Shown in pieces: positions 1 through 64,000 of a stretch of 64,000 bases of DNA (its first letter is position 1; each line of letters starts with the position of its first letter). The notes under the pieces are model-generated. The model had not been told where the DNA came from. It saw only the letters and a program-made list of their open reading frames with translations, and ran no database searches. Source of the DNA: Cyclobacteriaceae bacterium. Lineage in GTDB: Bacteria > Bacteroidota > Bacteroidia > Cytophagales > Cyclobacteriaceae. Position numbers and translations under genes: made by a program. The DNA lies in the NCBI GenBank assembly GCA_020832305.1, contig JAFIEV010000089.1, positions 248,001-312,000 on the forward strand, in the 5' to 3' direction.

Positions 1-2393
1 TTGATTTGTGAAAGGAAAGCAAATTCAGCAGTTTCCTGATTACCAATAACACCCCAGCCTGCCCTGATTTTAAAGTCAGACAATCCTGCAATACCTTGCA
101 TAAAGCTTTCCTGGCTAACTCTCCAGGCAGCGGCAAAAGATGGGAAAGTACCCCATTTGTATCCAGGTCCAAATCTTGAACTTCCATCTCTTCTGATGGT
201 TGCATCCAGGTAATATTTACGGTCATAGTTATAGCTTAACCTACCCATATATCCCAGAAGACCAGTGATACTTCTTTCAAGATGGTTGTTTTTATCAGTC
301 GGGAACCAACCTTCTTCTATCCTCCTCTGATCCCATGTGGATAATGGTGAGTTCGCTATAATTGCTTGCTGTGATACGTTCCAGTAAACCCTTTGGTCCA
401 TTACGTTAGCAATAATATCAAAATTGTGATTATTGATGCTTTTGTTATAACCAATTAGTAATTCACCCACCAGATTAATGTTTTCGTTATTTCTAACCCC
501 ATAAGTATTGCCTTGACCAGTAAGCAACTGACCCCCTTGTGCAACCTGAAACAAACCGGTCCTTATATCTTCAAACACTTCTCTTCTATTGTTAGAATAA
601 TCAAAACTATAACTTCCTCTAATTCTGAAATTCTTCAGAAAAGTAGCCTCAGCATACAATGCGCCAATATTTCTGATCAGTTGTCTTTCATTATAGTTAA
701 GATCTCCCAGCGCACGGAAATTATTCTGTGTGGCTGGCCCAAAACCTGCTGGTCTGTTGGCTCCTCCTACTACTGCATTGGTTCGGGCATACCCAAGTAA
801 ACCATTTGCTGTATTGTCATACAGTGGCTGCCAGGGAGCCGCATTAGACCCCAGGTTACCTGCACTTGGTCTCTCACTGTTTTCAGCGTAAATAAATCGA
901 TACGTTTCGCCTACCCTTAACCAGTTGGTAACTTTATGGTCAGAGTTGATTGAAAGGGAATACCTGTCAAATTTACTGAAATGAACAGCGTTTTCCTGAC
1001 TTGAATAACCAACACCTACTGAATAAGTTGAGCTTTCATTTCCACCGGAAATGTTCACGCTATAATCCTGAATTTTGGCATTTTGCGTTAGAGCAGCTTG
1101 CTGCCAATCCTGGGTATAAGTAGAACTGTTACCTAAAAATTCGTTGGCATTCGGGTCAAACAAATTTCTCCATTGTACTGGAGGGGTGAAATTTCTGTTA
1201 TCAAGTGCTTCCTGAGACAGCATCAGATAATCCTGTGTATTTACCATATCGTAATTTCTGGGTACATTCTGAATACCAAAATTTGTAGAAACATCTACCT
1301 TGGCTTTACCGGATTTACCTCTTTTTGTAGTAATCAAAACGACACCATTGGCTGCGCGTACACCATAAATTGCAGTTGCAGAAGCATCTTTCAGCACAGT
1401 AATGGTCTCGATGTCGTTTGGATTGATCAGTGCGAAAACATTTATAGGTCCTCTTTGATCCTGGGTTCTGCCTGCCGTTGATGATGCACCACCTTCATAC
1501 AAAGGAATTCCATCAATTACATACAATGGATCATTAAAACCCAATGTACCTTCTCCTCTGATTCGAATATTCGGTCTTGCTGTGGGACTACTCCCAGGGT
1601 TACTTACAAATACACCTGACATTCTACCTTGCATCGCAAATTCAGGTGACATGGCTATTTGTTTGGAAATTTCTTCAGCTCCAATTTGACTAATAGCCCC
1701 TGTTAAGTCTTTTCGTTCTCTTTGACCATATCCGATAACTACTATTTCTTCTAAAGCTGTAACATCCGGGGCCATTGTAAAATTGATAACAGATCTGTTG
1801 CCAACTACCACTTCTTCACGAATATATCCAACCGAGCTAAATACCAATATTGCATTTGGGCCAGGTACATCAATACTATAATTACCGCTTATGTCTGTGA
1901 CGGTTCCCTGCGTAGTCCCTTTTATAACTACGTTTACACCGGGTAGTCCTTCTGTATCATCTCTACTGGTGACTTTGCCTGTAACCGTAGTCATTTGCTC
2001 ATACTGTTGTACAAGGAAATTTTCCTGATTTTCTGACTTGCTTATATAAATATTATTGTTGATCTGACGGAACCTTAAGCCTGTATCGTGCGCAACGTCT
2101 GTAAGTATACGCTTAACACTTTGTTTTTTATTGTCTGTGCTTATAAGCATCTCCTCTTGCATCACTTCATCAGCAAATACAAACCGATACTCCGTAGCTG
2201 ACTCCAACTCTGAAATGATCTCGGATAAAGTCCAGCTTTTCTTGTCTATCTTTACTATTGCTTTGTCAATAGAAACAGATTGTGCACTGCCTTCACTGGC
2301 CAAAAGACCGGTAAAAACCACACATTGGATCATAATTCCATAAAAAATGTTCTTTGATGCCATTTTTAGTAGGTACAGTATTCTTCTTTTCAT
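1..2393 (-). CDS. SusC/RagA-type TonB-dependent receptor with STN domain (C-terminus cut by window edge)
   Basis: Outer-membrane importer of the SusC class; about 797 codons are visible and the barrel end lies beyond position 1. I start it at the ATG at 2391-2393, giving MKRRILYLLK and a hydrophobic signal ending near EGSAQS. Next come a secretin/TonB N-terminal (STN) domain (about residues 40-115), a carboxypeptidase-regulatory-like domain containing GLPGVNVVIKGTTQGTVTD, a TonB-box-like stretch EEIVVIGYGQ, and a plug with IRIRGEGTLG, LYVIDGIPLY and LKDASATAIYG. An STN domain in this class is known to contact a FecR anti-sigma in the inner membrane, which fits the FecR gene 120 bases upstream. 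No SusD is visible; it would be expected past the left edge. Family call is firm; the substrate is unknown, though the nearby sulfatases suggest a sulfated glycan. Confidence 0.93.
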   Translation of the reverse strand, partial: MKRRILYLLKMASKNIFYGIMIQCVVFTGLLASEGSAQSVSIDKAIVKIDKKSWTLSEIISELESATEYRFVFADEVMQEEMLISTDNKKQSVKRILTDVAHDTGLRFRQINNNIYISKSENQENFLVQQYEQMTTVTGKVTSRDDTEGLPGVNVVIKGTTQGTVTDISGNYSIDVPGPNAILVFSSVGYIREEVVVGNRSVINFTMAPDVTALEEIVVIGYGQRERKDLTGAISQIGAEEISKQIAMSPEFAMQGRMSGVFVSNPGSSPTARPNIRIRGEGTLGFNDPLYVIDGIPLYEGGASSTAGRTQDQRGPINVFALINPNDIETITVLKDASATAIYGVRAANGVVLITTKRGKSGKAKVDVSTNFGIQNVPRNYDMVNTQDYLMLSQEALDNRNFTPPVQWRNLFDPNANEFLGNSSTYTQDWQQAALTQNAKIQDYSVNISGGNESSTYSVGVGYSSQENAVHFSKFDRYSLSINSDHKVTNWLRVGETYRFIYAENSERPSAGNLGSNAAPWQPLYDNTANGLLGYARTNAVVGGANRPAGFGPATQNNFRALGDLNYNERQLIRNIGALYAEATFLKNFRIRGSYSFDYSNNRREVFEDIRTGLFQVAQGGQLLTGQGNTYGVRNNENINLVGELLIGYNKSINNHNFDIIANVMDQRVYWNVSQQAIIANSPLSTWDQRRIEEGWFPTDKNNHLERSITGLLGYMGRLSYNYDRKYYLDATIRRDGSSRFGPGYKWGTFPSFAAAWRVSQESFMQGIAGLSDFKIRAGWGVIGNQETAEFAFLSQI

Positions 2394-2513
2394 TATCTTG
2401 TAATGTTTTTAAGTTAACAATGCTTAAAATCGATATTTGGGCAACAGCTTTCATTTGGCGATGGAGTGGGTTGCCCATTTTTTTTGTGTACGCTCATGTA
2501 ATCATAGTCTATA

Positions 2514-3554
2514 TTATTTAGATTGAACCATAACTTTCTTATTGTCAATTTTGTACTTTAACCCCAGAGTGAAGGTAATGCCTCGCAAAATATTATCGAG
2601 GTTTTCATTCTGAAATTCACCGGAAACTCTTCTATTCAGGTCTACAAAACCTGTATATTCAAATTCAACACCATACCATTTTGATAAATCCTGTAAAATT
2701 TCATGTAAGGGCTTACTTTTAAAGGTAAGCTTACCGTCTTTCCAGGCTGTTACAGATTCATTATCAAAATCAGTCACTTTTAATTTAAAACTTCCATTGG
2801 AAACAACCGAGGAAGCCATTTCACCAGGCAAGAGTTCGATATAATTGTTAAAATCTTTTTCATTTAAAATACCAACTTTACCCTCTGTAAGCGCAATTTT
2901 CACATCATGGTTACGACGATAAATATTAAAAGATGTGCCCAGTACCGTAACCTGAATTTCATCCATATTTACTACGAAGGATCTTTCAGGGTCATGTACC
3001 ACATCAAAAAAAGCTTCTCCTTGTAGTTTCACATGACGGGGCCCAATATCAAAATCAGCAGGATACTCTAAAATGGAAGATGAATTTAAAATAACCTTTG
3101 AACCATCCGGTAACATAACCGTAAGTTTTTGACCGTTATGGGTTTGTTTTTCTATAAGTTCTACAGCAGCCACTTCACTGATAACCGACCTATTGGGATC
3201 TATTTTAGTAAATACAAAAACTAACGAAAAAACAAAAGCCAAAATGGTAGCTGCAATTTTTGTGTACCATATATTGTTCAATTTAACGTCGTGAAACCAA
3301 CTATTATAAATGTTTTGGTTGATTTTTTTCTCCTTTAATTCAGGAATGCGTTTTTTAAGTTGGGATAATAGTAAAATTATTTCTTCATCTTTATAATCAT
3401 TGGCAGCTTTTTTGAGAGCCTCGTTAAGTTCAGAACCAAGTATTTTATCAAACTCCTCTTCAAAGCCTCCCCGGTCAAGCCAGACTTTAAATGCTTTTAC
3501 TTCCTGTTGGGTTCCCAGCTCATTTAATATCCGTATGATGTCTTTCTTTTCCAA
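2514..3554 (-). CDS. FecR-family anti-sigma factor
   Basis: Inner-membrane anti-sigma factor of 346 aa that would relay the state of the STN-bearing SusC receptor to the ECF sigma factor encoded just upstream. The N-terminal cytoplasmic part (about residues 1-90) is charged, a single membrane span follows near residues 95-115 (IAATILAFVFSLVFVF), and the periplasmic FecR domain includes VMLPDGSKVILNSSS, LQGEAFFDV and VLGTSFNIY, ending in the DUF4974-like tail GITFTLGLKYKI. The start codon is TTG: no in-frame ATG lies between the upstream stop and this point, and the paralogue at 23582 starts with a very similar TTG-Glu-Lys. Gene order sigma-FecR-SusC is the classical cell-surface-signalling arrangement. 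Confidence 0.92.
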   Translation of the reverse strand: MEKKDIIRILNELGTQQEVKAFKVWLDRGGFEEEFDKILGSELNEALKKAANDYKDEEIILLLSQLKKRIPELKEKKINQNIYNSWFHDVKLNNIWYTKIAATILAFVFSLVFVFTKIDPNRSVISEVAAVELIEKQTHNGQKLTVMLPDGSKVILNSSSILEYPADFDIGPRHVKLQGEAFFDVVHDPERSFVVNMDEIQVTVLGTSFNIYRRNHDVKIALTEGKVGILNEKDFNNYIELLPGEMASSVVSNGSFKLKVTDFDNESVTAWKDGKLTFKSKPLHEILQDLSKWYGVEFEYTGFVDLNRRVSGEFQNENLDNILRGITFTLGLKYKIDNKKVMVQSK

Positions 3555-3750
3555 AGTAAAACGTATAAATTTAGAGTAATACGCAATCCTTATTAGATTT
3601 ACTTAAGCAAATTTGCAAAAAAATTAATAGATATGATTTTTATTGAAAATACTTTAAATTGTTGTAATTATTTAAATAATTTAACGTTTCGTTAAAAATT
3701 ACTTAACAATCAGGACCGATATTAGAATACATAAAAACAAAAATGGTGAT

Positions 3751-4344
3751 TCAGAGCCAAAATAAAAGGAATAATAAGCCGGTATGACCTTTGAGATTTG
3801 ATTTTACATGCATTTTAAGGGAACGTAAGGCCAGATAAATATGATGCTCGACAGTCCTTTTTGAAATATTGAGCATCAAGGATATTTCATCATTGCTCCT
3901 GCCCTCAAGTCGGCTTAATAGAAAAACTTTTTTCTGAGTTTCAGGAAGTTTGTCAATTAATTCGCCGGCAAGTTTTTCCATGTCCTCAGCCATAGCTTCC
4001 AGGTTGGTATCATCAAATACAGCGAGTTGCTCCTCCGTCAGATCGTCGATGTCAAATTCATTTACCTTTTTTCGCAAAACAGAGTATAGATGATGTTTAA
4101 CCGACTGAAATAAATAGGATTTAAAATTTCTATTTTCATCAATTTGATCCTTTCGTTCCCAGATTTTAAGAAAAATTTCCTGAACTGACTCCTCTGCTTC
4201 TTGTTTATTATAGATAAATGTTCTTGCAAAAGACATCAATCTTGGGAAATACCGGATGTATAATTCATCAAAAGCCGATTCTGCCTTATGTGATTTCAAC
4301 ATAAGGATAAGGTCTTTATCGCTATATTCCTTAAAAGGTCTCAT
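3751..4344 (-). CDS. ECF RNA polymerase sigma factor (RpoE-like, Bacteroidetes expansion type)
   Basis: Sigma-70 family extracytoplasmic-function factor of 197 aa with region 2 (FDELYIRYFPRLMSFARTFI, then EAEESVQEIFLKIWER, the core-binding and -10 recognition part) and region 4 (LPETQKKVFLLSRLEGRSNDEI with helix-turn-helix SKRTVEHHIY). The reading frame extends upstream to a TTG at 4356; I prefer the ATG at 4342-4344 (MRPFKEYSDKDL). It precedes the FecR gene by about 200 bases and presumably drives the SusC operon when FecR releases it. The C-terminus has a hydrophobic stretch LLFLLFWL, seen in other members of this Bacteroidetes group. Confidence 0.92.
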   Translation of the reverse strand: MRPFKEYSDKDLILMLKSHKAESAFDELYIRYFPRLMSFARTFIYNKQEAEESVQEIFLKIWERKDQIDENRNFKSYLFQSVKHHLYSVLRKKVNEFDIDDLTEEQLAVFDDTNLEAMAEDMEKLAGELIDKLPETQKKVFLLSRLEGRSNDEISLMLNISKRTVEHHIYLALRSLKMHVKSNLKGHTGLLFLLFWL

Positions 4345-4516
4345 TAGCAAAATCAATACTAAGATAGTGTATATTTTACAAATAAAGAATCAACACTTGT
4401 TTTCTAAAAGAATAATTACAAATATTTAAAATAAATATATCATTTTAAATTAAAAGTCATTGATTTACAAATATTAACCTCTAAAAACGCTCATCAGGCA
4501 TAGTTTTGAAAAATTT

Positions 4517-4562
4517 ATCCGGGTTGTTTTAGTTGTTAATGTTTTAATTAAACAACCCGGAT
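4517..4562 (-). terminator. Rho-independent terminator of the DoxX-like gene
   Basis: Perfect 12-bp inverted repeat (arms 4517-4528 and 4551-4562, ATCCGGGTTGTT and its complement) with a 22-base loop. Read on the minus strand it lies 8 bases after the DoxX-like stop and is followed by AAATTTTT. The long loop makes it less typical. Confidence 0.6.
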
Positions 4563-4569
4563 TTTAAAA

Positions 4570-4935
4570 TTAATTTTTCAACATACCGCTAAGCGCAAAG
4601 GCAGCCCCTGCCAAAGAAGTGTCTTTAAGAAAATTTGGCATTGAAGATTGCATGGTTGCCTCACTGAATACGCCGGGTAAATGTACAGTAAGGGCAAATA
4701 TTAGCAGCATAAGGCCCAGATAAAACGCTCCTATTTTGGCCTTTTTATTAATAAATATACTAACAGCAGCCGCAATTAGCCCGGCTCCGGTTATATACAC
4801 CCAGATAATGTCACCCGGAAAAAACGAAGGCACAATGCCGGCCATAGCTTTGGCATTCATAAAATGCATGACACCAAAAACAGCCATAGGCACGGCAAAC
4901 AGAATTCTTGCAATGGTTGTCGTAAGTAAATTCAT
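4570..4935 (-). CDS. DoxX-like four-helix membrane protein
   Basis: Small integral membrane protein of 121 aa with four hydrophobic segments (about residues 5-25, 43-62, 70-88 and 100-118). IARILFAVPMAVFGVMHFMN resembles the start of DoxX/DoxD-like proteins, a family of poorly known redox-associated membrane proteins. The frame extends to a GTG at 4962, but the ATG at 4933-4935 (MNLLTTT) gives the cleaner membrane-protein start. It stands alone, with a hairpin terminator downstream and a divergent secreted protein starting at 5027. Exact role unknown. Confidence 0.75.
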   Translation of the reverse strand: MNLLTTTIARILFAVPMAVFGVMHFMNAKAMAGIVPSFFPGDIIWVYITGAGLIAAAVSIFINKKAKIGAFYLGLMLLIFALTVHLPGVFSEATMQSSMPNFLKDTSLAGAAFALSGMLKN

Positions 4936-5026
4936 AGGTAACTTGTTTAGGTGAAAGAACACATTAAAATACGAATTTTAGTATTTTTTTTCAATTTTCA
5001 TTAATTATTGTAAAAAATAATTTAAT

Positions 5027-7348
5027 ATGGCATGTCATTTTAAAAAAAATATAAATCCTGAAATGCTTAATATAAATGATTTAATACAAGCTTTATGGAA
5101 ATTCCCAATCCGGCAAATCACCATTTTTATGCTTTTTATTTCCTCCATTGCATTTCCCTGCAAATCTCAGCATAAAGAATCAATTCTTCCTTTTATACCA
5201 TTTCAAACTCTGCCATCCCAACCACCCGCCGGGTCTTTTACAAAAGTATCATACCTCGATGCATTGGAATCACTGTGTAGCGCAGTTGCCAGGCATCAAA
5301 ATGAGCAAGGGGCCATTATCGATCCCTTCTTGAAAAGAGAACATCAATATTCTACCCCCTATTTCGCTTTTGCCACAGCCACATTATTGCATGAAGGCAG
5401 GGCTCCCGAACTTAAAGAGGCTTGTATTAAGGCAATGGACCATGCGACCCTTTGCTTTTCTGGAGGTTACACCCAAATACCAGATGCCCACGGTGAATTT
5501 TTTATCAGTCCGCTCACCCATGGCATCTTTCTTATGAAAGCTCATGTCCCTCCTTCAGTTTTTGACCGATGGTATAAGCGGATGCAAACTCCTTTAGATT
5601 TAGTTCTGGAAAATTTCGACGGGCGTATCAACAATTGGAGAACCTATGCCATGAAAGGCGAATGGAGCCGGGCTAAATATGGTTTGGTTTCAGAGGCATC
5701 AGCTGTAGAATTTATAGAGAAGGCCTGGAGAGAACATACACAACGCATTCGGATTGTGGAAGATAGGTGGAACCTGTATCAGGACTGGAGCTCAGACCCT
5801 CAGTCACTGGCGGTAGAAGCCGTTGGCCGGGTTAATCTTATCGCACTGCTAAGCGAGGGGTACGATGGCCCTTCGTCGGAAGAGATGTGGGATGCAGTAC
5901 GCAGGGGCACACAAACCAGTTTGTTTTTACAATCACCCGACGGACAAGCCCCTGCCAACGGCAGGACAGACAATCATGTTTTCAACGATTTGCTGTATTT
6001 ACTGTGCTTTGAATTGATGAGCCATGATGCCGCAGGTAATGGCGACATGCAACTTGCAGGGCAATATCAACATGCAGCAAGCCTGGCATTTAGCAGTATG
6101 ATGCGATGGCAGCGAATGGATCCGCCCTGGGAGGGTTCGTTTTTTATAACAAAAAACTTTATAGACCCGGGCGAAAGGGTTGGTTACCAACCGGCCAGTC
6201 AATGGGGTAATTACAGTGGCGCCATTATGCAGCACCTGGCTGAAGCATGGTTGCACCGTTTTCAGGATACTGTAATGTATGAATCCCCAACAATCACCGG
6301 TGGGTATGCCTTACATACTGATCCGGCTTTTTCATCTTTTTTTGCCAATGCAGGTGGCATGCAGGTGGTGGTAAACCTGCGTGGGGCCAGTGTTCCCAAA
6401 TACAATAAAAGCTGGACTCCCCTGGGTGTGATCCGTTTTAGCCGCAAAAACTGGGACGCACGCCTGGGCCCATCTGATGGGGAGCACGACATAACAGCCG
6501 GAACCGAAGTCGAATTTAGCCGTGGAGCCGGCGAAACTGCAGATATCTACAGGGCTTTAAGTGGCGTAACTTTTGGCCCGGAATGGGTAGAGAGAAATAG
6601 GTGGCTAAGAATAGCTGATGTCCCATTGCATTACCGCGGACATGTTGAAGTAGAATTTGAGCATCCCCTGTTGGTTAAATTCGCGGTTACTTACAGCTAT
6701 GTCACTGGCAGAGGAGGCCCCTATTTCCGGCATGAATTTACGATAACCCCCGATGGGGTATTTACCCGGCTGTCTACACCTCAGAAAATTCCCTTCGGAC
6801 TCACCCTGCCCTTGCTTGAAAACGATGGCAGGAAGTTGATAAATGAATGGGATGATGGAATTGCTGCTGTTCGCTATTCAAATGATGATGATGAACAGAA
6901 TTTTATCATCCTTACTCCGGATTCTCGTTTTAATACAGAATCACCTTCTGTTTTATCAAGCTATGGCTGGCTTAAACCTCTGAGGGTTGAAAGCTCAGAC
7001 ACTGCAATAGACGTTTTTATTTATCCACGTAAGGCAGATGAACCCAAAGCCCGAGAGCTAAAAGCTTCATTCAAAAAAACTTCTGAGGGGTTTCAAAATA
7101 TCCTTCACCGGGTTGTGGATAAAGTCTATGTTGGTCTGACAATAGCTGGTGGTGAAGGCATTGAAGCAGACCTGGACGGCAATGGTAAAGCAGACATTCA
7201 ATTCAGCGAAGTTTGTCGATTTATTCTTCAATTAAAAGACGGAAAGGTTTTATTTGCTGAGAGCGACAGAGATGTACAATTAAAGATTTCCGGACAGACA
7301 TTCCAATTAAAAGCATTAAGGCCACTTTGCATTTTATGTGATGAATAG
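5027..7348 (+). CDS. Secreted toroid-type protein, candidate polysaccharide lyase
   Basis: A 773-aa exported protein that I do not recognise as a named enzyme. The N-terminus carries a late hydrophobic signal (about residues 28-46, IRQITIFMLFISSIAF). Residues about 60-430 are helix-rich and Trp-rich (STPYFAFATATLLHEG, INNWRTYAMKGEW, GRTDNHVFNDLLYLL), as in the alpha/alpha toroid of heparinase-type polysaccharide lyases; residues about 430-773 look beta-rich, consistent with the beta-sandwich half of such enzymes. Near residue 715 is DLDGNGKAD, a calcium-loop-like motif. The conserved-looking Asn, Arg, His and Tyr residues fit a lyase, but this is inference from architecture. It lies between two regulated SusC clusters and could be the depolymerase of the locus. 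Confidence 0.6.
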   Translation: MACHFKKNINPEMLNINDLIQALWKFPIRQITIFMLFISSIAFPCKSQHKESILPFIPFQTLPSQPPAGSFTKVSYLDALESLCSAVARHQNEQGAIIDPFLKREHQYSTPYFAFATATLLHEGRAPELKEACIKAMDHATLCFSGGYTQIPDAHGEFFISPLTHGIFLMKAHVPPSVFDRWYKRMQTPLDLVLENFDGRINNWRTYAMKGEWSRAKYGLVSEASAVEFIEKAWREHTQRIRIVEDRWNLYQDWSSDPQSLAVEAVGRVNLIALLSEGYDGPSSEEMWDAVRRGTQTSLFLQSPDGQAPANGRTDNHVFNDLLYLLCFELMSHDAAGNGDMQLAGQYQHAASLAFSSMMRWQRMDPPWEGSFFITKNFIDPGERVGYQPASQWGNYSGAIMQHLAEAWLHRFQDTVMYESPTITGGYALHTDPAFSSFFANAGGMQVVVNLRGASVPKYNKSWTPLGVIRFSRKNWDARLGPSDGEHDITAGTEVEFSRGAGETADIYRALSGVTFGPEWVERNRWLRIADVPLHYRGHVEVEFEHPLLVKFAVTYSYVTGRGGPYFRHEFTITPDGVFTRLSTPQKIPFGLTLPLLENDGRKLINEWDDGIAAVRYSNDDDEQNFIILTPDSRFNTESPSVLSSYGWLKPLRVESSDTAIDVFIYPRKADEPKARELKASFKKTSEGFQNILHRVVDKVYVGLTIAGGEGIEADLDGNGKADIQFSEVCRFILQLKDGKVLFAESDRDVQLKISGQTFQLKALRPLCILCDE

Positions 7349-7479
7349 TCAATTTCTCCATTAGATAAAACATTGACTATAAATATTATAGTAAATGAAA
7401 AAAATATTATTTTACAATTATTTGAAGTTTTAAACAAAAAAAGACGAATTTTAATTTCAATTAACAAAACTTCAGTGCA

Positions 7480-7998
7480 ATGGGAAGACTTATTAGAAAA
7501 ATTATAATTGCAGCGATTCCTTTTATGTTCCTGTTTGCCTGCGGTGGGGCGGGTGAAAAAGTCGAACTCATCGTGTCGGACCTTGAATTATTTGCAGAGG
7601 GTTATTTGTTTGATGGCTCCAATACTGCCACCGCAAGCTGGTCATTTGACCAGTCAAGAATTCTTGAAGAAAAAGGACATTCAGGGAAAAAGATTGCACA
7701 AGCCCGTATTACGTCCATTACTATTGGCAGTGATGAAAACTCTGAACTGCCTTCAATAGATAAAGTGGTTATTGAAATGGCTGCGTCAGGTACCCGGATG
7801 ATTCGTATAGGCTTGCTCCAGGAATCTCTGGAGCCCGGCGAAAGTTATGCTTTGCAAATTGCAGATACGCAAAAAGGACTTGAAAAATTCTTCGAACAGG
7901 AAGAAATAACCTTTGTTGCAGACGTAAACCTTCTGGAAGATTTTGAAGATGATCTAAGGCTCAAACTCAGCGTTTCCTTTGAACTGGAAGTGAAGTAA
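7480..7998 (+). CDS. Small lipoprotein of unknown function
   Basis: A 172-aa protein with a lipoprotein signal: basic start MGRLIRK, hydrophobic core and lipobox LFAC with Cys21. The mature part is acidic, with predicted beta and short helical segments and no family I recognise. It precedes the DUF2147 and outer-membrane barrel genes on the same strand, separated by about 130 bases, so co-transcription is possible but not shown. A real gene on codon use and signal peptide; function unassigned. Confidence 0.75.
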   Translation: MGRLIRKIIIAAIPFMFLFACGGAGEKVELIVSDLELFAEGYLFDGSNTATASWSFDQSRILEEKGHSGKKIAQARITSITIGSDENSELPSIDKVVIEMAASGTRMIRIGLLQESLEPGESYALQIADTQKGLEKFFEQEEITFVADVNLLEDFEDDLRLKLSVSFELEVK

Positions 7999-8125
7999 TT
8001 TCCGGCATTATTTATGCAGTGCGTTATCAGGGTATGAAAACCCTTGTCGTTTTAATGTAGTTTAATATATATTATATACAGCACTTTAGTTGAAAATGTA
8101 TTGATTAACCCAAAATTATAATGTT

Positions 8126-8581
8126 ATGAAAAGAATGTTTGCATTAATGGCTCTATTTGCTTTTTCTGCCTTTATCTTGAAGCCGGCAGATGCTGAAGGT
8201 GATAAAATTGTCGGGGTATGGGAACCAGGTCATGGCAAAGCAAAAGTAAAAATTGAAAAAATTGCCGATAAATACTACGGTAAAATTGTATGGTTACTGG
8301 AACCTATTGATCCTGACACCAACAAGCCGAAGGTTGATAAAAATAATCCTGATGAAAGTATGCGCAACGTTCCATTAAAAGGATATCGCATATTGAAGGA
8401 TTTTGTATACAAAGGCAATGGTGAATGGGCAGAAGGCACGATTTATGACCCCGAGAATGGCAATACGTATAGCTGCGAGATTAAAATGAAAGATGACAAT
8501 ACCCTTGACATCCGTGGATATATAGGAGTGCGTACTTTCGGACGTACCGATACATGGAAACGTCTACAGATGAAAAGCTAA
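8126..8581 (+). CDS. DUF2147 secreted protein
   Basis: A 151-aa exported protein with a signal peptide (MKRMFALMALFAFSAFILKPADA) and a DUF2147 domain through the rest: IVGVWEPGHGKAKVKIEK, YYGKIVWLLEP, LKGYRILKDF, and the typical C-terminal GTIYDPENGNTYSC...LDIRGYIG...GRTDTWKR. The family forms a lipocalin-like small barrel common in Bacteroidota and Proteobacteria; its ligand is not known. It is 21 bases upstream of the next gene, probably one transcript with it. Confidence 0.9.
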   Translation: MKRMFALMALFAFSAFILKPADAEGDKIVGVWEPGHGKAKVKIEKIADKYYGKIVWLLEPIDPDTNKPKVDKNNPDESMRNVPLKGYRILKDFVYKGNGEWAEGTIYDPENGNTYSCEIKMKDDNTLDIRGYIGVRTFGRTDTWKRLQMKS

Positions 8582-8602
8582 ATCTTAATTACCAAACCCT
8601 AT

Positions 8603-9697
8603 ATGAAAATCCGACTATTTCTACTGGCCGGTTTGCTACTGGCCTTTACCCATGTATTTGCCCAGCAAGATGTTGACGATGACGATGAAGACTACGATAT
8701 TTATGATAGTTTTGAATCCGTTGACGCGAAACCAGTAAAACGATATGCCAATTCAAAAATCGTAGGGCTGAGCCCGCAGCGTTTCGTTACGCTTTCCTGG
8801 GATGCCCAATTGGGTTATGATATGAACTTTTCACCATTAGGTGAATTTGCCCCTGACTCAGACCCTGCTCCTGGTGAAACAGGCCGGGCCCGTTTTACCG
8901 GAGGGATGCGCCTTAATTCAGCCATACCGATAATATCGAAAAGCAGCTTTATATGGCAGAGTGGCATCAACTTTATGGATGTAAGATATAATATCCAGGA
9001 TATAAACATACTGAGTGAAGATGCCGCTGGTCTTGCGGGCATACTGAATGAAAATGGACTTAGAAATCTTAACTGGACAAACACATTTTATTTGCCATTT
9101 AATGAATTTAATTTCATGATCATACAGTCACAGTTTGATATGAGTGGTGATTACGATTTTGATCTGCAACCCTTTAATACCATACGAAGCAGTTTTGCGG
9201 TGTTATATGGTAAACGACCCAACGAAAGAAAGCAATGGGCCGTAGGGGCTTCCAGAACCTACAGGGTGGGAAATGTCAATTACCTGCCTATTGTTATGTA
9301 TAACTGGACCAGTGTTGACAGGAAATGGGGAACTGAAATTCTTTTTCCTGCACGGGCACATGGAAGATATACTTTCAACCCAAACAGCATGCTGCTCTTT
9401 GGATATGAATTAGAAGGACAAAGTTATAGGATTGGAGCTCTATCAGAAAATGGAAACAGTTTTGAAATCAGAAGGGGTGAATTAAGACCGAGGGTAGATT
9501 TTCAAAGGCGTCTGGTGGGGTATTTCTGGCTTGGTGCGCAGGCAGGATTCAGGTATGACTGGAGCTTTGACGCCGATAATATGCCCAATGCAAAAGAATT
9601 TTTCAGAGGGCTTTTTGGGAACCAACCATTTGCCATGAGAAACAACCTTGGCAGTCCGGTCTATTTTAATGTCAGCATTAGCTTTGTGAGTCCCTGA
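8603..9697 (+). CDS. Outer-membrane beta-barrel protein (DUF6268-like)
   Basis: A 364-aa protein with signal peptide ending HVFAQQ, then an acidic linker (DVDDDDEDYDIYD) and a beta-barrel-like body of alternating hydrophobic and aromatic residues, finishing with VYFNVSISFVSP. The pattern resembles the DUF6268 family of Bacteroidota outer-membrane proteins. It is probably co-transcribed with the DUF2147 gene, and a strong terminator follows. Role unknown; transport or structural function are both possible. Confidence 0.75.
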   Translation: MKIRLFLLAGLLLAFTHVFAQQDVDDDDEDYDIYDSFESVDAKPVKRYANSKIVGLSPQRFVTLSWDAQLGYDMNFSPLGEFAPDSDPAPGETGRARFTGGMRLNSAIPIISKSSFIWQSGINFMDVRYNIQDINILSEDAAGLAGILNENGLRNLNWTNTFYLPFNEFNFMIIQSQFDMSGDYDFDLQPFNTIRSSFAVLYGKRPNERKQWAVGASRTYRVGNVNYLPIVMYNWTSVDRKWGTEILFPARAHGRYTFNPNSMLLFGYELEGQSYRIGALSENGNSFEIRRGELRPRVDFQRRLVGYFWLGAQAGFRYDWSFDADNMPNAKEFFRGLFGNQPFAMRNNLGSPVYFNVSISFVSP

Positions 9698-9732
9698 TAA
9701 AATAAAAAAATCGATTTACACTATTTCTGATG

Positions 9733-9762
9733 AAGCCCTTGTCTATGACGAGGGCTTTTTAT
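9733..9762 (+). terminator. Rho-independent terminator, REP-derived
   Basis: Hairpin AGCCCTTG...CGAGGGCT (9734-9756) with a 7-base loop, followed by a T-rich run, 36 bases after the barrel gene. The stem-loop core TTGTCTATGACGAGG is nearly the same as intergenic hairpin sequences at 38066-38088 and, inverted, 18467-18483. Confidence 0.8.
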
Positions 9763-9928
9763 TTTTTAAAGGGAAAAGTAATTATTTCTTAATGATCTTA
9801 CCTGAAATTTTCATTCTATATAGCCAAGTGAAAGGGCAGACTACCCAAAAAGGAAGAAACCCAAAGATTCACAGAGGTTTTTATTTCATCCTGGAAGCTT
9901 TGGGTTAATGCATTAATGGCTGATATCT

Positions 9929-10468
9929 TTATGATTTTACCACCTGTATACTTAACGATAATGTTACCATGTCACTTACAACCACTGAACCTGCTTCAGT
10001 AACAGCACTCCATTTCAATCCAAAATCTTTACGATTAATTTTACCATTGATTTCAAAACCGGCTTTGTGCTGACCATAAGGATCGGTTACATTTCCTCCG
10101 TGCACCACTTCCAATTCAACTTGTTTGGTAACATCGCGAATGGTAAGATCTCCGGTCATCACATAGGTATCATCTCCTTTTGATTTGATAGATGAACTTT
10201 TAAAAGTGAGTTGCGGATATGATGCTGCATTAAAGAAGTCATCAGATTTGAGATGTCCGTCTCTGTCTGCTACACCTGTATCTATAGAAACAACATCAGC
10301 ACTGAAAGCCGCTTCTGCCTGCGCGAGGTCTTCTCCATCCCAGGTGACGTGCCCATCGAATTTTTCAAATTTACCAGTTACTGTAGAAATTACCAGGTGC
10401 TTAACCTTAAATAATACTTCACTGTGGGTGGGATCAATTGCCCATTTTGTTATTTGATTGGTCTCCAT
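9929..10468 (-). CDS. YceI-family lipid-binding protein
   Basis: A 179-aa YceI domain protein: WAIDPTHSEVLFKVKHL, VTGKFEKFDG, a VVSIDTGVADRDGHLKSDDF segment and LTIRDVTKQVELEVVHGG are family hallmarks, ending DFGLKWSAVTEAGSVVVSD. YceI proteins are lipocalin-like barrels that bind polyisoprenoids. This copy has no signal peptide, as in many Bacteroidota paralogues, so it would be cytoplasmic. It is transcribed alone, divergently from the AbgT-type transporter. Confidence 0.93.
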   Translation of the reverse strand: METNQITKWAIDPTHSEVLFKVKHLVISTVTGKFEKFDGHVTWDGEDLAQAEAAFSADVVSIDTGVADRDGHLKSDDFFNAASYPQLTFKSSSIKSKGDDTYVMTGDLTIRDVTKQVELEVVHGGNVTDPYGQHKAGFEINGKINRKDFGLKWSAVTEAGSVVVSDMVTLSLSIQVVKS

Positions 10469-10654
10469 ACTTTTTTAAAATATTTAATTGTATATACATT
10501 AGTTGTTTACACATATATACTAATTTGAGATGGAAATGTTTAGCAGATGGTCGATTTTTTTTTGCCGATGGGTAAATAATGTACATAAATGCCTTTATTG
10601 CAGCTCATTTAAAAATTCTTAAACCATAAAAATTTTAAAGCTGAAAATCTAATC

Positions 10655-12181
10655 ATGCAGAAGAAATGGATTGAAAAATTTCTTGATGGTATAGAAAAAG
10701 CAGGAAATCGTCTGCCAGACCCTGCCATCTTGTTTTTATATTTAATGCTGTTTGTGTGGGCACTTTCGTTAATATTATCAAATTTTTCTTACCATGAAAT
10801 CGACCCAAGGTCAGGAGCGCCACTTGAGATTAAAAACCTTTTACAAGGTACCTCTATGGCTTCCTTTCTTTCGGGCATGATTAAAACTTTTATATCCTTT
10901 CCACCTCTCGGGGTGGTTTTGTTGGCAATGCTGGGCGTTGGGGTGGCGGAATATTCAGGATATATAAACACCGGATTAAAAATTGTATTGCGCATTACCC
11001 CTTCTTCCCTGATAACACCCATGCTGATTTTAGTTGGCATTATCAGTCATACAGCTACAGATGCGGGATATGCACTGGTGATACCCTTAGGCGGTATAAT
11101 TTTCATGGCCGCCGGTCGGCATCCCTTGGCGGGTATTGCAGCTGCATTTGCAGGTGTATCAGGTGGCTTCAGTGCAAATTTTATTCCTTCAGGTATCGAT
11201 CCCTTGTTGCAAAGCTACACGCAGACTGCTGCACAGATTATTGAACCTGGTATGCAGGTTAATCCGTTGAACAATTGGTTGTTTACCTCGCTTTCGAGTA
11301 TAATCATTATCCTTACCGGCTGGTATGTCACCGACAAAATTGTTGAACCCCGTCTTTCAGGCGTACAAGTTGATGAAAATGCAGGCGAATCAGAAGTTAA
11401 ATTTGATGATATACTGCCAGCTGAGAAGAAAGCATTTTGGACGGCAACGATGGTAGTAGTTATTTCACTTCTATTATTGTATCTATGGGTGTACCCTTCC
11501 GATTCCCCGCTTAGGGCACCTGATGGTAAAATCGCCACATTTGATGCGCCCATCATTCAGTCAATCGTCCCATTAATTTTTATTCTGGCATGGCTACCGG
11601 GCGCAATCTATGGTTTTATGTCGGGTAATTTTAAAAACTCCAAAGACCTGGTGCAAAGTATGACCAAAGCCATGCATGCCATGAGTTATTATGTGGTAAT
11701 GGCCTTTTTTTGTGCTTTGTTTATTGATGCTTTTATAAGTTCGAATATAGGCGCCTTACTGGCCCTGAAAGGAGCCAACTTTTTGAAAAGTCTGGCATTA
11801 CCTTCACAGGTAACCATTGTAGGTATTATTGTACTGACAGCGCTGGTAAATCTGCTTGTTGGTTCTGCTTCTGCCAAGTGGGCATTGCTGAGCCCTGTCT
11901 TTGTCCCTATGCTTATGCAACTTGGTATATCTCCCGATCTGACGCAGGCAGCCTATCGCGTTGGTGATTCGGTATCAAACATTATTACACCCCTGATGCC
12001 CTATTTTCCTTTGGTGGTGGTGTTCAGTCAGAGGTATGTAAAAAATACCGGCATTGGCACCCTTGTTTCAATGATGTTGCCTTATTCTTTCATTTTCATA
12101 ATCATATGGACGATATTTTTGCTTTTATACTGGTTTCTGGGAATTCCCCTGGGCCTTCAGAGCAGTTATACCTTTCCTTAA
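10655..12181 (+). CDS. abgT: AbgT-family transporter
   Basis: A 508-aa polytopic membrane protein of the AbgT family, which exports or imports p-aminobenzoyl-glutamate and related antimetabolites. The N-terminus LDGIEKAGNRLPDPAILFLYL is diagnostic, as are LLAMLGVGVAEYSGYI, GYALVIPLGGIIFMAAGRHPLAGIAAAFAGVSGGFSANF, and the C-terminal LVGSASAKWALLSPVFVPMLM and GDSVSNIITPLMPYFPLV. Length matches the family (about 500-520). The stop overlaps by four bases the stop of the convergent small membrane protein. Direction and substrate cannot be read from sequence. Confidence 0.93.
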   Translation: MQKKWIEKFLDGIEKAGNRLPDPAILFLYLMLFVWALSLILSNFSYHEIDPRSGAPLEIKNLLQGTSMASFLSGMIKTFISFPPLGVVLLAMLGVGVAEYSGYINTGLKIVLRITPSSLITPMLILVGIISHTATDAGYALVIPLGGIIFMAAGRHPLAGIAAAFAGVSGGFSANFIPSGIDPLLQSYTQTAAQIIEPGMQVNPLNNWLFTSLSSIIIILTGWYVTDKIVEPRLSGVQVDENAGESEVKFDDILPAEKKAFWTATMVVVISLLLLYLWVYPSDSPLRAPDGKIATFDAPIIQSIVPLIFILAWLPGAIYGFMSGNFKNSKDLVQSMTKAMHAMSYYVVMAFFCALFIDAFISSNIGALLALKGANFLKSLALPSQVTIVGIIVLTALVNLLVGSASAKWALLSPVFVPMLMQLGISPDLTQAAYRVGDSVSNIITPLMPYFPLVVVFSQRYVKNTGIGTLVSMMLPYSFIFIIIWTIFLLLYWFLGIPLGLQSSYTFP

Positions 12182-12561
12182 ACGGACAAAGGGTTGTTCA
12201 GATAGCGAAAGTAAATCCAGCCACCCGTAGCGTAGCAAAGGATATCTATGGGATCAGAAACATATTGTTCGCTATACATTGGTAATAAAAATTCAAAAAC
12301 AATGCTGATCCATATAAAGGTCATAACAATCATAGTTCGGTCAAGAACAAATGTCTTGCCCTGTGGATGGAATGCTCTGAAAATTCCCGTGATCAGGTGC
12401 ATCACTACGGGAAGACAAATCAGATCATCCCACCAGGCATGTATCCAGGGAATGTGAATCCCTGCCTTTTGAAGGAAAAATTGCAGCCAAAAGCTCATGC
12501 AAGCCAGTAAAAACCAAGGCTGCGCGTAAGTTTGGGATACAATGCGCAAAGAAAATGTCAT
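12178..12561 (-). CDS. Small integral membrane protein
   Basis: A 127-aa protein with about four hydrophobic helices (PWFLLACMSFWLQFFL, LICLPVVMHLITGIF, MIVMTFIWISIVFEFLLP, IDILCYATGGWIYF). Similar Bacteroidota proteins are often labelled 'magnesium citrate secondary transporter', a name without clear support at this length. It ends tail-to-tail with abgT and starts about 40 bases after the zinc-ribbon gene, with which it may form a pair. Confidence 0.75.
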   Translation of the reverse strand: MTFSLRIVSQTYAQPWFLLACMSFWLQFFLQKAGIHIPWIHAWWDDLICLPVVMHLITGIFRAFHPQGKTFVLDRTMIVMTFIWISIVFEFLLPMYSEQYVSDPIDILCYATGGWIYFRYLNNPLSV

Positions 12562-12597
12562 ATTAAAAGATTTACAATCAAAACATTACCGCAAACA

Positions 12598-12885
12598 TCA
12601 TCCTGGTGTTACTGCAATGAGCCACATAATGAAAGTAAGTATGGCCATATAAATCAGGTAAACAGTATTACCGATTTTTTTAAAAAATCGCAAGACGGGA
12701 CCATCATTTTCCTCTATGTAGAAAATCCATTTTTTTTCTGATGCCGCCTGATACTCGGCACGCCTTTCATCTCGATTAAATGCTTCAGGCGAAAGCAGGG
12801 TGCCACAATGTTCACAGATATCTTCATGAGATTGATACCATGTACTCCATTCCCCGCATCCGGGGCATTTTTTCTGATGTTTCAT
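12598..12885 (-). CDS. Zinc-ribbon membrane protein
   Basis: A 95-aa protein with an N-terminal zinc ribbon (CPGC at residues 8-11 and CEHC at 24-27), a charged middle, and a C-terminal transmembrane helix (VYLIYMAILTFIMWLIAV). Such small proteins are common in Bacteroidota and of unknown role. The four cysteines in two CxxC knuckles support a real gene. Confidence 0.8.
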   Translation of the reverse strand: MKHQKKCPGCGEWSTWYQSHEDICEHCGTLLSPEAFNRDERRAEYQAASEKKWIFYIEENDGPVLRFFKKIGNTVYLIYMAILTFIMWLIAVTPG

Positions 12886-13086
12886 CTAAATATCTTTTAG
12901 CCACTATAATATTAACAAAATTTGGCCATTAAGTTAACAGATGTTTCAAAAGCAATAGCTTTATAGCTTTATGGAAAGTTTTAATTCTGTTAATGGCAAA
13001 CGTTTGATTTTTTATTTTAAATGACTACATTGAAAGGTTTTTAAACAACAACATAGATTATTTCTTTACAACCCAAATTTTACCTG

Positions 13087-14436
13087 ATGGATATCAATAA
13101 AAAAAATTCAGACGGCATTCAGCGTAGGACCTTTGTCAAAGGCTCTGTACTGGCAGCCGGTGGCATGATGTTTTCTGGCTTGTCCCTTGAAGCCAAACAA
13201 AAGAAGGGCAAAAATGACGTGCTTAAGATAGCAGTGATTGGATGTGGTGGAAGAGGATCCGGTGCGGCTGTACAAGCATTAAAGGCTGACCCCAATACTA
13301 AGCTCGTAGCTTTGGCAGATGCTTTTCGCGACAGGATAGACAATTGTTATACCCATATTACAGCTGAAGAGGTAAAAGACTGGTCTGGCAATGTTAGTGG
13401 CGTAAAATCTCAGATTGACGTACCGGAAAAAAATAAATTTGTTGGTTTTGAGGCATACAAAAATGCGATAGATCTTGCAGATGTAGTCATTCTTACAGCC
13501 CCTCCGGGCTTCAGGCCCGATCATCTCGAGTATGCCATTAAACAAGGCAAACATGTGTTCTGTGAAAAACCAGTAGCCGTAGACGCACCGGGCGTTCGCA
13601 GGGTATTAGCGCTTTTAGAGGAATCAAAAAAGAAAAACCTCAATGTGGTTGTAGGTCTTCAGCGACACTATCAGACTAAATACCGCGAAATTATAAAACG
13701 GGTACATGCCGGTGAAATTGGAGATGTTATTGCCGGTCAGGTATATTGGAATGGCGGTGGTGTATGGGTGAAGGACAGACTGCCCGGCATGACCGAAATG
13801 GAATATCAAATGCGCAACTGGTATTATTTTAACTGGCTGAGTGGCGATCATATTGTCGAGCAGCATATTCATAATATGGATGTGATGAACTGGGCTAAAC
13901 AAGCGCTGCCAGTGAAGGCACAAGGCATGGGTGGCCGTGAAGTGAGAAAAGGCAAGGAACATGGTGAGATTTTCGATCATCATTATGTTGAGTTTACTTA
14001 CGAAGATGGCAGCATCATGAACAGTCAGTGCCGACATATTAAAGGCTGCATGTCAAAAGTCGCTGAGCAAATTATTGGTACCAAAGGCCGGGCCGAAAGC
14101 AATGGCACTATAGTAGATCTGAAAGGTAATGTAATCTACCGCCACCGAGACAGAGAAGACCCCAACCCCTATCAGGTTGAGCACGATGAAATGTTTGCTG
14201 CCATACGAAAAGGAGAAGCCATTAATGACATTGAAATGGGTGCAAATGCCACTATGACATCTATTATGGGCAGAATGGCCACGTATTCAGGACAGGAAAT
14301 CACCTGGGATCAGGCCTTGAATTCTGAAACCAATCTTATGCCCGACAGACTGGCTTGGGATGCTTTACCAAAAGTACTGCCCAATGAAGATGGATACTAT
14401 CCGGTAGCTGTACCGGGTCAGTGGAAACTGATTTAA
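13087..14436 (+). CDS. Tat-exported Gfo/Idh/MocA-family oxidoreductase (PUL copy 1)
   Basis: A 449-aa NAD(P)-dependent oxidoreductase fold. Residues 13-18 are RRTFVK, a twin-arginine motif, followed by a hydrophobic stretch to about 33. The Rossmann glycine loop IGCGGRG is at 51-57, and the EKP motif (Lys161) typical of the family is at 160-162. The C-terminal domain includes WYYFNWLSGDHIVEQHIHN and VKAQGMGGREVRKGKEHGE. Exported relatives act on sugars, and some (GH109 type) are glycosidases using tightly bound NAD. It opens a run with three sulfatases, so a role in processing desulfated glycan is likely but inferred. It is a close paralogue of the gene at 21183 and has its own downstream terminator. 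Confidence 0.92.
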   Translation: MDINKKNSDGIQRRTFVKGSVLAAGGMMFSGLSLEAKQKKGKNDVLKIAVIGCGGRGSGAAVQALKADPNTKLVALADAFRDRIDNCYTHITAEEVKDWSGNVSGVKSQIDVPEKNKFVGFEAYKNAIDLADVVILTAPPGFRPDHLEYAIKQGKHVFCEKPVAVDAPGVRRVLALLEESKKKNLNVVVGLQRHYQTKYREIIKRVHAGEIGDVIAGQVYWNGGGVWVKDRLPGMTEMEYQMRNWYYFNWLSGDHIVEQHIHNMDVMNWAKQALPVKAQGMGGREVRKGKEHGEIFDHHYVEFTYEDGSIMNSQCRHIKGCMSKVAEQIIGTKGRAESNGTIVDLKGNVIYRHRDREDPNPYQVEHDEMFAAIRKGEAINDIEMGANATMTSIMGRMATYSGQEITWDQALNSETNLMPDRLAWDALPKVLPNEDGYYPVAVPGQWKLI

Positions 14437-14473
14437 TGCAAAAACATTTCTGATAAAATCATTGAATACTTCT

Positions 14474-14510
14474 ACCCGGTATATGCTATTTGCAATACCG
14501 GGTTTTTTTT
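14474..14510 (+). terminator. Rho-independent terminator
   Basis: Perfect 9-bp stem ACCCGGTAT (14474-14482) and its complement (14495-14503), followed directly by eight T (the run is TTTTTTTT). It separates the oxidoreductase from the sulfatase cluster. Confidence 0.9.
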
Positions 14511-14640
14511 GAAAACTTATCTGTGGCACATAATCAGTAAAATTTTCCAATTCATTTACGATTTAATCGGCTTTCATGCGTGGCTTTTATATATTTAGCT
14601 GTTCGTGCGTTTTTAATCGATTTATTTACATTTTACCATC

Positions 14641-16512
14641 ATGAAACATTTATTTTTTCTGGCATTCATTTCTCTAATCCTTTCCTGCAGATCGAAAGAA
14701 GAACAATTACCCTTACCAAACATTTTATGGATAACAAGTGAAGACAACAGTCCTTTTGCCGGTTGCTATGGTGATGATTTTGCCACAACACCCAACATGG
14801 ATAAACTGGCTGCACGCGGCTTTCTGTATACCCACGCCTATGCAAATGCCCCAGTATGTGCGCCGGCACGTAATACCATCATTACTGGTGTCTATGCCAA
14901 TTCAGGCGGACATCAGCATATGCGCAGTACTTATCCTAAGTCAGATCTTGTTAAATTATACCCAGAATACCTAAAAGCCGCAGGTTATTATTGCACCAAC
15001 AATGTAAAGACAGATTACAATATCGAAAAAGAGCAGAAGGAAGAAATCTGGGATGAATGGAGCCGGGAAGCACATTATAAAAACCGGGAACCTGGCCAAC
15101 CCTTCTTTGCCATCTTTAACAGCACCATTTCACATGAAAGTTCTATCCACAACAGCATACCTGACGAGCAGCTTCGGCACCGGCCAGAAGATGTAAAACT
15201 TCCTCCCTACCATCCGGATACGCCTGAAATGCGACACGACTGGGCCCAATATTACGATAAAGTAGAAGATATGGATACCTGGATGGGAAAAATCCTTCTG
15301 GAGCTTGAAGAAAGCGGTGAGGCTGAAAATACCATTATTTTCTATTACGGAGATCACGGCGGGGTTATAGCCAGAAGCAAACGATATGTCTATGAAACAG
15401 GAACGAGGGTTCCTTTTATTGTATACATCCCCGAAAAATACAAATACCTGTATCCTGCAGAAAATCCGGGCAGTAAAGTAGACCGCATTATAAGTTTCGT
15501 CGATCTCGTGCCAACACTTCTGAGTATCATTGGTACGCAAATACCCGATTATCTGCAGGGTCATGCCTTCCTTGGAAAACAGAAAACCGATGACCCTGAT
15601 TATGCGCATATGTTTCGGGGCAGAATGGACGAACGTTACGACATGAGCCGGGCTACCCGTGACCACAAGTACCGGTATATCCGCAATTACATGCCTTACC
15701 GGGTCTATGGTCAATACCTTGAATACCTCTGGCGTGCTCCATCCATTCAATCATGGGAGGCCGCTTATAAAAATGGCCAATGCAATGAGATTCAAAGCAT
15801 ATTCTGGAATACCAAACCCTCAGAAGAATTGTACGACACCGAAAATGATCCCTGGGAGGTGAGCAATCTGGCATCTGACCCAAATTACAGCGATGTGCTG
15901 GATCGTTTGCGGAATGCGCAGAAAGATTGGATGATCAGGATCAAAGACACCGGTTTTATACCTGAAGCTGATCTTATTTCACGAGCTGCAGGCAGCACAG
16001 TTTATGATTACATGCGCAACAGCAATGTAAATGTCGAAAAACTAGTAGAAATTGCCGAAATGGCTACCGCTGATATGAAGCCAACAGATGCTCAGATAGA
16101 AAGTTGGGCTGATGATGAGGATCCTGCCGTACGCTACTGGGCCGCAACCGCCCTATTGATTCACGGAACAACAAACCAATCGACCAAAGACCGGATGTAT
16201 GCACTGGCTAAGGATTCCTCTCCCAACGTTGTTGTAGTAGCAGCAGAAGCTTTGTATAGCGCCAGAGAACCAGCTGCAGGAAAAGCCGCCCTCATCAGAG
16301 CCTTACAGGCAGATAATGAATTTGCAAGAACCCATGCCATGAATGCCATGGATTGTGTTGATGAAAACAGTAAGGAAGTTCAGGATGCCGTTATCGCTTT
16401 TATAAAATCCCAGCAAACATTGCAGCGAAGCCGATATGACCAGAGAGCGGCCAAAGGCCTATTCCAGAAATGGAATATTGATGATAAAGCATATGGCTTT
16501 CAATTAGATTAA
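14641..16512 (+). CDS. S1 sulfatase lipoprotein with C-terminal HEAT-like repeats (copy 1)
   Basis: Formylglycine-dependent sulfatase of 623 aa. A lipoprotein signal ends at Cys16 (LILSC). The sulfatase core carries CAPAR at residues 73-77, so Cys73 is the residue converted to formylglycine. The usual first metal pair Asp-Asp is Glu34-Asp35 here (ITSEDNSP). FYYGDHGG is the second metal site. Residues about 470-610 form alpha-helical repeats (DEDPAVRYWAATALLIHG, SPNVVVVAAEALYS, EFARTHAMNAMD) of HEAT/PBS-lyase type. It would remove sulfate from oligosaccharides at the cell envelope. The same architecture recurs at 32864. Sulfatase subfamily and target position are not determined. Confidence 0.92.
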   Translation: MKHLFFLAFISLILSCRSKEEQLPLPNILWITSEDNSPFAGCYGDDFATTPNMDKLAARGFLYTHAYANAPVCAPARNTIITGVYANSGGHQHMRSTYPKSDLVKLYPEYLKAAGYYCTNNVKTDYNIEKEQKEEIWDEWSREAHYKNREPGQPFFAIFNSTISHESSIHNSIPDEQLRHRPEDVKLPPYHPDTPEMRHDWAQYYDKVEDMDTWMGKILLELEESGEAENTIIFYYGDHGGVIARSKRYVYETGTRVPFIVYIPEKYKYLYPAENPGSKVDRIISFVDLVPTLLSIIGTQIPDYLQGHAFLGKQKTDDPDYAHMFRGRMDERYDMSRATRDHKYRYIRNYMPYRVYGQYLEYLWRAPSIQSWEAAYKNGQCNEIQSIFWNTKPSEELYDTENDPWEVSNLASDPNYSDVLDRLRNAQKDWMIRIKDTGFIPEADLISRAAGSTVYDYMRNSNVNVEKLVEIAEMATADMKPTDAQIESWADDEDPAVRYWAATALLIHGTTNQSTKDRMYALAKDSSPNVVVVAAEALYSAREPAAGKAALIRALQADNEFARTHAMNAMDCVDENSKEVQDAVIAFIKSQQTLQRSRYDQRAAKGLFQKWNIDDKAYGFQLD

Positions 16513-16536
16513 CGAGGAACATAAAGCCCCTGACCT

Positions 16537-18327
16537 TTGAAAATTTTATATCTCTGTCTCAAAATTATATTTTTCTATTGCGGTCTTTTCCTTTGTGGCT
16601 GTCAACATATAAATACAGATCAGACCCTTAATATCAAGCCCAACGTAATCATCATAATCACCGATGATCAGGGCTGGGGTGATCTGAGTTTGCATGGAAA
16701 TCCAAACATTCATACGCCCAACATAGATAAGATGGCGGCCGATGGAGTGCAGTTCGAAAACTTTTATGTTCAGCCTGTGTGTTCGCCTACAAGGGCTGAA
16801 ATGCTGACCGGTCGTTATGCGCTTAGATGTGGTGTATATTCCACTTCTGAAGGTGGTGAAAGGATAAATGCAGATGAAAAAACCCTGGCTGAATATTTTA
16901 AAGAGGCCAGTTATGCTACTTCGCTTTACGGCAAGTGGCACAGCGGTATGCAGCCACCCTATCATCCTAATTCCCGGGGATTCGATGACTTCTATGGATT
17001 TTGCTCAGGACATTGGGGAGATTATCTCGATGCAGATTTGGAGCACAATGGAATCATTGTGCAGGGCAAAGGATTTATGCCGGATGACCTTACCCAGCGG
17101 ACCATAGACTTTGTAAAGTCTAACAAAGATCAGGCATTTTTCTCGATTCTTTCTTTTAATACACCCCATAGTCCCATGCAAATGCCAGATGAGCTATGGG
17201 ATACGGTAAAGGATAGAAAACTGGATTCTTTATATACAGGTATACAAACAGAAAACCTTGATTTCACCAGGGCAGCCATTGCTTTTTGTGAAAATATTGA
17301 CTGGAATATAGGCCGTTTAATGCTTGCCCTTGAAGAAGAAGATCTTACTCAAAATACCCTGGTCATCTTTTTATCAGACAATGGCCCCAACTCCTGGCGC
17401 TGGAATGGTGGTATGAAAGGAAGAAAAGGCTCTACGGATGAAGGTGGAGTCAGGGTGCCATTTATTATGCATTGGCCTGCTGTGCTGAACGAGGAAAAAA
17501 CCATCTCTGAGGTCGCAAGCGTAACAGACCTTTTGCCTACGCTTATGGATCTGATTGGCTCTGATGCGTCTATCCCCAAACCTTTAGATGGAAAGAGTCT
17601 AAAGCCTTTGTTGCTCACTGACAAGGCAGCAACATGGGAAGATCGTATGCTGATAAATCACTGGAATGGACAAACCAGTGTCAGAAATCAACATTTTCGA
17701 CTTGATCACGAAGGAAAATTGTACAATATGCAGCTTGATCCCGCTCAGCAATTTGATGTTTCCTCCAAATATAACTCGATCAGAACTGCTATGTTGGATG
17801 TAAAAAAGGCATTTGAGCTAATTGTATTGGCAGAATTGCCGGAAACAGACGACAGGCCTTTTACCCTTGGAGCCCCCGGTGCAGTTTATACCCATTTTCC
17901 GGCGAGGGATGCAGAAGCCAGCGGCAGCATTCATCGTTCAAATCAATGGCCAAATTGTTCATTTTATACGAATTGGAGAGAGGTTAGGGATTCAATATAC
18001 TGGAATACCGAAGTATTGGAAGAGGGCCTGTTCAAAGTTATGGTCTATTACACTTGTGCTGAAGAAAATGCAGGCACGAAATTAGAACTTCAATTTAATG
18101 CTTCCAGACTGGAATTTGTAGTTAATGAACCGCATGATCCCCCTCTGCAAGGCATGGAATATGACCGCATCCCCAGGGAAGAATCCTATGTTAAGGACTT
18201 TATCACGTTAAATGCCGGTGAAATCTTCCTGGAAAAAGGCCGGGGTATTTTAAGCCTTAAAGCTTTGGATATACCTGGTAATCTATCCATTGATTTCCGA
18301 CAAATTGTTTTTGAACGTCTTAATTAA
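16537..18327 (+). CDS. S1 arylsulfatase-type lipoprotein with extra C-terminal beta domain
   Basis: A 596-aa sulfatase starting at TTG: no ATG lies between the previous stop and the core, and TTG gives a clear lipoprotein signal ending LCGC (Cys22). CSPTR at 82-86 holds the formylglycine Cys82; TDDQGWGD (Asp43, Asp44) and FLSDNGPN are the metal sites; LYGKWHSG is the lysine/histidine motif. After the core (about residue 455) comes a beta-rich tail of about 140 aa (VYTHFPARDAEASGSIH, FITLNAGEIFLEKGRGILSLKAL) resembling the jelly-roll appended to some Bacteroidota sulfatases. It is 24 bases downstream of the HEAT-type sulfatase, so probably one operon. Confidence 0.92.
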   Translation: MKILYLCLKIIFFYCGLFLCGCQHINTDQTLNIKPNVIIIITDDQGWGDLSLHGNPNIHTPNIDKMAADGVQFENFYVQPVCSPTRAEMLTGRYALRCGVYSTSEGGERINADEKTLAEYFKEASYATSLYGKWHSGMQPPYHPNSRGFDDFYGFCSGHWGDYLDADLEHNGIIVQGKGFMPDDLTQRTIDFVKSNKDQAFFSILSFNTPHSPMQMPDELWDTVKDRKLDSLYTGIQTENLDFTRAAIAFCENIDWNIGRLMLALEEEDLTQNTLVIFLSDNGPNSWRWNGGMKGRKGSTDEGGVRVPFIMHWPAVLNEEKTISEVASVTDLLPTLMDLIGSDASIPKPLDGKSLKPLLLTDKAATWEDRMLINHWNGQTSVRNQHFRLDHEGKLYNMQLDPAQQFDVSSKYNSIRTAMLDVKKAFELIVLAELPETDDRPFTLGAPGAVYTHFPARDAEASGSIHRSNQWPNCSFYTNWREVRDSIYWNTEVLEEGLFKVMVYYTCAEENAGTKLELQFNASRLEFVVNEPHDPPLQGMEYDRIPREESYVKDFITLNAGEIFLEKGRGILSLKALDIPGNLSIDFRQIVFERLN

Positions 18328-18724
18328 ACAATGATTTACAGCCATTTTTAGTATGATGGATTGCAAATCCATATTATCTTCAGTTTGGGATTACAAATCC
18401 CGAACATCCCGAACAGGGTTGATGAAGGGCTTCCCTGGTAAATAAATGACTGTGGTTCCCAATCTTCGTCGCAGACAAGGACTAACTTTCGAGATTATCG
18501 TCCTTTACCCCGAATGTCGTAACTCCGGCAAAGCCTTCATTTTCTGACGAGGGCGCAGAAGAATGATTTTTTCGGTAACTGAATGGTTGAAGTTCCCAAA
18601 TACTAGTTTCAAATTGAGGTAAAACCGAAATCTCTGAATGCATAGCATTTGGGTCAATGCGCTATAATAATCATAGTATTATAATGCTGTCTTCCTGTAA
18701 TACATTAAAAACAAAACAACACAT
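18328..18724. repeat. Non-coding gap with REP-like hairpins
   Basis: No gene is seen in this stretch. It holds TGGATT-GCA-AATCCA (18357-18371) and GGGATT-ACA-AATCCC (18387-18401), two short perfect hairpins of a class found again at 38143-38155, 38883-38903 and 38915-38931. AGTCCTTGTCTGCGACG is present in reverse orientation at 18467-18483, the same core as the hairpins at 9734 and 38066. Confidence 0.7.
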
Positions 18725-20197
18725 ATGCCACATTCAAGGAATAGATGTATTTACATCTATATAATCTCCATACTTTTCACCGCCTGCAGTCCTCAAAAAA
18801 AAGACATCAGCAGGCCCAATATCATTATAATAATGGCGGATGACCTGGGTTGGGCGGATGTTGGATATAATGGTAATACATTTTTTGAAACACCTTACCT
18901 CGACCAACTGGCAAGTGAGGGCATTATTCTGGAGCGTTTTTATGCATCTTCTGCCAGTTGTGCTCCATCCAGGGCCAGCATACTAACAGGGATGTATACA
19001 CCCAGGCATAAGGTATATATACCCCAGGGCTATTCCATGTTTGGCAGTGGAAATGAAGACCATTACCTTAAAATGCGCTGGAAAGTGCCCACACCCGACA
19101 TGGATTCCAGTTTTTTTTCTTTTCCGGTAAGTGTTAACCATGTTGAACCTGAAATTGAATCTCTGGCAGAGCTGCTAAAAAAGGCAGGATATGTTTCCAG
19201 TCGAATCGGCAAATGGCATATAGGAGATGATAATCAGGGTTTTGACTATAACTCTGCCAATGGCGAACCCGGTTTTATCACCAATATCGATGGCGACGAA
19301 CAAAGATTTTATGCCGATACCATGGTTGCCGAACGCATGACAGATGCAGCAATTGATTTTATACAACAATACAAAGAACAACCTTTTTTTCTGTTTCTTT
19401 CTCACTGGGAAGTACATACACCTATGGCTGCTCAGAAAGAAAGGATAAAATATTTTGAAGAAAAAGCAGCAAAATTGGGCCTCACAGACTTTAATGCAGT
19501 GTATGCCGCAGAAGTAGAAGCCCTCGACCATAGCCTGGGAAGAGTGATGAAAACTTTAAGCAATCTGGGATTGGAGGAGAATACTTTACTCATTTATACT
19601 TCTGATAATGGCGGATTAATGGGTCAAACGACTAATGCGCCATTGCGGGAAGGGAAAGGAACGTTCTATGAGGGTGGAATAAGGGTGCCGTTCGTGGCCA
19701 GGTGGCCCATTGTCATTAACCCTGGCACGTCCTCACGAGAAATCACCATCGGTGTTGATTTCATGCCTACCCTTGCAGAAATTACCAACCTGCCGCTGCC
19801 CTCAAAACAAGCTGTTGATGGCCTGAGTATATTGCCTATATTCGAAAATACAGAATCAATCCTACCGCGACAAGTATTTTTTCATTTCCCCCTATACCTG
19901 GGAGGGAATCAATATAATAAAGTACTCCCGGTTTATAATAGTGATGTAAAACTATGGCGGGCTGTACCTTCCACCGTAATTATGGAAGGTCCATGGAAAT
20001 TGATCTATTATTATGAATATGACAATTACGAATTATTCAATCTGGATGAAGACTTGTCAGAAACACATAATCTGGCGGGCACACTGCCCGACAAGGAAGC
20101 CGAATTGCTTAAACACCTGCATCAGTGGGTAAAGGAAACTAATGCCCCTGTGCCAAATGTACCCAATGATTTATTTACACTTGAAAATCTGAATTGA
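18725..20197 (+). CDS. S1 sulfatase lipoprotein
   Basis: A 490-aa sulfatase with lipoprotein signal (LFTAC, Cys21). Metal ligands are Asp39-Asp40 (IIMADDLGWADVGY), formylglycine Cys79 lies in CAPSR (79-83), and the sites RIGKWHIGD, SHWEVHTPM and YTSDNGG are in the usual order. EGGIRVPFVARWP is the conserved stretch after the active site. The length is typical for arylsulfatase-A-like enzymes. It follows a 400-base repeat-bearing gap and may have its own promoter. The exact sulfate ester is unknown. Confidence 0.92.
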   Translation: MPHSRNRCIYIYIISILFTACSPQKKDISRPNIIIIMADDLGWADVGYNGNTFFETPYLDQLASEGIILERFYASSASCAPSRASILTGMYTPRHKVYIPQGYSMFGSGNEDHYLKMRWKVPTPDMDSSFFSFPVSVNHVEPEIESLAELLKKAGYVSSRIGKWHIGDDNQGFDYNSANGEPGFITNIDGDEQRFYADTMVAERMTDAAIDFIQQYKEQPFFLFLSHWEVHTPMAAQKERIKYFEEKAAKLGLTDFNAVYAAEVEALDHSLGRVMKTLSNLGLEENTLLIYTSDNGGLMGQTTNAPLREGKGTFYEGGIRVPFVARWPIVINPGTSSREITIGVDFMPTLAEITNLPLPSKQAVDGLSILPIFENTESILPRQVFFHFPLYLGGNQYNKVLPVYNSDVKLWRAVPSTVIMEGPWKLIYYYEYDNYELFNLDEDLSETHNLAGTLPDKEAELLKHLHQWVKETNAPVPNVPNDLFTLENLN

Positions 20198-20280
20198 GGT
20201 ATAAAGAGGAAAATAAAAAATATGACAGGCTTGAGATTGCCCTTTTTTATAGTGATTTTAGCTTTCAATTAACTATTAAT

Positions 20281-20487
20281 ATGGGATATCCGACTAAAAT
20301 TCAGTGCATCAAAAGGGTTAACAGTGAACAGTGGTATATTAATTTCCCGGCGGCATTGGCTCAAGCGCTTGAATTGCAACAGGGAGAAACAGTCGAATGG
20401 ATTCTTGACAATCACCAAAGACTTATTTTGCTACGAAGTGATGCGGCTGTAAAGAATTTTAAGAAAAAGTTACCAGGGAAATCCTGA
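20281..20487 (+). CDS. Orphan AbrB/MazE/SpoVT-like small DNA-binding protein
   Basis: A 68-aa protein; the frame extends upstream to a TTG overlapping the sulfatase stop, but ATG at 20281 (MGYPTKIQCIKRV) begins the domain. The pattern KIQCIKRVNSEQWYINFP followed by LELQQGETVEWILDN is the swapped-hairpin layout of AbrB/MazE antitoxin-type domains. No toxin gene lies next to it. Similar small proteins accompany insertion sequences in Bacteroidota, so it may be a leftover of one. The domain call is from pattern only. Confidence 0.6.
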   Translation: MGYPTKIQCIKRVNSEQWYINFPAALAQALELQQGETVEWILDNHQRLILLRSDAAVKNFKKKLPGKS

Positions 20488-20755
20488 TACGATTCCATGA
20501 TATTTTTTCACCAAGGTGAGTTATCATGCATACCCTTTAAGGTAGGTTCTTGATATGAAAGTCCGAAACACAGACAAACCGGGTTTATAACCCAGTAAAC
20601 ATGCTAATATACCAAAGCTGGGGCACGCATCTGTGTTCTTGTTAATTACCAATTAATCAATGATTTAATTCATTTTTTCAGATTTTTCGGGTGAGAAATC
20701 TACATTATACCTATCATTCATTCCTCATCCCTCATTATTCATTGCCTATTAAACG

Positions 20756-20844
20756 ATGAGGGTGGTTGTCGGAGAAAACTCCTCCAACAGAGAGGGTATA
20801 GAATAACCTTGTCATTCCTTAGGTGCCACCAACTAAACAACTCA
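20756..20844. repeat. 89-bp direct repeat, copy 1
   Basis: Matches 21015-21103 at 87 of 89 positions by direct reading, offset 259. The left part contains a hairpin-like segment around GTCGGAGAAAACTCCTCC. Confidence 0.9.
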
Positions 20845-21014
20845 ACGATTCAACATCTCACCAACTCACACCAGACATCGAGCAACGAGCTTTATCCATG
20901 AGGGTAGTGGTTTTGAACTTTGGAAAATTAACTTCTAAGCTGTTGATAACTTGACTGTACTGTGGTGCGAGAGGACACGGTGCCACGGCTGTAAGGTAGC
21001 AACAAGCATATTTT

Positions 21015-21103
21015 ATGAGGGTGGTTGTCGGAGAAAACTCCTCCAACAGGGAGGGTAAAGAATAACCTTGTCATTCCTTAGGTGCCACCAACTAAACAAC
21101 TCA
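21015..21103. repeat. 89-bp direct repeat, copy 2
   Basis: Second copy of the 20756-20844 repeat with two substitutions. It runs straight into a tandem array of short units. Confidence 0.9.
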
Positions 21104-21106
21104 CCA

Positions 21107-21154
21107 ATTCAACGATTCAACAATTCAACGATTCAACAATTCAACGATTCAACA
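21107..21154. repeat. Tandem repeat, 3 x 16 bp
   Basis: Three perfect copies of ATTCAACGATTCAACA, itself two 8-base near-copies. It lies between the 89-bp repeat and the end of the oxidoreductase gene. The rest of the 20488-21182 gap holds no gene that I can support. Confidence 0.9.
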
Positions 21155-21182
21155 ACTTACACTACGCTCCAAACTAACCGAG

Positions 21183-22505
21183 CTATATCACCCTGGTTAA
21201 CCCTGGAATCGGCACCGGATAATACCCATTTTCCAGCGGCATGGTAGGCGGCGGTGTATCTAAGCTTACATCCTTATCAGGTGCCAGCACTTGTTTTGAT
21301 GAAAAAGCTTCATCCCATGTGATCATTTGACCTGAATAAGTAGCCATTCTTCCCAATATGGCTGTCATGGTACTCATAGCCCCATCATAAGCCTGGTTTA
21401 TCGGCTCATCCTTCAGGATTTTTTGGATAAAAACATCTTGTTCTTTCTGATGCGACGAACCATCTTTATCTCCACGATACTTAAAAATTTCCTTTCCTTT
21501 GGCGTCCAGGATGGTGGCAATCTGTCTTCCGGGGTCACTTATCATTTTCCCGCCGGTACCCTGTGCCACATCTGTCCAGTTGTTCCAGCAGCCTTTTATA
21601 TGTCGAGACTGACTGTTGAGTATAGAGCCATCCGGATATTCAAATTCCACATAATGATGATCAAATATATCGCCATATTCTTTGCCATTACGCACTTCCC
21701 GCCCTCCCATACCCTGGGCTTTTACAGGATGTGCGCCTTTAATCCAATTGATAAAATCGAGGTTATGGACATGTTGTTCTACGATATGATCTCCACTGAG
21801 CCAGTTAAAATAATACCAGTTCCAGATCTGATATTCCATTTCAGTCATTTCAGGTTTTCTTTGGCGCACCCACACACCGGCAGAATTGAAATAACTGCTC
21901 ATGCTCAGAACCTGTCCAATGGCGCCCTGGTGGATTTGCTCTACCAACTGTATACAACTTGGCTGAAAACGCAAATGATGGCCAACCACAACCTTTAATC
22001 CCTTTTCATCTGCAAGCTTAGACAGTTCCATAACTTTGTGCACACCAGGCACATCAGCAGCCACAGGTTTTTCTAAAAAACAATGTTTTCCCTGCGCTAC
22101 AGCTTCTTCAAAATGCAGGGGTCTGAAGCCCGGCGGTGAAGCCATCAAAACCACATCGGCAAGGGTTATGGCATTTTTATAACCATCCAGATCTGTAAAG
22201 CGGTGCTCAGGCGGTACAACTACTTTTTCTTTTCCATGCCTTTGCAGAAGATTATTATACGACTGCTCCAACCGGTTTTCAAAGGGCTCGGCCATAGCTA
22301 CCAAACGGATGTTATCTCCTGTATTCAGGATCTGATCGGCTGCGCCAGTACCACGACCGCCACAGCCAATCAGCGCAACTTTTATATGGTCGGAACCAGA
22401 AACCCAAGTCCCTGCATTGGCAGTTAAATGTATCGTTGCAGCTGATCCTGCCAGTAAACCTGCTGTTTTTATAAAGCTCCGTCGATTGTAATTGTAGTTT
22501 TGCAT
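21183..22505 (-). CDS. Tat-exported Gfo/Idh/MocA-family oxidoreductase (PUL copy 2)
   Basis: A 440-aa paralogue of the 13087 protein, on the opposite strand. Twin-arginine RRSFIK at residues 8-13, signal to about 31, Rossmann loop GCGGRG at 47-52, EKP at 145-147 (Lys146). It shares WYYFNWLSGDHIVEQHVHN and VKAQGMGGREVRNGKEYGD with copy 1. It would act in the periplasm on a sugar substrate with bound NAD(P). It is divergent from the ECF sigma gene at 22672 across 166 bases, so the two could share a regulatory region. Confidence 0.92.
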   Translation of the reverse strand: MQNYNYNRRSFIKTAGLLAGSAATIHLTANAGTWVSGSDHIKVALIGCGGRGTGAADQILNTGDNIRLVAMAEPFENRLEQSYNNLLQRHGKEKVVVPPEHRFTDLDGYKNAITLADVVLMASPPGFRPLHFEEAVAQGKHCFLEKPVAADVPGVHKVMELSKLADEKGLKVVVGHHLRFQPSCIQLVEQIHQGAIGQVLSMSSYFNSAGVWVRQRKPEMTEMEYQIWNWYYFNWLSGDHIVEQHVHNLDFINWIKGAHPVKAQGMGGREVRNGKEYGDIFDHHYVEFEYPDGSILNSQSRHIKGCWNNWTDVAQGTGGKMISDPGRQIATILDAKGKEIFKYRGDKDGSSHQKEQDVFIQKILKDEPINQAYDGAMSTMTAILGRMATYSGQMITWDEAFSSKQVLAPDKDVSLDTPPPTMPLENGYYPVPIPGLTRVI

Positions 22506-22671
22506 ATTTGTAAGGGAAAAGCGTAATCAAAAGGCAGTTATGATAATCCAAGCTAAAATTTTATATTTAAAAATACAATGAAATCTAAATAATTAATTAC
22601 CGAAATAGGATTTAATATACATTTCTTCTACATTGCACTATTTCAATAAGCAATGCAAGTAAACTCTCCAA

Positions 22672-23355
22672 ATGGTTCAAAAGGATAATTCATCAATACC
22701 AAAATCTGAAGAGGAACATAAAGAGCCCAGTTTGGGTAATATTGAAAGGACCATCCCTAATTATATAAGGGAAGATGAAAACGATATATGGCATGATTTT
22801 AACACAGAAGATGAATCTGCTTTTATATTCATATACAATAGATATTACAAGGAATTACTTTCTTTTGGACGCCAGCTTTGTCGTGATAAGCAGTTGGCGG
22901 AAGACTGTATACAAGATATGTTTATAGACTTACGTAGAAAAAGGGGACATCTGCCACCCATTAAATCCTCTATACGTGCCTATCTGTATCAAATACTTAA
23001 AAACAGCATTTACGATCGAAAAGTTAAAAGAAAAGAGCTTCATATAGATGAAGGTATAGAAACAGAAAAAGTTTTTGAAATTGTTTTATCTGAAGAAAGT
23101 CATCTTATAGAAGCTGAAGAACAACGTATCTTGTCTCAGAAGCTGCAAAAATGTTTGCAGAATCTCACCCCACGGCAAAGAGAGGTGTTGTATTATTTGT
23201 TTTATAAAAATATGAGTTATGATGAAGTGAGGGTTATCATGGGTTTTGAAAATGTAAAGTCTGTCCGTAACCTATTTTACAGCACTGTCGACATCTTAAA
23301 GGTACATATGAAATTGTCGATTTTCCTCCTGTTTTGTCATTTTGCTTCCTGGTAA
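22672..23355 (+). CDS. ECF RNA polymerase sigma factor
   Basis: A 227-aa ECF sigma with a 40-residue acidic N-terminal extension before region 2 (ESAFIFIYNRYYKELLSFGR, then AEDCIQDMFIDLRRKRG). Region 4 is LTPRQREVLYYLFYKNMSYDEV with a helix-turn-helix to VRNLFYSTVDILK, and the tail is hydrophobic (LSIFLLFCHFASW). It heads the sigma-FecR-SusC-SusD cassette and should direct its expression once freed by the anti-sigma at 23582. Confidence 0.92.
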   Translation: MVQKDNSSIPKSEEEHKEPSLGNIERTIPNYIREDENDIWHDFNTEDESAFIFIYNRYYKELLSFGRQLCRDKQLAEDCIQDMFIDLRRKRGHLPPIKSSIRAYLYQILKNSIYDRKVKRKELHIDEGIETEKVFEIVLSEESHLIEAEEQRILSQKLQKCLQNLTPRQREVLYYLFYKNMSYDEVRVIMGFENVKSVRNLFYSTVDILKVHMKLSIFLLFCHFASW

Positions 23356-23581
23356 ACCTTTTTACAATATTTCGATTTCTGCCTGCTACAATATCTGCCG
23401 AATTGTGAAATCTCATCATTAAGATATAGTATGATTATAGCAAAGAAATCACCCAATAAGTAAGATTTTTTTAACCGAATCAGTATAATTTTACCAGTCA
23501 TGAAATTGTAATTTTTTTTTAATCTTTTTTCATGTCATTATATGTCTATTGGGAGTCTACCTAATAAATAAGACAATTACC

Positions 23582-24619
23582 TTGGAAAAAGACAAGTCAC
23601 ATATTTTCGATCTTCTTTCTAATAAGACCTTTGTTGAATGGGTTCGAAACCCAAATAAACAAAGCGATGAGTTTTGGGAAAGATGGCTGGAAGGGCACGC
23701 TTCAAGAAAACAGGATTTTTATATAGCGATTAAAATAATTCAGTCTATTAGCTTTAAAGATTGGGATGAAACCGATGATAACTCTCGTAAAATCCTTACC
23801 AGGATAATCAATGAAGAATATTCATCAACGTACACGACAGATAAAGCTGTTTTGGGTATAGGGAAAAAGATTGATTTCCTGACCTGGTCAGTTAAAATAG
23901 CTGCGGTAATATCATTTTTCGTCACATTTAGCTTTTTAGCCTGGTATTTTCAGGAAGAGCATAAAGAAGAAGGTGTGAAACCCGTCTCATTAATACAAAA
24001 AAATACAGAGCGACGACAAAAAATAAGCATCTATTTACCTGATAGCAGCAGGGTTACCCTAAATTCAGAAAGTTTTTTGGAATATCCACAGTCATTTGGC
24101 AATGAAAGGCTTATTTTTCTAAAGGGAGAGGCATTTTTTGAGGTGAAAGATGACCCCGAAAGACCTTTTATTGTCAGATCAGGAGATTTAAGCACTACTG
24201 CATTAGGCACCTCTTTTAATGTAAAAGCATATCCTGAAGAACAAAGTATAAGTGTTTCCCTGGCAAGCGGAAAAGTAATCACAGAAACAGGATCAAGGTT
24301 GATTGAATTAACACCAGGTGAAAAAACCATATTACATACAAGGACAGGCCTTATCGAAAAGGTAAAGTTTCAAATTGAAACAGATCTGGCATGGAAAGAT
24401 GGGATATTAATTTTTGAGAAATCAGATTTAAAAGAGTTTGTGCATACCATTGAAAGATGGTATGATGTTGGGGTGGAAATACAAGGGACGCCTTCTGAGC
24501 ATTGGAGGATCAGCGGGAGTTTCGACAATGAAACCTTAAAGAATGTTCTTGAAAGTTTAAGCTTTGCCCGGAAAATTGATTATTCGCTCCGAGGTAATAA
24601 TGTTATACTAAAATTTTAA
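23582..24619 (+). CDS. FecR-family anti-sigma factor
   Basis: A 345-aa inner-membrane anti-sigma. I choose the TTG at 23582 (L/M-EKDKSHIF), which gives almost the same length and start as the paralogue at 3554; a longer frame begins at a TTG at 23549, and the only nearby ATG (23542) is out of frame and stops quickly. Cytoplasmic N-terminus to about residue 100, one membrane span (VKIAAVISFFVTFSFLAWYF), then the FecR domain with ISIYLPDSSRVTLNSES, FLKGEAFFEV and ALGTSFNVKAY, and a C-terminal DUF4974-like tail. It would link the SusC at 24768 to the sigma factor at 22672. Confidence 0.9.
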   Translation: MEKDKSHIFDLLSNKTFVEWVRNPNKQSDEFWERWLEGHASRKQDFYIAIKIIQSISFKDWDETDDNSRKILTRIINEEYSSTYTTDKAVLGIGKKIDFLTWSVKIAAVISFFVTFSFLAWYFQEEHKEEGVKPVSLIQKNTERRQKISIYLPDSSRVTLNSESFLEYPQSFGNERLIFLKGEAFFEVKDDPERPFIVRSGDLSTTALGTSFNVKAYPEEQSISVSLASGKVITETGSRLIELTPGEKTILHTRTGLIEKVKFQIETDLAWKDGILIFEKSDLKEFVHTIERWYDVGVEIQGTPSEHWRISGSFDNETLKNVLESLSFARKIDYSLRGNNVILKF

Positions 24620-24647
24620 ATATGGCGGGAACAACAGGCTAATAAAA

Positions 24648-24678
24648 AACCGGAGGGTCAGTAGCTGACCTTCCGGTT
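24648..24678 (+). promoter_or_regulatory. Strong hairpin between fecR and susC
   Basis: 14-bp arms (24648-24661 and 24665-24678, AACCGGAGGGTCAG and a near-perfect complement with one G-T pair), loop of 3 bases. It lacks a T-run, so it is not a standard terminator. It could stabilise or process the mRNA and so set the ratio of regulator to receptor. Confidence 0.75.
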
Positions 24679-24767
24679 ACTGCCCCGGAAATGAAGGTGT
24701 GGAAGTTTTCATTATTCCGGAGCATGTGTTTAAATAATTCTGGTAAATCATAAAAACATGTAAACTT

Positions 24768-27700
24768 ATGAAAAAAGTATTACTTCAGCTATGTATTATG
24801 CTGTCTAAATTATTCCTATATGGCTTTTTCGCACAGATATTCTTCATGAGCATATTGATTGCTTATGATGGCAATGCGCAAAATCGTCAGAGTGTGAGGG
24901 AGGTGAAGTTTTCGATTAAATCGAATACACATTCACTCCAGCGTATTTTTCAATTGATCGAAAGAAACACTCAATTCCGGTTTTTTCTGGATGAAAACTT
25001 TGTAGATAAAAAAACCCAGGTAGTGCTTGACTATCCCGGAGAAACCGTTGCCGATGTGTTAATGGAGATATCAAAGCAAACTAATCTCAAGTTCAGGCAG
25101 ATTAACAATGTTATAAATGTTTCAATTAAGGAAACCACCGATACAGAAGTTATTAAAACCACTTTTATTGAAGAACAGAGATCAACAATAACCGGGCAAA
25201 TTACTTCAGCTGATAGCCCTGAGGGTCTGCCCGGCGTAAACGTGGTCATCAAAGGTACCAGCCAGGGCACGGTTACCGATATCAATGGGCGGTACAGTAT
25301 AGATGTATCAGGAACTGATAATATATTGGTATTCAGTTCCATTGGTTTTATGTCACAGGAAATTATGGTAGGCAACAACTCCATCATAAACGTTACTATG
25401 CAGGCAGACATCACAGCCCTTGAAGAGGTTGTTGTTGTAGGTTATGGTGTGGTTAAAAAAAGAGATATAACCGGTTCTGTTGCCAGTGTAAGTGCAGAGA
25501 ACATATCAAAAGTCCCCACGCCCAATATAGATCAGGCACTTCAAGGTATGGCCTCTGGTGTTTTTGTAACTTCCGTTGATGGCAGCCCGGGCTCACAAAG
25601 TACCATTCGGATTCGTGGAGGCAACTCCATCAATGCCGGTAATGAGCCACTATGGGTAGTTGATGGTTTTATTAGTGACAGATCTATCGTCACAGCCCTG
25701 GATCCGGGAGATATACAATCTATCGAAGTATTAAAAGATGCCTCGGCTGCAGCCATTTATGGCGCCAGGGGCTCTAATGGTGTAATTTTGGTTACTACTA
25801 AAAGAGGTGAAACAGGAAAATCCGTTGTTGAATTTTCGACCTCCTATGGTGTTCAAAACCTGGCCCGTCGTGTACCTGTAATGGGGGCACAGGATTATAT
25901 TACCTGGGCCAATCAGGGAGAAGGCAACCTGGGCAATGCCTTGGTTTTTGATGAAGAAGATAGAATACGTATCGGAAATGGTACAGATTGGCAAAGAGAA
26001 CTCACCCGTACTGCACCAATTTTGCAAACCAAAATTGCTTTTAGCGGTGGTACTGAAAAAACCAAATTCTACCTTAGTGGAAATTATTTTAATCAGGATG
26101 GAATTTTAAAAGGAAACAATTTTGAAAGAGGGATCTATCGTATAAACTTAGACCATAAAGTCTCCAAACATTTTGAAGTCGGAACCCAACTTAACGTTTC
26201 CAGCATTACCGATAACCCAATACCTTACAGTTGGGAAAATGTTGTTTTTGCTCCGCCAACCTTGCCTGTAAAAAACCCTGATGGCTCATATTCAGACACT
26301 TCACCCATAACAGGAAGGCCATTTAATAACCCGGTTTCACAAATTGAGTTCATTGACAGAGAAGTTTCAACAAATCAGGTGATTGGAAATACCTATATGG
26401 CCGTGAATTTTCTCAAAAATTTCCGGTTGAGATCCAGCCTTGGTTTTATGCGATCTGACAGGCGAACCAACGAATATACTTCTTCACAATTACCTACCAG
26501 ACTTTTACAATCAAGACCGGGAGAGGGAAGTGTAAGCGCTGTTTCCCGCAATAATGTATTGTTTGAAAATACCTTAAACTACGGCATTGAACTGGGAGGA
26601 AATCACAGGCTGGATGTGTTGGCTGGTGTAACTACGCAGAGAGAGGAAATGAGGGGTAATGTATCTTCATCCATTGCTACCCTGACTGACCTTTTATCGG
26701 TATATGGCATAGATTTGTCTTCTCCTGAATTTACCAATGTTTCCACCATGTATCAGGCATTCAGCCTATTGTCTTATATCGGGCGAGTGAATTATGCATT
26801 TAAGAATAAATATTTGCTGACCCTCACTGCACGTCAGGATGGCTCATCTAAATTCGGAACGGATAATCGCTATGCTTTCTTTCCTGCGGTTGCCCTGGGA
26901 TGGGTCATTTCCGATGAGCCATTCATTCAGGATTTGAATGCCTTTGATTTTCTTAAAATGCGTCTGAGTTATGGACAAACAGGTAATTCTGATGGCATAG
27001 GCGCTTTTGAAAGATTCCAGGCCATGAATACAGTTTTTGGCTCATTGGGTCGCGGTGTAGCTGAAGTTGGCGTACAAAACGCTGTTCTCGCCAACAGCAG
27101 GCTTCGATGGGAAACCACCGAGCAATACGACCTGGGCATTGAATTCGGATTTTTTAAAAGCAGATTAAATTTCGAAGTGGATGTATATTACAGTAAAACC
27201 AATGACCTCTTATTTACCAGGGAAGTTCCCAGTCAGACAGGCTTTGCAAGTCGTCTTGAAAATGTGGGATCCCTCGAAAACAAAGGGATTGATTTTAGCA
27301 TGAATGCTAAAATCATTGAAAAAAATGATTTCGGATGGGACTTTGGGCTCAATGTTTCAACCTATAGAAATAAAGTACTAAGCCTGGGTTCTGAAGTGCC
27401 AATCAATACCTATACCTACAGCACTGATCCAATAAGCCAGTTGATAGTGGGTAAACCCCTTGGTATTTTTACAGGCTTTCAGACAAACGGCATATACCGG
27501 GATCAGGCACAGGTAGACGAAGATGGTTTAGCCAATAATTACCGTCCTGGTGAGTTGAGGATGGTCGATCAAAACGGAGACGGACTTATCAACAGGGATG
27601 GTGATTTAACCATCATTGGTGATTCAAACCCAGATTTTTTTGGAGGTTTTCAAAATAACATCCGTTTCAAAAACCTTCAGCTTTCTGCTTTCTTTCAGTA

Positions 27701-28121
27701 CAGTTACGGAAATGATGTTTATAACAGGCCAAGGGTTACCATGACGCAAACCCAGGCAGGATCTGCCTATCAGATTTATAACGGTGCCTGGACGCCGGAA
27801 AATCCTGATGCCATCATACCAGCCATCAATTCGCCCAATTCCATTGGATCAAATGACCTGAATGTGGAAGATGGATCATTCCTGAGATTGAGAACGCTCG
27901 AGCTGGCCTACAATCTGCCAGTTAAAAACCTTAATCTGCCTGTCAGCAATGCTCGGGTATACCTGCAAGGAACTAACGTTTTTCAATTGATTTCAAGTTC
28001 CTTTAATGGGGATGATCCTGAAACCAATGCCTTTGGTACCAATGACCGGTTGAGAGGTTTTTACAACCTAACTTACCCTTACCCAAGGACTTTTGTATTA
28101 GGTATTGATGTTCGTTTTTAA
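24768..28121 (+). CDS. SusC/RagA-type TonB-dependent receptor with STN domain
   Basis: A 1117-aa outer-membrane importer. Signal to about residue 38 (YDGNAQN), STN domain about 45-120 (FSIKSNTHSLQRIFQLIERN), carboxypeptidase-regulatory domain about 145-225 (GLPGVNVVIKGTSQGTVTD), TonB-box-like LEEVVVVGYG, plug with IRIRGGNSINAG, WVVDGFI and LKDASAAAIYGARG, then the 22-strand barrel to the terminal FVLGIDVRF. Thirteen bases separate it from the SusD gene. The STN domain indicates signalling through the FecR gene upstream. It should import oligosaccharide captured by SusD; the sulfatases around it point to a sulfated glycan. Confidence 0.95.
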   Translation: MKKVLLQLCIMLSKLFLYGFFAQIFFMSILIAYDGNAQNRQSVREVKFSIKSNTHSLQRIFQLIERNTQFRFFLDENFVDKKTQVVLDYPGETVADVLMEISKQTNLKFRQINNVINVSIKETTDTEVIKTTFIEEQRSTITGQITSADSPEGLPGVNVVIKGTSQGTVTDINGRYSIDVSGTDNILVFSSIGFMSQEIMVGNNSIINVTMQADITALEEVVVVGYGVVKKRDITGSVASVSAENISKVPTPNIDQALQGMASGVFVTSVDGSPGSQSTIRIRGGNSINAGNEPLWVVDGFISDRSIVTALDPGDIQSIEVLKDASAAAIYGARGSNGVILVTTKRGETGKSVVEFSTSYGVQNLARRVPVMGAQDYITWANQGEGNLGNALVFDEEDRIRIGNGTDWQRELTRTAPILQTKIAFSGGTEKTKFYLSGNYFNQDGILKGNNFERGIYRINLDHKVSKHFEVGTQLNVSSITDNPIPYSWENVVFAPPTLPVKNPDGSYSDTSPITGRPFNNPVSQIEFIDREVSTNQVIGNTYMAVNFLKNFRLRSSLGFMRSDRRTNEYTSSQLPTRLLQSRPGEGSVSAVSRNNVLFENTLNYGIELGGNHRLDVLAGVTTQREEMRGNVSSSIATLTDLLSVYGIDLSSPEFTNVSTMYQAFSLLSYIGRVNYAFKNKYLLTLTARQDGSSKFGTDNRYAFFPAVALGWVISDEPFIQDLNAFDFLKMRLSYGQTGNSDGIGAFERFQAMNTVFGSLGRGVAEVGVQNAVLANSRLRWETTEQYDLGIEFGFFKSRLNFEVDVYYSKTNDLLFTREVPSQTGFASRLENVGSLENKGIDFSMNAKIIEKNDFGWDFGLNVSTYRNKVLSLGSEVPINTYTYSTDPISQLIVGKPLGIFTGFQTNGIYRDQAQVDEDGLANNYRPGELRMVDQNGDGLINRDGDLTIIGDSNPDFFGGFQNNIRFKNLQLSAFFQYSYGNDVYNRPRVTMTQTQAGSAYQIYNGAWTPENPDAIIPAINSPNSIGSNDLNVEDGSFLRLRTLELAYNLPVKNLNLPVSNARVYLQGTNVFQLISSSFNGDDPETNAFGTNDRLRGFYNLTYPYPRTFVLGIDVRF

Positions 28122-28133
28122 ATTCACAAAGCC

Positions 28134-29636
28134 ATGAAAATTTCAAAAATTATATATTTAATACCCGTATTCTTCATTTTCACTGCATGTGACTCTTTTC
28201 TTGATGAAGAACCTAAAAACCTGATAGATCCTGACAGATTTTATAACAATGAAGCTGATGGTGTCGCCGCTTTAACCGGAATATACAGTCACCTGATGTC
28301 AACTGAATTGTTTGGGAGACATGCCGGTAGGTTTTTTAATTTAACGGCAGATGATATGGCACCCACCAGAGACCTTGGAGCGGCCAGAACCGACTTGGCA
28401 TTTAAATACGATGAAAACGATCCTTTGCTCAGGGGTATATGGATTACCATGTATAAAGCCATCAACGACGCTAATTTATTGATATACAGGGTAAGAAATT
28501 CACAGATTCCTGAAAGGGCCAGAAAGGAATTAGAAGCTGAAGGTCTCTTCTTGAGGGCTTTTATGTATTACTATATGGTTATGATGTTTAAGGATGTTCC
28601 CTATATCACGGAACCAACCATCGATGATGAAAGCTATAATACCAATGCTTTTATGACCAGAACTCCTTCAGAAACTATTTTAAGTGCCATTGTTGAAGAT
28701 CTTAAGATTGCAGAAACTGAACTGCCTGCCAATATAAGACCTGATTATAAAATGCGACCTACCCGATGGGCAGCAAAAACCCTTAAGCTTAAAATATACT
28801 CATGGCAGAGAAACCATACTGCGGTAAAAGCTGCCGCTCAGGACATCATTCAAAATTCATTTCACAGACTTCTTTCCAATTACGGAGATATTTTCAGACA
28901 TGATAATGAATTCAATGATGAAATGATCTTTCAGTTTGATTACGTATTCAACCTGGTACCCGGCAGTAATGGGACTTCTTACGAACCAAGGGCACAAGAT
29001 GAAAGAATCGGCGTTCCGGTCCCGGATTGGTTCAGAGGATTCGGGCAATATACTGTTTACAAAAGTATAGTAGCCGCACACCCTGATGATTTGCGTAAAT
29101 TCCACAATATTTACGAGCAACTAGACAATGGTGCTATGCTAAATTTTTCATATATACGAAAAATGCTCAGACCTCTGCAAGTGCCTGAAGAAGGGAGGAA
29201 TAATGATGGCCAGAATTTCCAATTTTTCCGTCTGGCTGATGTCTATCTTGAACTCGCTGAAGCCGAAAATGAACTGAGTGGTCCTACCGCACTAGCGTAT
29301 AATTCCATTAATGTTATAAGACAAAGAGCTGGTCTTGATGATCTCGAAGGCTTAAGTCAGGCAGAGTTGAGACAAGCCATAAGGGATGAAAGATTATATG
29401 AGTTTTTGGGTGAGGGAACTATACGGAAAATCGATTTGATGCGCTGGGGGATCCTCCGAGAAGCTATAGAGCAGCGACGAGAAGCGGAGCTTGTTGCGCC
29501 CAGAAGACGACCTGTGCTAATAAATATTTTAAATACCAAATTGCAAAACCTGCAACCTCATAAGATAATTTTTCCGATTCCGATACAGGAAATCATTCTA
29601 AACAACAATTTAACCCAAAATCCTGGCTATTTGTAA
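28134..29636 (+). CDS. SusD/RagB-type glycan-binding lipoprotein
   Basis: A 500-aa surface lipoprotein with lipobox FTAC (Cys19) and the usual Asp-rich start (DSFLDEEPKNLIDPDRFY). The TPR-like SusD core includes LEAEGLFLRAFMYYYMVMMF, RPTRWAAKTLKLKIYSWQ and the C-terminal RLADVYLELAEAENEL and AIRDERLYEFLGEGTIRKIDLMRWG blocks. It forms the lid of the SusC at 24768 and binds the glycan. It closes the operon, with a perfect terminator after it. Confidence 0.95.
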   Translation: MKISKIIYLIPVFFIFTACDSFLDEEPKNLIDPDRFYNNEADGVAALTGIYSHLMSTELFGRHAGRFFNLTADDMAPTRDLGAARTDLAFKYDENDPLLRGIWITMYKAINDANLLIYRVRNSQIPERARKELEAEGLFLRAFMYYYMVMMFKDVPYITEPTIDDESYNTNAFMTRTPSETILSAIVEDLKIAETELPANIRPDYKMRPTRWAAKTLKLKIYSWQRNHTAVKAAAQDIIQNSFHRLLSNYGDIFRHDNEFNDEMIFQFDYVFNLVPGSNGTSYEPRAQDERIGVPVPDWFRGFGQYTVYKSIVAAHPDDLRKFHNIYEQLDNGAMLNFSYIRKMLRPLQVPEEGRNNDGQNFQFFRLADVYLELAEAENELSGPTALAYNSINVIRQRAGLDDLEGLSQAELRQAIRDERLYEFLGEGTIRKIDLMRWGILREAIEQRREAELVAPRRRPVLINILNTKLQNLQPHKIIFPIPIQEIILNNNLTQNPGYL

Positions 29637-29650
29637 AATAATTCATTATT

Positions 29651-29694
29651 TATTGTAGGATTGTTCTTGAGAACAATCCTACAATAGCTTTTTT
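29651..29694 (+). terminator. Rho-independent terminator of the sigma/SusCD operon
   Basis: Perfect 16-bp stem (29651-29666 and 29671-29686, TATTGTAGGATTGTTC and complement), 4-base loop, then GCTTTTTT. Confidence 0.95.
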
Positions 29695-29721
29695 GACCTA
29701 ACTCCTAAATATTGCTGAGGC

Positions 29722-31299
29722 ATGAAATTTTCCATTCATTTAAGATTGACCAATTTTTACTTAACCTTTAAAACTTTCATTTCTTTAGTCAGATACATTT
29801 CGTTTCTGTCTGCTTTTTTCCTTCTTAATTCTTGCGGGGAATCCGAAAAATCGACAAAATCAGTAAATCCAACTTTACCCAATGTTGTTTTACTTATGGG
29901 CGATGATCATGGCTGGGATGAAACTGCCTACAATGGTCATCCATTTTTACAAACACCGGTATTGGATGAAATGGCGGCAACAGGATTTCGCATGAACCGC
30001 TTTTATTCAGCTTCACCGGTTTGTTCTCCTACGAGGGGAAGTGTAATTACCGGACGCTACCCCAACCGTTACGGAACATTTAGTGCCAACTGGTCGATTC
30101 GGCCAGAAGAAATAAGTATCGCAAATATTATGAAGAAAGCCGGTTATGCCACCGCCCACTTTGGAAAATGGCACCTCGGTCCTGTAAAAGAGGGTGTCCC
30201 CACCAATCCTGGTGCTATGGGTTTCGATGAGTGGTTGTCGCATGATAACTTTTTTGAGTTGGATCCTTATCTTTCAAGAAACGGAGCGGATCCGGAGCTG
30301 TATGAAGGGGAAAGTTCAGAAATTCTGATTGCCGAAGCAATAAAATTTATTGACAAACATCCTGATAAACCTTGGTTTATTGTTATCTGGTATGGTTCAC
30401 CCCATGAACCTTACAGTGGCCTAGCAGAAGATTTGGCATTGTATGATGAGATTCCGGGGCATTATAATCATCAAACCACTAAACTCACCTCTAATGAGAC
30501 AGGGGCGTCGGTAGTAAGGCCGATGGGCGATGTCTTGAGAGAGCGATTTGCAGAAATAACTGCCATGGATCGATCTTTGGGACAATTGCGTTCATTTTTT
30601 AAAAAACAAGGTTTACAGCAAAATACCCTTCTTTGGTACTTTGGAGATAATGGCACTCCGGCAGGTCAGGGCGTAACCATACCCTTCCGTGGAGCAAAAG
30701 GAAAGGTCTATGAAGGGGGTATAAGGGTTCCTTGTGTCATAGAATGGCCGGCCATGATTACTTCTCCATTTCAAAGTGAGTTTCATGCCGTAAGCAGTGA
30801 TGTACTACCCACCCTTTGCGACATCGTTGGCGAACCATTGCCCAATCGTCCAATTGACGGTATAAGCCTGCTACCATTAATGCAGGGAAAAATACAGGAA
30901 AGACCCTCACCTATTGGGTTCTGGTATGGCAAAATGCGTCAGGCAGATGACTATGAACCCATCCCCTACATCGACCCGGCGTTACAGACTGGAACCTCAC
31001 CACTTGTAAAACTTATGGGAGGCAGTCCTTACAGAACCTTCAAAAATTATCATCATCCTGATATTAGGGAGGAAGATTATCAAGGCCCCAGAGCCTGGCT
31101 TGACAATCAATTTAAATTGGTAATCCATGAAAATGAAGATGGCAGTTCCCTTAAAGAACTCTTTGACATTAAGGCAGATTCTGCTGAGACCAACAATATA
31201 ATTCATCAATTTCCTGACATCGCACAAAAAATGGAAGAAGACATGAAAGAATGGCAATTTTCTGTTTTAGAAAGCCTTACAGGTAAGGATTATCATTAA
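29722..31299 (+). CDS. S1 sulfatase lipoprotein
   Basis: A 525-aa sulfatase. Long N-terminus to lipobox LLNSC (Cys38). Metal pair Asp61-Asp62 (LMGDDHGWDETAY), formylglycine Cys101 in CSPTR (101-105), HFGKWHLGP, WYGSPHEPY and WYFGDNGTP in order. It starts 28 bases after the SusCD terminator, so it is probably transcribed separately; it leads a run of sulfatase, oxidoreductase, sulfatase, phosphatase and sulfatase. Target ester unknown. Confidence 0.92.
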   Translation: MKFSIHLRLTNFYLTFKTFISLVRYISFLSAFFLLNSCGESEKSTKSVNPTLPNVVLLMGDDHGWDETAYNGHPFLQTPVLDEMAATGFRMNRFYSASPVCSPTRGSVITGRYPNRYGTFSANWSIRPEEISIANIMKKAGYATAHFGKWHLGPVKEGVPTNPGAMGFDEWLSHDNFFELDPYLSRNGADPELYEGESSEILIAEAIKFIDKHPDKPWFIVIWYGSPHEPYSGLAEDLALYDEIPGHYNHQTTKLTSNETGASVVRPMGDVLRERFAEITAMDRSLGQLRSFFKKQGLQQNTLLWYFGDNGTPAGQGVTIPFRGAKGKVYEGGIRVPCVIEWPAMITSPFQSEFHAVSSDVLPTLCDIVGEPLPNRPIDGISLLPLMQGKIQERPSPIGFWYGKMRQADDYEPIPYIDPALQTGTSPLVKLMGGSPYRTFKNYHHPDIREEDYQGPRAWLDNQFKLVIHENEDGSSLKELFDIKADSAETNNIIHQFPDIAQKMEEDMKEWQFSVLESLTGKDYH

Positions 31300-31380
31300 A
31301 TACAAATCTGATAGTCAATTAAAGCAATCTTTAAAGTATACATTATAGAAATATTTAAACATTTAACCGATTTATAAATC

Positions 31381-32847
31381 ATGACAGGCAGAAGAGATTT
31401 TATTAAAAAAGGTGCTTTTGGGGCAGCGGGTTTAAGTTTTACAGCAATGGGAATGAGCGCAAAATCCTATGCCTCCATTAAAGGCGCAAATGACCGTTTC
31501 AGGGTAGCTGTTTGCGGTGTAAAAGGCAGAGGTGGTAGTCATATGAGAGGTTTTGACGAACTGGACAATGTTGAAATTGCCTACCTGGTAGATCCCGATA
31601 GCGATGTTTTAAACCAAAAACTTGCCCGGCATAAAGAAGAATCAAAAAAAAGTAAAAATATAAAAGGAGTAGCAGACGTAAGGTATGTGCTTGATGATAA
31701 AAACATCGATGCCATCAGTTGTGCTACCCCAAACCACTGGCATGCACTCATGGTGATCTGGGCTGCTCAGTCCAAAAAACATATTTTTGTTGAAAAACCT
31801 GCAAGCCACGATGTATATGAAGGACGTGTAGCTCTTGCAGCAGCCGAAAAATATGGAATCGTCGTACAACATGGTACGCAAAGAAGAAGTGAGCCAGAAT
31901 GGGCGCGACGCGTTTCAGAAATTCGTTCCGGAAAATATGGCAAAATGTTGGTATCACATGGATTTTCATGCAAACCCAGAAGAAGCATAGGTTTTCAGCC
32001 TTATACCAATCCACCAGATAACCTCGATTGGAACCTATGGAAAGGTCCGGCCATCATAGATAAATACCATGCTAATCTTGTGCATTACAACTGGCATTGG
32101 TTCTGGCCCACTGGAAATGGTGAGCTTAATAATCAGGGCACCCATCAGCTCGATGTTGCCTACTGGGCCCTGGACAAAGAGGTTGAAAATACCCATCCCG
32201 TACGCGTAATGGCCCTCGGTGGCAGGTTCAGCTGGGGCGATCAGGGGGAAACCCCAAACACAATGTTTGGTCTTGCCGAGTTTTCAAATGGGCAATACGT
32301 TTTCTTTAATGTCAGGAATGTCGACCACGAAGGGTACCAGAGAGAGGTAACCAACCGCTTTTATTTTGAAGATGGAGGTAAATTGTTTGAAGATGAATAC
32401 ATCTCACATAATGGCAGCCAGGTCAGGAATGTTCCCATAAATGACATCAAAATAACACCCGGTGGGCCATTTGGCAGTTTTGTCGCTGCCTGTAAAGCCA
32501 ATGACCCTAAAATGGCCAATGCTACCATGTACGATGCGCATTACAGCTCTACACTGGGACACCTGATGAATATATCTTATCGCCTGGGCGAAAAAGTACC
32601 TTTCAATTCCAGGGCAGGAAGGTTTGGCGATAATGCACTCGCTTATGAAGAATTTATGAAAATCCATGAAATTGCCAGCAATGGTATGGGTATTCCGCAA
32701 AATGGGGCCGATTATATAGTAGGTCCATGGCTGCGATTCGATGGCGAACAGGAACATTTCATTGGTGACTATTCTGTTGAAGCCAACAGACTGCTGGCCG
32801 ATCCAAGACGAAGAGAATTTGATATACCCTCACCTGCATCGGTGTAA
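31381..32847 (+). CDS. Tat-exported Gfo/Idh/MocA-family oxidoreductase (distinct subgroup)
   Basis: A 488-aa protein with RRDFIK at residues 4-9 and a signal to about 31. The Rossmann loop is CGVKGRGG (45-52), and EKP is at 138-140 (Lys139). It differs from the 13087 and 21183 pair: CATPNHWHALMVIWA, VEKPASHDVYEGR and GTQRRSEPEW mark another common Bacteroidota and planctomycete subgroup of exported oxidoreductases. It is 16 bases upstream of the HEAT-type sulfatase and likely acts on the same glycan. Whether it is a dehydrogenase or an NAD-assisted glycosidase cannot be read from sequence. Confidence 0.92.
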   Translation: MTGRRDFIKKGAFGAAGLSFTAMGMSAKSYASIKGANDRFRVAVCGVKGRGGSHMRGFDELDNVEIAYLVDPDSDVLNQKLARHKEESKKSKNIKGVADVRYVLDDKNIDAISCATPNHWHALMVIWAAQSKKHIFVEKPASHDVYEGRVALAAAEKYGIVVQHGTQRRSEPEWARRVSEIRSGKYGKMLVSHGFSCKPRRSIGFQPYTNPPDNLDWNLWKGPAIIDKYHANLVHYNWHWFWPTGNGELNNQGTHQLDVAYWALDKEVENTHPVRVMALGGRFSWGDQGETPNTMFGLAEFSNGQYVFFNVRNVDHEGYQREVTNRFYFEDGGKLFEDEYISHNGSQVRNVPINDIKITPGGPFGSFVAACKANDPKMANATMYDAHYSSTLGHLMNISYRLGEKVPFNSRAGRFGDNALAYEEFMKIHEIASNGMGIPQNGADYIVGPWLRFDGEQEHFIGDYSVEANRLLADPRRREFDIPSPASV

Positions 32848-32863
32848 GGTTTAAATCATCACT

Positions 32864-34747
32864 ATGAGTATTAAAATACTTCGTCTCTTTTTTATGGCAG
32901 CCATTCTTCCTGGCTGCCATAATCTCTATGATCATGGCAAGCCATCTCCTCCCAATATTCTTTGGATTGTTGTAGAAGATATGTCGCCACATTGGAGCTG
33001 TTATGGAGAACAAACCATACAAACAACTAACATAGATAAATTGGCTTCACAAGGCATTTTGTTTGAAAATGCTTTCGTAACTGCACCCGTTTGCTCTCCT
33101 GCAAGATCAGCTTTAATCACAGGCATGAATCAATTCTCTGCCGGTTTTCATAACCACCGTAGTCAGGTTGTTGATGGCAATGGGGGTGGCAATGCAGATT
33201 ATTTCGATAGCTTTAATATACCGGATGAGTTGCCCTTTCTGCCAAAATTATTCAAGGAAGCAGGATATTTTACCGTATTGGGTACACATCAATCGATTAT
33301 AGACAGAAATGACCTTAAAGGGCAATTGGGTAAAACGGATTATAATTTTATCTGGAACAGGGAAGTGTATGATGACAATGACTGGAGCAAGCGAAAGGCT
33401 GATCAACCTTTTTTTGCCCAGGTTCAATTGCGGGGAGGAAAGTTCAGAAAGCCAGTGGTTAAGGATCCGGTTGATCCAGATCAGGTTATTCTCCCTCCCT
33501 ACTATCCCGATGATTCGGTAATGCGACAGGATTGGGCAGAGTATTTAAATTCGGTTTTACTGCTGGATGAAGAGGTAGATGGTATTGTAACCAGACTTGA
33601 CAAAGAAGGAATACTCGAAAACACCATTGTATTTCTTTTTACCGATCATGGCATCAGCCATTTGCGGGGTAAGCAGTTTTTATATGATGAGGGTATCAAG
33701 ATACCGCTTATTGTACGATGGCCCTCAGGTCTTCCCGAAGGAGAGCGAAGAAAAGATCTGGTCAGTCATATAGATATAGCCGCTACATCATTACAGCTGG
33801 CGGGAATAGCCATACCAGAAAAAATGCAGGGAAAGGGCCTGTTTGGAGAGGTCTTTCAGCCCAGGGAGTTCATTTATGCTGCACGTGACCGATGTGATGA
33901 AACCGTCGATCTGATCAGGGCCGTGAGAACAGACAGGTATAAATACATTAGAAACTTTATGCCTCATAAATCCTATACACAGCCCAACCGCTATAAAGAC
34001 GGGAAACAAATACTGCAACACTTGAGATCGCTGCACGCTAAAGGTGACCTTTCACCGGTCACCAATCGGTATTTTATGCCAGACAAACCCCTTGAAGAAC
34101 TATTCGACCTCTCCAATGATCCCTGGGAATTAAATAATCTGGCTGACGATCATCGTTATCAGCAAACCCTTTCTGAGATGAGGGCACTGCTGTCTCATCA
34201 AATCAGGGAAACAAAAGATCTGGGTTTTATCCCCGAGCCAATCTTGGAAGCTTTGGGTAAACAGGCAGGCAATAAATATTATGTATTGCAAACTCCTGAA
34301 AATTCAAGCTTGCTTGAGGAATGTCTTGAAATGATTGAGCAGGTCAATAATGGAAATGTTGAAGCCATATTGAAGGCTTTAAAAAGCCCTCGTGAAGAAA
34401 CTAGATTCTGGGCTGCTTATGGCCTTGGAAATCTCGGGAAGCACAATAGCAATATTTCTGAAGCCCTGAATCTTGCATTGAATGACCCTTCGGCTCCGGT
34501 ACGGATTGCCGCAGCCAGGGCGCTTTGTCAGGGTGACAATGCATCCGCAAGGGCCTTAGAAGTACTCATGATAGAGTTGTCTAATACGAACCTCATCACT
34601 GGTATGTACGCTGCCCTATTCATAGAAGACCTGCCTCCATTATTTGCCAAAGAAATACTTTCGAAGCTGGAACAGGATAAGGAAGTTCCTTATGCTTTCA
34701 CTCAAAGGGTATTGACAAGGCTTTTTACGCATTATACATCCGAATAA
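32864..34747 (+). CDS. S1 sulfatase lipoprotein with C-terminal HEAT-like repeats (copy 2)
   Basis: A 627-aa paralogue of the 14641 sulfatase. Lipobox LPGC (Cys18). The first metal pair is again Glu-Asp (Glu38-Asp39, IVVEDMSPHW), and formylglycine Cys77 is in CSPAR (77-81). FLFTDHGISHL is the second metal site. The tail (about residues 480-620) has helical repeats (PREETRFWAAYGLGNLG, PSAPVRIAAARALCQG, LITGMYAALFIEDL). It follows an oxidoreductase directly; copy 1 also follows one (the 13087 gene), though across a terminator and about 200 bases. Confidence 0.92.
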   Translation: MSIKILRLFFMAAILPGCHNLYDHGKPSPPNILWIVVEDMSPHWSCYGEQTIQTTNIDKLASQGILFENAFVTAPVCSPARSALITGMNQFSAGFHNHRSQVVDGNGGGNADYFDSFNIPDELPFLPKLFKEAGYFTVLGTHQSIIDRNDLKGQLGKTDYNFIWNREVYDDNDWSKRKADQPFFAQVQLRGGKFRKPVVKDPVDPDQVILPPYYPDDSVMRQDWAEYLNSVLLLDEEVDGIVTRLDKEGILENTIVFLFTDHGISHLRGKQFLYDEGIKIPLIVRWPSGLPEGERRKDLVSHIDIAATSLQLAGIAIPEKMQGKGLFGEVFQPREFIYAARDRCDETVDLIRAVRTDRYKYIRNFMPHKSYTQPNRYKDGKQILQHLRSLHAKGDLSPVTNRYFMPDKPLEELFDLSNDPWELNNLADDHRYQQTLSEMRALLSHQIRETKDLGFIPEPILEALGKQAGNKYYVLQTPENSSLLEECLEMIEQVNNGNVEAILKALKSPREETRFWAAYGLGNLGKHNSNISEALNLALNDPSAPVRIAAARALCQGDNASARALEVLMIELSNTNLITGMYAALFIEDLPPLFAKEILSKLEQDKEVPYAFTQRVLTRLFTHYTSE

Positions 34748-34777
34748 GGGCTAAACACATAAATAACTGAAATACAT

Positions 34778-36295
34778 ATGGTTTCAAAAGTTCAAAAGTT
34801 TAAAAAAAGAATAACTGGATTGCTGTTATTTCTGATATGCACCTTATTTTCAGTGCCACTGTGCCTTGCACAACTAGGGGACAAAAATGTATCGGATTTG
34901 TTTGATTTGGATGGAAGTCTGTACATTCTGAACATGTGGGGGAAACAAGATTCTTACAGGCAGGAAATATTCAAGATGGCTTTCAACATACTTGAAAAGG
35001 AAAAGTCTTCTTCTTTTTCAGACCTGTACAAAAACAGGAAATTCAGGCAACTATGTAAAAAGCATGGTGTGGTACACCTTGGCGGCCCTATGTTGGGTGA
35101 CATAACTGCTGATGGCGTTAAAATATGGGTGCAGACCTTAAAGCCATCAAAAGTGGAAATTCGCGTGGGCACTGATAAAGGAGAACAATCCTTTGGTCCG
35201 GTTTTCAGTAAGATTGAAGAAGACCTGGCAGTCATAATTCAGGTATCGGGATTGAAGGCAGGCACCCATTACCCCTATACGCTTTATATTGACGGCACTA
35301 AGGTAGATTTATCCTTCAGTGCTTCATTTACAACTTTGCCAGCCAGTGCATCAGTGCAGAATGCAAGAATTGCCTTTGGCACTTGTTTCCATCGTTGGGG
35401 GCTGGGGAATCCCGGACAGGCCCAACAAATCTTAGCAAGAAAACCCATGGCCATGTTGTTAGGGGGAGATATCGCCGTCCAGGACCGGGAAAACCACATT
35501 GGCCTGCATCGCGCAGATTACCTTTTACGTGATTTCACCCCCGCATGGAAAGAATTGGCTGCTTCCGTTCCCATGTATGCCACCTGGGATGATCATGATT
35601 ATTTCAACAACGATAAATGGGGTATTCCTCCCGGTTACACCCTTGAAGATAAAGAGGCTGTTTGGCGGATTTTTAAAAAATCATGGAATAACCCTTCATA
35701 TGGGTTGGAAGAAAATGGAGAGGGATTGTTTTTCAGAACCCGGATTGGGCCAGCAGATGTAATCATGCTGGATAACCGGTATTTCAGAACCGGTGAAAAA
35801 GGCTCCTTTCTGGGTGATGAACAAATGAAATGGCTGGAAACCCAATTATTGGATTGCAAAGGCCCATTTATCATCCTATCGTGTGGAACCATGTGGAGTG
35901 ATTATATTTCCAGAGGCAAAGACTCTTGGGGCGTCAATGATCCTGATGGCCGTGAGCAGATTTTTGATCTGATAGAAAAGAATAAGATTGGCGGGGTTTT
36001 GTTGATTTCCGGCGACAGGCACAGTGCCAGGGGTTTCAGGATTCCCAGGCCTTCCGGTTTTAATTTCTATGAATTCACTCCCGCCAGCCTTGGAGGCAGA
36101 TCACAAGGAGGTAATTGGCCTGCAACACATCCTGACTGGGAGACCCAGTTGTTTGGATTCTCAGGGGTTTATGCTTTTGGTGAGTTTAGCTTCAACACAA
36201 AACCAGCTGATCCGGAAGTTACCTTTAGTTTAATACGGGATGACGGAGAAATCTTGTATCAACTTACCCTCAAACGAAGTGAACTTACGCCTTAG
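34778..36295 (+). CDS. PhoD-like secreted phosphatase
   Basis: A 505-aa exported metallophosphatase of the PhoD/alkaline-phosphatase-D type. Signal peptide to about residue 32 (PLCLAQ). An N-terminal Ig-like domain (about 85-190) holds MLGDITADGVKIWVQT. The metal-binding core contains FGTCFHRWG, MLLGGDIAVQD, YATWDDHDYFNND, VIMLDNRYFR and LISGDRHSARGF. PhoD enzymes hydrolyse phosphodiesters or monoesters with Ca/Fe. It sits inside the sulfatase run, 30 bases after copy 2, so a phosphorylated or lipid-linked glycan is one possibility. Confidence 0.88.
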   Translation: MVSKVQKFKKRITGLLLFLICTLFSVPLCLAQLGDKNVSDLFDLDGSLYILNMWGKQDSYRQEIFKMAFNILEKEKSSSFSDLYKNRKFRQLCKKHGVVHLGGPMLGDITADGVKIWVQTLKPSKVEIRVGTDKGEQSFGPVFSKIEEDLAVIIQVSGLKAGTHYPYTLYIDGTKVDLSFSASFTTLPASASVQNARIAFGTCFHRWGLGNPGQAQQILARKPMAMLLGGDIAVQDRENHIGLHRADYLLRDFTPAWKELAASVPMYATWDDHDYFNNDKWGIPPGYTLEDKEAVWRIFKKSWNNPSYGLEENGEGLFFRTRIGPADVIMLDNRYFRTGEKGSFLGDEQMKWLETQLLDCKGPFIILSCGTMWSDYISRGKDSWGVNDPDGREQIFDLIEKNKIGGVLLISGDRHSARGFRIPRPSGFNFYEFTPASLGGRSQGGNWPATHPDWETQLFGFSGVYAFGEFSFNTKPADPEVTFSLIRDDGEILYQLTLKRSELTP

Positions 36296-36424
36296 GAAGA
36301 TTTAATAACATGGTTATTTGAAAAATTCCTTGTATGTTAGCCTGGGAAATTAAGTAAGCTAAATTCATGTTGCCGTAAAAAGTCTATAAAAAGTATTAAA
36401 AATACGCTAAACGCATTACTTACA

Positions 36425-37858
36425 ATGAATTTGATTTTTGATAAAGTATTAAGAAGGTTTAAAAAGGTAAACCCGTTTTTTTTGATTTGCTTCGCTATTG
36501 TTTTGGTTGCTTCATGTTCTCAGAGAAAAAATGAAACTTCCGTGACCCAGGGTCAACCCAACCTAATTTTTATCATGGTCGATGATATGGGTTATGGAGA
36601 CCTGGGTAGCTATGGTCAAACGAATATTCTCACCCCCAATCTCGACAAGCTGGCCGCTGAAAGCATGGTTTTTACTCAATTTTATGCTGGTTCTCCGGTT
36701 TGCGCTCCTGCCCGCAGCGTGCTGATGACCGGCTACCACACAGGGCATACCACCGTCAGAGGCAATTTCGGACAGGGAGGTGTAATCGGGCTTTGTGGAA
36801 ATCCCGGGCGGGTGCCCTTAAAAGCTGAAGATCTCACCATAGCACAGGTTTTGCAGCAACAAGGTTATGTAACCGGAATGACCGGTAAATGGGGCCTCGG
36901 TGAGCCCAATACTACCGGAGAACCCAACGATAAAGGATTTGATGAGTGGTTTGGTTTTCTCAACCAGGCCAGGGCCCACAGACAATATCCGGAGTATATA
37001 TGGCACAACCGTGAAAGATTTGATATCCCCGCCAATGCAGACGGAAACAAAGGACACTATGTGCATCATTTATTTACTGATTTTGCTCTTCAATTCATAG
37101 ACAAACATGCGGGTGGAGATAAACCATTCTTTTTATATTTACCCTATACCCTACCCCACTCAGACCTTGAAATCGATGAAATTCATCCGGCCTATGCAAA
37201 CAAAGATTGGTCAGAACGCCAAAAAGTGTATGCATCTATGATTACGCTCATCGACAGAGATGTAAACCGTATTGTGAAACTGCTGGAAGAAAAGGGCGTT
37301 GATAAAAACACCCTGCTAATGTTTACCACTGATAATGGAGCAGCGAACCGCTATGATGGTGTTTTTAACAGTTCGGGGATCCTGCGTGGAGCCAAAAGAG
37401 ATGTGTACGAAGGGGGTATTCGGGTGCCTTTGATTGCATATATGCCAGGAACCATAAAGCCCGGGGTAAATGAGGAATTTACAGGCTATTTTGCAGATAT
37501 ACTGCCAACATTCGCTACTTTGGCCGGGGCGCAGGTACCTCAAGGGCTCGATGGTATCGATTTTAGCGATGTGCTAAAGCAAGGTCAAAAAAAAGGGGAA
37601 GGTCGTTTGCTGTATTGGGAGTTTCATGAACAAAGTGGCAGTCAGGCGGTGCGTAAAGGTAAATGGAAGGCGGTACGTTTGGATGTGCATGAAAGAGGTT
37701 TCCATAATGAAGTAGAGCTCTATGATCTATCGAAAGATCCTTCCGAAAGCACAAATATCGCTTCAGAATTTCCGGAGGTACAAAGAGAAATGATACAACT
37801 GATGGATGAACAACATGTATTTTCGCCGATCTATCCATTTAAATTTCAAAAGGAATGA
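36425..37858 (+). CDS. S1 sulfatase lipoprotein
   Basis: A 477-aa sulfatase, lipobox LVASC (Cys31). Metal pair Asp53-Asp54 (IMVDDMGYGDLGSYG), formylglycine Cys93 in CAPAR (93-97), GMTGKWGLGEPN, LPYTLPHSD and FTTDNGAANRYDG. It lies 130 bases after the phosphatase. It ends before the large repeat-filled gap. The desulfated position is not predictable from sequence. Confidence 0.92.
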   Translation: MNLIFDKVLRRFKKVNPFFLICFAIVLVASCSQRKNETSVTQGQPNLIFIMVDDMGYGDLGSYGQTNILTPNLDKLAAESMVFTQFYAGSPVCAPARSVLMTGYHTGHTTVRGNFGQGGVIGLCGNPGRVPLKAEDLTIAQVLQQQGYVTGMTGKWGLGEPNTTGEPNDKGFDEWFGFLNQARAHRQYPEYIWHNRERFDIPANADGNKGHYVHHLFTDFALQFIDKHAGGDKPFFLYLPYTLPHSDLEIDEIHPAYANKDWSERQKVYASMITLIDRDVNRIVKLLEEKGVDKNTLLMFTTDNGAANRYDGVFNSSGILRGAKRDVYEGGIRVPLIAYMPGTIKPGVNEEFTGYFADILPTFATLAGAQVPQGLDGIDFSDVLKQGQKKGEGRLLYWEFHEQSGSQAVRKGKWKAVRLDVHERGFHNEVELYDLSKDPSESTNIASEFPEVQREMIQLMDEQHVFSPIYPFKFQKE

Positions 37859-37953
37859 CGAAAAGGATATGTATGGTATTTTCCGAGAGTCTCAAAAAGG
37901 AAATGATCACCAAACACGGATAAAAATATACTTTTGACATCTTCATAATTTGG

Positions 37954-37996
37954 CATGTATAGAAATCGACCCCGTCGGGGTCGATTTCTATACATG
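37954..37996. repeat. Perfect 43-base palindrome
   Basis: Arms of 21 bases (37954-37974 and 37976-37996; the left arm begins CATGTATAGAAATCGACCCC) around a single T. It is immediately followed by the first CTATAGACAT repeat element. Confidence 0.93.
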
Positions 37997-38004
37997 AAAT
38001 TTTT

Positions 38005-38041
38005 CTATAGACATGTGATCCCTTCGGGATCTGCATTCCGG
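38005..38041 (-). repeat. CTATAGACAT...CATTCCGG repeat element (inverted orientation)
   Basis: Near-copy of 38588-38624, and similar in reverse complement to the CCGGAATCC...TGTCTATAG core of the three large repeats downstream. Confidence 0.75.
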
Positions 38042-38065
38042 TAAAATCTATGAATATATGTTAAT

Positions 38066-38088
38066 AGTCCTTGTCTGTGACGAGGACT
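38066..38088. repeat. AGTCCTTGTCTGTGACGAGGACT hairpin, REP-like
   Basis: Imperfect hairpin AGTCCTTG / CGAGGACT. Core shared with the terminator hairpin at 9734 and the inverted copy at 18467. Confidence 0.75.
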
Positions 38089-38291
38089 GGCAACAGCAGG
38101 CAATCAATAAACTAAATAAACAATCATACCTGGTTCTGTTGGGGATTTGCAATCCATTTGAACAAAATTTATTCAACACATTACAAACGGATTAACCCTT
38201 GCCATTTGATGAATTAAATCAATTTCATAATACAGTCTGCAATGGTGAACAAGGATGATCATCTATGAACAAACAAGCATCTCGACCTGAT

Positions 38292-38430
38292 CTGATTTAT
38301 GCCGGTCGAAATCCTGAAAGCTGCCCATACCTGTCCAGCAAGCTTCCATCAGACAGATGCCGGAATCCGAAGGATTCCTATGTCTATAGCAGACAATTTA
38401 CCATGTAAAACCGAGCCAGGCAGGGTGATT
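38292..38430 (+). repeat. Large interspersed repeat, diverged copy A
   Basis: Aligns with copies at 38722 and 39128 through GAAAGCTGCCCATACC and CCGGAATCCGAAGGATTCC, with more substitutions than those two show to each other. The flanks are less similar. Confidence 0.75.
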
Positions 38431-38587
38431 CCAGTCCATTTCCAAAATGGTGAGATAAAAAGATCATCCCAATCTTGAGGCCTTTAAATATTATGTTTCA
38501 ATCTGATGTTTGTCAAAGGTGTATCATGCCTTGCCAAATCAACATATGACCCTTCCATGGTCGATTTCTTCTTTAATGTCATTTTTT

Positions 38588-38624
38588 CTATAGACATATG
38601 ATTCCTCCGGAATCTGCATTCCGG
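38588..38624 (-). repeat. CTATAGACAT...CATTCCGG repeat element, second copy
   Basis: Near-copy of 38005-38041, lying between large repeats A and B in opposite orientation to them. Confidence 0.75.
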
Positions 38625-38721
38625 TAAATTTGATGTATGTCTTAGAAATGTTGACCTACGATTTAAACCAGATGAATAGTTGGCAGACTGAACCAAAAAA
38701 CGAAACCAATGGAACCATTTT

Positions 38722-38873
38722 CTGATTGGTACCAGTTGAAATCCGGAAAGCTGCCCATACCCGTCCAACAAGCATCCATCAGGCAGATGCCGGAATCCGA
38801 AGGATTCCCATGTCTATAGCAGATCGGTTTGATATATACAATCGACCCGGACAGGGTCGTATGACATGATTTA
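38722..38873 (+). repeat. 152-bp interspersed repeat, copy B
   Basis: Matches copy C (39128-39279) at 149 of 152 bases by direct reading, offset 406. Contains CCGGAATCCGAAGGATTCC and TGTCTATAGC. Confidence 0.92.
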
Positions 38874-38882
38874 ATGTTTTTT

Positions 38883-38931
38883 TTCGGGATTTGCAATCCC
38901 GAACCCCAGATCATGTGGATTTGTAATCCAC
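38883..38931. repeat. Pair of GGATT-N3-AATCC hairpins
   Basis: TTCGGGATT-TGC-AATCCCGAA (38883-38903) and GTGGATT-TGT-AATCCAC (38915-38931) in tandem, each with perfect arms. A third, GGATT-TGC-AATCC, is at 38143-38155. Confidence 0.85.
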
Positions 38932-39127
38932 TGTAACAATTATTTATGAAACACATTTGATTCGGATTATTGAAAACCGTTTGAAGAACTATAATCTTTA
39001 TCATATATGGTCTTCATTGCTGCTCAGGTGACAAGGTTGATCATGACAATAAATAAGCGAAAGGCCTTCAGAACACACAGTAATCCATAAAAAATTGACA
39101 CTAACAGAACCGGTTTTGCCACATGGC

Positions 39128-39279
39128 CTGATTGGTACCAGTTGAAATCCGGAAAGCTGCCCATACCTGTCCAACAAGCATCCATCAGGCAGATGCCGGA
39201 ATCCGAAGGATTCCCATGTCTATAGCAGATCGGTTTGATATATAAAATCGACCCAGACAGGGTCGTATGACATGATTTA
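39128..39279 (+). repeat. 152-bp interspersed repeat, copy C
   Basis: Three substitutions relative to copy B. It ends about 125 bases before the start of the next sulfatase. The whole 37859-39405 gap holds no gene I can support. Confidence 0.92.
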
Positions 39280-39405
39280 TTGCTGTATGAAGCGTTTTCT
39301 GTTCATGTAAATTTTTTCAATTGTAAAACCACTTTTTTTCTATGCAATCTAATTGCTACATTCGCCTGGAAAAAAATTATCATTACATTATCAAATGTTT
39401 TGTCA

Positions 39406-40755
39406 ATGATGACCCTTAGAAATCAACTTAAAATCACCTCTTTTGCCATCATTTTCTTTCTTTCATTATCCTGTAAGTCTGTAGAAGAAGAAAAGGTCAC
39501 CCCACCCAACATTATACTCATCATGGCCGATGATATGGGATATGAATGCCTGAGCGCCTATGGCAGCGCCTCCTATCATACCCCAAACCTCGATAAACTG
39601 GCGGATGAAGGTGTGCGCTTTGAACATTGCTATTCGCAACCGCTCTGTACACCGTCGAGGGTTAAGATCATGACCGGGAAATACAATTTCCGCAACTATG
39701 TGGCCTTTGGGTACCTCGATACAAAGGAAAAAACATTTGGCAACTATCTTCAGGAAGCAGGATACAGTACATGCGTAGCGGGTAAATGGCAACTAAACGG
39801 CATTTCCGGAGAGAAACGTGAAGGTTGGGACGACCTAAACAGACCGCATCACTTCGGATTTCAGGAATATTGCCTCTGGCAACTCGACCGTACCAAACCA
39901 GAAGGTGAACGATATGCCAATCCACTCATCAATATCAACGGAACCGAAATTCCCAGAGATGATGATAACTACGGTCCGGATGTCATTTATAATTTTGTAG
40001 AAGACTTTATCGAAAGGCATAAAGCAGGGCCTTTCTTTGTGTACTATCCCATGAACCTGGTACATGATCCCTTTGTGCCAACACCAGATACCAAGGCATG
40101 GGAAGATGCAACGATGCGATATGAAGACGATACCACCTTTTTTAAGGATATGGTAGCATACACTGATAAAATCATAGGAAAACTCATGCAGAAGTTGGAT
40201 AATAGCGGACTTGCAGATAACACACTCATACTTTTTACAGGTGACAATGGTACCCATCGCAAAATCCTTACAAAAATGACAGATGGCAGGATAATAAAAG
40301 GTGAGAAGGGTAGCATGACCGATGGAGGCACAAGGGTCCCGCTGATTGCCTATTGGAAAGGTCAATCCCAAAAAGGCGCCGTGAATACCGACCTTGTTGA
40401 TTTCAGTGACTTCCTCCCTACCCTGATGGATGCCGCTGGGATACCTTTGCCAGAAAATGAAAATTTTGACGGTCAGTCCTTTCTTCCACAAATCCTTGGA
40501 AAAGAAACCCATCCCAAAGAATACATTTACATGTATTATCAACCCAAATGGGGTAAAAATATTGATGGTGTATTTGTGAGAAATCAAAAATTCAAGCTCT
40601 ATGGCAACGGCAATTTTTATGATGTGGAAAACGATCCATTGGAAGAAAATCCGCTTGTGCCTGATGCGCAAACACAATCCACCAGGGATCGATTTGTAGA
40701 AATTCTGGCAGATATGCCTGGCATTCCTTCTGACATTAACAATGTAAATGATTGA
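39406..40755 (+). CDS. S1 sulfatase lipoprotein
   Basis: A 449-aa sulfatase. The open frame runs back to a TTG at 39280 inside the repeat edge, but ATG at 39406 (or 39409) gives a proper lipoprotein signal ([20 protein letters not shown], lipobox LSLSC, Cys23). Metal pair Asp42-Asp43 ([15 protein letters not shown]), formylglycine Cys81 in CTPSR (81-85), [20 protein letters not shown] and [11 protein letters not shown]. Its stop is 4 bases from the start of the next sulfatase, so the two were translationally coupled. Confidence 0.92.
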
Positions 40756-40759
40756 TTTT

Positions 40760-42233
40760 ATGCAAAATAAGATTGTTTGTTTGTTGTTCACCCTACTATT
40801 TCATTTGCCTGTCCAACAGGTAATTGCAGCGAATCGACCGAACATTCTCTTCATCGCCATTGATGACTTACGGCCGGAATTGGGCTTTTGTGGAAATGAA
40901 ATCATCAAAACGCCGAACATAGATAAACTTGCCTCAGAAGGCAGGGTCCTTTTTAAATCATTATGTACAGGTGCCCACCTGTGGTGCATCCCGGCATTCA
41001 TTGCTCACCGGCATCCGGCCTAACAAACCCATTCACCTGAACAACCATGCCATGTACGATGAGCTGGCGCCGCAAGCTGAAAAGGAATTCCCTGAAACTT
41101 TCGTACATCATTTTAAAAGACAACAATATTACACCGTAGGCATTGGAAAAATAAGCCACTCTACCGATGGTTATGTATATGGCTATGAAGAAGAAAAAAG
41201 CGATGTAAGGGAACTGCCACACAGCTGGGATGAATTGCTCTTTGATGCCGGTAAATGGAAAACGGGGTGGAATGCTTTTTTTGGATACGCCGATGGAAGC
41301 AACCGACAGGGCATGAAAAAGCAGGTAAAACCCTATGAAGCGGCAGATGTAGACGATGGCGGATACCCCGATGGACTGACAACCCGGCTCGCCATTGATA
41401 AATTAAAGGATTTATCGGGAAAAAACCAGCCATTTTTACTCGCTGTGGGATATTTTAAACCCCACCTGCCCTTTACAGCGCCCCAAAAATACTGGGATTT
41501 ATACAACAGGGATCAGCTACCCCTTGCACATATCAAAGATTTGCCCCAAAATGTGCATATGGCCAGTCTGCACAATAGCAGTGAATTCAACAGCTATGAA
41601 CAGGGGGATGAAAAAGCAGGAGCAGGTATCGTTTTCAGCGATGCTTACGCCCGAAAACTCATCCATGCGTATTATGCCTGTGTAAGTTACATCGATGCAC
41701 AAATCGGTCAATTGATCAAAGCCCTGGAGGAAAATGGGCTGGCTGACAATACGGTTATTGTACTTTGGAGCGACCATGGATGGCACCTGGGCGACCATAC
41801 CATCTGGGGGAAACACACCCTCTTTGAGAAAGCCCTAAAAAGTCCTTTGATTGTGTATTATCCGGGAATGAATGCCCCGGGAAAAGCCACATCGGCATTG
41901 GTAGAAACCGTTGATATATATCCGACCTTACTGGACATCTGTGGCATCCCTGCGCCGGGAAAACTGGATGGGAAATCATTGTACCCTGTATTGCAAAATC
42001 CCGATAATCAGGTTCAGAAAGCAGCTTACAGTTATTTCAGAAACGGCATTAGCATGCGAACTGATCGTTACCGGCTGACCCGTTACTATAGAGGAGAAGA
42101 AGCGCGTACAGAGCTCTATGACCACCTCACAGACCCGCATGAAACCATAAACATCGCTGATGAAAACCAGAAATTGGTCAAAAAACTCAGCAAGCTACTC
42201 GAAAAAGGCAATACTGGTTTGTATGATCAGTAA
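40760..42233 (+). pseudogene. Iduronate-2-sulfatase-like S1 sulfatase, frameshifted
   Basis: Two frames together make one sulfatase. The first (from ATG 40760, signal to VIAAN) reads [17 protein letters not shown] and [11 protein letters not shown]; the second continues [21 protein letters not shown] to the C-terminus at 42233 with FKPHLPFTAPQKYWDLY and WSDHGWHLGDH, typical of the iduronate-2-sulfatase-like group. The break is at about 40948-40950, where GTCCTTTTT needs one base fewer (or two more). The formylglycine cysteine (CGASR, codon at 40980) lies after the break, so the N-terminal product alone is inactive. Either a real mutation or a sequencing error; the rest of the frame is intact, so the change is recent. 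Confidence 0.88.
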
Positions 42234-42462
42234 GGGTAAAAATCCCGAAAATTGAATAAAATATTTTAACTTCGGTCAAAAGTAACGACTGACGGATGTC
42301 AGATTTTAATAAGTTCGGCAACTGGTAAATTTGTATTTAAGAGCAGACAAACATGTGCCTTTGAAGCTTCAGGGAGGGTGCCTATTGCCAAGTTATTTGA
42401 TTTGGTGGCAGATCCTGTTAAATACCAAAATTTCATTTTACTGATTTTCAATAGTGCATCAA

Positions 42463-42505
42463 CAAACTAACCCAAAAGGTGTTGAAAACCTTATGGGTTG
42501 GTTTG
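42463..42505. terminator. Bidirectional hairpin terminator between convergent genes
   Basis: 18-base arms (42463-42480 and 42488-42505) with two mismatched positions, 7-base loop. It lies between the sulfatase end (42233) and the OmpA-family gene end (42613). The rest of this 380-base gap shows nothing else. Confidence 0.65.
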
Positions 42506-42612
42506 TGGATTTGTGAAATATCCGGATTATCTAATGCTGAGAATTTCGGTTCGTTTGACTTTTGTTTAATAATTAATCAAACTATGATGTCCCTTTATGC
42601 ATAACCCTTTCT

Positions 42613-43917
42613 TTACAATTTAATAAATTCCACCCTGCGGTTTTGTGCTTTGCCCTCGGGTGAGGTATTGGCAGCAACAGGCTCATTTTGACCTTTACCA
42701 TCGGTGGTCATACTTTCCGAAATTATTCCAAAATCAGAAACCAGGGCATTTTTAACCGCATCGGCACGACGCCTGGATAAATCAAGGTTGCTGGCAGCGG
42801 CTCCATCACTATCCGTATGGCCAATAATCTTTACTTTTATTCCAGGATTTTCCTTCAACACATTTGCTATTTCTTTAAGAACCCCGTATGATTCAGGCTT
42901 AATTTTATCACTTCCACTGTCGAATCTTATTCCCGTGGTAGATAATTTCCCTTCCGTAATTAATTTTGATCGCGTATCAGGGTTTCCTGAAGCTACACGC
43001 AGAGGCCCTAAGTAAGCCTCTCTGTTTTCCAGGAAATGGGTTGTAGTAGAAATCGCCATTCGATAATCAATGCCTTTCTCAAATGCGCGAGGTAAATCAA
43101 TTATTTTTTCTTCATTTAAATACATTCGTAAACGCGTACCCTGCCTCCAAATAGAGACATTAACAAAAGGCTTATCCGGCAAATAATATTGACCTTGCGA
43201 CTTATTATTGTCTAATTTTACAGCACTTTCACCATCTCTGCAGCTGATATAAAACCCTCCCAATGCATTGATCATAATTTCCACTATATTGGCATACTCA
43301 TAGCGTAGTAAATTGGAACTGATTTTCGAATCAATAAAATGAAATTGGGTTTGCACCTGATTTTCCTCGGTCGTTCCTATCTCAAACTCGATGGTTACAT
43401 TTTCCGGCAACACCCCAAGATTTTCAGGATAAAAAAGTCCTTCTCCACTCATTTTGAGCCATTTTCCTTCTTTATTATTTAGGCCAACAACCTCTCCAGA
43501 GCCATTTGTATTCCAGTTCACAGGAAAATCTCCTATGTCATCGGCGGCGTAATCATCGTAAAAAATCACTTTTTCGCCCGGCACAAAATCAAATTTGGAA
43601 TACGCCCTTATTTTTTCATCAGCTTTTTTTCCGGCCTCTTCGCGGGAAACATTTACGGACTTCTGTGTATCATTATTTTCTAATTCAGGTTGCGCTAATT
43701 CAGGATCTGACACCCCCGCCTCCTTTTTTCTAAAAACATCTTCTATCCCTTCCTCCGCTTTATCCAATCCTCGTTCCACACCCTGGTTTGAACGCTGTTC
43801 AACGCGGCGGTTGGTACTTTCCTTAGCGTTTCGCAATATCCGGTTGCCAAAACCTTCCTGTGCAAATACCCCTGACTGCATTAATAGCAATACAACTAAG
43901 AATAAAATATTTCTCAT
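42613..43917 (-). CDS. OmpA-family envelope protein
   Basis: A 434-aa protein with signal peptide MRNILFLVVLLLMQSGVFAQ (ATG at 43915-43917; an ATG four codons upstream is also possible). A charged region rich in Glu, Arg and Lys (about 22-110) is followed by a lectin-like beta domain (about 120-300, FYDDYAADDIGDFPVNWNTN) and a C-terminal OmpA/MotB peptidoglycan-binding domain (about 325-434) with IIGHTDSDGAAASNLDLSRRRADAVK and KAQNRRVEF. It would tie an outer-membrane or periplasmic structure to the cell wall. The middle domain resembles laminin-G-type folds only loosely. Confidence 0.88.
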   Translation of the reverse strand: MRNILFLVVLLLMQSGVFAQEGFGNRILRNAKESTNRRVEQRSNQGVERGLDKAEEGIEDVFRKKEAGVSDPELAQPELENNDTQKSVNVSREEAGKKADEKIRAYSKFDFVPGEKVIFYDDYAADDIGDFPVNWNTNGSGEVVGLNNKEGKWLKMSGEGLFYPENLGVLPENVTIEFEIGTTEENQVQTQFHFIDSKISSNLLRYEYANIVEIMINALGGFYISCRDGESAVKLDNNKSQGQYYLPDKPFVNVSIWRQGTRLRMYLNEEKIIDLPRAFEKGIDYRMAISTTTHFLENREAYLGPLRVASGNPDTRSKLITEGKLSTTGIRFDSGSDKIKPESYGVLKEIANVLKENPGIKVKIIGHTDSDGAAASNLDLSRRRADAVKNALVSDFGIISESMTTDGKGQNEPVAANTSPEGKAQNRRVEFIKL

Positions 43918-43998
43918 ATCGATGATCATTTTAATTGGTTAATACTGGTTCACTTTTTTCAACAAGGATTAGTATCCTCACAGTTGAAAAGTAAACAG

Positions 43999-44030
43999 TT
44001 GAAAAAAAATATTTTTTATTGTTTACTTTG
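43999..44030 (+). promoter_or_regulatory. Candidate Bacteroidota promoter for the ECF sigma/TPR genes
   Basis: TTG at 43999-44001, then 22 bases, then TACTTTG (44024-44030), one base short of TAnnTTTG; ATG follows 18 bases later. A second GTTGAAAA lies just upstream. Weak, pattern only. Confidence 0.4.
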
Positions 44031-44048
44031 CCTTTTTGGCTGTACTAA

Positions 44049-44591
44049 ATGTTTGAGGAAAAGCTATTATTGGAAAAATTGCGAAATAATGAGCCTGCTG
44101 CCATAGAATATGTCTATGTGCAGTATAAAAAGGCTTTTTTTGGGTTTATAGGTAAAATGGAATTAAACAAACAGGATATCGAAGACATTTACCAGGATGC
44201 CATCATTGCTTTAATCGAAAATCTGCAAAGGAGAAAGTTAGATGTCCTGATGAGTTCGGTAAAGACTTACCTTTTTTCCATTGGTAAATATATGGCAATC
44301 AAGCGGTGGCATAAAAAATTGCCCGGAAGTTCTGAAACGATTCCTGATCTGGTTTTTGAGGAAGGGCAAGTGGAAGATGTTTATGATAGCATGGCCACAG
44401 TGATTGAAAATAATTTTGATCGTCTGGGCCATAATTGCAGGGAAATACTCAGTATGTTTTACTATGAATCCCTGACCTTAGATGAAATATTACAAAAAAG
44501 CAGTTATGCCAATAAGGATGTTCTAAAAAGCAAAAAATCAAGATGCCTTAAAAAATTAAAAGAACTCTGCAAAATCGTAATCCATGGATAA
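44049..44591 (+). CDS. ECF RNA polymerase sigma factor
   Basis: A 180-aa ECF sigma: region 2 NNEPAAIEYVYVQYKKAFFG and IEDIYQDAIIALIENLQ, region 4 LGHNCREILSMFYYESLTLDEI with a helix-turn-helix to SRCLKKLKELC. It overlaps the following TPR gene by 8 bases, so the two are co-translated. In Bacteroidota such pairs often stand next to a CHAT-domain protein, as here. No FecR is present; the membrane TPR protein probably acts as its partner. Confidence 0.9.
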   Translation: MFEEKLLLEKLRNNEPAAIEYVYVQYKKAFFGFIGKMELNKQDIEDIYQDAIIALIENLQRRKLDVLMSSVKTYLFSIGKYMAIKRWHKKLPGSSETIPDLVFEEGQVEDVYDSMATVIENNFDRLGHNCREILSMFYYESLTLDEILQKSSYANKDVLKSKKSRCLKKLKELCKIVIHG

Positions 44592-45297
44592 GGAAGACCT
44601 CTTAAACCGCATATTCGAAGAAAACATCCCGGATGCAGATGCCATTAAAGCCCTGGGGGGTGACCATGAATTGCTGGAAGAATACCAATTCAGAAAATCT
44701 CTTCAGGTTGCCCTTATTCGCAAACGCAGGGTTGCCCAAAAAAAGTTACTCCATCAAATCAGTCTGAAAGAGCGTGTAAAAAGAAAAAGACTTATCTGGC
44801 TCGGTCTGGCCGCATCGCTAAGTCTGTTATTAGTAACTGTATGGATATTAAGGCCGCAATCTTCCACTGCTGAAGTGCTGTATGCACAGTACTATCAGAC
44901 CTTTCCCAACCGCATTGCCCCATCCCTGCGCGACCAAAACAAACAGCTGACAGAAGTGCAAAAGGCCTTTGTATTGTATGATAATGGAGAGTATTCCGAT
45001 GCCATCGTTGCATTTAAAAAACTTTATGAATCTGACAGAGAGGCCTTTTTGTTGTTTTACCTGGGTGTCAGCCATATGGAAACCGGACAGTTCAAACTGG
45101 CTTTACAATCTTTTAAAGAGCTAAAAAGCGATGATTTAAATCCTGATTTGCGAGGTTTTGAGATTTGGTATACGGGATTATGCCATTTGCGTTTGAATGA
45201 ACCAGCGGTGGCTAAAGAATACCTTGAATTACTTTCATCAAATGTTACTCATCCCATGTCGGAATTGAGCCGTAAACTCATAAGCGAATTGCCCTGA
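44584..45297 (+). CDS. Membrane-anchored TPR protein, candidate anti-sigma partner
   Basis: A 237-aa protein: cytoplasmic N-terminus about 1-75, one membrane span (LIWLGLAASLSLLLVTVWIL, about 79-98), then a periplasmic TPR-like part (VQKAFVLYDNGEYSDAIVAF, AFLLFYLGVSHMETGQFKLAL). The position and topology match an anti-sigma factor, with TPRs as the sensor half. It ends 20 bases inside the 3' end of the convergent CHAT gene. Confidence 0.78.
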   Translation: MDKEDLLNRIFEENIPDADAIKALGGDHELLEEYQFRKSLQVALIRKRRVAQKKLLHQISLKERVKRKRLIWLGLAASLSLLLVTVWILRPQSSTAEVLYAQYYQTFPNRIAPSLRDQNKQLTEVQKAFVLYDNGEYSDAIVAFKKLYESDREAFLLFYLGVSHMETGQFKLALQSFKELKSDDLNPDLRGFEIWYTGLCHLRLNEPAVAKEYLELLSSNVTHPMSELSRKLISELP

Positions 45298-48016
45298 CTT
45301 TACGATGCCTGCGCAGAAAAATAAAACCTGGTATCAGCAATATAGTAATCGCCCATATTGCAAGTAAATAGAAGGTTTTATCTTCATCCTGTGGTACAGC
45401 CATCATATTGCCATTGGCGACCATGCCGGCCCAATACAAAGGATGTTGTTTTAAAGGATTGGCCGAGATAAAAGTACGCTTTGCCTCTGCCAGCGCCACA
45501 TCTTTATCCATACCCTTTTTCAAATTACTATAATACTCCCACATAATTTCTCCGGTTTCACGGTCAGGAATAGGCCATACGCTGTAAAGCAAACTGCGGG
45601 CTCCTGCAAAGGTCAAAGCCCTTGACAGACTCATTATGCCAAGTCCGGGCTCTAAAGCACCCACGCCGGTATTACATGCGCTCAGCACCACCATTTCCGC
45701 GGGCAGATTCATGGAATATAATTCATAAAGATGAAGCTTATCACCCGACGAAAATATGAGTGAAGAGTTTTCATAGTTAAATACATCCTGCTCGGTATGC
45801 ATGGCAAAATGTATAAAGCGATAGTCCGGGGCTTCACTTTCAAAATTTTTATTTGTGGCTTCATCCCCGGTTAAAACTTTTCCTTTATACAGTTTTGCGA
45901 TCTTTTTTGATTCTTCAATATGGTTTTTGATCATGGGATATTTCACGCCATCGTAGGCAGGGGCAAACGCGATTAAATCTTTTTTGCCCATCCCTGCTTT
46001 ATTATTATCAATCGACTGTTGAAACAATTCCATGAGAGAGAAAGCATAACTAATATTGTACTTTTCCAGCATAAAAATATGATCCTGGGGCATTAATACC
46101 TCAAAGTTCAGTGCGGCCAGGTAAGCCTCCGGAATAAAAACAATGCGCTCTCCTTCAGACAATTGCAAGGATTTTACCAATATTCCATAAAGTTCTCCTG
46201 CAATATGTCTGTAATCCTCGCTGAGGCCTTGTACCGTTTTTATAAAAAAATCCACCATAACCTTTATTTCGTCCGGAGTGTTGTTGATCTTGAACATATG
46301 CCAGGAACCCGCTTTTAAAACAGCGGCAAATACATAATCCATACCGATAAAATACCTGACCACAGTTGTTTCCGTTTGCACCAGGGGAAGAAATGCTTTC
46401 ATGTTAAAAACCGGAGGGTTTTGAATGATCGCATTTAGTGATGTATTCAAGGTTGTCTGTTCAGTGCTTATGCCGGATTGAAAATTTTGCAATGCCCCTT
46501 GATGATCTGCTGCGGCAAAACTGTTTTGAAGGTTGAATTCATTTCTTTGAACAAACCTGGTCCAGTATTGTCTGGATTGGTTGTTTTCAAGCAGTTCTAT
46601 CAGCTCATGCCAGCTGGGACTACCGTATTCAAATTTTTGAATTGCTGCGTTTAGCAGTCCTTCCGTGATCTGTTTATGTATTGTATCAAGCGCTTGGTTA
46701 TATCTGCCTTTCAGATAATATTCAGAAAACATCCTTGCAGCCAAATGGAAAATCGAAAATGAAATATCCAGGTCTTTAGGGACTTCGCTTTTTATATACA
46801 GTCGATGGTAAGTCTGTGCGGCTTTTATAAAAATTGTCAGATAGCGATCGCTGTTAAGACCTCTAAGCTCAGAAAAATTCAGGTTTCGAAGTTGTTCCTC
46901 CTCAATTTCACGCCTAAGCAGTTCGGAAAATAAGTTGACCAGGGCCTGACGCGATTTACCATCCTCTCCTGTCCGTTCAAGTAATTCAGCCTTGAGAATG
47001 GTAAGCGTATAAAAGCTCGAACCACTTATTTTATGTTTCGCGAAAAAATCGAGGCTACGTTGGGTATATTGCAGGGCGGAGTGCCAGGCTCCGGAATCGT
47101 AGAATACAATGGCCATATTGGCCTGATACTTCATTTCATAGAAGTAATTTGTCTGTGGCATCAGCATTTTATTATAATAATGCATGGCCTTTGTAAATTG
47201 CTTTTCATTTTTAAACATATAGCCCGCCAATTCATAGGAAGACAGCAACTGTGCACTGAAATCAGGATGAAACCATTGTGGTTTAGCCAAAGCCATCTGC
47301 TCCAATACCCTCAAATCAGAAACCACCTGATCTTCATTTTTTACAAAAGCGTAATATTTTATGCGATCAAATTGCAGGGCAATCTTTCTTTTAAAAATTT
47401 CATGTTCGCTGAGCTTATGCTTATCGAATATTTCAGAAAGGTATTGCTCAAAAATTTTCAGATACTTTTCTGCGGTTTTTGCATCTCCGTATTCAATATA
47501 TCCCGATATCAGATTATTAAGAACAATAGAAAGATGTTGGTGGTCATCCCATGCCACGTTATACCATATTTCACAGGCTTTTTCATAATTCCATAGACTT
47601 CGGTTGGAGTATCCTGTCACATCATAGGCATAGGCCAGATTATTGTACATAAGTCCCAGATCAAAACTTACGGGTAACCGGGCTTGACGGTAAAAGGAGA
47701 TGGCTTTTAGGTAATGCTCAACAGCATTTTCATAGTTATCTTCATGACCATAAGCTATGCCCAGTTCTTTGTGCAGTTCGGCCAGAAATTCCGGTTCCCT
47801 GGCTTCTTTTAATTTATCAAGCAAAAATGCCATGAGGCCCTCAAAATCATCTGATGTTTTCCATTGTTCTGTTTCGCTGCGAAAAACGGCTATTTCAGGG
47901 TCTGTTTCGGCATATACATTTCTTAAGAAGAACAATGAAAAAGCTAAAAAAGCAATATTCCTGTACAGAAACCATACCCGTATTATGGTAAAAAGCATTA
48001 TCAGTCTTCCGATCAT
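45278..48016 (-). CDS. TPR-CHAT caspase-like protease, membrane anchored
   Basis: A 912-aa protein (ATG at 48014-48016; the frame extends to a TTG at 48043). Signal or anchor at the start (FLAFSLFFLRNVYA), then TPR repeats over about residues 30-400 (HKELGIAYGHEDNYENAVEH, YNNLAYAYDVTGYSNRSLWN). The C-terminal CHAT domain (about 590-880) has the catalytic pair His740 in FIHFAMH and Cys781 in VVLSACNTG, with GLGIMSLSRALTFAGARSLL and HPLYWAGMV. A last helix (about 880-900) anchors it, with a basic tail. CHAT proteins are clostripain/caspase-like peptidases. It converges on the sigma/TPR pair, with 20 bases of 3' overlap. Confidence 0.9.
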   Translation of the reverse strand: MIGRLIMLFTIIRVWFLYRNIAFLAFSLFFLRNVYAETDPEIAVFRSETEQWKTSDDFEGLMAFLLDKLKEAREPEFLAELHKELGIAYGHEDNYENAVEHYLKAISFYRQARLPVSFDLGLMYNNLAYAYDVTGYSNRSLWNYEKACEIWYNVAWDDHQHLSIVLNNLISGYIEYGDAKTAEKYLKIFEQYLSEIFDKHKLSEHEIFKRKIALQFDRIKYYAFVKNEDQVVSDLRVLEQMALAKPQWFHPDFSAQLLSSYELAGYMFKNEKQFTKAMHYYNKMLMPQTNYFYEMKYQANMAIVFYDSGAWHSALQYTQRSLDFFAKHKISGSSFYTLTILKAELLERTGEDGKSRQALVNLFSELLRREIEEEQLRNLNFSELRGLNSDRYLTIFIKAAQTYHRLYIKSEVPKDLDISFSIFHLAARMFSEYYLKGRYNQALDTIHKQITEGLLNAAIQKFEYGSPSWHELIELLENNQSRQYWTRFVQRNEFNLQNSFAAADHQGALQNFQSGISTEQTTLNTSLNAIIQNPPVFNMKAFLPLVQTETTVVRYFIGMDYVFAAVLKAGSWHMFKINNTPDEIKVMVDFFIKTVQGLSEDYRHIAGELYGILVKSLQLSEGERIVFIPEAYLAALNFEVLMPQDHIFMLEKYNISYAFSLMELFQQSIDNNKAGMGKKDLIAFAPAYDGVKYPMIKNHIEESKKIAKLYKGKVLTGDEATNKNFESEAPDYRFIHFAMHTEQDVFNYENSSLIFSSGDKLHLYELYSMNLPAEMVVLSACNTGVGALEPGLGIMSLSRALTFAGARSLLYSVWPIPDRETGEIMWEYYSNLKKGMDKDVALAEAKRTFISANPLKQHPLYWAGMVANGNMMAVPQDEDKTFYLLAIWAITILLIPGFIFLRRHRKVRAIRL

Positions 48017-48231
48017 ATAGTAAAAGAAAAGGCAAGCCAGCAAAAGAAGCCATCAATTTATCTGTTTTTTTAAAGGCAACTGCATGTAAGAAGTTATTTT
48101 TTTAAGAAGGAATTAATGGCATGATAGCTTCCAGATGTAAAACAAATCTTTGAAATGGCATTTTGAATGATTTGTCATAGTATATCATGCGAAAAATGGG
48201 TATTATTACATATCGTGCAAAGCTACAGACT

Positions 48232-49608
48232 ATGGAAAGGCCCTTACATCACACGACGAGGAGGAGATTTATAAAAAACACTTCTCTTTTTGGCGCGGGA
48301 GCAGCGCTGAGTTTACCGCATTTCAGCTTTAAAACTTCTGGCAAAACCAGCCATGCCGCCATACTGGGTGGTGAACCAGTACGCAAGATCGAGTGGCCCG
48401 AGTGGCCAAAGTGGGATACGCAGTCGATGGACCAGGAAATGCTTAACGTACTGCATGGCCGCGTATGGTCAAGGGCTAAAATAACGGAGGAATTTGAGCA
48501 AAAATGGGCAGAAATGCTGGGCGCCAAACGTTGTCTTGCGGTTGTGAATGGAACCCAGGCTTTAATTGCTTCGCTGGTTCAATTCGACATAGGCGGTGGC
48601 GATGAGGTGATTGTTCCTCCCTATACTTTTATCGCCAGTGTGCAGGCCATCCTGAATACGGGTGCCATGCCGGTCTTTGCAGACATTGATCGGGAGACCT
48701 ATCAGATTGATCCGGCAAAAATTGAAGAAAAAATCACAGCGCGCACCAAGGCCATCATGCCGGTACATATTCTGGGGCTTCCTGCCGATATGCCTGCCAT
48801 CATGGAAATTGCAAAAAAACACAACTTGATTGTAATTGAAGATGCCTGTCAGGCGCATATGGCCGAAATCAACCATAAAAAGGCGGGCACATTATCCCAT
48901 GCCGGTTGCTTTAGTTTTCAAACTTCCAAGAACCTCCCCATCGGCGAGGGAGGTGCCATTGTAAGCGATGATGAAGACTTTATGGATCGATGTTTCTCTT
49001 ATCACAATTATGGCAATCCTTATGGATCGGTGGTCGGAGAAGTAGGCGCCGGCACCCTGATTCTGGGCACCAAAATTCGCATAACAGAGTACCAGTCAAA
49101 AATCGGACTCCTTCAAATGAAAAATGTACTTGAGCAATCGGAACTCCGTATGCAACATGCCGCCTGGCTCAATGCAGAGTTGTCACAGGTGCCCGGCATT
49201 ATTCCCGCCCGCTTGTATCCACATGTTACCCGGGCTGTATATCATTTGTACCCCTTCCGTTTTCAAAGTGATGCATTTGCCGGACTGAACAAAACAGAAT
49301 TCATAAGATCCCTTCAGGCCGAAGGCATTCCATGTGCACCTGGATACACCCCATTAAATAAGATGCCTTACCTGAGGCATGCATTGAGCACCAAAAATTA
49401 TAGAAAAATGTATCCAAAAAAGATGCTCGATTACGAGAGGTATATGGAGAAAAATCAATGTCCCGAAAATGATATATTGTGCAATGAAGAAATAGTATGG
49501 ATACCCCAGAATGTTTTGCTCGCGCCAAAAAAAGATCTGGGAGATATTGTACGGGCCGTACATAAAATCAGCGAAACAGCCACCGCTATAAAGAGCAGGA
49601 TTAAATGA
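48232..49608 (+). CDS. Tat-exported DegT/DnrJ/EryC1/StrS-family PLP protein
   Basis: A 458-aa PLP-fold protein with an unusual twin-arginine signal: RRRFIKNTSLFGAGAALSLP about residues 10-29 from the ATG at 48232 (upstream ATGs at 48187 and 48196 are in frame). The body is a DegT sugar-aminotransferase fold: NGTQALIASL, VIVPPYTFIASVQAIL, VIEDACQAH (Asp204), and SFQTSKNLPIGEGG with the PLP lysine at about 233. The enzyme family normally makes amino sugars in the cytoplasm from nucleotide sugars; here it would be periplasmic. It overlaps the ceramidase-like gene by four bases (ATGA), so the two are coupled. Confidence 0.9.
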   Translation: MERPLHHTTRRRFIKNTSLFGAGAALSLPHFSFKTSGKTSHAAILGGEPVRKIEWPEWPKWDTQSMDQEMLNVLHGRVWSRAKITEEFEQKWAEMLGAKRCLAVVNGTQALIASLVQFDIGGGDEVIVPPYTFIASVQAILNTGAMPVFADIDRETYQIDPAKIEEKITARTKAIMPVHILGLPADMPAIMEIAKKHNLIVIEDACQAHMAEINHKKAGTLSHAGCFSFQTSKNLPIGEGGAIVSDDEDFMDRCFSYHNYGNPYGSVVGEVGAGTLILGTKIRITEYQSKIGLLQMKNVLEQSELRMQHAAWLNAELSQVPGIIPARLYPHVTRAVYHLYPFRFQSDAFAGLNKTEFIRSLQAEGIPCAPGYTPLNKMPYLRHALSTKNYRKMYPKKMLDYERYMEKNQCPENDILCNEEIVWIPQNVLLAPKKDLGDIVRAVHKISETATAIKSRIK

Positions 49609-51017
49609 AGATGTCATGGATAGTCATAGTTATGCTAGCTTCGGTTTTTTCAGCCTTGAATAATAGGGCCCTTGCCTCAGACATCTGGAAAGCCGGTATG
49701 GCCAAACGCATCATTACTCCGGAACAACCACTATGGATGGCAGGTTATGCCCACAGAAACCGTCCGGGAGACAGTAAATTGCACGATCTTTGGGCCAGGG
49801 CACTATTTCTGGAAGATGCATCAGGACGGCAAGGTTTATTCATTGGTTGTGACATTCTCGGATTTCCCAAAATAATGTCTGATCGCATTCGGGACAGCCT
49901 GAAAGCGGTATTGGGACTGGAAAGAGCGCAAATCATCCTTCATGGCACCCATACCCATTCAGGCCCGGTTCTATCCAATGCCCTCACTGACATTTATCCG
50001 CTGGAAGCCAGAGATAAAAAACCAATTGACGCCTATTCAGAACAGTTGATTTACAATTTGATCGATTTAGCCATCGAGGCTAAAGCAAGAATTGAACCTG
50101 TCAGATTATTTTCCGGTAATGGTGTAGTTCGATTTCAGGTTAACCGCAGGCAAAACCGTGAAGCAGACATTCATACATTAACAGAATTAAAGGGGCCACA
50201 TGATTATGCAGTACCTGTGCTTGATATTCGGGATGTAAATGGCGATAGGAAGGCGATTATGTTTGGATACGCATGCCATCCGACCACACTTGATCTGTAC
50301 CAATGGTCGGGTGATTATCCGGGTTTTGCGCAAATTGAGCTAGAAAAAATGTATCCCGGACTAATGACCTTTTTCTTTCAGGGGGCTTCCGGCGATTTAA
50401 ACCCACTGCCCAGAAGAAGCATTGCCTTGGCTAAACAATATGGAAAAGAGCTGGCAGCAGCCGTAGAGGCGGTAATACACGGCGAATTGAATCCATTGTC
50501 TTCAGCATTTAAAGTGGCGTACCAGGAAATAAGCCTGCAATTTTCAGCCCCTGCCAAAATCAGCGAATTACAGAAACTGTCAAAAGAGGCCAAAGGATAC
50601 GAACAAAAATGGGCCATTAACCAGCTTGAGGAATTGCAGCAGGGTAAGCAGCCACCTACTGAATACGTCTACCCCATCCAATTGTGGGCGCTGGGGGAAC
50701 AATTGATTTTTAGTTTGGGGGGTGAAGTGCTGGTAGAATATGCACTTCAAATCAAGCAGATTTTTGGAAGAGGGGTTTTTGTGATGGCCTATTCCAATGA
50801 TGTAATGGGCTACATACCCACTGAAAAGGTTTTGAAAGAAGGCGGTTATGAGGGAGATAGCTCTCAAAAAGTTTACGGATTGCCCTCCGTCTGGAAAAGT
50901 GGCCTTCAGGCGCAAATTTTAAATGCAACAACAAACTTAACAAATCTTGCAGGTTATAATACAACACATAGTAAGCAGGAAAATCTCGAAAAAGTTTTAC
51001 AAAGCATTTTAGATTAA
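49605..51017 (+). CDS. Neutral/alkaline ceramidase-like secreted hydrolase
   Basis: A 470-aa exported protein of the neutral/alkaline non-lysosomal ceramidase N-terminal type. Signal to about residue 24 (NNRALAS). Conserved pieces: AKRIITPEQPLWMAGYAHR, LFIGCDILGF, ILHGTHTHSGP (zinc ligands), GYACHPTTLD, FFFQGASGDLNP and GYIPTEKVLKEGGYEG. Many Bacteroidota members are not true ceramidases and their substrate is unknown. The ATGA overlap with the Tat-exported DegT protein suggests they act together. Confidence 0.87.
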   Translation: MKMSWIVIVMLASVFSALNNRALASDIWKAGMAKRIITPEQPLWMAGYAHRNRPGDSKLHDLWARALFLEDASGRQGLFIGCDILGFPKIMSDRIRDSLKAVLGLERAQIILHGTHTHSGPVLSNALTDIYPLEARDKKPIDAYSEQLIYNLIDLAIEAKARIEPVRLFSGNGVVRFQVNRRQNREADIHTLTELKGPHDYAVPVLDIRDVNGDRKAIMFGYACHPTTLDLYQWSGDYPGFAQIELEKMYPGLMTFFFQGASGDLNPLPRRSIALAKQYGKELAAAVEAVIHGELNPLSSAFKVAYQEISLQFSAPAKISELQKLSKEAKGYEQKWAINQLEELQQGKQPPTEYVYPIQLWALGEQLIFSLGGEVLVEYALQIKQIFGRGVFVMAYSNDVMGYIPTEKVLKEGGYEGDSSQKVYGLPSVWKSGLQAQILNATTNLTNLAGYNTTHSKQENLEKVLQSILD

Positions 51018-51165
51018 TAATGCAGCTATTAACATTTATTTAAAGATGCCTGACGGTTGGAAAAAATTTCCTGCCTATTGATGCAACTTATGCCAGTAAA
51101 TACTCATCAATTACAGTTTAAGCACTAAATTGTAGCGAATCTTTTTCGAAATCATTCCTGAAAAA

Positions 51166-52149
51166 ATGTCAAATAAACAGAGACCCTGGATTTTAGGCGT
51201 TTTACTTTGTCTCGTATTTGCCGCATGCGAAGCAGATAAATCTTCCTTTGTTTTTCTCGAAGGCAAAGCGCTCGGCGTCATGTATTCCATTTCTTATCGG
51301 GGTGAACCATCAATAAGTCGCCAGATTGATTCAATAATTCTCGTCTTTGATGCCACGGTAAATATAGAAAGGCCTGATTCAGAAATTTCCACGTTTAACA
51401 GGGATGGTTTTGTAGAACTTTCCTCTGATTTGTTATCGGAAATGATTCTGACTTCCATGCATTATTACCGGATTTCAAGAGGTGCGGTAAATCATTGTAT
51501 ATTACCTTTGATACATGCCTGGGGAAGAGAATTTGGCAATAAACGAGAAATGCATTCTGATAAAATTGATTCATTGAAAATGTTATGTAACCCTGAGTAT
51601 ATTGAAATTGGTGACAATTATATCAGAACCTCGATCCCCGGAAGCAAAATTGATCTGAACTATCTGGATAAAGGATACCTAATAGATAATTTGAGTGATT
51701 TTTTAATGGATCGGGGTGTAAAGGATTTTCACATAGAATTTGGTACCGATTTAATTTCTTTTGGCAAAAATTTTAAAAATGCAACGCACAACCTGGTAGT
51801 TAATTTTCCAGATTTAGCAGGTAACTTAAAAAATGCGGAGTTGAAAACATCATTAAAAAACGCCGCCTATTCAAGTTCGGGAAATTATGAAAAATTTTAT
51901 GTCGATGAGACTGGGGCAAAACATTCTCATTTAATTGATCCCCGCACCGGATACCCCATAAAAAATGGATTGTTATCAACCCATATAAAATCTAAAAAAT
52001 GTCTTCAGGCTGATGCTTTGGCTACCATTTGTATGATTTTGTCCCTTGAAGAATCCATGGCCCTGATCCAGAACCTGCCAGGAGTAGAAGCTTTTTTTGT
52101 ATATAGCGAAAGTGGGGAATTTGCCACCTGGAAAACCCCGGGATTTTAA
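51166..52149 (+). CDS. apbE: ApbE-like FAD:protein FMN transferase lipoprotein
   Basis: A 327-aa lipoprotein (lipobox FAAC, Cys21). The ApbE fold is seen in GVMYSISY, the acidic FNRDG, KIDLNYLDKGYLIDNL (family KGYAVD), SGNYEKF, SHLIDPRTGYPIKNG and ADALATICM. ApbE attaches FMN to Thr of flavoproteins such as NqrB/C and RnfG. The usual GG loop is replaced by HIEFGTDLISFG, so activity is uncertain. No flavinylated partner is in the window. Confidence 0.82.
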   Translation: MSNKQRPWILGVLLCLVFAACEADKSSFVFLEGKALGVMYSISYRGEPSISRQIDSIILVFDATVNIERPDSEISTFNRDGFVELSSDLLSEMILTSMHYYRISRGAVNHCILPLIHAWGREFGNKREMHSDKIDSLKMLCNPEYIEIGDNYIRTSIPGSKIDLNYLDKGYLIDNLSDFLMDRGVKDFHIEFGTDLISFGKNFKNATHNLVVNFPDLAGNLKNAELKTSLKNAAYSSSGNYEKFYVDETGAKHSHLIDPRTGYPIKNGLLSTHIKSKKCLQADALATICMILSLEESMALIQNLPGVEAFFVYSESGEFATWKTPGF

Positions 52150-52421
52150 GCCGTACTGGTAAATGTGCAATTTAATCTAATGAACTTCAGAGTCGTTTAT
52201 TCAGCACTTACTCATAAACTCCTTAAAAACCTTTAATCAATCTTTTGCAGAGTATGTCATTGTCATACAAATGACAAACCAAAATTTTTGCAAAAAAATT
52301 TCCGGCAACTATGATTACCGGAAACTTGCATAATTAAGGTTTATGAGTTGGTTTTTAAAACAATCTGCTTCTGAATTACAAAATCTCATTTGCGGTTTGT
52401 CTGGTCAGAAGCACCTGATCA

Positions 52422-52958
52422 TTACTTTTTCAAATGTATCAAGACAGAATAAGGATACACCTCATTTTCAGTCTCATCGATGATTTCGATCGTTGCATCA
52501 AACCGCAGAATAAGTTGCGAAGCGGTGAGCTTATCAACGGTGAAATTGTAATGATCCATGGGCAGTGACTCGGCGCCTAAACGCAGATACTGTCTGTCAT
52601 TCATCCATTGCCAATGTCCCTGAAAGTATTCTCCGGCTTTTTGAGACCTCAATACATTTCCTTCCTTAAAGGAGATTGCCGGAGCATTAACATCAATCGG
52701 ACCCAACACCTGCGCCTGTAGATATTCCTGCACATATTCAGCAGCACTTTCTTCATTCAGTCCGAATACTATCATGCCAAAATCAGAAATACTGATCTCT
52801 TCTTCATCGAGTTGCAAGGTGATGAACCCATTTTCATGAGATATACTCCAATCGCCGATGATGGGATCTACCCATACACCATCGTCGTTTTTGTCACAAG
52901 CTTTTAAGATCATGGCCAAAATGGCCAATCCCAGAATTTTTACTACGAAATTATTCAT
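52422..52958 (-). CDS. Lipoprotein of unknown function
   Basis: A 178-aa protein with a signal ending LKAC (Cys21). The mature part (DPIIGDWSISHENGFITLQL) is beta-rich and lipocalin-like in outline: a GDW start, alternating strands and a terminal VLIHLKK. It sits between apbE and the sensor kinase, on the opposite strand. No family recognised. Confidence 0.72.
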   Translation of the reverse strand: MNNFVVKILGLAILAMILKACDKNDDGVWVDPIIGDWSISHENGFITLQLDEEEISISDFGMIVFGLNEESAAEYVQEYLQAQVLGPIDVNAPAISFKEGNVLRSQKAGEYFQGHWQWMNDRQYLRLGAESLPMDHYNFTVDKLTASQLILRFDATIEIIDETENEVYPYSVLIHLKK

Positions 52959-53141
52959 GTTTGTATGTTATTTGGTTTATGCAGGGAATGATGTCTGAAA
53001 AGTCTTAGGCGTTGCACCGAAATTGCGTAAACCCTATCACATAAATATGTGAATTACATGTGTCGGAAATAAAAAAAGTCTGGCAACTGTGTATTTTTAC
53101 CATCATTTGAAGTATATTTTCATCTCCGGCCTTAATTTTCT

Positions 53142-56100
53142 ATGCAAGATCAGTTTTCTACCGGGCTTATGGTACGCAGACGGCTTTTTATGCCAGTCAT
53201 TTGTATGTTGGGTATACAGCTTTTTCTGATTACACCACTCACTGGAGCTCGGTATTTCCATCGTATCACGCGTAGTGATGGCCTCGCCTCAAACAATGTT
53301 TATTGCATTTGGCAGGATAAGAAAGGATTTATCTGGGTGGGCACCTCCAATGGATTACAGCGATATGATGGCAAGTATTTTCAATATTTTAATATTCAGC
53401 AACCTCAGTCATTACCTGCCCAACCCGTAAGACAAATTATGGAAGACCGTGATGGCAATATGTGGATCAGACATGGCGATCGATATGGCACCTATAGCCC
53501 CGCGACCCTGAGTTTTACAATTCATCCATTTGAAAACAAGGAAAACCGATATCACGGAGAAAGTCTGTTTATTGATAGCAAAGGAGATGTATATATCATA
53601 TTAAAAAGGAATAAGCTTCTTATGCTCAATAAAACTACCGGATTTTTTTCTGATAAAGATGTAAATATTCAAGTGCCGGAAGGATACGAGCCCATTTGCC
53701 TGTTCGAAGATAAAAAAACCGGTTACTACTGGATCGGTTGTCAACAGGGACTGGCTGTTTACGACCCTTCAAATGCACAGCTTTATTTTAAAAGCTATAA
53801 TCCTCTCGCATTGCCACATATTGATGACCCGGAAATAAGAATTGTCTTTTCCTATTCGATAGATACTGACAGAAATCACTGGTGTGTTTACTGGAATCCA
53901 GATCAAAGATTTTCTACATACCAGGAAAAAACAAGTAAATACATAAAAATGCCTGATGGATTGGTCAACAAAGGCTTGGATTACCATGAGATTAAATCAC
54001 ATTTTTTAAGTAAAAGTGGGCAATTCTGGTTTTATGGAGTAAATAGTCTGTATCATTTTAAGCCTTCTGATCAATCCTTTGAATTTCTCAGTAACATTGA
54101 ACTTCAATATGCAGAAGTCTATCAAATGTACGATGACCGTGAAGGCAACCTCTGGCTGGCAACCGACGAAGGTTTGTATTTTTATTCCGATAATTTTCCG
54201 GAAGTGCGATATGCTTTTTTTAAAGAAAGTGACCCGGCAAATTTATTCGTCGATATTCAGGAAATTTGGTTACCTGATAAAAAAGAGTATCAATATTGGC
54301 TGGCAAGCTGGGGGCGTGGACTTATTTTACTTAACAACAATTTAATTGAGCAGAATGCAAAATTGATTTATAAAAATGCACCAGAAGTAAAGGCAATGCA
54401 GCAGCCCTGGTGTATACTACAGGAACGCAGTACCCAAAAAGTATGGGTAGGCACCCAGGCTGGCTATTTGCTTGTTATAGATCCTGAAACCCACCAAACT
54501 CAGTTCTACAGGTTTCCAATATTTAATAACTCCACCATCAGAAGTATGTCTCAGGATAAGATGGGGAATATTTGGTTTACCAATCAGCGAGGTGACCTGA
54601 TTAAGTACAATGCCGGGCATGCACTTGAAAATCAATCCTTTGAACTGGTACACTCTTTTAACAGTTTTGCCTATGCACATCGGGTAGATGATGAAATGAG
54701 GGTATGGGTTTGCACCTCCAATTATGGTGTATATATACTCGATGGCAATACCGGAGAAATAATCATTCACCTCGACGACCGGGTCTTGTCTTCCAATAAA
54801 CAGGAAAAAATTGCGCAGCTCAATGACAGTATTTTCTTTTTTGCCTACGACCTGCTCAATGCCTATAATGTAAAAACAGGAGAAAATCGGATATTATCCT
54901 ATTCAGATGGTCTCATAAGCAATGATATACTTTCTATGCTTGTTGATAATGATGGTTTTTTATGGATTTATACCCCAAATGGCATATGCCGATACAACTA
55001 CCATCAAAATTCTTTTACCCATTATGATCAAAAGGACGGCTTTGGTCCTTTGGAAAAAGACGGCTATTCCGGTACTATTACCCACGATGGCAGGGTTATT
55101 TTTGCAGCTTACAGTTCCATCGCTGTATTTAATCCACTACATTTCAACACCTCAGTAAAACCCGACCGGCCAATCCTTACGCATATTAAGCTTTTTAACC
55201 ATTACTTGTTTTCAGATTCATTGAATACTGAAAACAAGCGCACTTTTTCACATCTGCAAAATGCATTTACTTTTCAATTTAGTACCTTAAATTATGCAAA
55301 TCAGGATAAGCTCAAGTACTTTCACAGGTTAAATGGAATTGAGAATGAATGGCAATCAAGTGGTAGCGCCAATATGGCGGTTTATTCTCTGCTGCCACCA
55401 GGAAGGTATGTGCTGGAATTTCGCAGTGAAAATGAAGAAGGACTTTCTTCTCCGATCGGTAATTTTGTGTTTCGCATAATGCCACCCTTCTATGATACCT
55501 GGTGGTTTAAACTAACGCTTGCTATAGTTTTGCTGCTCACATTGTATTTCTTTTATCGCTTGAGAATTCAACGGATTATGGCTGTGGTAAAAATTCGAAA
55601 CAGGGTAGCAAGGGACCTTCACGATGATATGGGATCCACCCTCAGTACCATAAATATTTTGAGTGTAATGGCCAAAACAAAATTGGGTACCGACCCTGTA
55701 AAAGCCAGCGAATACATGAGCAAAATAACCGATAACAGCCAGAACATGATGGAAGCCATGGACGATATCGTTTGGAGTATAAAACCTCAGAACGATACCA
55801 TGGATAAAGTTTTAGCCCGTATGCGGGAATATGCTACTGAAACATTAGAGGCGAGAAGTATTGATTTGCAATTTGAAACAGACCCTGCTGTACAGCAAAT
55901 AAAACTCAGCATGGATAAACGAAGAGATTTGTTTTTGATTTTTAAAGAAGCGATAAACAATCTGGCTAAGTATAGTCTTTCTCCATCCGCTTATGTTGAG
56001 TTTAAACTCATGCAGAGCAAATCTTTTCTCTTAATCATAAAAGATGAAGGTAAAGGATTTGATGTACTGCATGCAGATACGGGAAATGGGCTTAGCAATA

Positions 56101-56192
56101 TGAAAAAAAGAGCTTTACAAATGGGGGCACAATTTGAGATAGACTCTAAATTTGGCAGTGGCACTACTATTTCACTGCGGATGAAAGTTTAA
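53142..56192 (+). CDS. Propeller-type sensor histidine kinase (Reg_prop/Y_Y_Y, HisKA_3)
   Basis: A 1016-aa membrane kinase. Signal at the start, two-component-regulator propeller repeats over about residues 40-660 (DKKGFIWVGTSNGLQRYDG, DREGNLWLATDEGLYFY, DNDGFLWIYTPNGICRYN), a Y_Y_Y domain (about 680-780), one transmembrane helix (about 792-812), then HisKA_3 with phospho-accepting His827 (RNRVARDLHDDMGSTLSTIN) and an HATPase domain (GKGFDVLHADTGNGLSNM). It has no receiver, unlike hybrid PUL regulators; the response regulator follows at 56318. Ligand unknown. Family call is strong. Confidence 0.93.
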   Translation: MQDQFSTGLMVRRRLFMPVICMLGIQLFLITPLTGARYFHRITRSDGLASNNVYCIWQDKKGFIWVGTSNGLQRYDGKYFQYFNIQQPQSLPAQPVRQIMEDRDGNMWIRHGDRYGTYSPATLSFTIHPFENKENRYHGESLFIDSKGDVYIILKRNKLLMLNKTTGFFSDKDVNIQVPEGYEPICLFEDKKTGYYWIGCQQGLAVYDPSNAQLYFKSYNPLALPHIDDPEIRIVFSYSIDTDRNHWCVYWNPDQRFSTYQEKTSKYIKMPDGLVNKGLDYHEIKSHFLSKSGQFWFYGVNSLYHFKPSDQSFEFLSNIELQYAEVYQMYDDREGNLWLATDEGLYFYSDNFPEVRYAFFKESDPANLFVDIQEIWLPDKKEYQYWLASWGRGLILLNNNLIEQNAKLIYKNAPEVKAMQQPWCILQERSTQKVWVGTQAGYLLVIDPETHQTQFYRFPIFNNSTIRSMSQDKMGNIWFTNQRGDLIKYNAGHALENQSFELVHSFNSFAYAHRVDDEMRVWVCTSNYGVYILDGNTGEIIIHLDDRVLSSNKQEKIAQLNDSIFFFAYDLLNAYNVKTGENRILSYSDGLISNDILSMLVDNDGFLWIYTPNGICRYNYHQNSFTHYDQKDGFGPLEKDGYSGTITHDGRVIFAAYSSIAVFNPLHFNTSVKPDRPILTHIKLFNHYLFSDSLNTENKRTFSHLQNAFTFQFSTLNYANQDKLKYFHRLNGIENEWQSSGSANMAVYSLLPPGRYVLEFRSENEEGLSSPIGNFVFRIMPPFYDTWWFKLTLAIVLLLTLYFFYRLRIQRIMAVVKIRNRVARDLHDDMGSTLSTINILSVMAKTKLGTDPVKASEYMSKITDNSQNMMEAMDDIVWSIKPQNDTMDKVLARMREYATETLEARSIDLQFETDPAVQQIKLSMDKRRDLFLIFKEAINNLAKYSLSPSAYVEFKLMQSKSFLLIIKDEGKGFDVLHADTGNGLSNMKKRALQMGAQFEIDSKFGSGTTISLRMKV

Positions 56193-56272
56193 AGCATCCC
56201 AGATAATTGTATGGCAAAAATCAGCCTCGCATAAATAGGATGAATCTATTGAATTTTAACATAAATATGCGA

Positions 56273-56303
56273 TTGATCTACCTGCGCAATATGAATACAT
56301 TTG
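56273..56303 (+). promoter_or_regulatory. Bacteroidota-type promoter of the response regulator
   Basis: TTG (56273-56275), 20-base spacer, TACATTTG (56296-56303), an exact TAnnTTTG; the ATG follows 14 bases later. It suggests the regulator can be expressed separately from the kinase. Confidence 0.65.
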
Positions 56304-56317
56304 TATAAAACAAAGCC

Positions 56318-56950
56318 ATGATTAAAGTTGTAATATACGAAGACAATCCCCAGCTGAGAGAAGGTCTTACCATGTTGATAGACGGAACTGAGGGATTCAG
56401 AGTAATGGGTGCATTTAAAAACTGTAGTCAGATCATTCATGAGTTAAATGAGTACAAACCCGATGTAATTCTGATGGACATTGATATGCCAGGTGTAAAT
56501 GGAATAGAAGGCTTAAAAATGGTTCGCCAGATCAACACTGAGGTAAGTATTATTATGCTTACGGTTTTTGACGACAACAGCAATATTTTTGAAGCCTTGC
56601 GAAATGGTGCCAACGGTTATCTTTTGAAAAAGACCCCTCCTGCCAGGTTGTTGGAATATATTGCAGAAGCCGCCACAGGGGGTGCTCCGATGACTTCTTC
56701 AATTGCCAGCCAGGTACTTAAAATGTTTTCCGGGCTCAACCTGCCGGGAAGTAACCAATACAACCTTTCCGAGCGGGAAAAGCAGGTATTACAGTTATTG
56801 GTTAACGGATATTCCTATAAAATGATCGCTGCTGATATGTTTATAGCTATGGATACTGTGAGAAGTCATATTAAAAAAATTTATGAAAAACTTCATGTAA
56901 ACAGTAAAAGTGAAGCCGTTGCCAAAGCATTTCGCGACAGGCTACTGTAA
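56318..56950 (+). CDS. LuxR/NarL-family response regulator
   Basis: A 210-aa response regulator. Receiver about residues 1-120 with phospho-acceptor Asp54 (VILMDIDMPGVNG), Thr at TVFD and Lys at LLKKTPP. C-terminal LuxR helix-turn-helix (about 148-210): LSEREKQVLQLLVNGYSYKM and MDTVRSHIKKIYEKLHVNSK. It pairs with the HisKA_3 kinase upstream. Confidence 0.95.
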   Translation: MIKVVIYEDNPQLREGLTMLIDGTEGFRVMGAFKNCSQIIHELNEYKPDVILMDIDMPGVNGIEGLKMVRQINTEVSIIMLTVFDDNSNIFEALRNGANGYLLKKTPPARLLEYIAEAATGGAPMTSSIASQVLKMFSGLNLPGSNQYNLSEREKQVLQLLVNGYSYKMIAADMFIAMDTVRSHIKKIYEKLHVNSKSEAVAKAFRDRLL

Positions 56951-57142
56951 ATCCCAAACCGCATTCATCGCCAATACCTGTCTGAAAGATTACAACACTC
57001 TTTAGACATATTTACCACATATTTTAGGGCATCTGCCATTTCCTGCCACACATTTTCACACAAACATGCGATTTCAGCATAATTTCTATTGTCTGATCTT
57101 TGTACTGACGAACCAAATAATTAAAGCTAAAATCGCACAACC

Positions 57143-57718
57143 ATGACAAGACTTAAAAAACCAACAGAACAAGAACTTATTGAAGGCTGCCTCAGGGAAG
57201 ACCCAAAGGTTCAAAGAGAAGTATATGAGTTATACTCCAGCCAGATGTTTGCACTATGCAAACGCTATGTAAAGGACGATATCGCAGCAGAAGATCTGCT
57301 CGTTATTGGTTTCACCAAAGTATTTCAAAAAATCGGCCAATACAAGGCTACAGGAGCTTTTGGCGCCTGGATTCGTCGTATTATGGTCAATGAATGTTTG
57401 ATGTACCTTGAAAAAGAAAAAAAATTGTACATGGAGCCTTGCATGGAAGGCATTGTCCCTCCTGCTTTGCAGGTAAAACCCAGTGATGAACTCTATGTTG
57501 AAGATCTGCTGAAAATGGTGGAAAGTTTGCCTTCCGGATACCGGACGGTATTCAATTTATTCGCCATAGATGGGTATTCTCATTTGGAAATAGCTAAAAA
57601 GCTTAACATCAGTGAAAACACATCAAAATCCCAGCTTAACCGGGCGAGAAATCATCTCCAAAAAATGATTGCCCTGCAATATATGCCTGCAGAAAAAGCA
57701 GTTTCTATAGCTTGTTAA
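57143..57718 (+). CDS. ECF RNA polymerase sigma factor
   Basis: A 191-aa sigma-70 family ECF factor: region 2 VYELYSSQMFALCKRYVKDD and AEDLLVIGFTKVFQKIGQY, FGAWIRRIMVNECL, and region 4 LPSGYRTVFNLFAIDGYSHL with SENTSKSQLNRARNHLQKM. No anti-sigma gene is adjacent. It is followed by a bidirectional terminator. Confidence 0.93.
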   Translation: MTRLKKPTEQELIEGCLREDPKVQREVYELYSSQMFALCKRYVKDDIAAEDLLVIGFTKVFQKIGQYKATGAFGAWIRRIMVNECLMYLEKEKKLYMEPCMEGIVPPALQVKPSDELYVEDLLKMVESLPSGYRTVFNLFAIDGYSHLEIAKKLNISENTSKSQLNRARNHLQKMIALQYMPAEKAVSIAC

Positions 57719-57764
57719 AAAGTATAAAACCTGAAAAATTAAAAATTATGGAATATTTGTCTGG

Positions 57765-57822
57765 CCTTAAAAAGAAGGTCTCCGCCGGTTTACCTACGCG
57801 GAGACCTGATAATCTTTTTCCT
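57765..57822. terminator. Bidirectional terminator
   Basis: Perfect 10-bp stem AGGTCTCCGC (57776-57785) and complement (57798-57807), with T-rich runs on both strands. It lies between the convergent sigma and lipocalin-like genes. Confidence 0.8.
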
Positions 57823-57898
57823 AATTCCTGTTTGCAGATATTACAGTTAAAATACCAGTGGAATCAGATATAACGGCCACACCAAGTATTATAGATTA

Positions 57899-58333
57899 TT
57901 ACAGCTTATCAAGTTCATAGGTGGTAGTGGTATCTTTATCTCTTACTTTTAATTTTCCCGCTGTGACTTGCTGAATATCCAGGGTTGTCTTTTCAACCAT
58001 AAATCCCATATTCAGGTCGATTTTCAATACTTTACCTCCACTTTCAACCGTCCATTCCTTATCAAAGGAAATAACATCTCCCTCATCTTCGCCAAAAACT
58101 TTTCCAGTACATTTTCCACTGGCACTTAAATCACAGCTGTTGAAAAGCCATTCAGCATTTTCATAAGGTTCTCCTTCATTCATTTTAACAATTTTCCATC
58201 GTCCTTGAAGTAAATCGGCAACTGCCTGGTTGTCTTCCGGATTATTTACTTCTTCCTCACTGCTGTCACAGGAAGATGAAAAGCAAACTAAGGTCAATAA
58301 CAAGACTGTCAAATTAAAGAATGGTTTTCTCAT
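57899..58333 (-). CDS. Lipocalin-like lipoprotein
   Basis: A 144-aa lipoprotein with signal to Cys22 (FSSSC). After an acidic spacer (DSSEEEVNNPEDN), the lipocalin-like pattern LLQGRWKIVKMNEGEPYENAE... begins, with two cysteines (CDLSASGKC) that may form a disulfide, and a beta-rich end TTTTYELDKL. Bacteroidota have many such lipocalin-like lipoproteins of unknown ligand. Confidence 0.78.
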   Translation of the reverse strand: MRKPFFNLTVLLLTLVCFSSSCDSSEEEVNNPEDNQAVADLLQGRWKIVKMNEGEPYENAEWLFNSCDLSASGKCTGKVFGEDEGDVISFDKEWTVESGGKVLKIDLNMGFMVEKTTLDIQQVTAGKLKVRDKDTTTTYELDKL

Positions 58334-58744
58334 AGCAAATTTATTAATTGATTAATTAAATATAACAAAATAATTTCAGAGGATTCATAGAACTAATTCA
58401 TTCGATATGATTCTCGAAGCTTACAAAATGATCGATTTTTTAATGGTGCTTGGAAATAATTCTTCTAAGGTAATACAAAAGTCAATAATAAAAAACAAAA
58501 AGTACATTTCTTATAACGGTATGTATAAGTGTTTTTTGCAACCTGGTGAGTTTTTTGGAATAGTACAGACGCCAATGATTTGATAAACAACGGTTTTAAA
58601 AATATGCAAATACTGAATTCCGGGAATATATTTAGAAGGGTCTGCTTAAAAAGTGTGCATCTATAATGTAAATTCAGTGTCTAAAAATAAAATATATCTA
58701 CAAACCATGCGATTTTCAGGGCGCCCAGGTTCCAGTCACTCCTT
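58334..58744. other. Intergenic stretch with no supported feature
   Basis: AT-rich sequence between the lipocalin-like gene and the efflux-gene remnant. No ORF, hairpin or repeat that I can support. Confidence 0.6.
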
Positions 58745-58940
58745 TTATATCTCCGTATCTTTCCATCCACCACCCAGAACCCTGTACAAATGCACCACAG
58801 ATTGAAAAATTTCCATTCGTGTGGTGGCGAGTTAAAGTTCGGCTTCCAATACCCTCGATTGGGCGGTTATCACCTCCAGATAGGCTGCATAACCACTGCG
58901 AAATAAATCATTGGCAATGCCCGTAAGATAAAAAACCCGG
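58745..58940 (-). pseudogene. Remnant of an efflux outer-membrane factor (CusC/OprM/TolC-like) C-terminus
   Basis: Reading the minus strand gives ANDLFRSGYAAYLEVITAQ, then RVLEAEL, an in-frame stop (TAA at 58832-58834) and, in the same frame, LATTRMEIFQSVVHLYRVLG with GGGW. This is the conserved end of RND-efflux outer-membrane channels, where Glu normally stands at the stop (GAA to TAA). The sequence upstream of about 58940 no longer resembles the family, so the rest has been lost. No inner-membrane or adaptor genes are present. Confidence 0.82.
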
Positions 58941-59227
58941 TATTTAGCAAAAGTATGACTGTAGCTAACCGGCAATGCCAGTAGCCTGAACATATATTTC
59001 TCATTTTTTACACTTAAAAACCTGCAAAAGTCTTCCTTAACAGACTTAAAAAATAAAATCCCAACTGCACGACTTAAAAATACCGTTTTCACCCTCAGTT
59101 TGGACTTATATTATCCATATGCTCAAAATCAGAATACGATTAGAAAAACGCAAAAGAATTTTTTGAAAAAATATGGCCGATGTAGGTTTTCAACATAAAA
59201 AATGGTTTAATGTAAGCAATTCAGTGT

Positions 59228-59263
59228 TAAAAAATCCCGGAGCTGCTTTCAGCAAGCCCCGGG
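59228..59263 (-). terminator. Rho-independent terminator (minus strand)
   Basis: GC-rich hairpin about 59236-59263 (CCCGG...CCGGG with a small bulge), followed on the minus strand by ATTTTTT, 24 bases after the small secreted-protein gene. Confidence 0.75.
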
Positions 59264-59286
59264 TGTAACCACATGAGTTGTTACAA

Positions 59287-59658
59287 TTATTCTTTTTTTC
59301 CCTTTATTGGTATGGACCCTCCGGAGTAAGTAGCAGTGCCTGCCAGTTCACCTTCTTTCAGACTTACTTTAATGGTTACCAGCTCACCTTCGACATAGGC
59401 GTTCATGCTGAGGATGCCTTCTTCCAGACTGGTCTTGCTAAGATCCCGCACAGAGTTGCCGATCTTGATCTGACTATGAAGTTTCCCCTCCTTTTCAGTA
59501 ATGATTAATTGCCCTTTGCTATATTCATAAGGAGCCTGAGGCGCCTCATAATTCCAGGTACCCAACAAGGCATTTTTATCAGGATTGGCCTGCGCGTATG
59601 CGCTGAAAAGAATCAATAGCCCCAGTGAAAAGGACAAAATTTTACCAGTGTTTTTCAT
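59287..59658 (-). CDS. Small secreted protein of unknown function
   Basis: A 123-aa protein with signal peptide to about residue 24 (LILFSAYAQA). The mature part LLGTWNYEAPQAPYEYSKG...TATYSGGSIPIKGKK is beta-rich and lipocalin-like in outline. Its own terminator follows. No named family. Confidence 0.75.
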   Translation of the reverse strand: MKNTGKILSFSLGLLILFSAYAQANPDKNALLGTWNYEAPQAPYEYSKGQLIITEKEGKLHSQIKIGNSVRDLSKTSLEEGILSMNAYVEGELVTIKVSLKEGELAGTATYSGGSIPIKGKKE

Positions 59659-59769
59659 AATATGTTCACAATTAAAATTAACATTAATGAAGTAAAAATA
59701 GACACTACCATTAAAAAAGACAGGTTTTGGAAGGCATTTGGGGTAAGATGTAGGCTTTTAGGGATAAAA

Positions 59770-60618
59770 TTATGCCATCCACCTGCTAAAAGCTTCCTGA
59801 TAACTTCTGGACACAGGGATCAAGGCCTCTGAATAGCCTTCAATTTCGATCATTAATCCTTTAGATGTACGCTGTAAGAGACTCACCTTTCCGGTATTTA
59901 CCATATAGGAACGGTGACAACGCAATACATTGATTTTCTCCATATCGTTTTCCAGTCGCTTCAGGGAGGTACGAATAAGCTCCTTTTTTACTTTTCCCTG
60001 TTTGAGAAAGTAAATTTCAACATAGTTATCAGCCGATTTAAGAAATAAAAGGAGACTGGGTAATACAGACACCTGAACCTCCCCTTTTTCGTCGTATATT
60101 TTTAATAATTCGAGGTTCCGGTCAGGATATACAACCTGTGAAAACTCTGGTTTACGCAGTGATACAAAAAAATACAAAATCAATCCCAATAAGGGAATTA
60201 CCGCCACAAGGGCCGTATATTTAAAAGATACTCTAAATTCATTCAGCATATGCACCAGATCAGGTCTGATATCACCATAAATGAGCGCGAAAACAAATGA
60301 TAAAAGAAAAACTTCAAAAAGACACCAGACAATAAAGCGGCTGAAAGTCAACAGCCTCACTCTAAAAATCCTGCGTATGAAAAACTGACTAAATAATAAA
60401 GTACTAATGGCTATGAGGCTATGTGTTGATAATATCAGATAAATTGGCAAATCCGAGCCAGAATACCAGCGATTTATATTGAAAGGATGGTATAAGTTGA
60501 TAAAAACCAGGGTATATGCACCCAAAAACAAAACATACCAAAGTCTGTGCCGCCATGGTTCCATCCATTGGAATGGGATATCCATCTGCCTGAAGTTTTT
60601 TATCAAATTCGATATCAT
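59770..60618 (-). CDS. Membrane-bound LytTR-family transcriptional regulator
   Basis: A 282-aa protein with four transmembrane helices (about residues 27-45, 57-80, 88-115 and 134-152) and a C-terminal LytTR DNA-binding domain (about 180-280): FLKSADNYVEIYFLKQGKVK, IRTSLKRLENDM, VLRCHRSYMVN and IPVSRSYQEAF. Such proteins sense at the membrane and bind DNA directly without a separate kinase. It is divergent from the DUF2249 operon across 270 bases. Confidence 0.92.
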   Translation of the reverse strand: MISNLIKNFRQMDIPFQWMEPWRHRLWYVLFLGAYTLVFINLYHPFNINRWYSGSDLPIYLILSTHSLIAISTLLFSQFFIRRIFRVRLLTFSRFIVWCLFEVFLLSFVFALIYGDIRPDLVHMLNEFRVSFKYTALVAVIPLLGLILYFFVSLRKPEFSQVVYPDRNLELLKIYDEKGEVQVSVLPSLLLFLKSADNYVEIYFLKQGKVKKELIRTSLKRLENDMEKINVLRCHRSYMVNTGKVSLLQRTSKGLMIEIEGYSEALIPVSRSYQEAFSRWMA

Positions 60619-60819
60619 AAATATATCAGCCGCCCATTTTTAAAAGAAAATAACACTTAAATGTTTTATACAAAACAACAAGATGAACAAAAATACGAAA
60701 AAGCAGTGTATGAATACTAAGTTTATATTTAGGCCTATAAAAAACACTAACCGATTAAATCGCAGATATTCAACTACATGCAATAATATCATATGCCTTA
60801 TTTAAATTTAATCTAAAAT

Positions 60820-60845
60820 AATAAAGGACATACTTGTCCTTTATT
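60820..60845. promoter_or_regulatory. 26-bp palindromic operator (Rrf2 candidate), site 1
   Basis: Perfect 11-bp arms AATAAAGGACA and TGTCCTTTATT around TACT. It covers the -33 TTG of the DUF2249 operon promoter. It matches the 63945-63970 site at 22 of 26 bases. Confidence 0.8.
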
Positions 60846-60864
60846 TGACTATTCCTTATCTTTG
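60834..60864 (+). promoter_or_regulatory. Bacteroidota-type promoter of the DUF2249/Rrf2 operon
   Basis: TTG (60834-60836), 20-base spacer, TATCTTTG (60857-60864), an exact TAnnTTTG; ATG at 60888. The palindrome overlaps the upstream element, so a bound protein would block it. Confidence 0.75.
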
Positions 60865-60887
60865 TAGTTGCAACCTTTGGTTAAGCT

Positions 60888-61706
60888 ATGAACATAACAC
60901 CAAAAACTACGATAGGTGCCATATTAAAATTCAGGCCTGAGGCCCTTGAAAGTCTGGTTAAGCTTTCACCACGATTTTCAAAATTGAAAAATCCAATACT
61001 GAGAAAATTGCTGGCCGGCAGGGCTACCGTGGCCATGGCCTGTGATATTGGAAATTGCCAGCCAGAAGAATTTTTTCAAGCGCTTAAGTCATGGGGCTTT
61101 ACATTTGATCAGAAAACTATAAATAGTACAAAAATGGAAGAATCTCAATCACATGAAAAACTGGCAATGCTAGCCTCTTATGAAATAGTTGACTTAGACG
61201 TAAGGCCGGTGCTTGCAGGAGGGACAGATCCTTTGCATATAATATTAGATAAAGTTAATACCCTCAAAAAAAATCAGGCGCTTAAAATAATTAATACCTT
61301 TAAACCAGCTCCTTTAATTACGCTTTTGGGAAAGAAAGGCTTTGAACACACGGTAAAAAACCCCGCACCTGGACTGATAGAAACCTATTTCTTTAAAACA
61401 GATAACTTTGGTGACAGTGATGAGATCACACCGCTTAAAATTGATTCGGATACTTCAGATTGGCATGTGCTTTACAAAAAATATCAGGATAAGAAAACCA
61501 AGATAGATGTGCGCGGATTGCAACCGCCACAACCGATGACGTTAATTCTGGAGAAACTCGAAAATCTTCCCGATGATGAAGCATTGTTGGTGCAACATGA
61601 AAAAATACCTGTATTCCTGCTTCCCGAGTTGCATAATTTAAACTACAGTTATCAGATTAATGAGGAGAGCGAAAATCAGGTGTCGATTTTGATTTATAAA
61701 GAATAA
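60888..61706 (+). CDS. DUF1858/DUF2249 protein
   Basis: A 272-aa cytoplasmic protein. The N-terminus (about 1-65, TTIGAILKFRPEALESLVKL) is DUF1858-like, as in the N-terminus of RIC/ScdA iron-sulfur repair proteins. Two DUF2249 domains follow (about 97-160 EIVDLDVRPVLAGGTDPLHI; about 208-272 TKIDVRGLQPPQPMTLILEK), TusA-like folds. These occur in Bacteroidota clusters for denitrification or nitrosative stress. First gene of the operon. Confidence 0.88.
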   Translation: MNITPKTTIGAILKFRPEALESLVKLSPRFSKLKNPILRKLLAGRATVAMACDIGNCQPEEFFQALKSWGFTFDQKTINSTKMEESQSHEKLAMLASYEIVDLDVRPVLAGGTDPLHIILDKVNTLKKNQALKIINTFKPAPLITLLGKKGFEHTVKNPAPGLIETYFFKTDNFGDSDEITPLKIDSDTSDWHVLYKKYQDKKTKIDVRGLQPPQPMTLILEKLENLPDDEALLVQHEKIPVFLLPELHNLNYSYQINEESENQVSILIYKE

Positions 61707-61716
61707 ATTTTTTAAA

Positions 61717-62997
61717 ATGATTACCGGAGCCATCCATTTACAGAAAACCACCTCGCACCGGGTTGTATTGCCATTCTACCTATACGCCGCATTTGCACTG
61801 GTTATGGCTGCCTGGATGCTATTCCAAAACAGTCTAGCCCTTACCGGGCATCATTTTCAACCTTCTATACTTGCCATAACTCATGTAATGGCATTGGGCT
61901 GGGGCACCATGCTCATTTTTGGAGCCGCTCATCAGTTATTGCCGGTTTTAATAGAATCTAAATTGTACAGTGAAACACTTGCAATGGCAACTTTCATTCT
62001 TTTAGCTTTGGGTATTCCCTTGCTTTCTTTAGCATTCTATCGTTTCGTTTTCGATGTTTGGGCGCTAAGCGGTGGGACATTAGTCGTGGTGGCTGTACTA
62101 CTGTTTTGCATTAATGCATTTATGAGCGTAGCTAAAGGCGGAAAAGAAAATGTTCATGCCATGTATCTTCTTAGCTCTGCTACCTGGCTTTTATTTACCT
62201 GTTTTTGGGGCTTTTTACTGATGCTGAACTTCACCTCGCATATTTTCGCAAAAAATTCCATAGAATACCTGTCAGCACACGCACATGCCGGTATTATTGG
62301 ATGGTTTTTGTTATTGGTAATAGGCGTAGGAAGCAGACTCATACCCATGTTTCTTATATCGAAATACCAAAATGAAAAGCTGCTTTGGACCGTTTTCTTC
62401 TTGATTAATACAGCGCTGCTTCTATATATACTTCAGCAGATTTTTAGTTTTAATATTACACTTATATACCTGTCTATTGTAATGATTGGTTCTGCATTAC
62501 TATTGTTTGTATGGTATATTCTGGCAGCCTTTAGAGCGAGGATCAAAAAACAAATCGATACACCGATGCAGCTTTCCCTGATTTCAATATTAATGTTACT
62601 GGCACCACTTATAGTAATTTTACTAATGCTAAGTGGTTTTGGTATGGGCGTTAGGGAGGTACTGTATGGTTTTACTGTATTTTTTGGCTGGCTAACAGCC
62701 ATTATCATAGGCATGACTTTCAAAACACTTCCATTTATTGTCTGGAATAAAGTTTATAAACACCAGTTTAATAAAGACCATCAAATAAACCCTCCGAACC
62801 CGGCGAGTCTTTTCAGTCTTACTGTGTATCGAATCTGCCAGTACACCTATGTGACTGGTTTTTTGGGCTTTGCATCCGGAATTGTCATTCATGAAGAAAC
62901 TTTGCTAAAAATATCGGCACTTATCCTTTTGACATCGGCACTTATGTATACCGGCAATGTTTTACTGATCATTTTTCATAAACCAAAAACTGGATAA
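61717..62997 (+). CDS. Twelve-helix cytochrome-oxidase-subunit-I/NnrS-like membrane protein
   Basis: A 426-aa polytopic membrane protein of about 12 helices. Histidines sit in helices as in heme-copper and NnrS relatives: ITHVMALGWGTMLIFGAAHQLLPV, YLSAHAHAGIIGWFLLLVIG and GSRLIPMF. It is shorter than a full cytochrome oxidase subunit I and has no subunit II next to it. NnrS proteins bind heme and protect against NO. It starts 10 bases after the DUF2249 gene and is probably translated with it. Confidence 0.82.
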   Translation: MITGAIHLQKTTSHRVVLPFYLYAAFALVMAAWMLFQNSLALTGHHFQPSILAITHVMALGWGTMLIFGAAHQLLPVLIESKLYSETLAMATFILLALGIPLLSLAFYRFVFDVWALSGGTLVVVAVLLFCINAFMSVAKGGKENVHAMYLLSSATWLLFTCFWGFLLMLNFTSHIFAKNSIEYLSAHAHAGIIGWFLLLVIGVGSRLIPMFLISKYQNEKLLWTVFFLINTALLLYILQQIFSFNITLIYLSIVMIGSALLLFVWYILAAFRARIKKQIDTPMQLSLISILMLLAPLIVILLMLSGFGMGVREVLYGFTVFFGWLTAIIIGMTFKTLPFIVWNKVYKHQFNKDHQINPPNPASLFSLTVYRICQYTYVTGFLGFASGIVIHEETLLKISALILLTSALMYTGNVLLIIFHKPKTG

Positions 62998-62999
62998 TT

Positions 63000-63392
63000 A
63001 TGGAGACATCCCAAATCGGCTATCAGGATGTACTTGAAAGCCTTAAGAAAGTACTTGATCCTGAAATAGGATTAAATATTGTCGACCTTGGCCTAATATA
63101 TGAAATCAATATTCATGAAAACATCAGACAGATTCGCATTGCCATGACGCTAACCACCCAATTTTGCCCCATGGGTAACAGCATTATGGAAAGTGTTAAA
63201 CAGGTGCTTATGAAGGATTTTCCGGAATTTATTCCAATAGTTTCTCTTACATTTGTACCTGAATGGACTCCGGAATTGATTTCAGAGGAAGGTCAGCGCT
63301 TTTTAGGCAAAGCGCCACAAATACCCGATTCCATCCAGGGGAATAAGGAAGGCCTTGGCGTTGGTAAATGGGTAAAAAAAATTTTCAAATGA
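63000..63392 (+). CDS. DUF59/MIP18-family Fe-S cluster assembly protein
   Basis: A 130-aa protein of the DUF59 (PaaD/SufT/MIP18) family: LKKVLDPEIGLNIVDLGLIY and ITMTLTTQFCPMGNSIM-type motif (here IAMTLTTQFCPMGNSIM), VSLTFVPEWTPELISEEG. These proteins help load Fe-S clusters on target proteins. The gene starts 2 bases after the previous stop. It fits an operon for repairing or building iron-sulfur centres under NO or low oxygen. Confidence 0.92.
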   Translation: METSQIGYQDVLESLKKVLDPEIGLNIVDLGLIYEINIHENIRQIRIAMTLTTQFCPMGNSIMESVKQVLMKDFPEFIPIVSLTFVPEWTPELISEEGQRFLGKAPQIPDSIQGNKEGLGVGKWVKKIFK

Positions 63393-63440
63393 TGAATCCA
63401 AAAATGGTAGTTTTCCATATATCTGTAAATTTTAAAAAAT

Positions 63441-63875
63441 ATGTTTTCCAAAGCATGTGAATATGCCATACGTGCTGTGATCTATATATGCCACCAATCT
63501 AAAAATGGAGAAAGGGTTGGACTGAAAGAAATAGCTAAACGCACCGACTCACCAGAGGCTTTTATGGCAAAAATATTACAAAAACTTGTAAAAAACGGGA
63601 TAGTAAGTTCATTGAAAGGACCAACCGGTGGCTTTGTACTCGACAAAGAACAGCAAGAAAAAATAAGGCTGGTCGATATAGTATATGCCATCGATGGTGA
63701 TAATGTTTTTAACGGTTGCGGACTTGGACTCAGAGAATGTTCAGAAGAACAGCCCTGCCCTATTCATGATAAATTTAAAAATATCAGAAATGGCTTGAGT
63801 AAGATGCTGCATCAAACTACCATACACGACCTGGCAGAAGGACTGTCTACGGGTACTTCCTATCTGAGAATTTAA
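63441..63875 (+). CDS. Rrf2-family regulator with three conserved cysteines (NsrR/IscR-like)
   Basis: A 144-aa winged-helix Rrf2 regulator: MFSKACEYAIRAVIYICHQS, LKEIAKRTDSPEAFMAKILQ, GIVSSLKGPTGGFVL. Cysteines 93, 100 and 106 (CGLGLREC, QPCPIH) fit a [2Fe-2S] or [4Fe-4S] sensor as in NsrR (spacing CX6CX5C). Last gene of the operon, 48 bases after DUF59. It is the likely binder of the 26-bp palindromes at 60820 and 63945, giving autoregulation. Confidence 0.92.
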   Translation: MFSKACEYAIRAVIYICHQSKNGERVGLKEIAKRTDSPEAFMAKILQKLVKNGIVSSLKGPTGGFVLDKEQQEKIRLVDIVYAIDGDNVFNGCGLGLRECSEEQPCPIHDKFKNIRNGLSKMLHQTTIHDLAEGLSTGTSYLRI

Positions 63876-63944
63876 TAAACCCAATAAAATTTCATTTAAA
63901 TCCTAAAAAATAGGACAAAAACATGGACTGAAAATTTTTAATTT

Positions 63945-63970
63945 AATAAAGGACTTATTTATCCGTTATT
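63945..63970. promoter_or_regulatory. 26-bp palindromic operator (Rrf2 candidate), site 2
   Basis: AATAAAGGAC-N6-ATCCGTTATT, same length as site 1 with four substitutions. TATACTTG (63975-63982) nearby could be a -7 element, so a regulated gene should start just past the window. Confidence 0.7.
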
Positions 63971-64000
63971 TGTTTATACTTGTAATAGAAATTAAAAAAA

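Follow-up and report, generated by a model that had tools for sequence, protein, structure and literature searches.

A membrane-anchored CHAT protease as putative site-1 protease of a linked anti-sigma factor in Bacteroidota

Sigma factors held at the membrane can be set free by stepwise proteolysis of their anti-sigma factors. In the RseA/DegS/RseP pathway of sigma-E, the one-TM anti-sigma factor is first cut outside the membrane by DegS, a PDZ serine protease, and then handed to a site-2 protease. Separase and gingipain R act in other settings: the former cleaves cohesin, the latter is a secreted protease. Two described systems combine the CHAT fold with sigma factor control. Craspase/CASP, which belongs to type III-E CRISPR (Csx29, Csx30, CASP-sigma), comprises a TPR-CHAT protease, an ECF-like sigma factor and a sigma inhibitor; cleavage takes place in a flexible loop of the inhibitor and, in the authors' model, relieves inhibition (PMC10028731). 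The DdvS/DdvA pair of Myxococcus xanthus consists, as judged from titles, names and a fold match, of an ECF sigma factor and a transmembrane anti-sigma factor of TPR-CHAT-like fold, and DdvS is reported to control an antiphage island (PMC12288465).

The cassette described here shares the three components of Craspase, which is also its best structural match, but its CHAT protein carries an export signal and a C-terminal TM helix and its putative inhibitor (ASF) spans the membrane once, whereas Csx29 and its inhibitor are soluble. It differs from DdvA, where the CHAT fold lies within the anti-sigma chain, by encoding both as separate ORFs, and from RseA/DegS, whose logic it is proposed to share, by a linked protease of the CHAT type (clan CD, cysteine) instead of a PDZ serine protease. 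Separase is a fold match of its CHAT protein, and with separase and gingipain R it has in common an acidic residue that follows strand 1 and is predicted to read Arg. No description of a sigma/ASF/CHAT cassette was found in the limited paper collection searched. We consider it fairly probable that it serves regulated proteolysis, with CHAT as the site-1 protease that cuts a loop of the anti-sigma factor.

The window, i.e. the whole stretch of 64,000 nucleotides analysed, encodes on its forward strand an ECF-type sigma factor of 180 aa (44049-44591), followed by the membrane TPR protein ASF of 237 aa (44584-45297). The sigma ORF exceeds the cut-offs of Pfam Sigma70_r2 (25.4 bits, cut-off 24) and of TIGR02937 sigma70-ECF (50.1 bits, cut-off 42.9), the latter spanning residues 18-172; Pfam region 4 stays below its cut-off (13.9 versus 24.1 bits), and no region 3 model is among the profile matches. 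By its profile matches, the protein is thus assigned to the ECF type, with regions 2 and 4 and lacking region 3, region 4 being covered through TIGR02937. ASF matches TPR_2 (38.7 bits, cut-off 27) and is composed of a helical N-terminal part, a single TM helix at about residues 70-90 and a TPR domain beyond it. Pfam profiles revealed no known anti-sigma domain in the N-terminal part; gene adjacency to the sigma factor, the single TM helix and an N-terminal part predicted to lie inside mark it as a probable transmembrane anti-sigma factor, which would bind and restrain its sigma factor.

The third gene, on the reverse strand (45278-47998), encodes a TPR-CHAT protein of 906 aa predicted to be exported and membrane-anchored. 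As already pointed out in the sequence-only reading, the sigma and TPR genes overlap (by 8 nt), the CHAT gene converges on the latter with a 3' overlap of 20 nt (45278-45297), and the catalytic His and Cys are intact. The preferred start is the ATG at 47998, 6 codons downstream of the start at 48016, so that the residue formerly counted as Cys781 is Cys775 here. The CHAT domain (residues 541-866, 45401-46378) scores 166.6 bits with Pfam PF12770 (cut-off 24), and the dyad of His734 (45797-45799) and Cys775 (45674-45676) is present in 29/29 aligned relatives; domain score and dyad identify a CHAT peptidase of clan CD with predicted proteolytic activity. A signal-sequence-like N-terminus (residues 1-31, 47906-47998) and a C-terminal TM helix with a basic tail (residues 874-905, 45284-45379) frame the protein. 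Such a helix terminates all 34 complete CHAT proteins of the named loci and only one of the 30 CHAT proteins scoring best in Pfam within the order. Given export signal and anchor, the protease of the linked type should face the periplasm.

Among PDB matches of the CHAT model, Csx29 of Craspase ranks first (Foldseek E 5.9e-18; VIA Z 32.3, 540 aligned, rmsd 7.4), with separase as the next fold match. DdvA (8rot, 8rw5) is matched with Foldseek E-values of 1.6e-12 and 2.5e-12 (VIA Z 23.7, 574 aligned, rmsd 13.0). A sequence-only search of the CHAT domain against PDB gave weak matches, the best with E 0.018. A PADLOC search of the sigma, ASF and CHAT proteins yielded no match, and membership of the three in a defence system was rejected on this ground.

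The arrangement of the three genes recurs within the source genome: a sigma/TM-TPR pair accompanies three of its four CHAT genes. The paralogous locus C22 has the same layout and C59 is a co-directional version, and therefore the layout in the window is not a matter of chance. The neighbourhood survey that had been suggested for this CHAT type found a conserved linkage, with the convergent trio in 34 of 39 named CHAT loci; among the remaining five, L129 and L135 are cut by a contig end, L128 retains an ASF-like fragment at a contig end, and L154 and L155 have none. In a census of 27 chosen genomes, 34 of the 51 C-terminally anchored CHATs are linked to the pair, 3 have a sigma gene alone beside them and 14 are unlinked; the corresponding numbers for the 26 unanchored CHATs are 2, 1 and 23 (linked versus rest, 34/17 against 2/24; Fisher p = 5e-7). 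Since 16 of the 27 genomes were chosen for having ASF matches, the proportion of linked CHATs does not represent the phylum as a whole. The census covers 77 of 89 CHAT matches, 12 weak, partial or ~1800-aa forms being excluded (of which L216 and L217 were fetched); L181 repeats L186, L173 was taken as linked with its sigma unscored, and the second CHAT of L186 as unlinked. Some unanchored CHATs also adjoin a pair or sigma gene, which weighs against the site-1 reading: L085 and L175 in the census and L115 and L117 outside it.

Linkage is not obligatory in either direction, and this, too, counts against the site-1 reading: the 14 unlinked anchored CHATs adjoin neither pair nor sigma gene, and many sigma/ASF pairs lack a CHAT. 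The latter include the own-genome paralogue L018 and 19 of 29 loci from other genomes without a CHAT within ~1.5 kb; moreover, 18 of 40 regions fetched for the covariation test described below yielded no trio, some being cut by contig ends. Across 67 trios, which had to consist of separate ORFs (fused anti-sigma/CHAT forms elsewhere would escape), the CHAT gene is convergent in 53, co-directional in 9 and divergent in 5. Among 31 relatives measured, 25 have overlapping 3' ends, as would be expected if unrelated genes were merely held together by their shared ends. This explanation is highly improbable, as the co-directional and divergent versions exist, the linkage is specific to the anchored type, and the partners covary. 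CHAT and ASF tree distances correlate with r = 0.62, a value reached by within-genome partner swaps in 1 of 1000 cases, and those of CHAT and sigma with r = 0.65 (0 of 1000).

The most specific evidence for cleavage comes from a single pair of residues. Directly outside the membrane, ASF forms a loop (residues 104-123, 44893-44952 on the forward strand) that is the proposed cleavage site; in the AlphaFold2 model (pLDDT 90.5 overall), residues 111-120 are coil with a mean pLDDT of 65. Arg116 (44929-44931) is invariant in the ASF alignment (31/31), and the site holds Arg in 60 and Met in 7 of the 67 trios. Arg pairs with Glu696 of CHAT (45911-45913) in 59/59 readable trios, and Met or Leu with a residue other than Glu in 24/24. 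These counts, for which the site letters were read by eye from alignments, leave out the second strain copies L131, L143 and L153 (identical ASF; retained among the 67 trios) and the remote pairs L265 and L267 (gaps >2 kb, ambiguous site, residue 696 absent and Asp). They include 20 new trios fetched as a test, in which the pattern held; because this second set was found by an M-type profile, the M side was tested well (17 M/L types) and the R side little (3). For L209, an alternative alignment shifted by one residue would place Glu at 696. The M/L types occupy three clades of the CHAT tree, one M clade having a support of 0.74. Other CHATs keep Glu696 in 66/66 rows (61 distinct genes); L023 among them has a pair beside it, and 30 were judged only within ~1.5 kb.

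Glu696 sits in helix 693-703, after strand 673-680. In a separase model, a Glu that lies past strand 1 and ahead of helix 1 anchors the P1 Arg; it matches Asp163 of gingipain R (PMC4626109). Sequence and secondary structure thus place Glu696 where separase models read the P1 Arg, suggesting a position in the S1 pocket. Asp812 (45563-45565) was rejected as P1 reader, since it covaries less well (D in 5/24 M/L types) and, by a spacing argument, separase D2151 falls 4 residues further on, so that Asp812 is not equated with that residue. Csx29 is reported to lack the separase P1-Arg residue D2151; its reported cuts in Csx30 lie at residues 427-429 or behind Leu407 (PMC10028731, PMC9729208). Alternatively, CHAT could bind ASF without cutting it, as an outside sensor that alters the grip of ASF on sigma and thereby resembles the TPR-CHAT part of DdvA acting in trans. 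The DdvA entries matched by the CHAT model are indeed titled transmembrane anti-sigma factor, their chain being named CHAT domain-containing protein. Neither the invariant catalytic dyad nor a specificity-placed protease residue that tracks the partner's loop residue would be expected in that case, and we regard binding alone as unlikely. The suggestion made from the sequence that the protease may cleave the TPR anti-sigma factor thus draws support from the linkage, from the agreeing topology and correlated divergence of the partners, and most of all from the covariation of loop and protease.

Under the proteolytic model, the cytoplasmic N-terminal part of ASF would tether sigma at the inner membrane, while ~500 residues of TPR-type helices of the exported CHAT may act as sensor. 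With CHAT anchored by its C-terminal helix, the protease half is expected to be positioned immediately over the membrane. An envelope signal would activate CHAT, which would then cleave the ASF loop directly outside the TM helix, after Arg116 (Met/Leu in the other subtype). By analogy to RseA, general proteases such as an M50 site-2 protease, for which the genome has two matches, might remove the ASF stump. On a broader scale, we lean towards the view that exported, anchored, separase-like CHATs serve ECF sigma signalling in Bacteroidota as a class of site-1 proteases not recognised before, each enzyme adapted to its particular anti-sigma factor; enzymes reading Arg would have turned to Met/Leu on three or more occasions, each time through losing a single S1 glutamate, and Craspase and DdvA would represent the same TPR-CHAT/anti-sigma theme in soluble and fused form. 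If true, Bacteroidota would gain an envelope-to-nucleoid signalling route triggered by a protease related to separase and Csx29, the role of many of their exported CHAT proteins would be explained, and the CRISPR-linked Craspase switch would form part of a broader sigma/anti-sigma theme. As a residue pair, Arg116 of ASF and Glu696 of CHAT make the proposal directly testable, and natural Arg/Met pairs are candidate orthogonal protease-substrate pairs; a Met-type pair, L007, is also present in the source genome.

The freed sigma factor would act on a divergent gene for an exported OmpA-family protein (438 aa, 42613-43929 on the reverse strand; Pfam OmpA 87 bits), its probable target. Of 72 sigma/ASF loci, counting the window and the three second strain copies, 25 have a homologue of it as their divergent neighbour upstream. 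The cassette appears to comprise, besides this gene, an inverted pair of promoter-like elements, GTTTAC-N17-ACTAA: one is directed towards the OmpA gene (43969-43996, reverse strand) and ends 39 nt before its ATG, the other (44021-44048, forward strand) abuts the sigma ATG, through which sigma may perhaps drive its own operon. Given the position of the latter element, such transcription may begin within the sigma gene and yield ASF mRNA only, which would amount to negative feedback. In the 6.5-Mb genome, the exact 17-spaced form is confined to these two copies. Copies with at most one mismatch are fewer (73) than those of a reversed control pattern (295), and hence no sure further regulon targets are named.

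The same elements bear on the other suggestion of the sequence-only reading, that CHAT is the output of a stress or cell-death switch. CHAT might chiefly be a sigma-controlled stress protease with other substrates, adjoining the pair as a member of its regulon. Besides the linkage itself, this is favoured by GTTTAC-N17-A(C/T)TAA elements facing CHAT, present in 6 of the 37 regions upstream of CHAT genes that were scanned in both directions (L122-L125, L129, L134), and by a variant element at the C22 paralogue, which lies in the gap separating CHAT from a small divergent gene and is aimed at the latter. In that scan, 31 of the 37 regions, the window's included, are devoid of a CHAT-directed element; the CHAT gene mostly converges on the sigma operon and so lies outside it, and the covariation with the ASF loop is left unexplained by output alone. 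As the main role of CHAT, this is distinctly unlikely; expression under sigma control may nonetheless apply at some loci, and nothing points to cell death. Such expression is compatible with cleavage of ASF by CHAT, since CHAT may be a regulon member where the element faces it and would then form a positive feedback loop, the freed sigma factor also driving CHAT in some Flavobacteriales. All six CHAT-directed elements come from Flavobacteriales records, 16-27 nt before the CHAT start codon.

In the window, a sigma gene (44049-44591, plus strand) overlaps by 8 nt the gene of a membrane TPR protein, a probable anti-sigma factor (ASF; 44584-45297, plus strand), and a TPR-CHAT protease gene (CHAT; 45278-47998, minus strand) converges on the latter with a 20-nt 3' overlap. 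The ORFs bear out this layout, which the sequence-only reading had described. All three products exceed curated cut-offs (sigma in Pfam/NCBIfam, ASF and CHAT in Pfam), with sigma region 4, taken alone, under its own cut-off. Elsewhere in the window, a sulfatase-like gene (40748-42233) is broken into ORFs 40748-41023 and 40929-42233, in two frames that overlap; the split looks like the result of a frameshift or of a sequencing error.

The trio recurs in many Bacteroidota. Among the best 30 loci of an ASF profile search against 296 genomes of the phylum, 10 of the 29 outside the own genome carry a CHAT gene within ~1.5 kb. A scan of named genomes with the CHAT alignment (A8) gave 39 loci, 34 of which combine a convergent CHAT with ASF and sigma genes, e.g. 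in Algoriphagus, Lacihabitans, Flavobacterium, Mesonia, Muricauda, and Sediminibacterium; the linkage, which had been left to a gene-neighbourhood survey, is thus conserved. Of 31 loci measured, 25 show overlapping 3' ends, whereas gaps of 2-30 nt occur in five and a gap of 660 nt in one. Altogether, 67 trios (64 distinct) comprise 53 convergent, nine co-directional, and five divergent layouts. Distance matrices of these 67 trios correlate with r values of 0.62 (CHAT/ASF), 0.65 (CHAT/sigma), and 0.82 (ASF/sigma), values matched by partner swaps among paralogous trios of the same genome in 1, 0, and 0 of 1000 cases, respectively.

Linkage goes along with membrane anchoring. In the named loci, all 34 CHATs of full length start with a hydrophobic stretch and have a TM helix at the C-terminus (a 35th, incomplete at a contig end, is outside this count); among the 30 CHATs of the order with the best Pfam scores, just one has the C-terminal helix. 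In a census of 27 genomes (77 CHAT genes retained out of 89 matches), 34 of 51 anchored CHATs are linked to a sigma/ASF pair and three have a sigma gene alone as neighbour, vs two and one of 26 unanchored CHATs. Outside the census, the unanchored CHATs of loci L115 and L117 adjoin a pair or a sigma gene. Ten neighbour proteins of other CHATs were tested, yielding five PKD-DUF7619-DUF7849 proteins and two subtilases. Pairless anchored CHAT genes directly follow the former in L193, L200, L201, L203, and L206, often with overlap, and the latter in L198 and L202. Anchored CHATs may therefore have other partners, and these proteins may serve as substrates or sensors. In L126, L127, L151, and L152, the CHAT N-termini contain a lipobox-like Cys, so that some of these proteins may be both lipidated and held by the TM anchor.

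The AlphaFold2 model of the CHAT protein (pLDDT 84.9) shows helical repeats to residue ~540, the CHAT domain to 866, and a helix at 874-905. In the Foldseek ranking, Csx29 is the top match, separases begin at rank 10, and DdvA occupies ranks 26-27; VIA comparisons gave Z 32.3 for Csx29 (540 aligned, rmsd 7.4), 28.4 for separase 5fby (315 aligned, rmsd 3.1), and 23.7 for DdvA (574 aligned, rmsd 13.0). The ASF model (AlphaFold2, pLDDT 90.5) matches general TPR proteins in the PDB and displays a coil after its TM helix (mean pLDDT 65 over residues 111-120).

The loop directly outside this helix follows the pattern Y/F-P-N-...-P-x-x-R-G/S and harbors the proposed cleavage site, Arg116, invariant in 31 of 31 aligned ASFs. 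Read by eye over the 67 trios, the site is Arg in 60 and Met in seven (L007, L100, L102, L106, L209, L212, and L215). A screen of the 64 distinct trios for CHAT columns at least 96% constant in the Arg group and changed in at least six of the seven Met types retrieved just two, Glu696 (changed in 7/7) and Asp812 (6/7); the other CHATs retain them in 66 and 65 of 66 rows (61 distinct genes), respectively. In a test of this covariation set beforehand, a Met-type ASF profile was run against 345 genomes of the class. The 40 regions fetched gave 22 trios, two of which, with a remote CHAT and an ambiguous ASF site, were set aside from the count. Glu696 is absent from all 17 new Met/Leu trios (16 Met, one Leu) and present in all three Arg trios. 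Pooled, it occurs in 59 of 59 readable Arg trios (excluding L158, a CHAT fragment lacking position 696) and in none of 24 Met/Leu trios. On a CHAT tree built with columns 696 and 812 removed, the Met/Leu types group into three clades, supported at 0.74, 0.98, and 0.99; this takes three changes, vs a shuffled mean of 20.9. Since convergent Met types exist (L215, L263, and L280), the switch is not simply tied to gene order.

In a model of separase, a Glu located between strand 1 and helix 1, the counterpart of gingipain R Asp163, holds the substrate's P1 Arg together with a second acidic residue, an Asp in helix 4 (PMC4626109). Glu696 lies within helix 693-703, after strand 673-680, of the CHAT model. 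Csx29 has a Lys where separase has its P1-Arg residue D2151, and cleaves after Leu407 or at 427-429 (PMC10028731, PMC9729208). We infer that Glu696 reads an Arg at P1, and that Met/Leu at the site accompanies the loss of this Glu.

The cassette of sigma, anti-sigma, and exported CHAT is conserved and best read as a system of regulated proteolysis, with CHAT as putative site-1 protease. It is partly similar to Craspase and DdvA, but lacks the soluble parts defining the former and the single chain defining the latter; no description of it was found in the literature searched, which covered few subscription papers.

In 25 of 72 loci, including the window (42613-43929), an OmpA-family homologue lies divergently upstream of sigma; in the window, two inverted GTTTAC-N17-ACTAA copies are located between both genes. 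With a slightly relaxed pattern, 30 of the 72 loci have a copy facing away from sigma, 27 a sigma-facing copy, 20 both, and 37 either, vs means of 0.85 and 1.05 of 72 in shuffled controls. We infer that this element acts as a promoter and in feedback. Where a start codon of the divergent gene could be identified, the away copy ends 18-45 nt upstream of it. The sigma-facing copy merges into the sigma start codon as A(C/T)TAATG at 19 of 25 sites scanned, and in the window its -10-like half abuts that codon (44044-44051). This would be an odd promoter location. Transcripts would begin within the sigma gene, and sigma might then boost its anti-sigma alone. Among 37 CHAT upstream regions scanned, a CHAT-facing element occurs in six, 16-27 nt upstream of the start codon, all in Flavobacteriales records (L122-L125, L129, and L134), and was not found in the window. 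CHAT would thus join a positive loop there, which suggests positive feedback in these strains.

The own genome encodes four CHATs, including that of the window. The C22 gene converges with a paralogous pair; an element variant, GGTTACC, has one copy before this sigma gene and another in the gap that separates CHAT from a divergently oriented gene of 131 aa. The C59 gene comes after a pair of this kind in one overlapping run. The fourth, C27, has no pair beside it; at L006:3074-7335, the gene following the pairless CHAT looks like a PAS histidine kinase. A fourth pair (L018:4057-5396) has no adjoining CHAT. At L019:4234-5660, a further related sigma gene is accompanied by that of a probable membrane protein without TPR, adjacent to exopolysaccharide-type genes.
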